Positions 1 to 43,946 of a stretch of DNA of 43,946 nucleotides are shown here, one piece after another. Made by a program: the position numbers and the translations under genes. This DNA comes from Gemmatimonadota bacterium (lineage in GTDB: Bacteria; Gemmatimonadota; Gemmatimonadetes; Gemmatimonadales; GWC2-71-9): the NCBI GenBank assembly GCA_020350425.1, contig CP070716.1, positions 1,463,679 to 1,507,624 on the forward strand. Reading direction: 5' to 3'. The notes under the pieces are model-generated. The model made no database searches, had not been told where the DNA came from, and was given only the letters and a program-made list of their open reading frames with translations. Positions within the stretch are counted from its first letter, which is position 1; each line of letters opens with the position of its first letter.

Positions 1-2
1 TG

Positions 3-644
3 GTCGCGGCCGTCCTGCTGAGCATGCTGTTGTTCGCCATCGGCGGCTTCGGCGGCGCCATCAACGCGGCATTCGGCATGAACTCGGTGGTGCACAACAC
101 CGCGTGGATCCAGGGACACTTCCACCTCACCGTGGGCTCGGCGGTGGCGCTCACCTTCATGGGCGTGTGCTACTGGCTGGTGCCGAAGCTGGTGGACCGG
201 GATCTGGAGCTGGGACTCCTGGCCAAGTGGCAGCCCTACCTGTGGTTCCTGGGGATGATGCTGTTCTCGATCTCCAACCATATCACCGGCATCATGGGTA
301 TGCCGCGGCGCGTATACGAAGCGACCTACGGCGGGGCCGAGGCCGCAGCGCAGTGGAAGGGCCTCACGCTCGTGTCGGCCGGCGGCGGCGTCCTGCTGTT
401 CGCCAGCGCGGCATTCTTCCTCCTGGTCATGCTGGGAACGGTGACCGCCGGGCGGAAGGCGCAGCAACCGACGCTGGAGTTCGCCGAGCCGTTGGAGGGC
501 GAGCCCCGGAAGCTGTTGGTGTTCGACAAGATCTGGGCCTGGGTGGCGGTGGCCATCATCCTCGTGGCCCTCGCCTACGCGTACCCGCTGGCCGATCACC
601 TCTCGATGGAGACGTTCGGCTCGCGCGGGTTCAAGCCGTTCTAG
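3..644 (+). CDS. ba3-type cytochrome c oxidase subunit I, 3' part
   Basis: Partial gene, cut by the left edge; 213 residues of the C-terminal half remain and end at TAG 642-644. Subunit I of haem-copper oxidases reduces O2 to water in the cytoplasmic membrane and pumps protons. The visible stretch HNTAWIQGHFHLTVG carries the His-x-His pair that in Thermus ba3 oxidase binds haem a3 and haem b, and its wording fits the ba3 (B) family rather than the aa3 family. Several hydrophobic segments follow, the last near residues 175-195, and the short tail GSRGFKPF ends the chain. Subunit II is not visible and probably lies to the left. A strong hairpin follows at once, so the transcript probably stops here. 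Together with the cytochromes at 7.3-8.3 kb, it is a likely aerobic terminal branch of the same chain. Confidence 0.93.
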   Translation, partial: VAAVLLSMLLFAIGGFGGAINAAFGMNSVVHNTAWIQGHFHLTVGSAVALTFMGVCYWLVPKLVDRDLELGLLAKWQPYLWFLGMMLFSISNHITGIMGMPRRVYEATYGGAEAAAQWKGLTLVSAGGGVLLFASAAFFLLVMLGTVTAGRKAQQPTLEFAEPLEGEPRKLLVFDKIWAWVAVAIILVALAYAYPLADHLSMETFGSRGFKPF

Positions 645-670
645 CTCGACGGCGGGTGACGTGACGGGCA

Positions 671-699
671 CGGGAGGCGCGGGTGGCGCCTCCCGTTCT
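671..699 (+). terminator. Terminator hairpin after the oxidase gene
   Basis: Nine-base perfect stem (671-679 with 687-695) around a 7-base loop, followed by a weakly T-rich TTCTCGTTG. It sits between convergent genes and fits a terminator for the oxidase operon; the poor T-run makes it imperfect. Confidence 0.6.
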
Positions 700-708
700 C
701 GTTGCCCC

Positions 709-1437
709 CTACAACCACTGTTGGAACACCATCATCCCGACGAGGGTCAGCGCCGCGAGCAGCGCCACCCCGGCCTTGCGCCCGCGCTCGTAGGCTTCCG
801 GAAGCAGCTCCTCGAACACCATGAACACCATCGCCCCGGCAGCGAAGCCGATGCCGTAGGGTAGCAGCGGCGCAAAGGCGCCGACGGCCAGGAACGCCGG
901 TACGGCCATGATCGGCTGGGGCAGCGAGGATGCGATGCTCCAGCCGGCGCATCCCGCGACCGATACGCCCCGGGGGCGGAGCACCGCGCTGATGGCGATG
1001 CCCTCGGGGATGTTGTGCACCGCGATGGCTACAACGATCAGGAGGGCCAGGGACATGCTCCCTCCGAAGGAGACGCCCACGGCCACACCCTCCGCGAACG
1101 AGTGCACCGTCATGACGATGAGAATCAGCGCCATGGACCGTGCGCCGTCCCCGTGCACCTCCCCGAACTGGATGTCCCGCGCGCGCAGGACTCGCTCGGT
1201 GAGGAGAATGAACGCGACACCCGCCATCCCCCCGAGGATCGTCTGCACCGCACCGAACTGGGTGCCCTCGGCCACGAGCCCGAAGCTCGCACCGAGCATG
1301 AGCCCGGAAGCGAGGGCGTTGGAGTAGGCGATCGTGCGCGTGGAGACCGACCGCACGAAGGCGAAGGGCAGGGCTCCGAGGCCGGTGGCCAGCGCCGTGA
1401 GCAGCGCACCCGCGAAGACCAGCAGGACGGTGTCCAT
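709..1437 (-). CDS. ZIP family divalent metal transporter (second of a pair)
   Basis: Membrane protein of 242 residues, predicted to import Zn2+, Fe2+ or a similar metal into the cytoplasm. The two ZIP signature helices are intact: TVHSFAEGVAVG (TM4) and AVHNIPEGIAIS (TM5), which supply the His and Glu ligands of the binuclear metal site. About eight hydrophobic segments are seen, with the usual loop between TM3 and TM4. The ATG at 1435-1437 shares its A with the TGA of the upstream paralogue (TGATG), so translation is probably coupled. It converges on the oxidase gene. Metal specificity cannot be read from the sequence; GufA-like members often carry zinc. Confidence 0.88.
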   Translation of the reverse strand: MDTVLLVFAGALLTALATGLGALPFAFVRSVSTRTIAYSNALASGLMLGASFGLVAEGTQFGAVQTILGGMAGVAFILLTERVLRARDIQFGEVHGDGARSMALILIVMTVHSFAEGVAVGVSFGGSMSLALLIVVAIAVHNIPEGIAISAVLRPRGVSVAGCAGWSIASSLPQPIMAVPAFLAVGAFAPLLPYGIGFAAGAMVFMVFEELLPEAYERGRKAGVALLAALTLVGMMVFQQWL

Positions 1438-2168
1438 CAGATCCCCTGCTCGCTCAACAGCACCACGATACCCATGGCCACGATCGTCACCATCGCGATG
1501 CTCCGCGGACCGGCCTGGCGGTAGCACTCGGGCAGCAGCTCGAAGAGCACCAGGAACACGAGCGCACCTGCCGCGACGCCGAGCGCCCAGGGGAGCACGC
1601 TGGGCTCGGCCACCACGATCGCGAACGTCACGACCGCGAGCAGCACCTGCGTCACGTTGGTGACGACCGCCAGCCCCACGGCGTCCGACAGCCGCACGCC
1701 GCGGCTCGTCAGTACGGCGCAGAGAACCGTGCCCTCCGGCACGTTATGCGCCGCGATGGCCAGCGCGACGAGCACCCCGAACGGGAGGTTCACCGCCATC
1801 GCGGCGCCGATGGCCACCCCCTCCGCCGAAGAGTGCACGGTATTGACCAGGAGGATCTTGTAGCCGTAATCCGGGCTCATCTCTTCCAGGCGGTTGAGCT
1901 CGAGTTCGGTCGTGCGCGACGCGGCGCGGGTCCAGTACACGAACCCGATGCCCAGGAGCGCGCCGCCGGCACCCGGACCGGACCCGGGTTCCAGCGCGAC
2001 GAGGAGCAAGGCGTAGGCCGCCCCCAACATCAGCCCGGCAGCGAGGGCGTTGGACCAGCCGATCAGGGCGATGGGCAGGCGCTCCCGCACCAGCAGCGGT
2101 GCCGCTCCGAGCGCGGCGGCAGCAGCCGCGAGAGAGGAATAGACCAGAACGGTGATGGTGAGGTCCAA
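1437..2168 (-). CDS. ZIP family divalent metal transporter (first of a pair)
   Basis: Membrane protein of 243 residues, paralogous to its downstream neighbour. It has TVHSSAEGVAIG (TM4) and AAHNVPEGTVLC (TM5), so the metal ligands are kept, although TM5 ends differently from the partner. I chose the TTG at 2166-2168: it follows GGGGAAG at a short distance, the protein then begins directly with a hydrophobic helix, and a possible minus-strand -10 (TAATCT, complement of 2197-2202) lies just upstream. A start at 2240 would add a hydrophilic tail and put that promoter inside the gene. The two coupled ZIP genes may form a heterodimer or have different metal ranges; this is inference. Confidence 0.82.
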   Translation of the reverse strand: MDLTITVLVYSSLAAAAAALGAAPLLVRERLPIALIGWSNALAAGLMLGAAYALLLVALEPGSGPGAGGALLGIGFVYWTRAASRTTELELNRLEEMSPDYGYKILLVNTVHSSAEGVAIGAAMAVNLPFGVLVALAIAAHNVPEGTVLCAVLTSRGVRLSDAVGLAVVTNVTQVLLAVVTFAIVVAEPSVLPWALGVAAGALVFLVLFELLPECYRQAGPRSIAMVTIVAMGIVVLLSEQGI

Positions 2169-2266
2169 GACGCTTCCCCGGCTTGGGCGTATCGACAGAT
2201 TACCGCTCTCCAGCCCCGCACGACAGGCCTGGCACCGCACTCAGGCGTCGGATAGCTTGTCGGGGT
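2169..2266. promoter_or_regulatory. Divergent promoter region between ZIP pair and GAF kinase
   Basis: Short spacer between divergent genes. On the minus strand TAATCT (2202-2197) is a candidate -10 for the ZIP pair. On the plus strand TAGCTT (2253-2258) lies eight bases before the kinase ATG, which has no clear Shine-Dalgarno sequence and may be read from a leaderless mRNA. Confidence 0.4.
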
Positions 2267-3511
2267 ATGTCCTCGGCCTCCCGAATCGAGTTCAGCGAGA
2301 TCTGGCAGCGGGTTGAGCGCCTCTCGAAAGCGACCACGCGGATCACCGCTGAGCACGAGCTGGACAGAGTGCTTCAATCCGTGGTCGACTCCGCCCGCGA
2401 GGTGATCGGCGCGCGGTACTCCGCGCTCGGCGTGCTCGCCATCGACGGCTCCGAACTCGAGACGTTCGTCGCCAGCGGGCTCCCACCGGATCAGCACTCG
2501 ATGATCGGCGATGCCCCCACCGGCAAGGGAATGCTGGGAGCCGTCATCAGGGATCCCAAGCCCCTGCGCGTGCGGGATGTGAGCCGGGACCCCAGGGCAT
2601 ACGGGTTCCCAAATCACCATCCGCACATGCGGTCGTTTCTCGGCGTGCCGATCGTCGGCCGCACGGGCGCCATCGGGAACCTCTACCTCGCGGACAAGAT
2701 CGGGACGCCCGAGTTCACCTCCGAAGACGAGTCCTTCGCCGTGATGCTCGCGGCACACGCTGCTGTCGCCGTGGAGAACGCGCGGTACTTTGCCGAGCGC
2801 GAAGGCCTGTTGAAGGAACTGCGGTCCCTGCACCACTCGCGCGAGCGCTTCTTCGCGATGACCAACCACGAGCTGCGGAACGCGCTCACGGCCGTGCACG
2901 GCTGGACCGAGCTATGGATCCGCAAGACGGCCCCCGACACTCCTCGGTCGGCCCTGGAAGTCCAGGAATCGGCCGAGCGCGCGCTCACCCTGCTGGAGGA
3001 CCTGCTCGACCTGAGCCGCCTCGAGGCAGACAAGCTGGAGCCGGTCGTCAAGGAACTCGATGTCTGGACGGTGATCCGGGAGTCGGTATCCACGGTGGAG
3101 CCTGCGGCGGAGCGACGTGGCATCCGCGTCCGGCTCTCGGGCCCCGACGGCACCGTGTTCGCCCGCACCGACCCCCAGCGGGTACGCCAGATCCTCATCA
3201 ACCTGCTGACCAACGCCGTGCGGCACTCACCGGCGGGCGACGTAATCCAGGTGCAGCTGCACTCCGACGATGGCACGCTGCGGTTCGACGTGGTGGACAA
3301 CGGGGAGGGCATCGCGCCCGAGGAGCAGGCCGTGATCTTCGAGGCCTTCGAGCGGGCGGGAAAGGAGACCGAGCGGGGAACGGGGCTGGGCTTGGCGCTG
3401 TCCCGCAAGCTGGCGAGGCTGCTGGGCGGTGACCTGCGGGTCGAGAGCACGGTCGGCCGCGGCGCCCGCTTCACCCTGCAGATACCGCGTACCGTGGACG
3501 CGCCTTCATAA
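2267..3511 (+). CDS. Soluble GAF-domain sensor histidine kinase
   Basis: Predicted cytoplasmic kinase of 414 residues with no membrane segment. Residues about 15-180 form a GAF domain (an RYSALGV strand, the YLADK turn, ending in AVAVENAR). The dimerisation box FFAMTNHELRNALTAVHGW follows with phospho-acceptor His201, then the ATPase domain with N-box NLLTNAVRHSP, G1 DNGEGI and G2 GTGLGLAL. GAF kinases of this layout sense small ligands, redox state or gases; no haem ligand can be named with confidence. The ATG at 2267 is preferred to an upstream start because the GAF-family N-terminus begins here. The response regulator starts 59 bases downstream and is the likely partner. Confidence 0.88.
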   Translation: MSSASRIEFSEIWQRVERLSKATTRITAEHELDRVLQSVVDSAREVIGARYSALGVLAIDGSELETFVASGLPPDQHSMIGDAPTGKGMLGAVIRDPKPLRVRDVSRDPRAYGFPNHHPHMRSFLGVPIVGRTGAIGNLYLADKIGTPEFTSEDESFAVMLAAHAAVAVENARYFAEREGLLKELRSLHHSRERFFAMTNHELRNALTAVHGWTELWIRKTAPDTPRSALEVQESAERALTLLEDLLDLSRLEADKLEPVVKELDVWTVIRESVSTVEPAAERRGIRVRLSGPDGTVFARTDPQRVRQILINLLTNAVRHSPAGDVIQVQLHSDDGTLRFDVVDNGEGIAPEEQAVIFEAFERAGKETERGTGLGLALSRKLARLLGGDLRVESTVGRGARFTLQIPRTVDAPS

Positions 3512-3570
3512 AGAACGGTTAACACTCTGTTTAACAATGAGTTACCGAGGTTCCGCTAGGGTTAGCGACA
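3512..3570 (+). promoter_or_regulatory. Repeat-containing promoter of the response regulator
   Basis: TTAACA occurs at 3519-3524 and 3531-3536, with a related TTACC at 3542-3546, giving near-helical spacing of 12 and 11 bases. OmpR/PhoB-family regulators typically bind such direct repeats, so this may be an autoregulatory site. TAGGGT (3557-3562) lies eight bases before the ATG and could be the -10 of a leaderless transcript. Confidence 0.45.
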
Positions 3571-4254
3571 ATGCGGATTCTCGTGGTCGAGGACGACCGG
3601 AAGGTCGCCGGGTTCATTGAAATGGGCCTCCGGGAGGAGGGCTACGCGGTCGACGTCGCCAAGGACGGCGAGGAAGCCACCGTCTTTGCGCACATCAACG
3701 ACTACGATGCCATCCTGCTGGACCTCATGCTGCCCAAAAAGAACGGGCTGCAGGTCGCTTCGGAGCTACGGCGGGAAGGGCGCAACACGCCCATCCTCAT
3801 GCTCACCGCCCGGGACGCGACGGAGGACGTGGTGCGCGGCCTCGACGCGGGCGCCGACGATTACCTCACCAAGCCGTTCAAGTTCGACGAGCTGCTGGCG
3901 CGACTCCGCGCGCTGGTGCGCCGCGGGGGAGCGGCGCGGCTCGACCGCCTCTCGTATGGCCCGCTCGAGCTCGACCGGTTGAAGCACAAGGCGTGGGCGG
4001 GTGAGGCCGAGCTCGACCTCACCCCGCGCGAGTTCCAGCTGCTCGAGCACTTCATGCTGCACCCCGAGGACGTGGTGCGCCGCACCGAGCTGCTGGAGAA
4101 GGTGTGGGACATGCACTTCGACCCCGAAAGCAACGTCGTGGACGTGCATGTCGGAAACCTGCGGCGGAAGCTCCGCGAGGCCGGGTATGACGGTTTCGTG
4201 CAGACCGTTCGGGGCGTCGGCTTCTGCCTGAAGCTGATCGATAACAAGCGCTGA
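3571..4254 (+). CDS. OmpR/PhoB-family response regulator
   Basis: DNA-binding response regulator of 227 residues. The receiver domain (1-120) has the acidic pocket Glu7/Asp8/Asp9, phospho-acceptor Asp51 in LLDLMLP, Thr79 and Lys101 (LTKPF). The C-terminal winged helix (about 125-222) shows the family pattern LTPREFQLLEHF and the final VRGVGFCL turn. Length and domain order are normal for the family. It lies between two histidine kinases: 59 bases after the GAF kinase and overlapping the membrane kinase by one base (TGATG), the usual layout for a cognate pair with the latter. Target genes are unknown; the direct repeats just upstream suggest it controls its own promoter. Confidence 0.93.
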   Translation: MRILVVEDDRKVAGFIEMGLREEGYAVDVAKDGEEATVFAHINDYDAILLDLMLPKKNGLQVASELRREGRNTPILMLTARDATEDVVRGLDAGADDYLTKPFKFDELLARLRALVRRGGAARLDRLSYGPLELDRLKHKAWAGEAELDLTPREFQLLEHFMLHPEDVVRRTELLEKVWDMHFDPESNVVDVHVGNLRRKLREAGYDGFVQTVRGVGFCLKLIDNKR

Positions 4255-5648
4255 TGTACTCCCTGCGCCGCACGCTCGCCGTGCGGTTCTCGGTCACTAT
4301 CTTCGTCGCCCTCCTCCTGATTGCCCTGTGGGCCTATCTGGGCACGCAGCGCATACTGCGAGAGGAACTGGACCGGGGGCTCGCTGCGTCGGCCTACATC
4401 GAGGCGGACGCGCTCGCGGCGGGCTACCCCATTGCCGAGCACTCCGAACCGACGCTCCTCAGCGATTTCATCCGGACGGTGAATCGCTTCGTGGTGGTGC
4501 GGGACCCGATGGGGGCCGTGGTCTCCGCCAACACCCCGCTTTCCGTTCGACTCCCCCTCGACTCGGCGAGCTTTGCACGGGCCTTCGCCGGCCAGCCGGT
4601 GTGGATCACCCAGCGGTGGGCCGACGCCGAGGTGCGGTGCTTCTACTGGGCGGCGCAGGTGAGGGACCACAGCCAGACGGTCGTCATCCAGGTCGGAGCA
4701 TCGCTCGTCCCCCTGTCCGACGCGAACCGCGAGGTGCTGTTCCTGCTCCTCGGCACGGTGTTGCTGGGGACGCTGGCAAGCTGGCTCGGAGCCGGTTGGC
4801 TCGCCGGCTCGAGCGTGGCGCCCGTGGAGGAGATCGCCGAGCAGGCGGGCCGCATTGGGCCTGGGCAGACCGGCCAACGAATCACCGAGCATGCGGATGC
4901 CGAGGAGTTCGCCGGCTTGATCTCCGTCCTGTACGGGATGCTGGAGCGGCTCGACCGGGCCTTCGAGACCCAACGTCGCATGATCGCCGACGCGGGCCAC
5001 GACCTGAAGACCCCGCTCACCGCCATGCGCGGCGAGCTCGAGGTCGCGCTGCGCGGCAAGCGGGACCCGGACGAGTACCGCGCGATCCTGGCCTCGGTGC
5101 TCGAAGAGGTGGACCATCTCGCCTCGCTGAGCAACTCGCTCGTGATGCTGGCCCGCCTCGACGCGGGCGCCCTGAGGCCCGAGCGCATCGAGCGCGACTT
5201 GGCGGCCCTGGCGGAGCGCGCAGCGGACAAGGCGAGGGGACGGTGTGGCGCCCGGGAGATCCGTTTCGGCCGCGCGGACGAGGATGCCACCGCTCCAGTG
5301 GACGCGCAGATGGTGAGCGTCACGCTGGACCATCTGCTCGACAACTGCATCAAGCACACTCCCGATGGAAGCAAGGTGTACGTGGGAGTGGCGGCGGACG
5401 GCTCGCTGGTCAAGGTGAAGATCGAGGACGACGGTCCGGGCATCGACGATGAGTCGCTGGAGAATCTGTTCGAGCGTTTCTATCGCACCGACGCGGCGCG
5501 CACCCGCGGCGGCGTGGCCGGCCTGGGCCTCACCATCGTCGCGGCGATCGTGGGGGCGCACGGGGGTATTGTCGAGGCCGAGCGGAGCACCCACGGAGGC
5601 CTCGCGATCACGATCGGGTTCCCCCGCACCGCGGCCACCACATCCTGA
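4254..5648 (+). CDS. Membrane sensor histidine kinase
   Basis: Kinase of 464 residues and the evident partner of the preceding regulator, with which it shares a TGATG junction. TM1 spans about 11-30, a periplasmic sensor region of about 125 residues follows, TM2 lies near 160-182, then HAMP (about 183-236). The H-box AGHDLKTPLTAMRGELE carries His249; the residue after His is Asp where Glu is usual, which is seen in part of the family. The ATPase domain has LLDNCIKHTP, DDGPGI and VAGLGLTI, and ends at about residue 458. The layout is like heavy-metal and cell-envelope kinases (CusS/BaeS type), but no specific ligand site can be named. Confidence 0.92.
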   Translation: MYSLRRTLAVRFSVTIFVALLLIALWAYLGTQRILREELDRGLAASAYIEADALAAGYPIAEHSEPTLLSDFIRTVNRFVVVRDPMGAVVSANTPLSVRLPLDSASFARAFAGQPVWITQRWADAEVRCFYWAAQVRDHSQTVVIQVGASLVPLSDANREVLFLLLGTVLLGTLASWLGAGWLAGSSVAPVEEIAEQAGRIGPGQTGQRITEHADAEEFAGLISVLYGMLERLDRAFETQRRMIADAGHDLKTPLTAMRGELEVALRGKRDPDEYRAILASVLEEVDHLASLSNSLVMLARLDAGALRPERIERDLAALAERAADKARGRCGAREIRFGRADEDATAPVDAQMVSVTLDHLLDNCIKHTPDGSKVYVGVAADGSLVKVKIEDDGPGIDDESLENLFERFYRTDAARTRGGVAGLGLTIVAAIVGAHGGIVEAERSTHGGLAITIGFPRTAATTS

Positions 5649-5759
5649 GTGGTTTTCCGGCAATTCTTCACAATCCCGCCGCAGCGCCTTCACGCCCGGT
5701 TACGGCTCGCTTCATGAAACTCCCTCGATTTTGCGCTGAGCGCGGAAGGCGGGGGAACG

Positions 5760-5981
5760 ATGCGCACCAACGTGGGGAAGGTGGATGCGGTGATTCGGGG
5801 GGGCCTCGCGGTGGCATGCCTCTGCGTCGCCGTGATCATGAATCGGGACACGGTCGTGTCATTGAGCGCCGCTCTCTGCGCGATCCTGTTCGCCGCGACG
5901 GCCCTGACACGGCACTGTCCGCTCTACGAACTGTTCGGCCGTAGGACACGCGCTCACCCATCGCATACCCAGCATCACTAG
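5760..5981 (+). CDS. Small DUF2892-type inner-membrane protein
   Basis: Protein of 73 residues. It begins MRTNVGKVDAVIRGGLA, has two hydrophobic segments (about 14-27 and 33-48) and the motif TRHCPLYELFG, all hallmarks of DUF2892 (YgaP-like membrane module), in which the CPLY cysteine is conserved. The His-rich tail (HPSHTQHH) is unusual and could bind metal. It follows the kinase gene after 111 bases on the same strand and may belong to the same regulon. Its function is unknown; relatives are often near sulfur-transfer or redox genes. Confidence 0.72.
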   Translation: MRTNVGKVDAVIRGGLAVACLCVAVIMNRDTVVSLSAALCAILFAATALTRHCPLYELFGRRTRAHPSHTQHH

Positions 5982-5983
5982 CG

Positions 5984-6039
5984 GTGAAGCACGCGCCTCT
6001 CGCACCCAGGAAATGCGGGGCGCGGGAGTTTCTCTTCAC
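5984..6039. other. Compound inverted repeat in the leader of the cytochrome-porin gene
   Basis: Nested pairs: GTGAAG (5984-5989) with CTTCAC (6034-6039), CGCGCC (5992-5997) with GGCGCG (6019-6024), and CGC (6001-6003) with GCG (6015-6017). It begins right after the DUF2892 stop. There is no T-run, so it may be an mRNA structure or factor-dependent terminator. Confidence 0.4.
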
Positions 6040-6092
6040 TCGTCCCTCCGTGCAGCAGCGTTGACGTGGAACCGTCTCCTGGGGGAAGCATC

Positions 6093-7307
6093 ATGATCCG
6101 GCCCTTCTGCAAGACCGTCGTCGGACTCCTCGTCGTGGCGGCTTGTCTCCTGTTTCGCGACGCCGATGCCCGACTGATCCCGGCATTCGCGCGAAAGTAC
6201 GGCGTCAGCTGCAGCCTGTGCCACACCGTGGTTCCCAAGCTCTCGGCGTACGGAGAGGTGTTTGCCGGGAACGGCTTTCGCATGGCGCCCGGCGGGCCGC
6301 CGCGGGATACCCTCGACACCGGCGACCGGATGTTGCAGCTCATGAAGAGCTTCCCCCTCGCGGCGCGGCTGGACGCGTACACGCAGGCCTACATCAACGG
6401 CGCCAACGAGAGCGATCTCCAGCTGCCCTACAACGTGAAGCTCCTCTCGGGCGGAGAGATCTCGAGCAGCCTGTCGTACTACTTCTACTTCTTCCTGTTC
6501 GAGCGGGGGGAGGTCGGAGGCATCGAGGACGCCTACGTCTATTGGAACGACATCGGCGGCATCCCCCTCGACGGGGCGGTCGGGCAGTTCCAGGTCTCCG
6601 ACCCGATGTTCAAGCGCGAGCTGCGCCTCTCGTATCAGGACTACGTCGTCTACCGGGCGCGGGTCGGCTATCAACCGGCCGATCTGACCTACGACCGAGG
6701 CGTGATGGCCATCGGCGACGTCGGACGGCTCACGCTCGCGGGTCAGATCGTCAACGGAAACGGGCGGGGCGAGGCCGAGCCGGACCGGCAGCTGGACAAC
6801 GACCCGCACAAGAACCTGTTCGGCCACGTCTCGGCCAGCATCGTGCCGCAGTTCCGGTTGGGGGCGATGGGTTACTACGGCAAGCAGAACGGCGCCGCCG
6901 ACGAGACGGCACCCGTCCTGACCAACACACTCTGGATGGCGGGCGCGGACGCCACCCTGTCGGTCGGGGCCGTCGAGCTCAACCTACAGTACCTCCACCG
7001 TGAGGACGACAATCCCACATTCGCGCCGAGCGAACCCAAGGCCATCACGAACGGCGGCTTTGCGGAGCTCATCGTGCATCCATCGGGGAAACGCTGGTAT
7101 GCCTTCGGACTCTACAACTTCGTGGACTGCAACCAGCCCCTCCTGAGCTTTCGCCTCGGCGGCCCGAGCGACGTGGATCGGTATCAGGCCATCGCGGCTG
7201 GCGCCGGCTACACGGTACGGCGTAACTTCAGGCTACTTTTCGAGGGCAACTGGGACATCGAGCTCGAGGCTACCCGGTGGACGCTCGGGCTCTCGACGGC
7301 GTTCTAG
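6093..7307 (+). CDS. Fused monoheme cytochrome c-porin (Cyc2-like outer-membrane protein)
   Basis: Exported protein of 404 residues. A signal peptide (about 1-26) is followed by one haem c site, CSLCH at 40-44, inside the pattern PAFARKYGV...CH...PKLSAYGEVFAGNGF. The remaining 330 or so residues alternate polar and hydrophobic positions as in a beta-barrel (for example SYYFYFFLFERG, EAYVYW-like strands, LSTAF end with terminal Phe). This fused haem-plus-porin layout and the FAR-x-YG-x-x-CxxCH-x4-P wording resemble Cyc2, the outer-membrane Fe(II) oxidase; related barrels exist in organisms not known to oxidise iron, so the substrate is inference. The ATG at 6093 has a good GGGGGAAGC site. Two small cytochrome genes follow, as expected for onward electron transfer. 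Confidence 0.7.
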   Translation: MIRPFCKTVVGLLVVAACLLFRDADARLIPAFARKYGVSCSLCHTVVPKLSAYGEVFAGNGFRMAPGGPPRDTLDTGDRMLQLMKSFPLAARLDAYTQAYINGANESDLQLPYNVKLLSGGEISSSLSYYFYFFLFERGEVGGIEDAYVYWNDIGGIPLDGAVGQFQVSDPMFKRELRLSYQDYVVYRARVGYQPADLTYDRGVMAIGDVGRLTLAGQIVNGNGRGEAEPDRQLDNDPHKNLFGHVSASIVPQFRLGAMGYYGKQNGAADETAPVLTNTLWMAGADATLSVGAVELNLQYLHREDDNPTFAPSEPKAITNGGFAELIVHPSGKRWYAFGLYNFVDCNQPLLSFRLGGPSDVDRYQAIAAGAGYTVRRNFRLLFEGNWDIELEATRWTLGLSTAF

Positions 7308-7324
7308 CATTCTCGGAGGCGTTC

Positions 7325-7705
7325 ATGCGGCAAACACTCGGTCGGTTGGCACTGACGGCCTGCGCACTTTTGCTGTGGAGCACCGCGGAAGCCCAGGAGA
7401 GGCCCGAAGCGGTGACTCCCGAGGCGGTTTCCCAGGGCGAGGGACTGTTCAAGGGCGCGGGGTTGTGCAGCGCCTGCCACGGCGCGAGCGCGAAGGGGAT
7501 CCCCAATTTGGGGGCGAACCTCACGGACGACGAGTGGCTGCACAGCGATGGCAGCTTCGACGGCATTCTCAAGTCGATCACCGAGGGTATCAGCGCCGAC
7601 AAGTCGTCGTCGGGAACCGTGATGCCGCCCAAGGGTGGAAGCGCGCTCTCCGACAGCCAACTGAAGGCCGTGGCGGCCTACGTCTGGAGCCTGAGCAACA
7701 AGTAG
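7325..7705 (+). CDS. Periplasmic monoheme cytochrome c (class I)
   Basis: Protein of 126 residues: signal peptide to about residue 23 (ending TAEAQ), then one c-type haem site CSACH near residue 51 and a distal Met in TVMPPKGG, the usual axial ligand of class I cytochromes. The C-terminal helix LKAVAAYVWSLSNK is typical. GGAGG at 7315-7319 precedes the ATG. It lies 17 bases after the cytochrome-porin gene, so the two are co-transcribed; the likely job is to shuttle electrons through the periplasm from that protein to an oxidase or to NosZ. Confidence 0.88.
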   Translation: MRQTLGRLALTACALLLWSTAEAQERPEAVTPEAVSQGEGLFKGAGLCSACHGASAKGIPNLGANLTDDEWLHSDGSFDGILKSITEGISADKSSSGTVMPPKGGSALSDSQLKAVAAYVWSLSNK

Positions 7706-7724
7706 CACCGGGCACCTGAGGAAC

Positions 7725-7760
7725 GGGGAGCGGTACGGAAACGTGCCGTTCCCCTTTCGT
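7725..7760 (+). terminator. GAAA-loop terminator after the cytochrome c gene
   Basis: Thirteen-pair stem (7725-7737 with 7742-7754, two G-T wobbles) closed by a GAAA tetraloop, followed by TTTCG. It probably ends the cytochrome-porin/cytochrome c transcript. Confidence 0.7.
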
Positions 7761-7900
7761 TCGCCTTCGCGGATGGCCCCCTTCACAAGCGACCACACAC
7801 TCGCGAAGTTTGTAGCCTGTCACGCGTGGCGCGGGCGGCGGCTGCCCGCGCCGAGTACGTCCGGTACCTGTCAACGATACAGCAGGAGCGAACGACACCG

Positions 7901-8326
7901 ATGCATATACGGATCAGTGCGATTCTGATGATGGCGACGCTGGCCTTCGCGTGCGGCGGCGGCGAGGGTGCGCCGTCCGAGGAGGCAGCGGCGGAGAGCA
8001 TGCCCGCGATGGAAGCTGCGCCGATTCAGGCCCCCACGGGCGAAATCGATGCGGCCCTGGTGAGCGCGGGTGAGACCGCCTTCCAACAGAAGGGCTGTGT
8101 GGGTTGCCACACGGTGGGCGGCGGCAGGCTCACCGGCCCCGACCTGCAGGGTGTGACCGATCGCCGCAGCTACGAGTGGTTCATGGCCATAGTGCTCAAG
8201 CCCGACTCCATGCTGCAGAACGACGCGACTGCCAAGCAGCTCCTCGCCGAGTACATGACCCCGATGGTGTATATGGGGACGACGGAGCAGGAGGCGCGGG
8301 CGATCTACGAGTACCTGCGTCAGTAG
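7901..8326 (+). CDS. Cytochrome c, probable lipoprotein, upstream of nos genes
   Basis: Protein of 141 residues. The N-terminal hydrophobic segment ends in LAFACGGG, a plausible although imperfect lipobox, so the protein may be tethered to a membrane by Cys18. A linker rich in Glu, Ala and Pro (about 22-50) precedes a class I cytochrome domain with the haem site CVGCH and a Met-rich distal region (MTPMVYMG). Small c-type cytochromes of this type commonly sit beside clade II nosZ and are thought to donate electrons to it. The chosen ATG at 7901 places the signal sequence correctly. The gene ends just before a long hairpin shared with the convergent regulator gene. Confidence 0.85.
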   Translation: MHIRISAILMMATLAFACGGGEGAPSEEAAAESMPAMEAAPIQAPTGEIDAALVSAGETAFQQKGCVGCHTVGGGRLTGPDLQGVTDRRSYEWFMAIVLKPDSMLQNDATAKQLLAEYMTPMVYMGTTEQEARAIYEYLRQ

Positions 8327-8342
8327 GGCAAGCGCCTGATAA

Positions 8343-8370
8343 ACGCGGCGGGCCCCTGGGCCCGCCGCGT
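8343..8370. terminator. Bidirectional hairpin between cytochrome c and Rrf2 genes
   Basis: Perfect 13-base arms (8343-8355 and 8358-8370) around CT. Read on the minus strand the hairpin is followed by TTTATC, so it suits the Rrf2 gene best; on the plus strand there is no T-run. Confidence 0.7.
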
Positions 8371-8386
8371 CAGCAGCATCACACGG

Positions 8387-8830
8387 TCACCAGCGGCAGT
8401 CGGCCTGGGATCGGCCTTCGCGCCGGTCGTCGCTGAGCACGTCCCCGACCGTCGTCTCCTCGAAGAACCTCGAGATCGCTTCGGACGCGTTCTGCCAGCG
8501 GCGGTGCACCGGACAGGGGTCGCTACTGTCGCACTCCGGCCGTCCCATCAGGCAACGGCGCTCGGCCCCCACCCCGATGGTGTCGAACGACGACACGACC
8601 CGTAGCAACGTGAGCTCCTCCGGGGGCGTGGCCAGCCTGAATCCACCGTTCTTGCCCCTGGCAGACTCGAGGATCCCGGCCCGCACCAGGTCATGCAGGA
8701 TCTTCCCCAGGTAGTTTCGGGGCACACCGATCGACTCAGCCAGATCGCTCGCACGCACCGACTGGTCATCGGGCTGGCGCGCCAGCCAGACCACGGCCCG
8801 GAGCGCGTACTCAGCGGTCCCGGAGAGCAC
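8387..8830 (-). CDS. Rrf2-family transcriptional regulator with Fe-S cysteines (NsrR/IscR-like)
   Basis: Regulator of 147 residues. The winged-helix domain starts SGTAEYALRAVVWLA and includes the recognition segment IGVPRNYLGKIL and wing GKNGGFRLA, all typical of Rrf2 proteins. Cys93, Cys100 and Cys106 (C-x6-C-x5-C) match the cluster-binding spacing of NsrR, IscR and RirA closely, so it probably senses NO, O2 or iron through an Fe-S cluster. I chose GTG 8828-8830 because GGGAGG lies five bases upstream and the family N-terminus begins there; a longer start would add a Pro-rich stub. It is divergent from nosZ and is the obvious candidate to control it. Which signal it senses cannot be decided from sequence. 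Confidence 0.87.
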   Translation of the reverse strand: MLSGTAEYALRAVVWLARQPDDQSVRASDLAESIGVPRNYLGKILHDLVRAGILESARGKNGGFRLATPPEELTLLRVVSSFDTIGVGAERRCLMGRPECDSSDPCPVHRRWQNASEAISRFFEETTVGDVLSDDRREGRSQADCRW

Positions 8831-9032
8831 GGATGCCTCCCTGGGGCTGGGGGGTTGCGGACACACGGGCTCGGCGTAAATTCACGATAACTTCATGTTA
8901 ATATCTTATTATACCCGAGGCAAGCAGCGAGCACCCCGGCGCCTGACGCGCGGGCCGACAGAACCGCCGGCCGTGGCGAATTGCCGTAACTCACTTTACT
9001 AGAGCAACTTAGCAACATCGAGGAGAAGCGAC
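8831..9032. promoter_or_regulatory. Divergent control region of rrf2 and nosZ
   Basis: The part at 8877-8914 is strikingly AT-rich against a GC-rich background and holds a minus-strand TATAAT (8913-8908) pointing at the regulator gene. The nosZ side has a good ribosome site (AGGAGAAG, 9021-9028). No clear -35 could be assigned to either promoter. Confidence 0.55.
8886..8905. promoter_or_regulatory. Candidate operator for the Rrf2 regulator
   Basis: Twenty-base interrupted palindrome GATA-N4-CATG-N4-TATC, partly symmetrical (12 of 20 positions), just downstream of the regulator's putative -10. A dimeric repressor bound here could control both directions. The assignment rests on symmetry and position only. 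Confidence 0.4.
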
Positions 9033-10994
9033 ATGCGATCCAAACGTTACCTCTGGCCGTTCGCGCTCGCCACCGCCGCGGTGGCGGTCGCCGTGGCAGG
9101 ACTCGGATCCTGCGCCGGACCGGGTGGTTCGGCCGACATCGGCTCGGTGGCGCGCGAGCGCGGCCTCACCGACGCCGACGTGCTGGCGGCGGTGAAAACC
9201 TACCAGCCCACCGGCCGGTTCGACGAGTACATCATGTTCTCCTCGGGCGGCCACTCGGGACAAGTCCTCGTGATCGGGATTCCTTCCATGCGGCTCCTCA
9301 AGGTGATCGCCGCGTTCACGCCCGAACCGTGGCAGGGCTTCGGGTACGGCGCCGAGGAGCACAAGGAGCTGCTGGCAAGCGCCCGCATGGCGGGGCACGA
9401 CCTGGCGTGGGGCGACACCCATCACCCGGCCCTGTCCGAAACCGACGGCGACTACGACGGCGGCTTCCTGTTCATCAACGACAAGGCGAACCCACGCATC
9501 GGCGTGATCGATCTGCGCGACTTCGAGACGAAGCAGATCGTGACGAACCCCAACATGGGCACCAACCATGGTGGGGCCTTCGTCACCCCGAACACCGAAT
9601 ACGTGATCGAGGCGGCACAGTACTCGATTCCCCTGTGGACGGACTACGCCGACACCGATCGCTACGAGCAGGATTACCGCGGCCTGGTGACGCTGTGGAA
9701 GTTCGACCGCGCCAGCGGCCGCCTCGACGAGTCCGCCAGCTTCTCGATGGAGCTGCCGCCGTACTGGCATGACCTGTCGGACGCCGGCAAGGGCCCCTCG
9801 GCCGGATGGGCGTTCCTGAATTCGTTCAATGCCGAGATGGCCACCGGTGGCGTGGAGGATGGCAACCCGCCGTTCGAGAGCGGGGCCTCCGCCAACGACA
9901 TGGATTACATGCACATCATCAACTGGGAGCGGGCTGCGGAGATCGCGGCGCAGCGCGGCAAGACCCGCACCCGCAACGGCCAGCGCATCATCCCGATGAG
10001 CGTGGCGGTGGAGGAGGGCATCCTGTTCCTGGTGCCCGAGCCGAAGAGCCCGCATGGTGCCGACGTCACGCCCGATGGCCGGTTCATCGTGGTGTCGGGG
10101 AAGCTGGACCCTCACGTGACGATCTACTCGTGGGAGAAGATCCAGCAGGCCATCAACAACCGCGATTTCGCCGAGACCGACCCCTACGGCATTCCGATTC
10201 TCGACTTCGCCTCGGTCATCGACGGCCAGCTCGAAGTGGGGCTGGGACCGCTCCACACGCAATTTGACAACGCGGGGTGCGCGTACACGTCGATCTTCCT
10301 CGAAACCAAGGTGACGAAGTGGTGTCTCGAGCCGCTCGCCGTGGCCGACGATATCGGCGTCCACTACAACGTGGGTCACCTGGCAACCGCGGAGGGAGAC
10401 ACCAAGTCGCCCGATGGCAAGTACCTGGTGGCAATGAACAAGTGGTCGCTCGACCGGTTCAACCCGGTGGGGCCGCTTCTCCCGCAGAACTTCCAGCTCA
10501 TCGACATCTCGGGCGACGAGATGCAGCTGCTGTACGACATGCCGATCGGCGTTGGAGAGCCGCACTACGCCCAGATCATCAAGGCCGACAAGCTGGAACC
10601 GTTCAAGGTGTATCCGCAAGTGGGGTACGCGCCTCACACCATGGCAGCCTCGCCCAACGCGGTGCTGGGCGGCCAAGAGAGCGTCCAGCGGCGCGGCAAC
10701 CAGGTCACCGTCAACATGACTGCCATTCGCAGCCACTTCACTCCCGAGTACATCCGGGTGCGAGAGGGTGACCGGGTGCGCATCAACATCACCAGCATCG
10801 AGCAGGCGCACGATGCCACCCACGGCTTCGGTATTGCGAAGTACAACATCAATTTGAGCCTGGAACCGGGTGAGTCACAGACGGTGGAGTTTGTCGCGGA
10901 CACGCCGGGCGTCTTCCCGTTCTACTGCACTGAGTTCTGCTCAGCGCTCCACCTCGAGATGATGGGCTACCTCTTGGTCGAGCCTCGGTCGTAG
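9033..10994 (+). CDS. nosZ: Nitrous oxide reductase, clade II (Sec-exported)
   Basis: Periplasmic copper enzyme of 653 residues reducing N2O to N2. The N-terminus has a plain hydrophobic signal and no twin arginine, the mark of clade II enzymes; LGSC at 24-27 is also a possible lipobox, which would anchor the enzyme. The beta-propeller domain shows the His-rich CuZ signatures (GDTHHP, and TNHGGAF), and the C-terminal cupredoxin domain has the complete CuA set: AHDATHGFGI and Cys632, Cys636, His640 and Met643 in FYCTEFCSALHLEMMGY. Length is normal. It leads a five-gene nos operon and is preceded by cytochrome genes that could supply electrons. No nosL or nosR is visible in this window. Confidence 0.97.
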   Translation: MRSKRYLWPFALATAAVAVAVAGLGSCAGPGGSADIGSVARERGLTDADVLAAVKTYQPTGRFDEYIMFSSGGHSGQVLVIGIPSMRLLKVIAAFTPEPWQGFGYGAEEHKELLASARMAGHDLAWGDTHHPALSETDGDYDGGFLFINDKANPRIGVIDLRDFETKQIVTNPNMGTNHGGAFVTPNTEYVIEAAQYSIPLWTDYADTDRYEQDYRGLVTLWKFDRASGRLDESASFSMELPPYWHDLSDAGKGPSAGWAFLNSFNAEMATGGVEDGNPPFESGASANDMDYMHIINWERAAEIAAQRGKTRTRNGQRIIPMSVAVEEGILFLVPEPKSPHGADVTPDGRFIVVSGKLDPHVTIYSWEKIQQAINNRDFAETDPYGIPILDFASVIDGQLEVGLGPLHTQFDNAGCAYTSIFLETKVTKWCLEPLAVADDIGVHYNVGHLATAEGDTKSPDGKYLVAMNKWSLDRFNPVGPLLPQNFQLIDISGDEMQLLYDMPIGVGEPHYAQIIKADKLEPFKVYPQVGYAPHTMAASPNAVLGGQESVQRRGNQVTVNMTAIRSHFTPEYIRVREGDRVRINITSIEQAHDATHGFGIAKYNINLSLEPGESQTVEFVADTPGVFPFYCTEFCSALHLEMMGYLLVEPRS

Positions 10995-11008
10995 GTCACC
11001 TCCCTTTC

Positions 11009-11049
11009 GGCGCTCCTCTTCGCTCGCCTCCCGGGCGGAGAGGGGCGCC
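11009..11049. other. Large hairpin between nosZ and nosB
   Basis: Eleven-pair outer stem (11009-11019 with 11039-11049, one G-T pair) with an inner CGCC/GGCG stem (11025-11028, 11034-11037). No T-run follows. It may protect the 3' end of nosZ mRNA so that nosZ is made in excess over the accessory genes. Confidence 0.5.
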
Positions 11050-11068
11050 CCGAGGCAAGCGGAGAGTC

Positions 11069-11674
11069 ATGGATCAGATCACATCCTTCTTTCAGGGCAG
11101 TCTTTCGCAGCGCAGCCGCGTGCTGATGGTCGTCGCCACGCTGATCCTGTTGCCGTGCATCTTCTTGCCCACGTGGACCATCACGCTGCACGCGCCGCAG
11201 TACCCGGACGGCCTCCAGATGCAGATCTACCCACACACGGTGGGGGGGGACGTTCACGAGGTGAACATCCTGAACCACTACATCGGGATGGAGGAGATCG
11301 AAGCGGATGAGTTTCCCGAGTTCCGCTTCATTCCGTTCTTCATCCTGCGGTTCTTCCTGTTCGCGCTCCTCACCGCACTCGTCGGGTGGGTGGCCATCGC
11401 GGCCATCGGATGGATCGACTTCGTGGTGTTCGGCGCGGTGATGCTCTACACGCTGAGACACTGGCTGTGGGAGTACGGCAACAACCTCGCTCCCGACGCA
11501 CCGCTTTCCATCGCTCCGTTCACGCCGAGCTTCATTGGCGGCACCCAGGTCGGGCAGTTCACGGTGTCGAGTTGGCCGGCGGCCGGTGCCGTGTTGATGG
11601 CGATCGCGGGGGCCATTGGGCCCCTCATCGTGCTGTACGAATGGCATCGCCGACGGAGCGGTCAGTCGAAGTGA
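11069..11674 (+). CDS. nosB: NosB-like membrane protein of the clade II nos cluster
   Basis: Membrane protein of 201 residues with four or so hydrophobic segments (about 20-37, 88-108, 111-130, 172-192) and a periplasmic region after TM1 holding His-rich stretches (IYPHTVGGDVHEVNILNHYI). A gene of this size and topology between nosZ and nosD is characteristic of clade II nos clusters, where it is called nosB; its biochemical role is not established, and suggestions include a part in electron supply or copper-site maturation. The ATG at 11069 has GGAGAG six to eight bases upstream. Its stop overlaps the nosD start (GTGA). The name is assigned from position and topology. Confidence 0.72.
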   Translation: MDQITSFFQGSLSQRSRVLMVVATLILLPCIFLPTWTITLHAPQYPDGLQMQIYPHTVGGDVHEVNILNHYIGMEEIEADEFPEFRFIPFFILRFFLFALLTALVGWVAIAAIGWIDFVVFGAVMLYTLRHWLWEYGNNLAPDAPLSIAPFTPSFIGGTQVGQFTVSSWPAAGAVLMAIAGAIGPLIVLYEWHRRRSGQSK

Positions 11675-13017
11675 AACGCCTGGGCGTGCTGTTGCTCTCC
11701 GTCCAGGCTGCTCAACTCACGGTGGGCCCTGGAGGGACGTACGCCTCGATTCAGGCGGCCCTCGACGCGGCGCGCCCCGGAGACACCGTGCGCGTGGCGG
11801 CTGGTGTGTATCACGAGCACCCTGTGATCGACCGCCCCGTCGTGCTCCTCGGAGCCCCGGGCGCCGTCATCGACGGTGACGGCCGCGGCGTCGTACTCAC
11901 GGTGAATGCCGCCGCCACGACCGTGCGGGGCTTCATTATTCGCGGCAGCGGCGCCAACCAGTCGCGCGAGCACGCCGGCATCCTGGTGACCGACGCCGAC
12001 GGTGTCATCATCGCGGACAACCGGCTCGAGGACGTCCTCTTCGGCATCTATCTGAAGGAGAGCGACCACGCCGTCGTCGAAGCCAACGAGATCGTGGGCA
12101 AGAACCTGGCCATGCCGCTACGGGGCGACGGCATCCGATTGTGGTACAGCCACGAGGGTCGCCTCAACGACAACCGTGTCATTCGCAGCCGGGACGTGGT
12201 GATCTGGTTCTGCAACGGCACCGAGGTGCGCGACAATCTCGTGCGCGACAGCCGCTACGGCCTACACTACATGTACAGCGACCACAACCGGTTTGAGGGA
12301 AACCGCTTCATCGCGAACCACGTGGGCGCTTTCATCATGTATTCGAGCGACATCACGTTCCGGGACAATCTCTTCGCCGACGCGCGGGGCACGACCGGCC
12401 GCGGCCTCGGGTTCAAGGACGCCGACGGTATCACGGCGATCGGCAATGTGTTGGTGAAGAATGCCGTCGGGATCTCCATCGACAACTCCCCTACCAGCGT
12501 CGACGTGGTGAACGAGTTCCGAGACAATGTGATCGCCTACAACGACGTCGGTGTATGGATGCTCCCGTCGGTGCACGACAACCACTTCGTCGGAAACCAG
12601 TTCATCGACAACGTCCAGCCGGTAGGCATTTCGGGCGGCGGGACCGCGCTGGCCAACGTGTGGCGCGACAACTACTGGAGCGAGTACGCCGGATTCGACG
12701 AGCGCCGCGACGGTCACGGAGATACGCCCTTCGTGTTCGAGCGGCTGTCCGACGATCTGCTCGCCAAACATGAGCCCCTCCTCCTGTTCAACCTGAGCTT
12801 GGCAGCCAGCACGCTGAACACCCTGAGTCGCGTCTTCCCACTGCTCCAGCCCCAGCCCATCGTGGTGGATTCGCTGCCCCGCATTGTCCCAACGCTCTCC
12901 ACGGAGGTCGGAGCGCGGCACGGGTCGCCCCTGGCCGCGGCCGGCTTCCTCGCCGCGGCACTCGTCGCAGCCGCCTCCGTGCCGCGGCTGCGTCGGCTCG
13001 GGAGGGGCAAGTCGTGA
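11671..13017 (+). CDS. nosD: NosD, periplasmic beta-helix maturation protein
   Basis: Protein of 448 residues: signal peptide (VKRLGVLLLSVQAAQ), then a right-handed beta-helix of about 20-residue coils typical of NosD/CASH domains (repeated D-N-x-h-x-x-N units such as ADNRLEDVLFGIYL, DNLVRDSRYGLHYMYS, HYMYSDHNRFEGNRF). NosD works with NosF and NosY to assemble the CuZ sulfide-copper centre of NosZ. A C-terminal hydrophobic helix (about 417-433) followed by basic residues could anchor it in the inner membrane. It starts at GTG 11671, overlapping nosB by four bases, and its stop overlaps nosF likewise (GTGA). Confidence 0.92.
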   Translation: MKRLGVLLLSVQAAQLTVGPGGTYASIQAALDAARPGDTVRVAAGVYHEHPVIDRPVVLLGAPGAVIDGDGRGVVLTVNAAATTVRGFIIRGSGANQSREHAGILVTDADGVIIADNRLEDVLFGIYLKESDHAVVEANEIVGKNLAMPLRGDGIRLWYSHEGRLNDNRVIRSRDVVIWFCNGTEVRDNLVRDSRYGLHYMYSDHNRFEGNRFIANHVGAFIMYSSDITFRDNLFADARGTTGRGLGFKDADGITAIGNVLVKNAVGISIDNSPTSVDVVNEFRDNVIAYNDVGVWMLPSVHDNHFVGNQFIDNVQPVGISGGGTALANVWRDNYWSEYAGFDERRDGHGDTPFVFERLSDDLLAKHEPLLLFNLSLAASTLNTLSRVFPLLQPQPIVVDSLPRIVPTLSTEVGARHGSPLAAAGFLAAALVAAASVPRLRRLGRGKS

Positions 13018-13922
13018 TTCGGGTCGGCGGGCTCACCAAGCGATTCGGGATGCACCTGATCCTCGACCGGCTCGACCTCTCTGTGACAAAGGGCGAGCGG
13101 GTGGCGCTCTTGGGCCTCAACGGCGCCGGCAAGACGACCCTGATGCGCTGCTTGTTGGGCCTCATCCCGTTCGACGGCAGCCTGAGCATCGCCGGCCAGG
13201 ATGTCCGGGCCAACGGCCGCGAGGCGCGAGCTCGCCTCGGGTACGTGCCGCAGCGCGCGCCGCACTTCGACGGCAGCTTCGCCGAAATGATCGAGTTCTT
13301 CACACGGTTGCGCGGCGTCGAGCCGGCCGCCGTGGAATCCCGCCTCGAGAGCCTGGGGCTGGCACCCGCGGAGCACGGCGAGAAGCCGGTGCGGGCGCTC
13401 TCGGGCGGCATGCTGCAGAAGGTGCTGCTGGCGCTGGCGCTGGGCGCCGATGTGCCGCTGCTCCTGCTCGACGAGCCCACCGCCAACCTCGACCCCCGCG
13501 CGCGGCGCGAATTCTTGCGCGCCCTGCAGAGCGTGGACCACGACACTACCATTCTGCTCGCCTCACATCGCTTTGCCGACGTGCAGGCGGTGGCTGACCG
13601 GCTCTTGGTGTTGCACGGCGGGCGCATCGCGTTCGACGGCAGCGTGGCCACGCTGCGGGATCGCGTGGGCGACGCGGTAACGCTGTGGGTGAAGGTGCCC
13701 ACCGACGTGCGGGAGCGGGCACGACAGCATCTCGAGTCGCTGGCACTGCCCGCGGTTCTCTCGAACGGCTCGGCCATCGGCGTACGGGTGGACCACGCGG
13801 CGCGCGCCGACGTGCTGGTCGAGCTGCGGCAGCGAGCCATCCCCGTCGAGGACTTCTGGACCGAAGTCCCGTCGCTGCAGGACCTGCTGGAGAACGTGCT
13901 GGGGCTGGGAGAGCGGTCGTGA
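13014..13922 (+). CDS. nosF: NosF, ABC transporter ATPase for NosZ maturation
   Basis: ATPase of 302 residues. Walker A is GLNGAGKTT, the Q-loop is in GYVPQ, the signature is LSGGM, Walker B is LLLLDEPTANLDP and the H-switch is LASHR. The order is canonical, and the extra C-terminal 90 residues are usual for NosF. It energises the NosFY transporter which, with NosD, supplies sulfur for the CuZ site. It starts with GTG inside the GTGA overlap with nosD, with GGAGGGG at 13001-13007 as ribosome site, and ends in a TGATG overlap with nosY. Confidence 0.94.
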   Translation: MIRVGGLTKRFGMHLILDRLDLSVTKGERVALLGLNGAGKTTLMRCLLGLIPFDGSLSIAGQDVRANGREARARLGYVPQRAPHFDGSFAEMIEFFTRLRGVEPAAVESRLESLGLAPAEHGEKPVRALSGGMLQKVLLALALGADVPLLLLDEPTANLDPRARREFLRALQSVDHDTTILLASHRFADVQAVADRLLVLHGGRIAFDGSVATLRDRVGDAVTLWVKVPTDVRERARQHLESLALPAVLSNGSAIGVRVDHAARADVLVELRQRAIPVEDFWTEVPSLQDLLENVLGLGERS

Positions 13923-14737
13923 TGAGCCGAACCATGCTGTTCGTGCAGCGGGAGCTGGCTGGCTCTCTGCGGGCTCGCTGGTTCCTCGCCTATTCCGCCG
14001 TCTTCCTGGCGGGCGGACTGCTTCTCGCCACCTTCGGGATGGGCGACATCACGGTGTACGGCTTTCGCGGCTTCGCCAAGGCCTTCACGGGGCTGGTGCA
14101 CCTGGCGCTGCTGTTCGTGCCGCTGATGGCCCTGTTCCCGGCTGCGGCCGCCATCGCGGAGGATCGAGAGAGCGGCGCGCTGGAGTATGTGCTGGCCCAG
14201 CCCGTGACGTTCGGGGAGGTCTACGCCGGGAAGCTGGGCGGCGTGAGCCTCGCCGTATTGCTCTCTATGACGTTGGGCTTCGGGGCCGCCGGCGCCGTCG
14301 CCGTGCTGCGTGGGGTGCCACCTGGCCTCGTCGCCATCCTCTACGCATTCGTGGTGCTGCTGGCCCTCGTATTCGTGGCGCTGGGGCTCTGCTTCTCCAC
14401 CATTGCCGGCTCCAGAGCACGCGCTGTGACCTTCGGTATTCTGGTGTGGCTCGTACTGGTGGCGCTCGGCACGCTCGGCGTCATGGTCGCGTTCGTGCGC
14501 TGGGGACTGCCGGAGCAACTCCTCGTGACCTGGAGCTTCCTCAATCCGGTGGAGGCCTTTCGCATGGGCGTAGTGAGTGCGCTCGACGCGGACCTGTCAC
14601 TCTTGGGACCGGTCGGTGCCAGGGTCGCGGCGCGCTTCGGCGCAGCGGGCACGGCGACGTTGTCCGGCCTCTCTCTGGCCGCGTGGGTCGCGTTGCCGGG
14701 TCTCATCGGCTGGAGGCTGTTTCGCGCACACGGGTAA
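13922..14737 (+). CDS. nosY: NosY, ABC-2 type permease for NosZ maturation
   Basis: Integral membrane protein of 271 residues with six hydrophobic segments and the ABC-2 permease features: an amphipathic start (MLFVQRELAGSLRARWFL), the loop FPAAAAIAEDRESGALEYVLAQPV between TM2 and TM3, and a final helix ending WRLFRAHG. It is the membrane partner of NosF. The ATG at 13922 overlaps the nosF stop by one base; a GTG three bases earlier is also possible. The last nos-specific gene here; no nosL copper chaperone follows. Confidence 0.9.
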   Translation: MSRTMLFVQRELAGSLRARWFLAYSAVFLAGGLLLATFGMGDITVYGFRGFAKAFTGLVHLALLFVPLMALFPAAAAIAEDRESGALEYVLAQPVTFGEVYAGKLGGVSLAVLLSMTLGFGAAGAVAVLRGVPPGLVAILYAFVVLLALVFVALGLCFSTIAGSRARAVTFGILVWLVLVALGTLGVMVAFVRWGLPEQLLVTWSFLNPVEAFRMGVVSALDADLSLLGPVGARVAARFGAAGTATLSGLSLAAWVALPGLIGWRLFRAHG

Positions 14738-14747
14738 CGGAGGGATC

Positions 14748-15302
14748 ATGAAGGCAACAACGATCTTGATGGACGAGCATCGAGTGATCGAGCGGGTCCT
14801 GGGAGCCGTCGAGGTCGCGGCGCACCGCCTGGAAGCAGGCGCTTCCATGCGGCCGGGCTTCTTCATCGACGCAGCGGAGTTCATCCAGGGCTTCGCCGAC
14901 GGTTGCCACCACCGGAAGGAAGAAGGCGTGCTCTTCAAGGTCATGGTCGAGCACGGGGTCCCCACCGAAGGCGGGCCCATCGGGGTCATGCTGATGGAGC
15001 ACGAACAAGGACGCGCCTACACGCGGGCGATGCGCGAGGCGGCCCAGCGCCTGGAGGGAGGAGACGAGGCGGCTCGCGCAGCGGTGGCGCAAAGCGCTCT
15101 GGGCTATGCAGCGCTCCTGCGGCAGCACATCGCGAAGGAGGACAACGTTCTCTTCCCGCTCGCGGAGCAGGTCATTCCCACCGCGCAGCAGGCGGGACTC
15201 CTCGAGGCCTACGAGCAGGTGGAGCACGAGGAAACGGGCGAGGGCGTGCACGAGAGGTACCTGGGCCTGGCGCAGCGGCTCGAAGCGGAAGCGCGCGGGT
15301 AG
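14748..15302 (+). CDS. Hemerythrin-domain protein
   Basis: Soluble helical protein of 184 residues with the full diiron ligand pattern: His11 (MDEHR), His54/55 with Glu58/59 (CHHRKEE), His85 (MEHEQGR), and His127 with Asp132 (RQHIAKEDNVLFP). Such cytoplasmic hemerythrin-like proteins bind O2 or NO or help repair Fe-S and di-iron sites under nitrosative stress. It lies ten bases after nosY with a clean GGAGGG site, so it is probably the last gene of the nos operon, which supports a link to NO or O2 sensing during denitrification. The exact role is inference. Confidence 0.88.
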   Translation: MKATTILMDEHRVIERVLGAVEVAAHRLEAGASMRPGFFIDAAEFIQGFADGCHHRKEEGVLFKVMVEHGVPTEGGPIGVMLMEHEQGRAYTRAMREAAQRLEGGDEAARAAVAQSALGYAALLRQHIAKEDNVLFPLAEQVIPTAQQAGLLEAYEQVEHEETGEGVHERYLGLAQRLEAEARG

Positions 15303-15423
15303 TCACGGCACGAAGGCGCCGACGGAACCGGAGCTCGGGAGCGACAGGGCGAGCGATTCTGGCCTCGACCGTGAGCCACTGACGCCACGGGCGGCCGCTG
15401 TGGCCGGCGTCGCGCCGTCACCC

Positions 15424-15431
15424 TAGGTTTG
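15424..15431 (+). promoter_or_regulatory. TAnnTTTG promoter element before the glycosyltransferase
   Basis: Exact TAGGTTTG, matching the -7 consensus of Bacteroidetes-type sigma-A promoters, ending three bases before the chosen GTG start. There is no Shine-Dalgarno sequence, so a leaderless transcript is likely. Confidence 0.4.
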
Positions 15432-15434
15432 GGC

Positions 15435-16439
15435 GTGAGTCCGCCCCGCCTCTCCGTTCTGCTGCCCTGCCGCAACACCGCCCCAACGCTGGAGGCGGCG
15501 GCGGCATCCCTGTCGGCGCAGACGTTCGCGGACTTCGAGGTCGTCGCCGTGGATGACGGGTCCGACGACGGTACGCCGGATCTCCTCGCCGCCTGGGCGG
15601 CGCGTGACGGTCGAATACACCCGGTCCGGACGCCGCCACGCGGAATCGTCGCCGCCCTCCGGACCGCCGCCGCACGTGCCGAGGGCGAGCTGCTTGCCCG
15701 CATGGATGCCGATGACATCGCGAAGCCCGCGCGCCTGGAGCGTCAGGTCGCCTATCTCGACGCCCGCCCCGACGTCGCGGCGTGCGGCACACGCGTCCGC
15801 TACATCCCGCGCCGGCTCGTGCGCGACGGCGCCCGCCGCTACGAGCGCTGGATCAACGACGTCGTGTCGCCCGACGACATCGAGCGCGATCTGTTCGTCG
15901 AGTGCCCCATCCCCCACCCCACCCTGTTGGTCCGCCGCGGAGCCTTCGCGCGGGCGGGCGGCTATCGGGACACCGAGTGGCCGGAGGACTACGACCTGGT
16001 GCTGCGGCTGTGGGCGACTGGGGAGCGCATGGGGAAGGTGCCCGAGGTGCTCCTCGAGTGGCGTGAGGGCGAGGACCGGCTCTCACGCACGGACCCCCGC
16101 TACGCAGAAGAGGCGTTCCGGCGCTGCAAGGTACACTACCTGGCGCGCCGCATCGGCGGCCGGCCGGTCGTCGTGTGGGGAGCGGGTCCCGTGGGGAAGG
16201 CATTCGCTCGCACACTTCAGGCTGCGCGGCAACACGTGATCGCCTTCGTGGAGCTCGACCGACGGAAGCTCGGACAGACCATCCACGACGCCCTGGTCAT
16301 TCACCCGTCGGACCTCAAACAGTACCGCAGCGCGTACGTCGTGGGCGCCGTCGGCTCGCCCGAGGCCCGCGCGGAGATTCGGGCAGCGCTTGCGGCGGCT
16401 GGCTTTCGTGAGCCCGAGGAGTGCTGCGCGGTCGCGTAG
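15435..16439 (+). CDS. Family 2 glycosyltransferase fused to a C-terminal nucleotide-binding-like domain
   Basis: Protein of 334 residues. Residues 1 to about 230 form a GT-A glycosyltransferase: LSVLLPCRNTAPTLEAA, VVAVDDGSDDGT and the metal-binding DXD in ARMDADDIAKP, with the acceptor-side ED in WPEDYDLVLRLW. From about 240 a second domain begins, VVVWGAGPVGKAFARTLQ, a glycine-rich Rossmann fingerprint, and runs to the end. It resembles the N-terminal sugar-binding or nucleotide-binding part of PglD-type proteins or a dinucleotide fold. The sugar is unknown; surface polysaccharide synthesis is the general role. A TTG six bases earlier is an alternative start. It converges on the iron-uptake operon with 17 bases between stops. 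Confidence 0.85.
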   Translation: MSPPRLSVLLPCRNTAPTLEAAAASLSAQTFADFEVVAVDDGSDDGTPDLLAAWAARDGRIHPVRTPPRGIVAALRTAAARAEGELLARMDADDIAKPARLERQVAYLDARPDVAACGTRVRYIPRRLVRDGARRYERWINDVVSPDDIERDLFVECPIPHPTLLVRRGAFARAGGYRDTEWPEDYDLVLRLWATGERMGKVPEVLLEWREGEDRLSRTDPRYAEEAFRRCKVHYLARRIGGRPVVVWGAGPVGKAFARTLQAARQHVIAFVELDRRKLGQTIHDALVIHPSDLKQYRSAYVVGAVGSPEARAEIRAALAAAGFREPEECCAVA

Positions 16440-16456
16440 CCCGGCGTGACCGCGCC

Positions 16457-17053
16457 TCAATCCCGCGTCGGCCGCCTGGGCACGAAGCGCGGCACCCGCC
16501 GGCAGTACTCCGTGTACTCCTTGCCGAAACGATCCCGCAGCTCGCGCTCCTCCAGGAGCACGATCAGATACAGGGTGGGAAACGTGAGCACCAACAGGAC
16601 GTAGAGCCCCAGGTAGTTGGCGAAGCAGGCATACGACGCCACCCAGCAGAAGAACTCGATGTAGCGCGGGTGGCGCACCTTGCCGTAGATCCCCTCAGTG
16701 AGCAAGGTGCCGCGGTTGCTCGCCTCGCGGCGCAGCTCGGGGATGCCCGTCAGGATCTTCTGGGTCAAGTGTCTCCGGCGCTTGCGCGCGATCACCGCCC
16801 CCGCGGAGAAGCACGCCGCCGCCAGGGCTAGCAGCGGGATGCTGGTACCCAGATCGGCGCCCAGCAGCGTATCGCGAGCGAGGTACAGCCCCGCCATCAT
16901 CGCGATCACGGGAACGCTCAGGATGGCGTACGTCCACCCCGGACCGAACCGGCGCCAGAAGCCGACGAACGGATGGATGACGAACCACAGCAAGACGCTT
17001 GGCGGCACGGACACCAGCAGCACGACCGCAACGACGTAGCGGGCCGTGTTCAC
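16457..17053 (-). CDS. Isoprenylcysteine methyltransferase-like membrane protein, coupled to feoB
   Basis: Membrane protein of 198 residues with about five hydrophobic segments. The C-terminal half has the ICMT/PEMT signature: [13 protein letters not shown] (the R-H-P-x-Y motif) and the end [23 protein letters not shown], which form the SAM-binding part in this family. Bacterial members methylate lipids or small isoprenoid substrates; the substrate here is unknown. GTG 17051-17053 is the start, giving a GTGA overlap with feoB. Close coupling suggests joint expression with iron uptake, but no mechanistic link is known. Confidence 0.82.
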
Positions 17054-19284
17054 TGCAGGAGCCGCCACAGCTGGGCCACCACGAAGCACACGGAGAAGCC
17101 CATGAGCAGGGGGAGCAGGCTCGCGACCGATGTCCAGCGCACACTCCGCGTCTCCCGGTAGATCGTGTAGATGGTCGTCGAGCACGGATTGTGCAGCAGG
17201 CTGAACAGCATGAGGTTGATGCCCGTCAGCAGCGTCCAGCCGCCCGCTTGCAGCAGATCGCCGGTCGCCGACGCGCTCTCGAGCTCGAACATCACGCCCG
17301 CACCCTCGCCCGCACCCCCGCCGCCCAACGTGAGCACGGTCAGCATGAGCACCGTCGGGATGATGATCTCATTGGCCGGGATGGCCACCACGTACGCCAG
17401 CAGGATCACGCCGTTCAAGCCGATCAGGATGCCGAAGGGGTCGAGCCACGACACGAAGTGCTCGGCGAGGCTCGCGTTGCCCACCCCGACGTTCGACACC
17501 AGCCAGATCACGGCGCCGGCGGGTGCCGCGAAGACTACCGCGCGCCACAGCACGATCAGGGTACGGTCGATGAGCGACGTGTACAGCGTTTGCAGCACGC
17601 GCGGCGGCCGATAGGGAGGAAGCTCCAGGCTGAAGCTCGTGGCCTCGCCCTGAAGCACGGTGCGCGTCAGGAGCCAGGACGCGAAGAACATCACCACGAT
17701 CCCCAGCACGGCGATCCCCACCACGGCCGCGGCCGAGGCGAGTCCCGCCAGGTGCGCCGGAACCAGCGCACCGATGAAGATCGTGGCAATGAGGATCTGG
17801 GTGGGCCAGCGCCCGTTGCAGAGCGAGAAGTTGTTGGTGATGATCGCGATCAGCCGCTCCCGCGGGCTGTCGATCACGCGTGTGGACACCACACCGGCGG
17901 CATTGCAGCCGAAGCCCATGCACATGGTGAGCGCCTGCTTGCCGTGCGCACCCGCTCGACGAAACAGGCCGTCGAGATTGAACGCCACGCGCGGGAGATA
18001 GCCGAAGTCCTCCAGCAGCGTGAACAGCGGAAAGAAGATCGCCATGGGCGGGAGCATCACGCTGACCACCCACGCGGTGGCGAGGTACACCCCGTCGAGC
18101 AGGAAGCCGCTGAGCCACCACGGCACTCCGATGCCGGCGGCGAAGCCCTTGAGCACCGGGTGGACGGTGTCCAGTAGCAGCGACGCCAGGAGGGCCGAGG
18201 GATAATTGGCCCCGGCGATGGTGATCCAGAAAACGACCGTGAGCACCAGGAGCATGAGCGGGAAGCCGAGCCACTTGCTGGTCAGCAAACGGTCGAGGGT
18301 GCGATCGAAGTCGAACTTCGCGCGCCGCACGCCGGTAACGCCGCTCGCCTCCGCGATCCGTCGCGCCTCGGCATAGGCCGCCTCGGTGAGCCGGTCGTGG
18401 AAGTTGGGGCTCAGCGTCCAGCGCAGCTGGGACGCCCGCTCGAGGATCTCCTCGGCGGGCCGTGAGGCCGCAGCGCCCCGTGCGCCGTGCGCTACCTCGA
18501 CGAGCCGACCGTCGGCCACGCTACCGAGGTCGCCGGCGCGCACTGCGGCCTCCACGCGCGCATCGGCGTTGAGCAGCCGCAGCGCGACCCACCGCGCGTT
18601 GGGCAGGTCGGGATAGACGCGCCGCACCGTTTGGGCCAGATCCCCGACGCTCGAGGCGACCTCGGGCGGCAGGTCCCGAACCCGGAACGGCGCGGTCTCG
18701 GTCTCCCCCGTTGCCACGTCGTGGATCTTTTCGAGGAGTTGGGGGATCCCCTCCCCCTGCCGCGCCGCCGTCGGAACGACCGGGACACCCAGTTCACGGG
18801 AGAGCTTGGGCGGGTCGATCGCGATCCCGTGGCGCCGGGCCTCGTCCATCAGGTTGAGGCAGACGACCACGCGATCGGTGATTTCGAGGATCTGCAGCAC
18901 GAGGTTCAGGTTGCGCTCGAGCCGCGTGGCGTCGACCACCACGACCGTCACGTCGGGCCGGCCGAACAGGATGAAGTCGCGCGCAACCTCCTCGTCGGCG
19001 CTGCCGGCCTGGAGCGAGTAGGTACCGGGCAGGTCCACGACCTTGACCCGGCTGTCCCGCAGTGCGAACACCCCCTCCGCGCGCGCCACGGTCTTGCCGG
19101 GCCAGTTGCCGGTGTGCTGCCGCAGGCCCGTGAGCTGGTTGAACACGGTGCTCTTGCCCGTGTTGGGATTCCCCGCCAGCGCCACCAGACAATCCCACTT
19201 GTCCGGCTTGAGACCCAGTTGGACAAGGCTCGCCTGGCGGTCCGGGGCGGGGCGGCGGCGTCCGGGCGCGGTGAGGGTCACCAT
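17050..19284 (-). CDS. feoB: Ferrous iron transporter FeoB
   Basis: Fe(II) transporter of 744 residues. The N-terminal G domain shows G1 GNPNTGKS (38-45), G2 Thr in GNWPGKT, G3 DLPG (84-87) and G4 NLMD (144-147). A GDI-like helical region follows, then the membrane part with two Gate repeats, including GFGCNAAG and the Cys-containing SLCNGRWP, and the C-terminal segment [17 protein letters not shown]. Length is normal for FeoB. The ATG is one base after the stop of the upstream DtxR-FeoA gene, so the two are translated together. It imports Fe2+ under low oxygen, in keeping with the denitrification genes nearby. Confidence 0.97.
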
Positions 19285-19285
19285 G

Positions 19286-20299
19286 TCAGGCCCTGGTCAC
19301 CCGAATCCAGCCGGCCTGCTCCCGTCGCAACGCAATGAGCGCGCCGCGAATGCGATACGCCACCGGGTCGCGCATCGCTCCCTCCAGCTCGGCGGTGATC
19401 ACCGTTCCGGGCACCACACCGAGGTCGAGCAGGCGGCGGCGCTGCGGCCCTTGGCAGACCGGGGAAATCTCCAGCACCTCCGCTTCCTCACCGGGGCGCA
19501 ACGACGAGAGCGACTCGAAGGGGCCGCGCTCGTCCTCCAGCAGCGGTGCCGCCACGGTGACGTTGCGCGCCGCGACCGGCTCGAGTGTGAACTCCTGCCC
19601 GTCGGCGGTGAACCGGATGGCGTGCGGACCGGCCGACACGATCTCGACCTGGGTGCGCGGGGCGAGGCCGAGCCGCAGGAGCTGCTCGAAGATCTCGCGG
19701 GGCTCGTCCTCCAGGTGGACGACCGACGCCCGCTGCCCGGGCCGCAGATCCGTGAGCGCGAAACCCTTGCGCGGGGGCAACTCTCCGTCGGCCGTCGGAA
19801 TCGGATCGCCATGCGGGTCGTACCGCGGGTCGCCCATCGCCGCGGCGAGCTGCTCCACCTGATCGCCGCTGAGCGTGTGCTCCCGGGTCTCGGCCTCGTC
19901 GTGCCAGTCGGCCGGCAGCACCCCTGTGCGATCGGCGAGGTAGCGCTCCCACAGACGGTGGGTGCGGAGCACGCGAAGCGCCTGGCTGCGCCCCACCCCG
20001 GAGAGGGTGAGTGTCTCACCCTCGGAGCGGGCCAGGCCCAGGCCCTCGAGCCGCGCCACGAGCTGCGCCGCGCGCGCGCGCGACATCCCCAGCGCACCAG
20101 CCACGCTCTCCATGGTGGCCGGCTTGCCCGCGTACTCGGACTCGTGCAGGTGCTTCAGGGCGTCCTCGACCCGAGCCCGCTCGGTGAGCCTCACCAGCCG
20201 TCCGAGGCGCGCGACGATTCCCCGGCGCGGCCAAAAGGCCACCACCGTCAGCCCGAGGATGACGGCGAAGACCAACAGTGCGAGCGCAGGATCGACCAT
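19286..20299 (-). CDS. Membrane-anchored DtxR-type regulator fused to two FeoA domains
   Basis: Protein of 337 residues joining iron sensing and iron uptake. Residues 5-23 form a transmembrane helix. A DtxR winged helix (about 40-105) contains the recognition helix [19 protein letters not shown]. The dimerisation and metal domain (110-168) keeps His114, Glu118, His133, Glu140 and His141, matching DtxR His79, Glu83, His98, Glu105 and His106, while the position of DtxR Cys102 is Glu137, as in MntR. Two FeoA/SH3 domains follow (about 180-253 and 262-336; [10 protein letters not shown] and [12 protein letters not shown]). It begins the feo operon and its own promoter carries a DtxR-sized inverted repeat. 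Probably it represses feo when metal is plentiful and assists FeoB. Confidence 0.88.
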
Positions 20300-20330
20300 G
20301 TCTGCCGCGAGCCACGAGAAGTGGAGGGGT

Positions 20331-20349
20331 TAGCTATGGCAAATAGTTA
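20331..20349 (-). promoter_or_regulatory. Candidate DtxR-family operator overlapping the feo promoter
   Basis: Nineteen-base inverted repeat: TAGCTAT (20331-20337), five-base spacer, ATAGTTA (20343-20349), with six of seven positions paired. The size and layout match DtxR/MntR operators. It overlaps the putative -10 TATAAC (20351-20346); TTGCGA (20372-20367) upstream is a possible -35 with 15 bases between. Confidence 0.5.
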
Positions 20350-20381
20350 TATTAGGGAGTACGAATTCGCAAGCGGTAGGC

Positions 20382-20459
20382 GGTTTCCGCAGGACCCCAG
20401 GGCGTCATCGGACCGCGTGCCATCCACCGAAACCGGGTCCTGCCGCGACGCGGCGGCAG
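20382..20459 (+). other. Structured leader upstream of tryptophanase
   Basis: Paired segments in the order A-B-A'-B': GGTTTC (20382-20387), CAGGACCC (20390-20397), GAAACC (20429-20434) and GGGTCCTG (20435-20442). A separate hairpin (20440-20446 with 20453-20459) competes with B'. Such crossing or exclusive pairings occur in attenuators and riboswitches, but if tnaA is leaderless this may lie outside its mRNA. Confidence 0.35.
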
Positions 20460-20462
20460 CCG

Positions 20463-20470
20463 TATCTTTG
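20463..20470 (+). promoter_or_regulatory. TAnnTTTG promoter element abutting tnaA
   Basis: Exact TATCTTTG, the FCB-type -7 element, ends five bases before the tnaA ATG. No ribosome site exists, so transcription probably starts at or next to the A of the start codon. Confidence 0.5.
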
Positions 20471-20475
20471 GGCGC

Positions 20476-21816
20476 ATGGAACCCTTCAAGATCAAGACCG
20501 TCGAGACGATCCCGTTCACCACGCGCGCCGAGCGGGAAGCGGCGCTCGCGGAATCGGGCTACAACGTCTTCAGCATCCCGGCGCGGCTCGTCACCATCGA
20601 TCTGCTCACCGACTCCGGAACGTCCGCCATGTCCGACCAGCAGTGGGCGGCGCTGATGGTGGGCGACGAGTCGTACGCTGGGAGCGACAACTACTACCGC
20701 TTCGAGGAGACGGTGCGGCGCATCACCGGGTACGAGCACGTGATTCCGACGCACCAGGGACGGGTGGCCGAGAACCTGCTGTTCACGACGGTGCTCAAGG
20801 AGGGCGACCACGTCCCCAACAACATCCACTTCGACACCACCCAGGCGAACATCGAGCACAACGGGGGCGTCGCCGTCAACTGCGTGATCGACGAGGCGTA
20901 CGACCCCATCGCCGACGTCCCCTTCAAGGGAAACATGGACGTCGCCAAGCTCGACAAGGTGCTGGCGGACGTCGGACGCGATCGCATCCCCCTGGTGATG
21001 CTCACCATCACGAACAACTCGGGGGGCGGGCAGCCGGTGAGCCTGGAGAACGCTCGCGAGGTCTCGCAGTGGTGCCGTCGCCACAGTATCCCGTTCATCT
21101 ACGATGCCTGCCGCTTCGCCGAGAACGCCTACTTCAACAAGGTCCGGGGCGGTGCGGACGGAGCGATTTCCGACATCGTGCGGGAGTTCTTCTCACTGGC
21201 GGACGGCTGCACCGTGTCGGCCAAGAAGGACGGGCTCGTGAACATGGGCGGTTTCGTGGCGCTCAACAACCACGAACTGGCCACCCAGATCACCAACATG
21301 CTCATCCTGATCGAGGGGTTCCCGACCTACGGAGGACTTGCCGGCCGCGACCTGGAGGCGATGGCGCAGGGTCTGGAGGAGGTGCTTGACGAGCGGTACC
21401 TCGCGCACCGCATCGGCCAGGTCCAGCAGTTCGGCCAGCGCCTTACCGACGCCGGCGTGCCGCTCGTGCTGCCCGTGGGAGGCCACGCCGTGTATCTCGA
21501 TGCCAAGCGGTTCCTGCCACACATCCCACAGGAGCAGTTCCCGGCCCAGGCGCTCACCTGCGCGCTCTACCTGGAGGGCGGAATCCGCGGATGTGAAATC
21601 GGCGGTCTCATGTTCGCGATGCACGGGGACTGGCCCGAGCTGGAGCTGGTCCGCCTGGCCGTGCCGCGCCGGGTCTACACGCGCAGCCACCTGGATTACG
21701 TCGCCGACATCTGTGCCAAGCTCTACCGGGAGCGGGATTCGCTCCGCGGCCTCAGGATCACGTACGAGGCGACCGTGCTGCGGCACTTCACGGCGCGCCT
21801 CGAGCCGGTTGTTTGA
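20476..21816 (+). CDS. tnaA: Tryptophanase (tryptophan indole-lyase)
   Basis: PLP enzyme of 446 residues that splits tryptophan to indole, pyruvate and ammonia. Family motifs are IDLLTDSGTSAMS, IPTHQGR, DTTQ, ITNNSGGGQPVS, and the cofactor lysine Lys251 in SAKKDG. Two sites help separate it from tyrosine phenol-lyase: the position of the TPL Arg381 (in MER) is Ile in RGCEIGG, as in tryptophanase-like proteins, and LRHFTARL keeps the His equivalent to E. coli TnaA His463, where TPL has Phe. It is slightly shorter than E. coli TnaA at both ends. No TnaC-like Trp-containing leader peptide is apparent. It stands alone between feo and mscL. Confidence 0.9.
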   Translation: MEPFKIKTVETIPFTTRAEREAALAESGYNVFSIPARLVTIDLLTDSGTSAMSDQQWAALMVGDESYAGSDNYYRFEETVRRITGYEHVIPTHQGRVAENLLFTTVLKEGDHVPNNIHFDTTQANIEHNGGVAVNCVIDEAYDPIADVPFKGNMDVAKLDKVLADVGRDRIPLVMLTITNNSGGGQPVSLENAREVSQWCRRHSIPFIYDACRFAENAYFNKVRGGADGAISDIVREFFSLADGCTVSAKKDGLVNMGGFVALNNHELATQITNMLILIEGFPTYGGLAGRDLEAMAQGLEEVLDERYLAHRIGQVQQFGQRLTDAGVPLVLPVGGHAVYLDAKRFLPHIPQEQFPAQALTCALYLEGGIRGCEIGGLMFAMHGDWPELELVRLAVPRRVYTRSHLDYVADICAKLYRERDSLRGLRITYEATVLRHFTARLEPVV

Positions 21817-21905
21817 TCGAGCGGGGTCGCTCCAAACGGACTCTCGCCCCCGCACCCGATTCGCTCGCTCCGTTTTCCACACCCTGTGCCCTGGGAGCTT
21901 GAACA

Positions 21906-22361
21906 ATGCTGAAGGACTTCAAGGAATTCGCCATGCGTGGCAATGTCGTCGACATGGCGGTCGGCATCATCATCGGCGGTGCCTTCGGCACCATCGTGAA
22001 GTCACTGGTTTCCGACGTGATCATGCCACCGATCGGCTGGGCACTCGGCAATGTCGACTTCTCCAATCTCTTCCTTACCATAGCCAGCGGTGATCCCGCG
22101 GGACCGTATGCGACGCTCGCCGACGCCCAGGGAGCGGGCGCGGTCACCATCAACTACGGCCTGTTCTTCGACAGCGTCGTGAGCTTCCTGATCGTCGCGT
22201 TCGCGGTGTTCCTGCTTGTGCGCAGCATCAACGCGATGAAACGCAAGCAGGATACGGCACCACCGCCGCCCGACAAGAAGGACTGCCCGCACTGCTTCTC
22301 GACGATTCCGATCAAGGCGACGCGTTGCCCGAGCTGCACATCGGAGCTCAGGGCGGCATGA
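21906..22361 (+). CDS. mscL: Large-conductance mechanosensitive channel with C-terminal zinc ribbon
   Basis: Channel of 151 residues that opens under osmotic downshock. TM1 (about 15-44) holds the pore motif VVDMAVGIIIGGAFGTIV, and TM2 is at about 86-106 (DSVVSFLIVAFAVFLLV). In place of the usual helical bundle alone, the C-terminus carries CPHC and CPSC pairs (Cys127, Cys130, Cys141, Cys144), a compact zinc-ribbon pattern, after a Pro-rich linker. Zinc or redox state might affect gating or localisation; that is inference. It follows tnaA by 89 bases and precedes a methyltransferase-like gene by 7 bases. Confidence 0.93.
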   Translation: MLKDFKEFAMRGNVVDMAVGIIIGGAFGTIVKSLVSDVIMPPIGWALGNVDFSNLFLTIASGDPAGPYATLADAQGAGAVTINYGLFFDSVVSFLIVAFAVFLLVRSINAMKRKQDTAPPPPDKKDCPHCFSTIPIKATRCPSCTSELRAA

Positions 22362-22368
22362 TCCAGAG

Positions 22369-22857
22369 GTGACGCAGGGACGCGTGGCTGCGCTCAAGAC
22401 CCTGCTGTTCACCGTGCTCGTCCCCGGCACCGTCGCCGGATTGGTGCCTTATCTCCTGATACGTGCCGGGGCCGGCGGCGCTGCGCCGCTGGGCGCCGCC
22501 CGCTGGCTCGGCCTCGCCCCCATCCTCGCCGGGGTGGTGATCTATCTGCGCTCCGCCTGGGACTTCGTCGTAGCCGGCCACGGCACACCGGCCCCCATCG
22601 ACCCGCCGCATTACCTGGTCGCACGCGGCTTCTACCGCTTCTCCCGAAACCCCATGTACGTGGCGGTCTTCGCGGTGTTGTTGGGTGAGGCCGTCGCTCT
22701 TGAATCAGCGGTGCTGGTCGCGTACGCCCTGGTCGTCGGGGGCGCCTTTCACCTCTTCGTCGTGTTCTACGAGGAGCCGTCACTGCGGCGGCTCTTTGGA
22801 GGGTCGTACGAGGAATACTGCGCGCGGGTGCCGCGTTGGCTGAAGCTCGGCCGGTGA
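22369..22857 (+). CDS. Isoprenylcysteine/phospholipid methyltransferase-like membrane protein
   Basis: Membrane protein of 162 residues. Four hydrophobic segments surround the signature FYRFSRNPMYVAVFAVLLGE (N-P-x-Y motif), and the chain ends EEPSLRRLFGGSYEEYCARVPRWL, as in PEMT/ICMT-type SAM-dependent methyltransferases. It is only a distant relative of the feoB-coupled gene at 16457. The start is GTG 22369; GTG 22384 is also possible. It lies seven bases after mscL and is probably co-transcribed. Substrate unknown. Confidence 0.82.
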   Translation: MTQGRVAALKTLLFTVLVPGTVAGLVPYLLIRAGAGGAAPLGAARWLGLAPILAGVVIYLRSAWDFVVAGHGTPAPIDPPHYLVARGFYRFSRNPMYVAVFAVLLGEAVALESAVLVAYALVVGGAFHLFVVFYEEPSLRRLFGGSYEEYCARVPRWLKLGR

Positions 22858-22867
22858 GCGGCTGCCC

Positions 22868-23569
22868 CTAGGACTCTCTCCGGTCTACCCGCCGGAGGAA
22901 CTCCTCCGTGAAGTCGAGTGTGCCGTCACGCTCCTGCGCCAGCAGCTCGCGCATCTCCTCCAGTTCCTTCCGTGCGCCGTCCGCAGCGGGCGTTCCCGGG
23001 AAGCGCTCGCACAGCAGCATGAGCTCCGGGATGGCCCGTCTGGGAGTGCGGAGCTTGTGGACATAGAGTTCGATCAGCTCCTGCGAGATCACCAACCCCT
23101 GCAGCCCCTGGATCCGCGACTCAGTCCGCGCCCGCTCGAACCACTGGGCGGCCTCGTCGTGGCGCTGCAGATGATCCCGCAGCAGCCGCGCCAGCCGGAA
23201 GTACGGCTCGGGATCCTCCGGATGCTCGAGGCACGCCACCTCGTAGGCCGCCGCAGCGTCCTCGTACTTCCCCCGCGCCACGAGCGAGTCGGCCAGCGAG
23301 TACTCGCGCCGGACCGCCGTTCCCTCCGGGTTGTAGATCGACTGGACCGTGCGACCGGCCGACCGGGTTGCGAGCTCGCTCGAGACCACCGCCGCGACCG
23401 TCACCATCACCACGGCGGCGAGCATGAAGACGATGGGGTTGCCCCCGACCTTTTCGGCGAGGAGGGCGCCGACCGGGAGGCCGCCAAACATCCCGAACAG
23501 CGCTCCCAGCACCAGTGCCTTGATTCGGTAGGCGCGCTCGCCGGCATCGACGTTCTTGAGACGGCGCAT
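22868..23569 (-). CDS. TPR-like membrane protein
   Basis: Protein of 233 residues. Two hydrophobic segments (about 19-37 and 45-62) are followed by a soluble region with tetratricopeptide-like helices: DSLVARGKYEDAAAAYEVACLEHPEDPEPYFRLA is written here only by position (about 98-131), then a second, weaker unit to 165 and a helical tail. The topology suggests a small membrane-tethered scaffold facing the cytoplasm. I chose the ATG at 23569; an ATG at 23662 would add a 31-residue polar extension and neither has a convincing ribosome site. It converges on the methyltransferase-like gene with ten bases between. Function unknown. Confidence 0.72.
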   Translation of the reverse strand: MRRLKNVDAGERAYRIKALVLGALFGMFGGLPVGALLAEKVGGNPIVFMLAAVVMVTVAAVVSSELATRSAGRTVQSIYNPEGTAVRREYSLADSLVARGKYEDAAAAYEVACLEHPEDPEPYFRLARLLRDHLQRHDEAAQWFERARTESRIQGLQGLVISQELIELYVHKLRTPRRAIPELMLLCERFPGTPAADGARKELEEMRELLAQERDGTLDFTEEFLRRVDRRES

Positions 23570-23698
23570 GGCCTCTATACGGGTGCGCTCGCGGCTCCCC
23601 GTCAAGGGCGGTGACGTTTCGCGAGTCCGGGCGCCAGGAGATATTTCAGTCGACCGAGCCATGGCACAGCCGCAGCGTCACGACGGAGGCAGGTGCGT

Positions 23699-24391
23699 GT
23701 GAAGACCATCGGCCTGTTGGGCGGGATGAGCTGGGAGTCCACCCTGACCTACTACCGGCTCATCAACGAGGCGGTGCGCGACCGGCTCGGCGGGCTGCAC
23801 TCCGCGGAGTGCGTGCTCTACAGCGTGGACTTCGAGCCCATCGAACGCTTGCAGTCGGCCGGCTCCTGGGACGCCGCGGGTGCCATCCTCGCCGACGCCG
23901 CACGCCGGATCGAGTCCGCCGGTGCCGACTTCCTGGTGCTGTGCACCAACACCATGCACAAGGTGGCCCCGCTCATCGAAGCGGCGATCGAGATCCCGTT
24001 GCTCCACCTCGCCGACGCGACCGGCGAGGCCGTGAGGAGCGCTGGCTTCGCAACGGTCGGCCTCCTCGGCACCCGGTTCACCATGGCGGAGGACTTCTAC
24101 CGGGGGCGGCTCGTCGAGCGCCACGGCCTCGAGGTACTGGTTCCCTCCGAGCCCGAGCGCGAGCTGATCGACCGGGTGATCTTCGAGGAGCTGTGCGTGG
24201 GGAAGTGCCTAGACCGCTCGCGTGGACGGTACCTGGAGATCATCGCCCGCCTGGCCGAGCGCGGCGCCCAGGCGGTGATCCTGGGGTGCACCGAAATCTC
24301 GCTGTTGGTGGAGCCCGCCGACACCTCGGTTCCGCTGCTCGACACCACCGCCATCCACGCCGAGCGGGCGGTCGACTGGGCGCTGGCCTAG
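23699..24391 (+). CDS. ygeA: Aspartate/glutamate racemase family protein (YgeA-type)
   Basis: Protein of 230 residues, close in wording to E. coli YgeA, a broad-specificity amino-acid racemase: it starts VKTIGLLGGMSWEST, continues YYRLINEAVRDRLGGLHSA, and has the two catalytic cysteines in LCTNTMHK and LGCTEISLL. Such enzymes interconvert L- and D-amino acids without a cofactor. GTG 23699 is preferred over GTG 23693 because GGAGG (23685-23689) is then nine bases away rather than three. Its stop overlaps the convergent outer-membrane gene by four bases. Confidence 0.9.
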   Translation: MKTIGLLGGMSWESTLTYYRLINEAVRDRLGGLHSAECVLYSVDFEPIERLQSAGSWDAAGAILADAARRIESAGADFLVLCTNTMHKVAPLIEAAIEIPLLHLADATGEAVRSAGFATVGLLGTRFTMAEDFYRGRLVERHGLEVLVPSEPERELIDRVIFEELCVGKCLDRSRGRYLEIIARLAERGAQAVILGCTEISLLVEPADTSVPLLDTTAIHAERAVDWALA

Positions 24392-25413
24392 AAGTGCGTG
24401 GAGTACTGCCCGCCGGCGACGATCGTCCAATCTAGCTCGAGCTGTGGGCCGTCCAGGTCTTGGTAGAAGGGGATGAGGCCCTCCACTGCGAGCCGCAGCC
24501 CCTCGAAGAACCCGCTCGTGACGTAGGTATTGAGCCCCATTCCCACCTCTGCGCGGGTGAAGGCCCTGAGCAACGGATCGGCGGTCGGTACGAACGCGGG
24601 GTCGAGGTCCGGGTCGGCGCCGTCGATGTTGTGCTGCCGCGTGAGCACGCCCCGCAGTGAAGCACTGACTTCCGGGACGAACCGGTACGCCAGCCAGCCG
24701 GTGCCATGGTACGTACTGCCCAGGGCGTAGCCGCGGCTGTTCGTCCCCAGGCGAAACGTGCCGAGCCCCTGGATACCCCAGGAGAGATCGGTGATCTGAC
24801 CCAGGTAGGTGAGCCCCGTCGTCACGTCCCACGTGCCCGAGCCCGTTTGCATCGGATAAGGCAGTTGTGTCGGGAGGGGAGCGCTGGCCGGCGTTACGTC
24901 CTGCTTGTCGATGGACCCGGTGGGAATGCCGACGGCGAGATTGAGATGGAGGCTCTGGCGATCCCATTTGGGCAGCCGGATGAGGCCGCCGAGCTTGATG
25001 TCGCCGAGTCCGCGCGACACCGTCGTGAAGGTTCTGGCATCGCGCGCCATGTGGTCCATCAGGTTCTGATGTACCGGAATCGTCAGCGTGAGCGTTGCGA
25101 AGTCGGTCGGAGAGTACATCACGCCGAACATATGGACCTGCATCGGCATGCTGGTGGGAGTCACCGAGTACTGGTAGTCTCCGTCCGGGTTCACGACGTT
25201 CCAGTTGCTGATCTTCGCGGTGCCGACGCGGCTGTCTTCCATGACGATGTACATGTAGCGGTAGGACAGCATGATCTCGCCCGCATGGTGCGTGTGGTCG
25301 CCCATCACGCCGAGGGGGGCGTGACCGTCGGCGCGCGACGACGTCCATTGAGCGAGAGTGGGCGGCGCCCCGCTCAGGAGCAATGCAACCAGGAACACGG
25401 AGATCCGGATCAT
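24388..25413 (-). CDS. His/Met-rich outer-membrane transporter-like protein
   Basis: Exported protein of 341 residues with a signal peptide to about 21 (TLAQW). Right after it come HAPLGVMGDHTHHAGEIMLS and RYMYIVMED, and later MPMQVHMFGVMYS and HQNLMDHMARDA, a concentration of His and Met rarely seen outside copper or silver handling. The rest alternates as a beta-barrel and ends QYSTHF with terminal Phe. The pattern fits the PF13557-type barrel family (MetA-pathway-like), several members of which lie in metal-resistance loci. A copper role is inference. The start ATG is clear, with no strong ribosome site. Confidence 0.72.
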   Translation of the reverse strand: MIRISVFLVALLLSGAPPTLAQWTSSRADGHAPLGVMGDHTHHAGEIMLSYRYMYIVMEDSRVGTAKISNWNVVNPDGDYQYSVTPTSMPMQVHMFGVMYSPTDFATLTLTIPVHQNLMDHMARDARTFTTVSRGLGDIKLGGLIRLPKWDRQSLHLNLAVGIPTGSIDKQDVTPASAPLPTQLPYPMQTGSGTWDVTTGLTYLGQITDLSWGIQGLGTFRLGTNSRGYALGSTYHGTGWLAYRFVPEVSASLRGVLTRQHNIDGADPDLDPAFVPTADPLLRAFTRAEVGMGLNTYVTSGFFEGLRLAVEGLIPFYQDLDGPQLELDWTIVAGGQYSTHF

Positions 25414-25504
25414 CGGCGTAGCCCCATCGGCGCGTTCGAAAGCCGGGTATTCTACAGAGGGCGAACAGTCTATGTTCCGGCTCAGCCCCTAGCAAGGAGG
25501 TACG
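25414..25504. promoter_or_regulatory. Divergent promoter region between two exported-protein genes
   Basis: Short intergenic region. TATGTT (25471-25476) is a candidate plus-strand -10, and TAGAAT (25453-25448) a candidate minus-strand -10. A perfect AAGGAGGT ribosome site serves the plus-strand gene. Confidence 0.35.
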
Positions 25505-26200
25505 ATGCGGTTGGCCGCCGTTTCGCTTGGTGCGGTGGTGACGCTCGGCAGCGTCGCCACACCCGCAGCTGCACAGCTCCATTCCCTCCCAGTCTACACC
25601 TCCCCAAAGGGAGGCACCGGGATCTCGGTCTTCGCCGACTACGGCAAGGGGCTCAACGACGAATCCGGCAAGAGCCGCACCCTCGCCGCCCGGGCGGTTG
25701 TCGGGCTGGCGGTGCTCCAACTCGGGGCGGGCATCGGCACCGTGAATCCGGAGATCGCCGGGGAGCGCCAGAGCAACTTCCAGTGGATGGGGACCGCGGC
25801 CATCCGGGTCATCGGCGGGGGGGTCATGCCCCTGGCCGTGAACATCCAGGCAGGATACGGGCGTGTCGAGCTCGCCCAAGACTCTGCCGAGGTCAACATC
25901 CCGATCAGCATCGGCGTGGGGTTCAGCCCGCCACTCCCGGGATTCTCCTTCGAGCTGTGGGCAGCGCCACGATACTCGATCCGCGACGTCAAGATCGGGG
26001 ATCTCAGTATCAGCCAGAATGGCTTCGGCGTCTCAGCAGGCGTGCACGTGGGCTTCAGCATGGGGCTCGGCGTGCACGGCGCACTCGACTGGGAGTACCT
26101 CCCGGAGCAGACCGGTAGCGTCTTCGACATCCCGTCGACCAAGCCCGCCGTCTTCGGCGTCGGCGTGAGCTACAACTTCAAGTTGCCTGCAGGCCTCTGA
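25505..26200 (+). CDS. Exported outer-membrane beta-barrel-like protein, unknown function
   Basis: Protein of 231 residues with a signal peptide ending TPAAAQ near residue 24. The remainder is a run of short amphipathic strands rich in Gly (GISVFADYG, AVNIQAGYG, GVSAGVHVGFSMGLG, VFGVGVSYNFKL), as in small eight-stranded outer-membrane barrels. I cannot assign it to a named family. Ribosome site AAGGAGG is strong. It is divergent from the His/Met-rich barrel gene. Confidence 0.75.
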   Translation: MRLAAVSLGAVVTLGSVATPAAAQLHSLPVYTSPKGGTGISVFADYGKGLNDESGKSRTLAARAVVGLAVLQLGAGIGTVNPEIAGERQSNFQWMGTAAIRVIGGGVMPLAVNIQAGYGRVELAQDSAEVNIPISIGVGFSPPLPGFSFELWAAPRYSIRDVKIGDLSISQNGFGVSAGVHVGFSMGLGVHGALDWEYLPEQTGSVFDIPSTKPAVFGVGVSYNFKLPAGL

Positions 26201-26314
26201 TGCAACGATGGTGATATACGACACTGTCGGTCGCGTTCCCCCCCCGACAATGCCGACAAGAACGATCGATTGTTCGGTTGCACCGACGCTCTCGGTTCTT
26301 CAGTTTTTGTGTAC

Positions 26315-26335
26315 GCACCGCGCCGTGTGCGGTGC
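26315..26335 (+). other. Hairpin before the small membrane protein gene
   Basis: Seven-base stem GCACCGC (26315-26321) with GCGGTGC (26329-26335). It lies just before the ribosome site at 26343 and after a short T-run. It may be a leader structure; there is no following T-run for a terminator. Confidence 0.3.
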
Positions 26336-26352
26336 TTCCAACGGAGGGCGTC

Positions 26353-26523
26353 ATGATGCAGGACAAATCACTCAGTCCGTCCATCTGGTGCGGAATCGTG
26401 GCGGTGGCGGTCGGTGCTGCGGCGGCGTTCGTGAATGTGTACCTGGGCGTTGCGGTGCTGGCCGTGGGCGGCACGTGGTTCGCGCGCTCGTGCTACAAGG
26501 ACTACCGGAGCGCCGAACGGTAG
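26353..26523 (+). CDS. Small two-helix membrane protein
   Basis: Protein of 56 residues. Two hydrophobic stretches (about 11-26 and 28-41) are separated by a short turn, and a basic tail (CYKDYRSAER) follows. The ATG at 26353 has GGAGGG at 26343-26348. It is followed by a classical terminator 28 bases on, which supports a real short transcript. No family recognised. Confidence 0.62.
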   Translation: MMQDKSLSPSIWCGIVAVAVGAAAAFVNVYLGVAVLAVGGTWFARSCYKDYRSAER

Positions 26524-26551
26524 GCCGGCCAAAGCCGACGAGACTCTCAAC

Positions 26552-26578
26552 AAAGCCCCGGTCACGCCGGGGCTTTTT
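26552..26578 (+). terminator. Intrinsic terminator
   Basis: Ten-base perfect stem (26552-26561 with 26567-26576), 5-base loop and a T5 run at 26574-26578. The clearest rho-independent terminator in the window; it ends the transcript of the small membrane protein. Confidence 0.9.
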
Positions 26579-26653
26579 CGTCGTCGTCGCCCCGACCGTC
26601 TATATTCCCGCGACCAGTACGCTGAATCACCCCGACCGGAGGTAGTGGGTACG

Positions 26654-27583
26654 ATGGCACTGGCGCGGGGAATCAGGCCGGTCGACTACCTGCTCATCGT
26701 GTTCAACACCGGATTCGGGCTGCTGTGGCTCACGGCGCTATGGCGCAGCCCGGTGGCGCCATGGCTGGTCGCGGCACACGCGGCCGCCATCTCGCTCTCG
26801 ATCCTGACCGGCCGCCTCGGCGACGAGGGCACACCGTTCGGGCGCGCCCTCCGTGACCTCTACCCCATCGTGCTCATCGCGCTCTACTGGCTCGAGATGG
26901 GGCTGATACGCCACACGTTCCATGAGAGCTCTTTCGACGCACCCATCGCCGCGGCCGACATCTGGTTGTTCGGCCAACACCTGCAGGAGGTATGGGCGCC
27001 GGCCATGCCGCAGCTCTGGTTCAGCGAGTTCATGTTCGCGGCATACTGGGTCTACTACCCCATGGTCTTCCTGACGCCGCTCGTCCTCGTGTTACGCGGG
27101 CATTCACAGACGCAGCGCTTCATCTTTGCCACGACCGTGGCCTATCTGGCCTGCTACACGCTGTACGCCATCCTGCCGGTGGACGGACCCAGCCACACGG
27201 TGCAGCGGTTTCAGGGCCCGCACACGGAGGGGTTCTTCTACCAGCTCGTGATGTCGGGAACACACGCCGCCGACTCGATGGGTACCGCCTTCCCCAGCTC
27301 GCACGTGGTTGGGGCCGTCACGGCGGCCCTTCTTGCGGTGGCCTGGTTTTCACGCCCCTGGGCCGTGCTGTTCATTCTGGGCGCGCTCGGCGTCACCCTG
27401 TCGACGGTGTACACTCAGGGGCACTTCGCGATCGATTCGGTCATCGGCGTGGTCTTCGCTGTCGCCGTCTATTTCGGCGCAACGCCCCTGCTCGAACGAC
27501 TCTTTAGGGACAGGCCATTCGTCGAGCCAGCTGCGCCACCCGAATCCCCAGCCCCCGCGCCTTCGCGAGAAACTGCTCGTTGA
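26654..27583 (+). CDS. PAP2-family membrane phosphatase/transferase (Aur1/Ipt1-like)
   Basis: Membrane protein of 309 residues with about six hydrophobic segments. The catalytic motifs are SSH in TAFPSSHVVG and QGHFAIDSVIG (His and Asp), and the region LPVDGPSH sits where the first motif lies in the Aur1/inositol-phosphotransferase branch rather than the classical K-x6-RP. It probably acts on lipid phosphates at the outer face of the membrane. The C-terminal 25 residues are disordered and Pro-rich, and their codons overlap the convergent flavodoxin-like gene by 80 bases. ATG 26654 was chosen; GTG 26645 is an alternative. Confidence 0.82.
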   Translation: MALARGIRPVDYLLIVFNTGFGLLWLTALWRSPVAPWLVAAHAAAISLSILTGRLGDEGTPFGRALRDLYPIVLIALYWLEMGLIRHTFHESSFDAPIAAADIWLFGQHLQEVWAPAMPQLWFSEFMFAAYWVYYPMVFLTPLVLVLRGHSQTQRFIFATTVAYLACYTLYAILPVDGPSHTVQRFQGPHTEGFFYQLVMSGTHAADSMGTAFPSSHVVGAVTAALLAVAWFSRPWAVLFILGALGVTLSTVYTQGHFAIDSVIGVVFAVAVYFGATPLLERLFRDRPFVEPAAPPESPAPAPSRETAR

Positions 27584-28085
27584 CCTCCCCGGCCCCGGAG
27601 AGGAACGGGGGCTCCTCCGTGACGGCCGAGGCACCGAACGCGCTCTGCCACTCTCCACCCCCGACCACGATCATCCCGAAGATCAACATCGACCGCAGAA
27701 TGGCGAGCTGCGTGGTCTCCTCGCCCGCCGATATCCCGCCGCCCGATACGAAGGCGGCACCCAGCTTGTCCCGCATTTCACCCCCCGCGAAGGGCCACCG
27801 GAGCATGAATTCCTGCACCTGCGGGGCGACATTGGCGTTGTACACGGGACTACCGACGATGATCGCTTGCGCTGCCACGAGCTGCTCCGCGGTGACACTG
27901 TCCACGGGAAGCGAGATGACGCTTGTTCCACCCGCGGCCGCGCCATCGGCAACGGCGCGCGCCATGGCGCGAGTGCGCCCGGTCTGGCTGTAGTAGGCGA
28001 CGACCACCGACGGGTCGCACTGCGCCACAGACGCCTCCGACCACACGATGAAAAGCGGCAGCACGACCAAGATCGTCCGTGACAT
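27504..28085 (-). CDS. Exported flavodoxin-like protein
   Basis: Protein of 193 residues. The first 22 residues (MSRTILVVLPLFIVWSEASV) look like a Sec signal peptide ending at AQC; the flavodoxin fold then begins VVVAYYSQTGRTRAMARAV, whose S-x-TGRT loop binds FMN phosphate. AIIVGSPVYNANV and GAAFVSGGG are the other FMN loops, as in WrbA/NQO-type flavoproteins. Export of a flavodoxin is unusual, because FMN is loaded in the cytoplasm. The ATG has GGGAGG upstream. Its last 80 bases overlap the end of the convergent PAP2 gene. Could be a membrane-anchored quinone reductase instead. Confidence 0.8.
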   Translation of the reverse strand: MSRTILVVLPLFIVWSEASVAQCDPSVVVAYYSQTGRTRAMARAVADGAAAGGTSVISLPVDSVTAEQLVAAQAIIVGSPVYNANVAPQVQEFMLRWPFAGGEMRDKLGAAFVSGGGISAGEETTQLAILRSMLIFGMIVVGGGEWQSAFGASAVTEEPPFLSGAGEVNEQFLAKARGLGIRVAQLARRMACP

Positions 28086-28274
28086 GGGCACCTCCCTTCC
28101 AGTCCGTATTCTGGGCGAGCCACCCTGGCCCGGCCAGTGTCCGCAGTGGCGGGGCGTCCCGTGCCGTCCCCTGGGAACGCAGCTGCCGACGCGCCTGACC
28201 ACGGAAGGACGTCGGCACAGTATCTTACGGCGCCGCCGGGATACGGGAAATCGGGTGAGAGAGATGAGGCGCGC

Positions 28275-29339
28275 ATGAAACGTGGCCACAAGCGGATGAA
28301 CGTCTTCGAGCGCTATCTCAGTCTCTGGGTCGCGCTTTGCATGGTTCTGGGCGTGGCGATCGGGAAGCTGGCCCCAGGACTGGTTCTCGTGCTGGGGCGT
28401 CTCGAGTTCAGCGAGACGAGCCACATCAACATCCCGATCGCGGTATTGATCTGGCTGATGATCTACCCCATGATGCTCAAGATCGACTTTGCGTCGATTG
28501 TGAACGTGGGGAAGCGGCCACGGGGACTGTTCGTCACCCTCTTCGTGAACTGGCTGGTAAAGCCGTTCTCGATGGCCTTCTTCGGCTGGCTGTTCTTCAA
28601 GCACCTGTTCCTGCCCCTCATCGGCCCCGAGTTAGCCGGCCAATACATCGCGGGCGTCATCATTCTCGCCGCGGCACCGTGCACCGCGATGGTGTTCGTG
28701 TGGTCGTATCTCTCGGACGGCGACCCGGCCTACACCCTCGTGCAGGTCTCGGTGAACGACCTCATCATGCTGCTGGCGTTCGCCCCCATCGTGACGTTGC
28801 TGGTCACCGGGGCGGCAGGGCTCGAGGTGCCGTTCGAGGTCCTGCTCTACGCCGTGATCCTGTTCGTGGTGATCCCTCTGGTAGCCGGAGCCTTGAGCCG
28901 CCGGTATCTCATCCGCCACAAGGGTGAGGAGTGGTTCAACCGCCGCTATGTGGCGCGCTTCGCACCGGTGACCATTCTCGCGCTGCTCACGACCCTGGTC
29001 CTCATCTTCGCTTACCAGGCCGAGAACATCACCACGCGCTGGTTCCATGTGGTGCTGATCGCGATCCCGATCCTGATTCAGGTCTACTTCAATTCGTCGC
29101 TGACCTATGGGTTGATGCGGCTGCTCCGCGTTCCCTACGCGGTGGCCGCACCCGGGGCGCTCATCGGCGCCTCGAACTTCTTCGAGCTGGCGGTGGCCAC
29201 GTCGATCGCCCTCTACGGGCCGGAATCAGGCGCGGCGCTCGCCACGGTCGTGGGGGTGCTGGTGGAGGTGCCTGTCATGCTGTCGGTTTGCCGCTTTTGC
29301 GTGGCAACCAAGCACTGGTTCGAACCGCAGGGGGCCTAG
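28275..29339 (+). CDS. acr3: Arsenite efflux transporter Acr3
   Basis: Membrane protein of 354 residues with ten hydrophobic segments. Motifs typical of Acr3 are WLMIYPMMLKIDF, the essential TM4 cysteine (Cys136) in AAAPCTAMVFVWSYLS, QVSVNDLIMLLAFAPI, and FNSSLTYG. It exports As(III), and perhaps Sb(III), using the proton gradient. The ATG at 28275 has GAGG at six bases. There is no arsR or arsC beside it, so it may be controlled from elsewhere. Its stop overlaps the convergent EEP gene by four bases. Confidence 0.95.
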   Translation: MKRGHKRMNVFERYLSLWVALCMVLGVAIGKLAPGLVLVLGRLEFSETSHINIPIAVLIWLMIYPMMLKIDFASIVNVGKRPRGLFVTLFVNWLVKPFSMAFFGWLFFKHLFLPLIGPELAGQYIAGVIILAAAPCTAMVFVWSYLSDGDPAYTLVQVSVNDLIMLLAFAPIVTLLVTGAAGLEVPFEVLLYAVILFVVIPLVAGALSRRYLIRHKGEEWFNRRYVARFAPVTILALLTTLVLIFAYQAENITTRWFHVVLIAIPILIQVYFNSSLTYGLMRLLRVPYAVAAPGALIGASNFFELAVATSIALYGPESGAALATVVGVLVEVPVMLSVCRFCVATKHWFEPQGA

Positions 29340-30223
29340 GGGCGCTGCGCGACGAGCTCCAGCTCCACCTGCACGCCGAGGTGATCCGAGAGATGGGCGC
29401 CGGCCTCGTCGAGCACGGTGCGAGCATCCTTCACGGCCCACACATGCGCCGAGCCTGACCGCACCAGCACGTAATCGTAGCGCGCGTCCGTCTTGGTCTC
29501 CTGGTACGGCAACGCCGCGTAGCGGTTTCGGCTCGGGACCCAGGTCGCCGTCCGGCTGGCCGGCGTGGGGTTCGGTGGCAGGGGATCGCTGAAGCCCGCC
29601 TCGATGAGTGCGGCGTACTCGGCTGTCGGCGGGTTCTTCGGGTCCGCGGCCTCGGGGTAGCTCTCGGTCGGCGACGCGTTGACGTCTCCCGCGAACACCA
29701 CCGGGCTGCCGTTCGCCTCGCGGTTCAGGACTTCCAGCACGGGCCCGAGTTGGGCGCGCCGCACCTCGGCGTGCTTCGGCTTGGTGCCGGCGTACAGGTG
29801 CACGGCGAGCACCGTCACGTTCCCGAGCGGTGTGTCGAGGTGCACGATCATCGCCCCCTTGCGGCCGACCCGCTCATCCGGCTTCGAGCCCGCGTCGGGC
29901 GGGTGCGGGAAGAAGCGGGAGCCGGTGATGGGCAGGCGTGAGAGCACGAGGAGACCCCCCGTCACGTCGATCGGCACGAGCCGCAGAATGCGGCGGGAGT
30001 CCAGGGCATCCGGCGTCGTCACATAGGGCGGGCACAGCTCGCGCAGCACGTGCCGCCTGGCCCGCATGTCGAACATCTCCTGCAACACGATGACGTCGGC
30101 ATCCAGCGCGGCGAGCGCCTGCGGCAGCCGTCGCATGCGGCGGCGCTTCTGCTGCGACGGGATGCTGAGCGGCAGCGCCCAGGCGTTGAAGCTGACCACC
30201 CGCAGTGAGAGAGTGTTCGACAT
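29336..30223 (-). CDS. Endonuclease/exonuclease/phosphatase (EEP) family hydrolase
   Basis: Protein of 295 residues with the EEP fold: SLRVVSFNAWAL (Asn), VIVLQEMF (catalytic Glu), AVHLYAGTK, VVFAGDVNASP (Asp and Asn) and SDHLGVQVEL (final Asp-His). Members act on phosphodiesters of nucleic acids, sphingomyelin or phosphoinositides. There is no clear signal peptide from this start. ATG 30223 was chosen because TATCCT lies eight bases upstream, as at other apparently leaderless genes; an ATG at 30292 would add 23 unrelated residues. It is divergent from a PAP2 gene, and both may act on phospholipids. Confidence 0.84.
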   Translation of the reverse strand: MSNTLSLRVVSFNAWALPLSIPSQQKRRRMRRLPQALAALDADVIVLQEMFDMRARRHVLRELCPPYVTTPDALDSRRILRLVPIDVTGGLLVLSRLPITGSRFFPHPPDAGSKPDERVGRKGAMIVHLDTPLGNVTVLAVHLYAGTKPKHAEVRRAQLGPVLEVLNREANGSPVVFAGDVNASPTESYPEAADPKNPPTAEYAALIEAGFSDPLPPNPTPASRTATWVPSRNRYAALPYQETKTDARYDYVLVRSGSAHVWAVKDARTVLDEAGAHLSDHLGVQVELELVAQRP

Positions 30224-30290
30224 GACGGGGAAGGATAACACCGCGGGTCGGACGGTTGACACGGGTATGGCGGTAGGCTCTCGTTGTGCC

Positions 30291-31106
30291 ATGAGAGCTC
30301 ACTACGGCCGGACGACGGCGCTCGCACTGCTGGCGTGCCTCTCGCTGTGCGCGCCCGCGCCGGCGCAGGAGCGCTTCCCCTACGAGCTCAAGCCGTGGCT
30401 CGACGCCGGCCTCACCGCCGGGGGCGTCGCCCTCGTCGGGGGTGCCGTTGCGGTGTACCTGGGCCAGGACCCCCTCACCCCGGACCAGATCGCGGCGCTC
30501 GACCCGGCGGACCTCAACGGCTTCGACCGTTCCGCCAGCGAGCAATGGTCCACCGCCGCCGCCGACGTGAGCGACGTGCTGGTCTGGACCATGATGGCCG
30601 CACCGGTGGGCCTGGCGATCGCGACTCCGGGCTCACGGCCGTCGTGGACCGTGGCGGCCATCTGGGGCGAGGCGCTGCTGCTCAACAACGGCGTCGTGCA
30701 GCTCATCAAGGGCGTTGCCAATCGGACCAGGCCCTACGTCTACAACGACGACCCCGACATCCCCGGCGAGCTGCGGCTCGAGGTCGGCGCCCGCCGCTCC
30801 TTCCCCTCCAGCCACACCGCCAACGCCTTCGCGAGTGCGGTGTTCTTCAGCTCAGTGTACGCGAAGCTCCACCCCGACTCGCCGGCCAGGCCCTGGGTGT
30901 GGGCAGGCACCATGACCCTCGCGGCAACCACCGGGTACCTGCGCTACCGGGCGGGCAAGCACTATCCCACCGACCTCATCGGTGGGGCCGTGATCGGCTC
31001 GCTGGTGGGGTGGGGCGTGCCCAAGCTCCACGAAGTCACCGGCGTGAACCTCACCGTCGCTCCCTCGGAGGGTGGCACGGCCATCGGGGTGGTCCTGCAG
31101 CTCTGA
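30291..31106 (+). CDS. Exported PAP2 phosphatase
   Basis: Protein of 271 residues with a signal peptide ending PAPAQ at about residue 23. All three PAP2 motifs are present: KGVANRTRP (K-x6-RP), SFPSSHTANAF, and RYRAGKHYPTDLIGG (R-x5-H-x3-D). It has several membrane-like helices between. Probably dephosphorylates lipid pyrophosphates or phosphatidate at the periplasmic side. The ATG at 30291 is preferred over ATG 30267. It is not closely related to the PAP2 gene at 26654, which belongs to another branch. Confidence 0.9.
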   Translation: MRAHYGRTTALALLACLSLCAPAPAQERFPYELKPWLDAGLTAGGVALVGGAVAVYLGQDPLTPDQIAALDPADLNGFDRSASEQWSTAAADVSDVLVWTMMAAPVGLAIATPGSRPSWTVAAIWGEALLLNNGVVQLIKGVANRTRPYVYNDDPDIPGELRLEVGARRSFPSSHTANAFASAVFFSSVYAKLHPDSPARPWVWAGTMTLAATTGYLRYRAGKHYPTDLIGGAVIGSLVGWGVPKLHEVTGVNLTVAPSEGGTAIGVVLQL

Positions 31107-31290
31107 GCGTGGCGGGCTGCGACCGCCGCTACGCCATCCCCGAATTCCGACCAAATCCGTTGCGTCGTGCGGCCTCGCCAGATCCGCTTTCCGAACGCCC
31201 GCCGGCAACCACCTGCGGTCCGCGGCTGTCCATCCGGCTACAGCAACTCCGACGGCGGCCAATCCCCTTTCTCTAGCAGCCGGCCGTCAC

Positions 31291-31309
31291 AGGCCGCATC
31301 TTACGGCCT
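31291..31309 (+). other. Small hairpin in the 269-base gap before the M20 gene
   Basis: AGGCCG (31291-31296) pairs with CGGCCT (31304-31309). The rest of 31107-31375 shows no gene, repeat or clear terminator; only TAGGGA (31362-31367), a possible -10 for the next gene, stands out. Confidence 0.3.
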
Positions 31310-31375
31310 GATTGCGCGCGGATCGGATGATCCACCGCTGCTTTCGCTCGAGCTTCCTCGGTAGGGAACTGACAG

Positions 31376-32917
31376 ATGATCGACTGCGACCCGCGAACTC
31401 TCACCGTGACGAGCGCTGCGCTGCTCCTTGCCTGCGTGACACCCCTGGTCGCGCAACAGCTCCCCTCTGCCGAGATCGAACGGCACGCCAACGCGCAGGC
31501 CCCGCAGGCCGTCGAGCTGTTCCGCGAGTACCTGCGGATTCCCAACGACGCGCACTTCCCCGACGATCTGCGGCCGGTCATCGACTGGCTCACCGTCGAG
31601 CTCCAGCAAAGGGGGTTCCGCACCGAGGAACTGGAAACCGGTCGCGTCCCGCTCCTCCTCGCCGAGCGCACCTTTCCGGAGGCCGACCGCACGCTGCTCG
31701 TCTATCTCCAAGCCGACGGTCAGCCGGTGGATACCGCGCGCTGGCATCAGGCGTCGCCCTACGAGCCGGTGCTGCGCGAGCGCGGCGCGGATGGCGAGTG
31801 GCACGACATCCCGTGGGACCGCCTGAGCGATGACTGGGATCCGGAGTGGCGCATTTTCGCGCGCTCGACCGCCGACTCCAAGGGACAGAACGTTCAGTTT
31901 CTCGGTGCGCTCTCCGCGATGGACGCCGCGGGCGTCACGCCCAACTTCAACGTCAAGGTGATCGTCGATTCGGAGGAGGAGCTGGGGTCGCCCAACCTGC
32001 CTGCGGCGGTCGAGCGGTACCGGGACAGGCTCGCCGCCGACATGCTCGTCATCTTCGACGGTCCGCGGCATCCCACCAACCAGCCGACGCTGACGTTCGG
32101 GGCGCGCGGCATCGCCACGATCACACTCACGGTGTACGGACCCCGCGTGCCGCAGCACAGCGGGCACTACGGCAACTGGGCGCCGAACCCGGCGCTCCGC
32201 CTCGCGCAGATCCTCGCCTCCATGAAGGACGAATTCGGGCGCGTCACCGTCCCCGGCTTCTACGATGGGATCGTGCTCGACGAGGCCACGCGGAGCGTGT
32301 TGGCACGGGTGCCCGACGACGAGGCGGCGATCAGGCAACAGCTGGGCATCGCGGAGACCGACAGCGTCGGCACGACGCTGCAGGAGGCCCGCCAGTATCC
32401 CTCGCTCAACGTTCGCGGCATGGCGTCGGGATGGGTGGGTGAGCAGCGCCGCACCATCGTGCCCGCCTTCGCGACCGCCGAGATCGATGTGCGACTCGTC
32501 AAGGAGAGCGATCCCGACCACCTGCTGGGACTCATTCGTAGGCACATCGAGGGACTCGGGTACTACGTCATCGATCACGAGCCGACCGACGCGGAGCGCC
32601 AAAGCCGCCCCCGGATCGCCACCTTCACCTCCAACGTCTCATACGCCGCCTACCGCACCGAGATCGACTCGGACATCGGCCGCTGGCTGACCAACGCGAT
32701 GGTGCACCTGTTTGGCGAGGAGCCCATCAAGATCCGTACGAGTGGCGGGTCGATTCCGATTTCACCGTTTGTTGCCACGCTCGGCGCGCCGGCGGTGACC
32801 GTTCCGACGGTGAACCCGGACAACAACCAGCATAGCCCGAACGAGAACCTGCGGTTGGGCAACTTCGTGGAGGGGATTCAGGTGATGCTGGCGATCCTGC
32901 AGCAGCCGATGCCGTAG
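31376..32917 (+). CDS. Exported M20-family metallopeptidase-like hydrolase
   Basis: Protein of 513 residues with a signal peptide (LLLACVTPLVAQQ, to about 27). The M20 core is recognisable: LLVYLQADGQPVD in place of the usual H-x-D-x-QP, STADSKGQ (catalytic and bridging Asp), DSEEELGSPN (Glu-Glu), DGPRHP, the dimerisation-domain His in QHSGHYGNW, and the last His in NNQHSPNENLRLG. The first zinc-ligand His is replaced by Gln112, while Asp114 is kept. Others in this exported subfamily may share that change, so it may work with one metal or with an altered site. Likely cuts dipeptides or N-acyl amino acids in the periplasm. Confidence 0.86.
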   Translation: MIDCDPRTLTVTSAALLLACVTPLVAQQLPSAEIERHANAQAPQAVELFREYLRIPNDAHFPDDLRPVIDWLTVELQQRGFRTEELETGRVPLLLAERTFPEADRTLLVYLQADGQPVDTARWHQASPYEPVLRERGADGEWHDIPWDRLSDDWDPEWRIFARSTADSKGQNVQFLGALSAMDAAGVTPNFNVKVIVDSEEELGSPNLPAAVERYRDRLAADMLVIFDGPRHPTNQPTLTFGARGIATITLTVYGPRVPQHSGHYGNWAPNPALRLAQILASMKDEFGRVTVPGFYDGIVLDEATRSVLARVPDDEAAIRQQLGIAETDSVGTTLQEARQYPSLNVRGMASGWVGEQRRTIVPAFATAEIDVRLVKESDPDHLLGLIRRHIEGLGYYVIDHEPTDAERQSRPRIATFTSNVSYAAYRTEIDSDIGRWLTNAMVHLFGEEPIKIRTSGGSIPISPFVATLGAPAVTVPTVNPDNNQHSPNENLRLGNFVEGIQVMLAILQQPMP

Positions 32918-32920
32918 CGG

Positions 32921-33589
32921 TCAGCCTTCGAACGTCCGGCGGATGCCCTCCGTCAGCCGGGCCAGCTTCTCGCGGAACTTCCGGGTATTCCGCCGCCAGA
33001 TGGCGCGGGCGAGTGCCATGCCGCCGGCAACCCCTCCACCCATCAGCGCCACGCCGCCGGCTACACCGGGCTCGATGATCGCGCCGGTCACTGCCGCCGC
33101 GAACACCCCGAGGCCGATGGAACCGACGCCGGTGAGGAACGCCGCCCCGCCGCGATCCGCGATGACGTGCACGGAGGTGCGCCCGCCGTGGGTGCTCGCC
33201 GTGACCGCAACCTGACTGACCTCACCGGTCGTTTTCCATTCGAGGGAGCCCATCACTTCCTGAGTCTGTCCCTGATGCCGCATGGCGCTGCGAATCGTCA
33301 TCGCGAGATCCTGCAGTTGCTCCGGTGCCAGCGGCGCATCGTGCGCGAGGTGGATCTCGTACTGGGTGCCCCCGCCGAAGAACCGAGCGAGGGCACCGGC
33401 CTCGGCGGCGGGGAGTTGCCGAGCGGCTTCGCTCACCAGGTCGGGGTCCAGGCCGATCTCGCGCGCGATGTCACGCAGCGCACTCAGGCTCAAGCCCTCG
33501 GTCCGCGCCGAACCGTCGTGCTGCATCTCCGTCGCTCTGCGCAGTATCAGCGCGACTTCCCGGTCGGTGTAGGTTCGTTCGGCGGTCAT
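32921..33589 (-). CDS. Hypothetical protein with C-terminal membrane segments
   Basis: Protein of 222 residues. The N-terminal 60 residues (TYTDREVALILRRATEMQ and LSLSALRDIAREIGLDPDLVSEAAR) form helices like those before many small Gemmatimonadota and actinobacterial membrane proteins. A soluble middle domain and two Gly/Ala-rich hydrophobic segments (about 150-168 and 175-192) follow, then a basic helix. I do not recognise a family with a known function. ATG 33589 was preferred over 33676. It is convergent with the M20 gene, three bases apart. Confidence 0.68.
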   Translation of the reverse strand: MTAERTYTDREVALILRRATEMQHDGSARTEGLSLSALRDIAREIGLDPDLVSEAARQLPAAEAGALARFFGGGTQYEIHLAHDAPLAPEQLQDLAMTIRSAMRHQGQTQEVMGSLEWKTTGEVSQVAVTASTHGGRTSVHVIADRGGAAFLTGVGSIGLGVFAAAVTGAIIEPGVAGGVALMGGGVAGGMALARAIWRRNTRKFREKLARLTEGIRRTFEG

Positions 33590-33766
33590 GAGGTGGTCAG
33601 AAATATACGCACCGCGCTCTGCCTCGCTGGCAGCCTGGCTCAGCTGCGGGGAGCGATAGCTCTCACGCGCGGCCAATAGCCCTGGCCTTTCGCACCCTCG
33701 TTCCCCATTTTAGGCGCAGCTCCCGACGAGGTCAGCCATGACCTCCACCAGCTGCGGCACCGACCG

Positions 33767-35950
33767 ATGAGTACGCCCGGGGACCAGACCCCGGCGTCAC
33801 AGCCAGATCGCTCGACGGACACGCAGGCCGCCCGTCAGCCGGCTGGACCTCTCGCCGAGTTCACGCTCGATCTCGCCAAGGCGATGCTCCGAACCGGTTA
33901 CTACGCACCGGATCATCCGCAGGCGCAGCAGTCCCGTGCCGGACTATACGAGGAGTTCGTTCGTGTTCTGGAGGATCGGGCCGGGATCACCTATCTGGTC
34001 GGAATGGACCGTGACCACCGCACCCTCATGATCGAAGGGTACGACGCGGAGCCGCTGATGTTGGACCAAATCATGATCAGCGGTATGGCGGAGCTGTTCA
34101 CCCCGAAGATCCTCGACTTCTTCAACAGACGGCATCTGTTGAGCTTCTCCCTCAGGGCCGGGATCGAGTCCGAGGAGTTCAACGCCTTCGTCATCCTGAT
34201 GAGCGAGCCCCCCAGAGCGGGCCGGGCCGACGAGGAGCGGGTCCGGGTGACCCAGGCGTTCATTGACCAGAACATCGTGCACGTGTCCACGCTCTTCGAA
34301 GCGGACGTCCTCGGGCGGGAACGTCGGCTCCCCTGGCGCGTGGAGCGCGCCCTCAGCAGGCTGGGGAGAGACCTCAGCATGCTCCCCCTCTACAAGCAGG
34401 CATCACCGGAGAAGCTCCAGCAGATCAAGATCCAGATCATCGATGAAGTGATTCGCCCGCTTCGGACGCCCCAACTTCTCGCGGACCTGCTGGTGAACTG
34501 CGACGTAATCGCCAAAGACATTGCCGTTCTGGAAGAGGCGCAGGTCGAGCACGAGATCATCGCGCAGATCCCCCTCGAGCGGCTGGTCTCCACGACCGGA
34601 CAGCTCATGGATGGTCTACAACAGTTGAGCGCCTCGCAGGACGAAGAATCGCGGGAGCTCGCGATTCGACACCGATTCGTTATCCGGGACGTTCTGACGC
34701 AGCTGGATCAGCAGGAAGTGGAGGTGGCCGGCGAGCTGCTCGAAGCCGTGGTCAAGCAGGGAGTGTTCACCCGCGAGGAGCTGCCGGAGAACCTGAAGAA
34801 CATGCTCAAGCGGCAGCTGGTGGTTCAGGATTTCCTCCGGAACCGTGACGACTACCTGCGGGGCCTGGCTCGCTTCCCCGGCGGCGATTTCGGCAGGCGG
34901 CTCAACGCGATCGCCCGGGTCGTCTTCCCCGATCTCTTGCGGCGGGGCGGCCATTGGGCGGAAGCCGCCGGCATACTCGAAGCGCTCGAATCAGGCGGCC
35001 ACGCGAGCGAGGCCGCCGATACCGTTCAGGCACTCCTCACGGCATTCCATCACTTGCTTGCCACCGACGCGTACGCTCGACGTCTCCTCGATGCCCTGGG
35101 CGACGAGCTGCTCGACAAGGAGAATCGCGATGCCGTCGTGGCACTGCTGTCGATCAGCGGCGAGGCTGCCGCCGGGGGACTGCAAACGGCGTACACCGCC
35201 ACGACTAGTGTCTCCGTGCGGGCGAGCGCCTTCGAGGTCATGAGGCGGATCGGCGCGCCCGCCCTGGTACCATTCCTGAAGGCGCTGCCGGACCTCGAAC
35301 ACGAGTGGTCGGCCGTCCATCACATCCTGGCCGCCCTCGACGACCAGCGCGATCCCGCGCTTGCCGATCCGATGAAGCCGTTTCTCCGGCACGAGAATGC
35401 GCACGTCCGTCAGGCAGCGCTCATGCGCGTGTTCGAACTGCTCGGGCCGGCTTCGGAAGGCAGCCTCATCAGGGCGTTGCACGATGCGGACAGCGCCATG
35501 CGTCGCGCCGCGGTCGCTTTCCTCGGGAGGCTCCACAGCCGAAACGCCGCAGTGCTGGCATACTACGCCAGCGCTCTGCAGCCCGATGCTGCAGCGGATG
35601 CCGAGCCCGAGGACGAGGATGTGATGGTGGAGGTATGCCGATCGCTGGCGGAAGTAGGCGACGCGACGTTCGCGGATGGCTCGAGCGTCGAGCAGGTCTT
35701 GCTCGAGGCGCTGCACCCCGAGGGCCGGAAGAAGAGGATCTCGCAGAGACTCTCCGGAATGTTCCACAGGTCCTCTCCGGCGCAAAGCGAGCGGGTGCGG
35801 GTCGCCATCTGCGAGGCGCTCGGAACCGTGGGGACGGCCGCGGCGGCGGGCGGGCTACGGGAGCTGGCCGCCGACGAAACCGATGCTGTGGCCGAGGCGG
35901 CGCGCGCGGCCGCGGCGCAGATCGAAGAACGAGGCCACAAAACACAGTGA
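33767..35950 (+). CDS. Large HEAT-like repeat protein of unknown function
   Basis: Soluble protein of 727 residues, nearly all helical. After a disordered N-terminus (1-28), residues about 30-210 form a compact domain (LDLAKAMLRTGYYAPDHPQA and LVGMDRDHRTLMIEGYD) of unknown family. The second half, about 480-720, is a string of HEAT-like units (PMKPFLRHENAHVRQAAL, SLIRALHDADSAMRRAAVAF, VRVAICEALGTVG). Such arrays bind other proteins. No signal peptide or membrane segment is seen. It stands alone, with a hairpin overlapping its stop. A regulatory or scaffold role is plausible but unproven. Confidence 0.75.
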   Translation: MSTPGDQTPASQPDRSTDTQAARQPAGPLAEFTLDLAKAMLRTGYYAPDHPQAQQSRAGLYEEFVRVLEDRAGITYLVGMDRDHRTLMIEGYDAEPLMLDQIMISGMAELFTPKILDFFNRRHLLSFSLRAGIESEEFNAFVILMSEPPRAGRADEERVRVTQAFIDQNIVHVSTLFEADVLGRERRLPWRVERALSRLGRDLSMLPLYKQASPEKLQQIKIQIIDEVIRPLRTPQLLADLLVNCDVIAKDIAVLEEAQVEHEIIAQIPLERLVSTTGQLMDGLQQLSASQDEESRELAIRHRFVIRDVLTQLDQQEVEVAGELLEAVVKQGVFTREELPENLKNMLKRQLVVQDFLRNRDDYLRGLARFPGGDFGRRLNAIARVVFPDLLRRGGHWAEAAGILEALESGGHASEAADTVQALLTAFHHLLATDAYARRLLDALGDELLDKENRDAVVALLSISGEAAAGGLQTAYTATTSVSVRASAFEVMRRIGAPALVPFLKALPDLEHEWSAVHHILAALDDQRDPALADPMKPFLRHENAHVRQAALMRVFELLGPASEGSLIRALHDADSAMRRAAVAFLGRLHSRNAAVLAYYASALQPDAAADAEPEDEDVMVEVCRSLAEVGDATFADGSSVEQVLLEALHPEGRKKRISQRLSGMFHRSSPAQSERVRVAICEALGTVGTAAAAGGLRELAADETDAVAEAARAAAAQIEERGHKTQ

Positions 35951-35970
35951 GGCCCCGCAGCGCGGGGCCT
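35950..35970. terminator. Hairpin between the HEAT gene and tRNA-Cys
   Basis: Nine-base perfect stem (35950-35958 with 35962-35970) and 3-base loop. On the minus strand a TGTTTTG stretch follows, which suits termination of the tRNA; on the plus strand it follows the HEAT stop without a T-run. Confidence 0.6.
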
Positions 35971-35977
35971 CACTCCA

Positions 35978-36049
<72 letters not shown>

Positions 36050-36058
36050 GGCTTGGGA

Positions 36059-36117
36059 GTGAAAACTCGCACCGGTCGGAGGGTTTCTCAAGCCACCCTC
36101 CGATCGTCCGGTTTCAC
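36059..36117 (-). terminator. Nested inverted repeat downstream of the hybrid kinase
   Basis: Three nested pairings: GTGAAA (36059-36064) with TTTCAC (36112-36117), ACCGG (36071-36075) with CCGGT (36108-36112), and CGGAGGGT (36077-36084) with ACCCTCCG (36095-36102). Read on the minus strand it ends in GAGTTTTCAC. It probably terminates the deaminase-kinase transcript and separates it from tRNA-Cys. Confidence 0.65.
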
Positions 36118-36130
36118 TGCGTCGGGGGTT

Positions 36131-37945
36131 CTACCGATCGGCAGGCTCGTCCAGCACGGCCCGCACACCCCGCACCAGCTCGGTGAGGGTCCACGGCTTG
36201 GGAAGCAGCGGCGCGTCGAATTCGTGCTCCATGCGCTCGTGCGCCTCGGCACCCGCATAGCCGGTGGTGAAGAGGAACTTGGCCCGGTTGCCGGTGAGCC
36301 GTAGCGCGTCCCGAAGCTCGTAGCCGTTCATGTTCGGCATCACGATGTCGGACACCACGATATCCACCTTGCAGCTTGCGGCGTCCATCAGCTCCAGCGC
36401 TTCGAGCCCGTCGGAGGCCGCCAGCACCGTGTAGCCGAACCGCTCCAGAATGCGCTTGCCCGTGATGCGGAGCCGCTGTTCGTCCTCCACCAGCAGGATC
36501 GTCTCGGTGCCGCGCGGGAGATGTTCCTCCCGCAACTCCACCGCGGCCGCGCTCGGCGCGCTGACCCGCGCATGAGGGAAGAACAGCTTCACGACCGTCC
36601 CCTTCCCCTTTTCGCTCTCCAGTTCCACGAACCCGCCCTGCTGGCTCATGAGGCCGTAGATCATCGACATCCCCAGCCCCGTGCCACCGTCGGGCGGCTT
36701 GGTCGTGAAGAACGGCTCGAACACCCGCTGCACGACGTCCTGATCCATGCCCACGCCGGTGTCGCTCACGCGCACGCAGCAGTACTCGCCCGGCACCGAT
36801 CCCGGACGCGACAAGGCGTGCGTGGCGTCCACGTCGACCCGCTCCAGCGCTATCCGTAGCGTGCCGCCGTTCGGCATCGCGTCGCGTGCATTGGTCGCCA
36901 GATTAATCACGATCTGCTCTACCGCCATTGGGTCGGCGAGCACGCGATTGCACGACTCCTCCACGGCAAGCTCGATCGCGATGTCCTCCGGGATGAGGCG
37001 GCGCAGCACCCGCTCGAGATCGGTGATGACCTTGGACAGGTCCACCGACTTGAGACTCAACTCCTCCTGCCGTGCGAAGCCCAGGAGCTTCTTCACGAGG
37101 TCGCGCGCCTTGCGGCCGGCGCTCTGGAGCTGGTCCAGCTCCTCCAGCAGATGCTCGTACTCGGGCGGAAGCGAGTGGCCCACCAGCTCCGCATTCGCGA
37201 GCATGACGGTGAGCAGGTTGTTGAAGTCGTGTGCGATGCCGCCCGTGAGTCGCCCCAGCGCCTCCATCTTCTGTGCCTGGCGCAGCTGTGACTCCAGCTC
37301 CAACCGCTCTTCCTGGCTGCGCTGCCGCTCGGCCATCTCCTGGCGCAACCGGACGTTCGCCTCCGACAGCTCAGTGGTGCGCTCCAGAACGCGCTTGTCG
37401 AGTTCGTCGTATGCGTGCCGCAGCACTTCCTCGGCCTGCTTACGCTCGGTGATATCCTCGCAAGTGGTGACCACGCCCACGGGATCGCCGTTCGCATCCA
37501 GCACGACGTCCGAGAGGAGACGCACGGGGAAGCGGCTGCCGTCCTTGCGGAGGTTGATGCTATCCCGCTGCCAGCTCGAGACGCCCTTGAGTTGCGCCTT
37601 GGACAGGCGCTGGCGCTCTTCGGGGACCGAGAAGATGCCGACGTCATGCCCGATCAGCTCTGCGAGCGTGTAGCCGTGCATCGCGGCATCGGCGGGGTTG
37701 GTGTAGACGATCCTGCCTTCGACGTCCGTTACCGTGACCCCGAGCTGCATCGTCTCCAGCGCCTTCTGGAGCTGGCGCAGCGCGTCCTCTGCTCGCTCCC
37801 GCCCCAGCGCCTCGTGGTCGATACGCGCGCGCAGCTCGGCCAGGAGTGCACGGGGGTCGACCCGGTGGGACGCGGGATGGCCGTCCTTGTCGGGCTGATC
37901 GCCCGGGCGGGCGCGGGGCTGTGTCGGCGTGGTGCCGCTAGCCAT
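36131..37945 (-). CDS. Hybrid histidine kinase with PAS and receiver domains
   Basis: Cytoplasmic protein of 604 residues with no membrane segment. A coiled-coil (about 35-65) leads to a PAS domain (about 66-175; VTVTDVEGRIVYTNPADAAM) and a second coiled-coil to about 230. The H-box GGIAHDFNNLLTVML carries His239, of the HDFNN type found in complex kinases. The ATPase domain has NLATNARDAM, DTGVGM and GGTGLGMSM, and the C-terminal receiver (about 485-604) has phospho-acceptor Asp533 in VVSDIVMPNMNG. The receiver carries no output domain, so a phosphotransfer partner lies elsewhere. Its ATG overlaps the stop of the upstream deaminase gene by eight bases. Confidence 0.93.
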   Translation of the reverse strand: MASGTTPTQPRARPGDQPDKDGHPASHRVDPRALLAELRARIDHEALGRERAEDALRQLQKALETMQLGVTVTDVEGRIVYTNPADAAMHGYTLAELIGHDVGIFSVPEERQRLSKAQLKGVSSWQRDSINLRKDGSRFPVRLLSDVVLDANGDPVGVVTTCEDITERKQAEEVLRHAYDELDKRVLERTTELSEANVRLRQEMAERQRSQEERLELESQLRQAQKMEALGRLTGGIAHDFNNLLTVMLANAELVGHSLPPEYEHLLEELDQLQSAGRKARDLVKKLLGFARQEELSLKSVDLSKVITDLERVLRRLIPEDIAIELAVEESCNRVLADPMAVEQIVINLATNARDAMPNGGTLRIALERVDVDATHALSRPGSVPGEYCCVRVSDTGVGMDQDVVQRVFEPFFTTKPPDGGTGLGMSMIYGLMSQQGGFVELESEKGKGTVVKLFFPHARVSAPSAAAVELREEHLPRGTETILLVEDEQRLRITGKRILERFGYTVLAASDGLEALELMDAASCKVDIVVSDIVMPNMNGYELRDALRLTGNRAKFLFTTGYAGAEAHERMEHEFDAPLLPKPWTLTELVRGVRAVLDEPADR

Positions 37946-38510
37946 TGTAGATCACGCCGTCGCGATCTCGGTAGAGCTCGAGCACCGCTCGTGCCTCCTC
38001 CCGCAGGACGCCGCGCTGTATCTCAATTCCGCGTTTCTCCAGGTACCTGTACGACTCCGGAAACACTGGGCCTTCGTCGAATTGGAGTATGTGAGCGTCC
38101 TCACGGTGGGCGCCGCATAACACTCGACTCACGCCACTCCAAAGCAATGCGCCCAGACACATCGCGCAGGGGTCGCACGACGCCGCCACGTCGTGCGCCG
38201 GCAGACCCTCCGCGCCGAGCGAGTACGACCCCAACCGTGACTCCGCCATCATCAGTGCGACGATCTCGGCGTGCAGCGTCGAATTGCGATGGGTGACAAC
38301 CAAGTTCATGCCCACCGACACGAGTCGCCCCCCGTCCCGCTCGAAGACGGCCGCGCCAAACGGCCCACCCGTTCCCCGATCGACGTTTTCCCGGGAGAGG
38401 CGGATCGCGAGCTTCATGCGATCCTCCGGGGACTCGTAGGCGCGCCCCCAGTCGACGACGTCCCCGACCCAGGCGGGGTAGGCCACACGAACTTCCGGGA
38501 ACCCGGTCAC
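37938..38510 (-). CDS. Cytidine/guanine deaminase-family protein
   Basis: Protein of 190 residues of the zinc-dependent nucleoside deaminase fold: STLHAEIVAL (His ligand and catalytic Glu) and SCDPCAMCLGALLWSGVSRV (PCxxC ligands). The closeness to guanine deaminases and to tRNA-adenosine deaminases makes the exact substrate uncertain; the extended N- and C-termini argue against TadA. GTG 38510 was preferred to GTG 38543 on the basis of GGGGAG upstream. It is coupled by an eight-base overlap to the hybrid kinase, an odd pairing whose logic is unknown. Confidence 0.83.
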   Translation of the reverse strand: MTGFPEVRVAYPAWVGDVVDWGRAYESPEDRMKLAIRLSRENVDRGTGGPFGAAVFERDGGRLVSVGMNLVVTHRNSTLHAEIVALMMAESRLGSYSLGAEGLPAHDVAASCDPCAMCLGALLWSGVSRVLCGAHREDAHILQFDEGPVFPESYRYLEKRGIEIQRGVLREEARAVLELYRDRDGVIYNG

Positions 38511-38571
38511 CGAGCCCCGCTCCCCTGCCCCGGCTCGTCCCACGAGCGTGACGCAGCGTGGCAGCTCGGCG

Positions 38572-39555
38572 TCACCGGGGCGTCACCTCGGGCAGGTACC
38601 GCTTGGGGAACTTCGCCACGACCGTATAGGCGGGGTCCACGATGTTGGCCACCGTGCTCTCGCCGAGCTGGCTCACCACCTGATACGCGTCCCACCGACC
38701 GAACCCGTACTCCTCGAGCCACTCGACCAGCTCCACGTGCGCCAGGCGGAAGGCGTCGATCAGCGGGCGGGCGCTCCCGGCCACCATGATGTACTCGTCG
38801 TCCTCCAGGCGGGGCCAGTCGATGGTCCGGCCCTTGAGGACGTCGATCTCGAGCACCACGTCCGCCGACGTCTCGAGACCCGTGCCCGACACCTCCCCGT
38901 GACCCTGCCGCGCGTGCACGTCCCCGAAGTAGAGGTACGCCCCATCGTGGAAGATCGGCAGGTAGACGGTCGTGCCCTGCCGCACCTCGGGAGCATCCAT
39001 GTTACCGCCGAAGTCGCCCGGCCAGAGCCCGCTGAATGCCTCGTGCCCCCGCGGGGCCACGGCCACGCGTCCCAGCATGGGCTGGAGCTCGATCTCGATC
39101 TGGCCGACGCGGCTGTCCGGCAGCTCGGTCGTGGCCACCATGCGGTCGCGGTCGAGGCGCCACACGTAGCGCCGCTCGGGGATCGGGTCGTTGAGCAGGC
39201 GCACCCGGTTGTCGGTCGCCAGTCCCCCGAACGTGGAGTAGATGCGGGAGGCGGCGATGTCGTGGTTCAGCTCGAGCCGCACGATCTTCACCACCAATAC
39301 GTCGCCGGTGGTCGCTCCCTCCACATAGATCGGGCCCACTTCACCCGGAAAGTTGCCGCCCTCCTCCGTGTAATAGCCACCGAAATGTGTGCTCGAGATG
39401 AGCACCGTGCCCGGCCGGACCCGCAGCACCGGTTCCCGCACGGCAAACGTGGGCTGAGACACGGTCGGCGTGAACCGCACCGTGTCCTGGGCAGCGACGT
39501 CCGATGCAAGGAGTACCAGGAGTCCCGCGATGGGGAGGACGGCGTGGGCATGCAT
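38572..39555 (-). CDS. Exported acetamidase/formamidase family protein
   Basis: Protein of 327 residues with a signal peptide (AVLPIAGLLVLLASDVAAQ, to about 22). The mature part has the family features: TGDVLVVKIVRLELN (strand with following Asn), GGNMDAPEVRQGTTVYLPIFHDGAYLYFGDVHARQGHGE is cited by position (about 220-258), and it includes the conserved GGN-D and GD-H-A-Q-G-E motifs of FmdA/AmdA enzymes, which hydrolyse short amides to ammonia. Location in the periplasm is unusual but recurs in this phylum. GGAGG lies seven bases before the ATG at 39555. Confidence 0.86.
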   Translation of the reverse strand: MHAHAVLPIAGLLVLLASDVAAQDTVRFTPTVSQPTFAVREPVLRVRPGTVLISSTHFGGYYTEEGGNFPGEVGPIYVEGATTGDVLVVKIVRLELNHDIAASRIYSTFGGLATDNRVRLLNDPIPERRYVWRLDRDRMVATTELPDSRVGQIEIELQPMLGRVAVAPRGHEAFSGLWPGDFGGNMDAPEVRQGTTVYLPIFHDGAYLYFGDVHARQGHGEVSGTGLETSADVVLEIDVLKGRTIDWPRLEDDEYIMVAGSARPLIDAFRLAHVELVEWLEEYGFGRWDAYQVVSQLGESTVANIVDPAYTVVAKFPKRYLPEVTPR

Positions 39556-39636
39556 GAGCACCTCCGGGGGGTGGGCCCGCCGGAATCTGTCTCCCGGGAG
39601 GCGCCGCGGCAACGCGGCGAGTAGCTTGGTGGTATC

Positions 39637-40359
39637 ATGTGCGGCCGCTTCTCTCAATCCCAGATTGCCGAGCTCGACCGAGAGATCTTCAAGCTCCTGA
39701 GCGTTCCGACCCTCCCGCCGCGCTACAACGTGGCACCCACCCAGGAGGTGGCGGTCGTGCGCCAGGGCGGCGACGACGCCGAGCGATCGGTTGGCCTGTT
39801 ACGCTGGGGCCTCATACCACACTGGGCGAAGGATCCCGGCATCGGCAACCGCATGATCAACGCGCGCGCCGAATCGGTGGCCGACAAGCCAGCGTTCCGC
39901 AACTCGTTCCGCGAGCGTCGCTGTCTGGTACCGGCAGACGGGTTCTATGAGTGGGCCAAGACCAAGCACGGCAAACAGCCCTACTATGTGCGGGTCCTGG
40001 GCGGACGGATGTTCGCCTTCGCGGGTCTGTGGGACACCTGGCGGGATTCCACCGGAAACACGCTGGACACGTTCACCATCATCACCACGGAACCCAACGA
40101 CCTGCTCCGGCAGGTCCACAACCGCATGCCGGTGATCCTCCGGCCCGACGACTACGACCGCTGGCTCGCTCCGCCGGGGGGCGATCCCGCCGGGCTGAGC
40201 GGGCTGCTCAAGCCATATCCTGCGGAGCAGATGAGCTACTACCCGGTGAGCCGGTACGTGAACAGCCCAAACAACGAGGGACCCGAGTGCATCAGACCCG
40301 CCGAGGAGGCGGCAGCGGAGCCAGGGGGGGCGGACGGCACACAGGGTACCCTGCTGTGA
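39637..40359 (+). CDS. SRAP-domain protein (YedK/HMCES-like)
   Basis: Protein of 240 residues that begins MCGRFS, so Cys2 becomes the N-terminal nucleophile that forms a thiazolidine link with abasic sites in single-stranded DNA. NARAE, DGFYEW and HNRMPVIL hold the other conserved catalytic residues. The core is complete and of normal length; the C-terminal 25 residues are disordered. TAGCTT lies nine bases before the ATG and no ribosome site is seen. Its stop overlaps the NUDIX start (GTGA), linking DNA repair and nucleotide clean-up. Confidence 0.95.
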   Translation: MCGRFSQSQIAELDREIFKLLSVPTLPPRYNVAPTQEVAVVRQGGDDAERSVGLLRWGLIPHWAKDPGIGNRMINARAESVADKPAFRNSFRERRCLVPADGFYEWAKTKHGKQPYYVRVLGGRMFAFAGLWDTWRDSTGNTLDTFTIITTEPNDLLRQVHNRMPVILRPDDYDRWLAPPGGDPAGLSGLLKPYPAEQMSYYPVSRYVNSPNNEGPECIRPAEEAAAEPGGADGTQGTLL

Positions 40360-40907
40360 ACATGCTCGCTGCCGAGGCGGCGGCCCTGTTGCAGGCGTTC
40401 GATCCGGACGGCGACCGGCGGGCCGTGGAGAGCGCGGAGCAGGTGCGCCGCCTGCTCCGCACCGCTGCGGCACCGTTCAGCCGGGAGCACTACGATCCCG
40501 GACACGTCACCGTGAGCGCCGTGGTGCTCGCCCCGGACGGACGGAGCGTCCTGCTCGTGTACCACCAGCGCCTGGAGCGCTGGCTCCAGCCGGGTGGGCA
40601 CATCGAGCCCGCGGACGGGACCTTCACGGCGGCGGCCCGGCGCGAGGTGCGCGAGGAAACGGGTCTGGACGTGCTGCTGGATGCCCCGCGCCTGGTGGGG
40701 TTGGACGTGCACGCGATCCCGCAGGCGGACGACGAGCCGCCGCACCTGCATCACGACTTCATGTTCTGCTTCACCGCCGCGGATGCGGCGATCCCCGGGG
40801 GAGACAGTCGCGCGGAGTGGTGCGTGGTCGACCGGCTGCGGGAGTACGCCGTCGACGGCCCCTTACTCCGAGGCGTCGCGCGCGCGCTACGCTCCATGAG
40901 CGACTAG
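40356..40907 (+). CDS. NUDIX hydrolase
   Basis: Protein of 183 residues. An N-terminal helical extension (about 1-45) precedes the NUDIX fold; the box reads [10 protein letters not shown]...[13 protein letters not shown], with the catalytic REVREETG intact and the first Glu shifted, as in the GGHIEPGD branch. It hydrolyses a nucleoside diphosphate linked to some group X; the exact substrate is unknown. GTG 40356 gives a four-base overlap with the SRAP gene; ATG 40362 is equally possible. Confidence 0.88.
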
Positions 40908-40938
40908 CACTCTCCGGCACTCCATCTCAGAGGTCGCA

Positions 40939-41268
40939 ATGCTCATCACCACCACGCACAGCATCCAGGGCGCCGAGATCGCGGAGTACTACGGCATCGT
41001 GACCGGCGAGGCGATTCTCGGCGCCAACCTGTTCAAGGACTTCTTCGCCGGCATCCGCGACATCGTGGGCGGACGCTCGGCCGCGTACGAGGAGGAGCTG
41101 CGCAAGGCGCGGGACGTGGCCATCGACGAAATGGCGCTGGAGGCGGAGGCGCTCGGCGCCAATGCAGTCCTTGGGGTGGACCTCGACTACGAGACGATCC
41201 AGGTGGGCGGGGGCGGGAACATGCTCATGGTGAGCGCCTCGGGGACGGCGGCGCGAGTGGCGTGGTAG
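40939..41268 (+). CDS. YbjQ-family heavy-metal-binding protein
   Basis: Protein of 109 residues of the YbjQ/UPF0145 family: [24 protein letters not shown], cited by position 5-28, then [24 protein letters not shown] and [17 protein letters not shown]. The protein forms ring-like oligomers and is often annotated as metal binding, but its role is not established. It follows the NUDIX gene after 31 bases, with GAGGT as ribosome site, and is likely the last gene of this transcript. Confidence 0.93.
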
Positions 41269-41304
41269 GAACCTGGATTGGGCGGAGGCAGGACTCCGGC
41301 CGTG

Positions 41305-42882
41305 TCAGAACGGGAATTGCTGCCCGAAGCTCACGACCCAGCGGTTCCCCTCGAACCCCTCCCCGAATCGATATGCCAGATCGAGCCTTCCCACGTTCGC
41401 CGCCGTCGATCTCGTGGAGCCAAAGCGGAGCCCCACGCCCACGTCGCCACCAAGCCGTGACGGCTGGTCGGCGAACCACGCCCCACCGTAGTCGAGGAAC
41501 CCGGCGAATCCCAGGCCCAGCATGCCGAAGAGCTGGTCGATGAGGAACGCTCGGTGCTCCAGGATGGCGAACGCCATCCGCTCTCCCGTGAAGGCGTGCG
41601 CCGGGAAGGCGCGTGGCCCGAAGCCGCTCCCCAAATCGAACTCCGATCCCGGCGCGGCGTTCTTGAGCGCGCCGGCCTGCACGTGCAGCACCGTGCTGTG
41701 CCTGGGGTAGAAGCGCGCCGCCGCCGTCGCCGTCACCCGCACCTGCCCGGAGTCGAGTCCCGCCGAGGTGAACAGGCCGTGGCCTGAGGCGGCGATCTTC
41801 GCGAAGTGCCGTCCGATCGACGTGCCCGCTTGGAGCTCGAAGCCCGGTGCGATGCCCGTGCGCTCGTAGCCCCACGCGTCCGGCGCGAGCCACACGCCCA
41901 GGGTCAACCGCATGCTCAGATCCACGTCCTCCTCGCGCGCGAAGCCGTTGTAGTGGGTGACCACCATGTAGCGCGGCTTCATCGCATCCACGAACACCCC
42001 GACGGCGCCCGTCACGGTATCGGGTACGGTGGAGGGATCGGCGGTCCACAGCATGTACTCCTCGCGCTTGATCTGTCCCACCGCCCCGAGCCGCACATAG
42101 CCGCCCGCTCCGGCGATCGGGGCATATGACACGCCCGTGGACTGCCAGAAGAGCCGCCGACGGTACGTCTGAAGGGAGTCCCCGTCGCGGAACTGGAGGA
42201 TGCGCTGGTTGCCTGCCGCCCCGGGCAACTCCAGCGCCCAGCGGTCGCCGAAAGAACGGTACGGCACGCCGCCGGTCCAACCGCCGAAACTGCCGTCGCT
42301 GAGATTGTCGTAGTATCCATCCACACCGGCGCGCGTGCCCCGGATTCGGTCCATCCCTCCGAGCAGGCGCAAGGCAGTGCGGTCGGGCTCGTCTCGGTAC
42401 ACGACCCCCACCCGGGCGCCGGTGCCGATGAAGTTCCTTTCGATGCCGCCCAGGGCCCAGTTGAACTCACCGCCGGTGAAGTTGGCGTTCAACACCAGTT
42501 CGGTGGTCCAGCCGTCATTCGTTTCGACCAGCACGATGAGCCGGTCGCCAACGGTCATCGAGTCGATGCTGACCTGACGGAACAGGCCGCGCGCCCGCAG
42601 GTTGCGCTCGGTCTCGGCGACTCTGGCCGAGTCATACGGCTCCCCCTGCTTGAACAACAGCTCGTGCCACACCACCGTGGGCCGCGTGGTGAAGTGGAGC
42701 GCATTCATGACCCGAAACAAGCCGTTGGCCTGCGCCTCCTCGGGGCGGAAGATGTCCTGCGTGACGACGATGATCGTGTCGATGAGAGGAGGGGGCGGCG
42801 CCGAGGGCTCCTGGCCGCAGACCGCCGCGGGGAGCGCGGCGACCAGGAAGCACAACGTGACGGCGCAGCGCACCGCCGTCAC
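41305..42882 (-). CDS. POTRA-containing Omp85-like outer-membrane protein
   Basis: Exported protein of 525 residues. Signal peptide to about 23 (LPAAVCGQ), then a Pro-rich spacer and a single POTRA-like domain (about 55-125; LLFKQGEPYDSARVAETERN and ARGLFRQVSIDS). The rest is a large barrel, with strands such as ALRLLGGMDRIRG and ends in SFGQQFPF, a terminal Phe as in BAM substrates. This fits a shortened relative of BamA/TamA. The start GTG 42880-42882 overlaps the HAD gene by four bases. What it inserts or transports is unknown. Confidence 0.82.
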   Translation of the reverse strand: MTAVRCAVTLCFLVAALPAAVCGQEPSAPPPPLIDTIIVVTQDIFRPEEAQANGLFRVMNALHFTTRPTVVWHELLFKQGEPYDSARVAETERNLRARGLFRQVSIDSMTVGDRLIVLVETNDGWTTELVLNANFTGGEFNWALGGIERNFIGTGARVGVVYRDEPDRTALRLLGGMDRIRGTRAGVDGYYDNLSDGSFGGWTGGVPYRSFGDRWALELPGAAGNQRILQFRDGDSLQTYRRRLFWQSTGVSYAPIAGAGGYVRLGAVGQIKREEYMLWTADPSTVPDTVTGAVGVFVDAMKPRYMVVTHYNGFAREEDVDLSMRLTLGVWLAPDAWGYERTGIAPGFELQAGTSIGRHFAKIAASGHGLFTSAGLDSGQVRVTATAAARFYPRHSTVLHVQAGALKNAAPGSEFDLGSGFGPRAFPAHAFTGERMAFAILEHRAFLIDQLFGMLGLGFAGFLDYGGAWFADQPSRLGGDVGVGLRFGSTRSTAANVGRLDLAYRFGEGFEGNRWVVSFGQQFPF

Positions 42883-43721
42883 TCGACGCCTCGTGCGAGA
42901 TCGGCCACCGAATCGATCACTCGATCCGGCTCGATGCCGCTCGACCGCAAGACGTCCTCGCTGAACTTCCCCGTGCGCACCAGCCATCCCTCGAGGCCAA
43001 TTCGCTGTGCTCCCTGAATGTCGGACCAGAGGTCGTCACCGACCATGACGATGGCGGTATCACCGCCATCGGACGGCGCACCGATCGATGCCACCGCCCC
43101 CTGGAAGAACGCCGCGTTCGGCTTGCCGCAGACCACGGCGTCCTGCCCGGCGGCGTACTCCAGCGCGGCCACCCAGGCGCCCGCGTCGAGTTCGACGCCC
43201 TCGGGCCCGAACCAGTACCGGCCCCTCTGCAGTGCGATGAGGCGCGCGCCGTCCATAACATAGCGGAACGCCTCGTTGAGGAGTGCAGGCGTCCACCGGT
43301 CACCCAGGTCGCCCACCAGGACCGCCCGAGGCACCGCACCGGTCGGCACCGGCGACCCCGAGGTGCCGCCCACCAGTTCCAGCCCCCCCAGGTCCACCAG
43401 CGCCTCGCGGCTCACAAATGGAGCGATGACGTCGATCCCCTCCCGCTCGAGGAGGGCGCGCCCGGCCATCACGGCCGAGAATACTTCGTCGGGGCTCACC
43501 GCGAAGCCGTAGCCACGCATACGCTCCACGATGAAGCTGCGGGGCCGGCGCGTCGTGTTGGTGACGAAGCGGAGGAACACGCCACGGCGCCGCAGCTGCT
43601 CGATGGCAACCACGGCGCCGGGAATGGGGCCTGCTTCGGTGTAGAGCGTTCCGTCGAGGTCGAGCAGCAGACCCCGTACTGCCCGGCCTAGTACTTGCCC
43701 AGGTAGGTGCCTACCTCCCAC
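42879..43721 (-). CDS. HAD-superfamily IIA phosphatase (NagD/LHPP-like)
   Basis: Protein of about 280 residues. Motif I is LLLDLDGTLY (nucleophile and acid-base Asp), motif II is VTNTTRRP, motif III is CGKPNAAFF, and motif IV is MVGDDLWSDIQGAQ. The IIA cap between II and III is present, as in NagD and LHPP. It probably removes phosphate from small sugar or nucleotide phosphates. The start is unsure: GTG 43721 (within the end of the glutamine synthetase gene) was chosen, GTG 43751 is an alternative, and neither has a strong ribosome site. It is coupled to the Omp85-like gene. Confidence 0.82.
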   Translation of the reverse strand: MGGRHLPGQVLGRAVRGLLLDLDGTLYTEAGPIPGAVVAIEQLRRRGVFLRFVTNTTRRPRSFIVERMRGYGFAVSPDEVFSAVMAGRALLEREGIDVIAPFVSREALVDLGGLELVGGTSGSPVPTGAVPRAVLVGDLGDRWTPALLNEAFRYVMDGARLIALQRGRYWFGPEGVELDAGAWVAALEYAAGQDAVVCGKPNAAFFQGAVASIGAPSDGGDTAIVMVGDDLWSDIQGAQRIGLEGWLVRTGKFSEDVLRSSGIEPDRVIDSVADLARGVE

Positions 43722-43945
43722 TGGCTGACCTGCGCCGTGTACTCTCGCCACTCTGCTCGCTTTGCCTCAAGGAACATCTGGTAGATGTGCGATCCGAGCG
43801 CATCGCGGATCACCTTGTCCTTCTCGAGGTGGTCCAGCGCCTCGTGCAGATCCCGCGGCAGCTCGTCGATTCGGTGCTTGCGCCGCTCGCGATGGCTCAT
43901 GGTGAAGATATTCTTGTTCACCGGATCGGGCGGCGTGAGCTTCTG
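43688..43945 (-). CDS. glnA: Glutamine synthetase, C-terminal end (partial)
   Basis: The last 85 residues of the gene, running off the right edge. It matches the C-terminus of type I glutamine synthetase: IDELPRDLHEALDHLEKDK, cited in part, then VIRDALGSHIYQMFLEAKRAEWREYTAQVS is given by position (about 42-72), closing with WEVGTYLGKY. The E-A-K-R-x-E-W and W-E-x-x-x-Y-L positions are conserved in the family. The enzyme makes glutamine from glutamate and ammonia, the main entry of nitrogen. The HAD gene starts inside its end. Confidence 0.9.
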   Translation of the reverse strand, partial: QKLTPPDPVNKNIFTMSHRERRKHRIDELPRDLHEALDHLEKDKVIRDALGSHIYQMFLEAKRAEWREYTAQVSQWEVGTYLGKY

Positions 43946-43946
43946 C

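Follow-up and report, generated by a model that had tools for sequence, protein, structure and literature searches.

A 43,946-nucleotide stretch of a Gemmatimonadota genome, analysed here as a whole and called the window, holds a gene for a haem-bearing membrane barrel, two small c-type cytochrome genes and, behind them, a nitrous-oxide reductase cluster. The original prediction took the barrel for a Cyc2-like cytochrome-porin and proposed that the cluster could link iron oxidation outside the cell to N2O reduction. The locus raises two questions: whether the barrel protein belongs to the Cyc2 family, and whether it works with the reductase beside it. Clade II N2O reducers, which include Gemmatimonadota (PMC9530729), are N2O sinks, and their electron donors are poorly known; were a direct route to hold, a porin with one haem would supply N2O respiration with extracellular electrons.

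Gene content of the locus

The fused barrel with one CxxCH haem, originally placed at 6093-8326, is a real gene with a predicted 16-strand barrel, and it covers 6093-7307 only. A single fused protein across the whole range was rejected: the range holds three separate genes, the other two being the mono-haem cytochromes that had also been predicted. The features are as follows, in window coordinates:

3571-4254, plus strand: OmpR-type response regulator, upstream of the barrel gene
4254-5648, plus strand: histidine kinase, upstream of the barrel gene
6093-7307, plus strand: Cyc2-type fused cytochrome-porin, 404 aa (from motif, homology, AlphaFold2/Foldseek and orthologs)
7325-7705, plus strand: CytA, mono-haem c-type cytochrome (Cytochrome_CBB3/Cytochrom_C); the ORF opens at 7277, with ATG 7325 the likely start
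7725-7754, plus strand: terminator-like hairpin after CytA (13-pair stem, 4-base loop, T-rich tail)
7901-8326, plus strand: CytB, mono-haem c-type cytochrome; the ORF opens at 7826, with ATG 7901 the likely start
8387-8866, minus strand: Rrf2-family regulator, between CytB and nosZ (TIGR00738, 115.5 bits, cut-off 73.3)
9033-10994, plus strand: NosZ, clade II (Sec-dependent) nitrous-oxide reductase (TIGR04246, 846 bits, cut-off 625)
11069-11674, plus strand: membrane protein of 201 aa downstream of nosZ, conserved in the nos clusters of the class
11647-13017 (start approximate), plus strand: NosD-like gene, named from position and conservation
13014-13922, plus strand: NosF-like ATPase, named likewise
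about 13919-14737, plus strand: NosY-like permease, named likewise

The barrel protein is laid out as an N-terminal hydrophobic segment (a helix at residues 4-20, in both the AlphaFold2 model and the sequence), a mono-haem domain with the motif CSLCH and the 16-strand barrel. The likely start of CytA lies 17 bp past the barrel stop codon. The barrel, CytA and CytB genes are the only three CxxCH genes in the window, a fourth match being a 52-codon chance frame. The predicted order of cytochromes followed by nos genes stands, with a NosZ of clade II; what had been missed is the Rrf2 regulator on the opposite strand between them. With this gene and the hairpin in between, it is improbable that the barrel gene and nosZ share an operon. 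The hairpin is itself only suggestive of a terminator, the two terminator-like sites of the region being no excess over a shuffled mean of 1.7.

Several other features of the surroundings were noted. The best NCBIfam matches of the two-component system at 3571-5648 are of the heavy-metal cztR/cztS type and fall below cut-off. A short ORF at 5760-5981, coding for about 73 aa and membrane-like, lies between kinase and porin. Searches of Pfam and NCBIfam with the 201-aa membrane protein gave zero matches. FeoB and a fused iron-repressor/FeoA protein are encoded at 17050-20299; in the related genome G001, FeoB directly follows CytB, at the place taken in the window by the nos cluster and further genes.

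The barrel protein is a Cyc2-family cytochrome-porin

The published Cyc2 consensus is PXFAR[Q/K][T/Y]..CXXCH..PXL, and Keffer et al. recognise a Cyc2-like protein by this motif with its CXXCH and PXL, a minimum length of 365 aa, BLASTP similarity at 1e-5 or better and a porin of 16 strands (PMC8406198). The haem domain of the window protein reads PAFARKY-GVS-CSLCH-TVV-PKL, and the wording first reported for it (FARKYG, CxxCH, PKL, G-x-x-F) is exact. Its LIPAFARKY agrees with the PXFAR[QK][TY] part of the screen of Keffer et al. (2021), while the first A of the AXPXFAR motif is L in the window protein and A in many orthologs. The single CXXCH is followed four residues downstream by the PXL (CSLCH-TVV-PKL), and the length of 404 aa exceeds the minimum of 365 aa. 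Pfam and NCBIfam contain no family for the barrel protein, a profile search of PDB sequences returned nothing significant, and no relatives were found in the viral contigs searched.

To assess homology to the Cyc2 of known Fe(II) oxidisers, a DNA pattern describing the haem domain of cluster 1 was run against public genomes; it retrieved loci from Zetaproteobacteria (Mariprofundus), Gallionellaceae (Gallionella), Chlorobium sp. N1, Ferriphaselus, Ferrigenium and the like. A cluster-1 Cyc2 HMM built from 69 proteins of these loci matches all 41 ortholog rows scored, the window protein with 34 bits over the haem domain and first strands. The same region of the orthologs aligns with cluster-1 Cyc2 in hhalign with a probability of 99 (E 4.7e-18), and BLASTP of the window protein against cluster 1 gives a best E value of 4.7e-10 in a small local database, below the 1e-5 threshold of Keffer et al. 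The window protein and cluster-1 Cyc2 share few identical residues (about 29% across some 125 positions).

The fold agrees. An AlphaFold2 model of the window protein, of moderate confidence (mean pLDDT 63.6), begins with a helical haem domain and continues with 16 strands, and Foldseek groups it with 16-strand porins (E 3.6e-11). This model and that of a cluster-1 protein from Mariprofundus sp. KV agree in the number of strands (16), in a long break that separates strand 5 from strand 6, and in the best PDB match, 6ehe; the two were built on overlapping alignments and are not fully independent. Taken together, the motif, the profile homology, the fold and the partner cytochrome described below bear out the proposed identity: the protein is a genuine Cyc2-family cytochrome-porin. 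Judged from its sequence, it probably resides in the outer membrane and lets electrons in. The Cyc2 tree also contains Burkholderia, Ralstonia and Xanthomonas (PMC8406198), and membership alone is therefore no proof of iron oxidation.

The conserved partner of the porin is CytA

Of the 394 genomes sampled from the class, 46 (about 12%) carry an ortholog of the porin. A mono-haem cytochrome lies directly downstream at 20 of 39 ortholog loci, compared with 9 of 606 background genes (p = 1e-20); at about half of the loci no cytochrome directly follows. The original prediction had named a missing conserved neighbourhood with nosZ beforehand as one of two points that would tell against it, and this is what the survey returned: across 42 ortholog loci of other genomes, none has nosZ within the retrieved stretch, which at 29 of them extends 5 kb or more to either side. 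The other point, a position outside Cyc2 combined with the lack of a predicted barrel, applies in neither part when the superfamily is taken as a whole. A NosZ match at the G001 locus proved to be a match to the cupredoxin domain only.

The closest relatives, with assemblies 67-93% complete, display reciprocal losses. G001 and G007 have the order regulator-kinase-porin-CytA-CytB, and no nosZ was found in either genome, a result that is firmer for G007 (93% complete) than for G001 (84%). G002, of the same genus, has regulator-kinase-CytA-CytB-Rrf2-nosZ; the porin is absent, leaving 428 bp from kinase to CytA. In G024 a 45-aa porin relic sits at the porin's place, with CytA-CytB-nosZ intact. CytB also stays upstream of nosZ in several genomes where the porin is elsewhere or absent. 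The regulator-kinase pair is retained with the barrel in G001, G007 and G399, and without an intact barrel in G002 and G024. We conclude that CytA belongs with the porin and CytB with nosZ, as two separable modules; the conserved partner of the porin is the next cytochrome rather than nosZ, and a nosZ cluster conserved with the porin is rejected. In a further genome, G021 (one contig), two partial porin copies lie 2.2 Mb apart, the C-terminal one at C1:919915 and the N-terminal one at C1:3124995.

Direction of electron flow

Our preferred reading, to which we give a probability of about 60%, is that of an electron-entry porin of the Cyc2 type whose electrons join a cytochrome pool shared in the periplasm, with Fe(II) the presumed donor and CytA, CytB and NosZ the presumed recipients. 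A small reductant from outside, for which dissolved Fe(II) is the most plausible candidate, would enter the 16-strand barrel and reduce the one haem where the barrel opens to the periplasm; CytA would take up the electron and hand it on to the shared pool, where several terminal enzymes could draw on it, the outlets being NosZ through CytB and the haem-copper oxidases. FeoB and the FeoA/iron-repressor protein in the window count in favour of electron entry, and so do the multihaem clusters beside two orthologs and their homologues in the window's own genome, described next; the upstream two-component system, heavy-metal-like (below cut-off) and not iron-specific, counts against it.

Electrons could also run the other way, the porin acting as an exit protein or auxiliary conduit that works with multihaem (Mtr/Dms-like) systems to reduce an extracellular acceptor. 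Orthologs in G019 and G012 adjoin clusters of 8-18-haem genes, several with MtrC/MtrF-like domains, and the G019 cluster includes a molybdopterin oxidoreductase; homologues of these multihaem genes, together with a 507-aa protein, are present in the window's own genome (G000) at about 2.384-2.404 Mb. However, such neighbours occur at only 2 to 4 of some 42 ortholog loci, those family members that have been characterised are Fe(II) oxidisers (PMC8406198, PMC7029218), and a lone haem at the periplasmic mouth would be ill-suited to solid acceptors, so that we regard electron exit as unlikely. The multihaem region of G000 forms a large island (2.383-2.420 Mb) of proteins with 9 to 21 CxxCH, also with NrfD-like and cytochrome-b-like parts, a sigma-54 two-component system and GcvH-like proteins; its pair of a 12-haem and the 507-aa protein recurs in G019 and G012. 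A candidate conduit porin beside an octahaem gene in G110 turned out to be citrate synthase.

Coupling to nitrous-oxide reduction

A more specific proposal, close to the original one, is that porin, CytA and CytB once formed, and still form here, one chain that drives the clade II NosZ directly, with Fe(II) or another extracellular donor oxidised and N2O as the acceptor. The gene order in the window fits it, and an ancestral order could be assembled from G001 and G007 (porin-CytA-CytB) and from G002 and G024 (CytA-CytB-nosZ). Porin and nosZ also share genomes more often than expected: at class level in 32 of 46 genomes with the porin versus 97 of 348 without (odds ratio 5.9), at family level in 17/24 versus 26/78 (odds ratio 4.9, p 0.0018) and at genus level in 11/13 versus 11/28 (p 0.0086), all figures uncorrected for kinship. 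Because kinship is not removed, this co-occurrence is only suggestive of a functional link. Against dedicated coupling stand the 42 other ortholog loci, all without nosZ in their surroundings, the relatives that keep one module without the other in both directions, and the opposite-strand regulator and hairpin that split the units in the window itself. We consider such a chain quite unlikely. The adjacency to nosZ, real here but not conserved, reflects the local gene order of this lineage; the data therefore do not support a dedicated iron-to-N2O pathway, though one could exist. A single striking gene neighbourhood is no evidence of a pathway; a well-defined Cyc2-type clade enriched in nosZ-bearing genomes is nonetheless a candidate, amenable to testing, for the supply of electrons by lithotrophy or from outside the cell.

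Iron-based autotrophy through the Calvin cycle is not indicated, because RuBisCO had no match in G000 and weak matches only in relatives. The G000 assembly, a single 2.87-Mb contig with an estimated completeness of 75%, gave no RpoB or 16S match, and absences from it are therefore weak evidence.

The porin could instead sense redox state or handle metals (copper, zinc or iron) as part of a metal-responsive regulon, without a respiratory role. The heavy-metal-type kinase and regulator upstream (below cut-off) and the ZIP-type transporters nearby in the window, G001, G007 and G021 might point that way, but we consider it very unlikely, since metal-type neighbours occur in only a few near relatives and elsewhere only the cytochrome partner is conserved. 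A metal link through the RND efflux genes beside four orthologs was dropped, the two that were tested matching heavy-metal and multidrug models below cut-off.

Comparison with known systems

Electron transfer through an outer-membrane barrel is also proposed for MtrCAB, MtoAB and PioAB. These have a separate decahaem protein inside a 26-strand barrel (PMC8406198), whereas the window protein has one haem fused to a 16-strand barrel; with a single CxxCH and 16 strands it does not belong among the MtrAB/MtoAB conduits.

Among Cyc2 proteins, the original assignment holds for homology to the superfamily and for the predicted barrel, and the window protein falls outside the cluster-1 clade. In a tree of 85 rows, whose reference groups are cluster 1 and the Acidithiobacillus/Burkholderia type, the orthologs form a single clade (SH-aLRT 97) outside both a closed cluster 1 (SH-aLRT 99) and the well-supported Acidithiobacillus/Burkholderia-type group. 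Closest to the clade among the other rows are a Nitrospinota protein (34% identity over 373 aa) and L244, a non-cluster-1 Mariprofundus protein that carries FARKYG and matches the window protein with E 4e-14; a hunt for more Cyc2 types among genomes of Zetaproteobacteria yielded, apart from L244, mainly short ORFs.

Cluster-1 Cyc2 (Mariprofundus, Gallionellaceae, Chlorobium; PMC7029218, PMC8406198) resembles the window protein in its hydrophobic N-terminus, haem motif, PXL, single haem and 16-strand barrel with the long break between strands 5 and 6. It differs in wording (RQTG...CHFQHFP, against RKYG...CHTVVPKL in the window) and in clade, and the detectable similarity is limited to the haem domain and first strands. 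The Cyc2-like proteins of Acidithiobacillus/Acidiphilium plasmids and of Burkholderiales, probably cluster 2, likewise have the haem fused to the barrel, and a c-type cytochrome comes next in 4 of the 5 loci read; annotated Cyc2-like genes are followed by one in Caballeronia, Acidithiobacillus, Ideonella and Methylocystis. Their haem domains are of the Q-T-G...CH..FP.LTP type, and they form a well-supported clade different from that of the window orthologs.

Cyc2 homologues have already been reported in Gemmatimonadota, in a study that placed about 75% of its homologues in cluster III (PMC9769843). A genome in the window's order encodes a Cyc2-like protein that shares 77% identity with that of a named Gemmatimonadetes MAG. 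For cluster 3 (Leptospirillum Cyt572, some Zetaproteobacteria, Tenderia), the published consensus permits K-Y, the wording found in the window, and cluster 3 is for this reason a plausible home of the ortholog clade.
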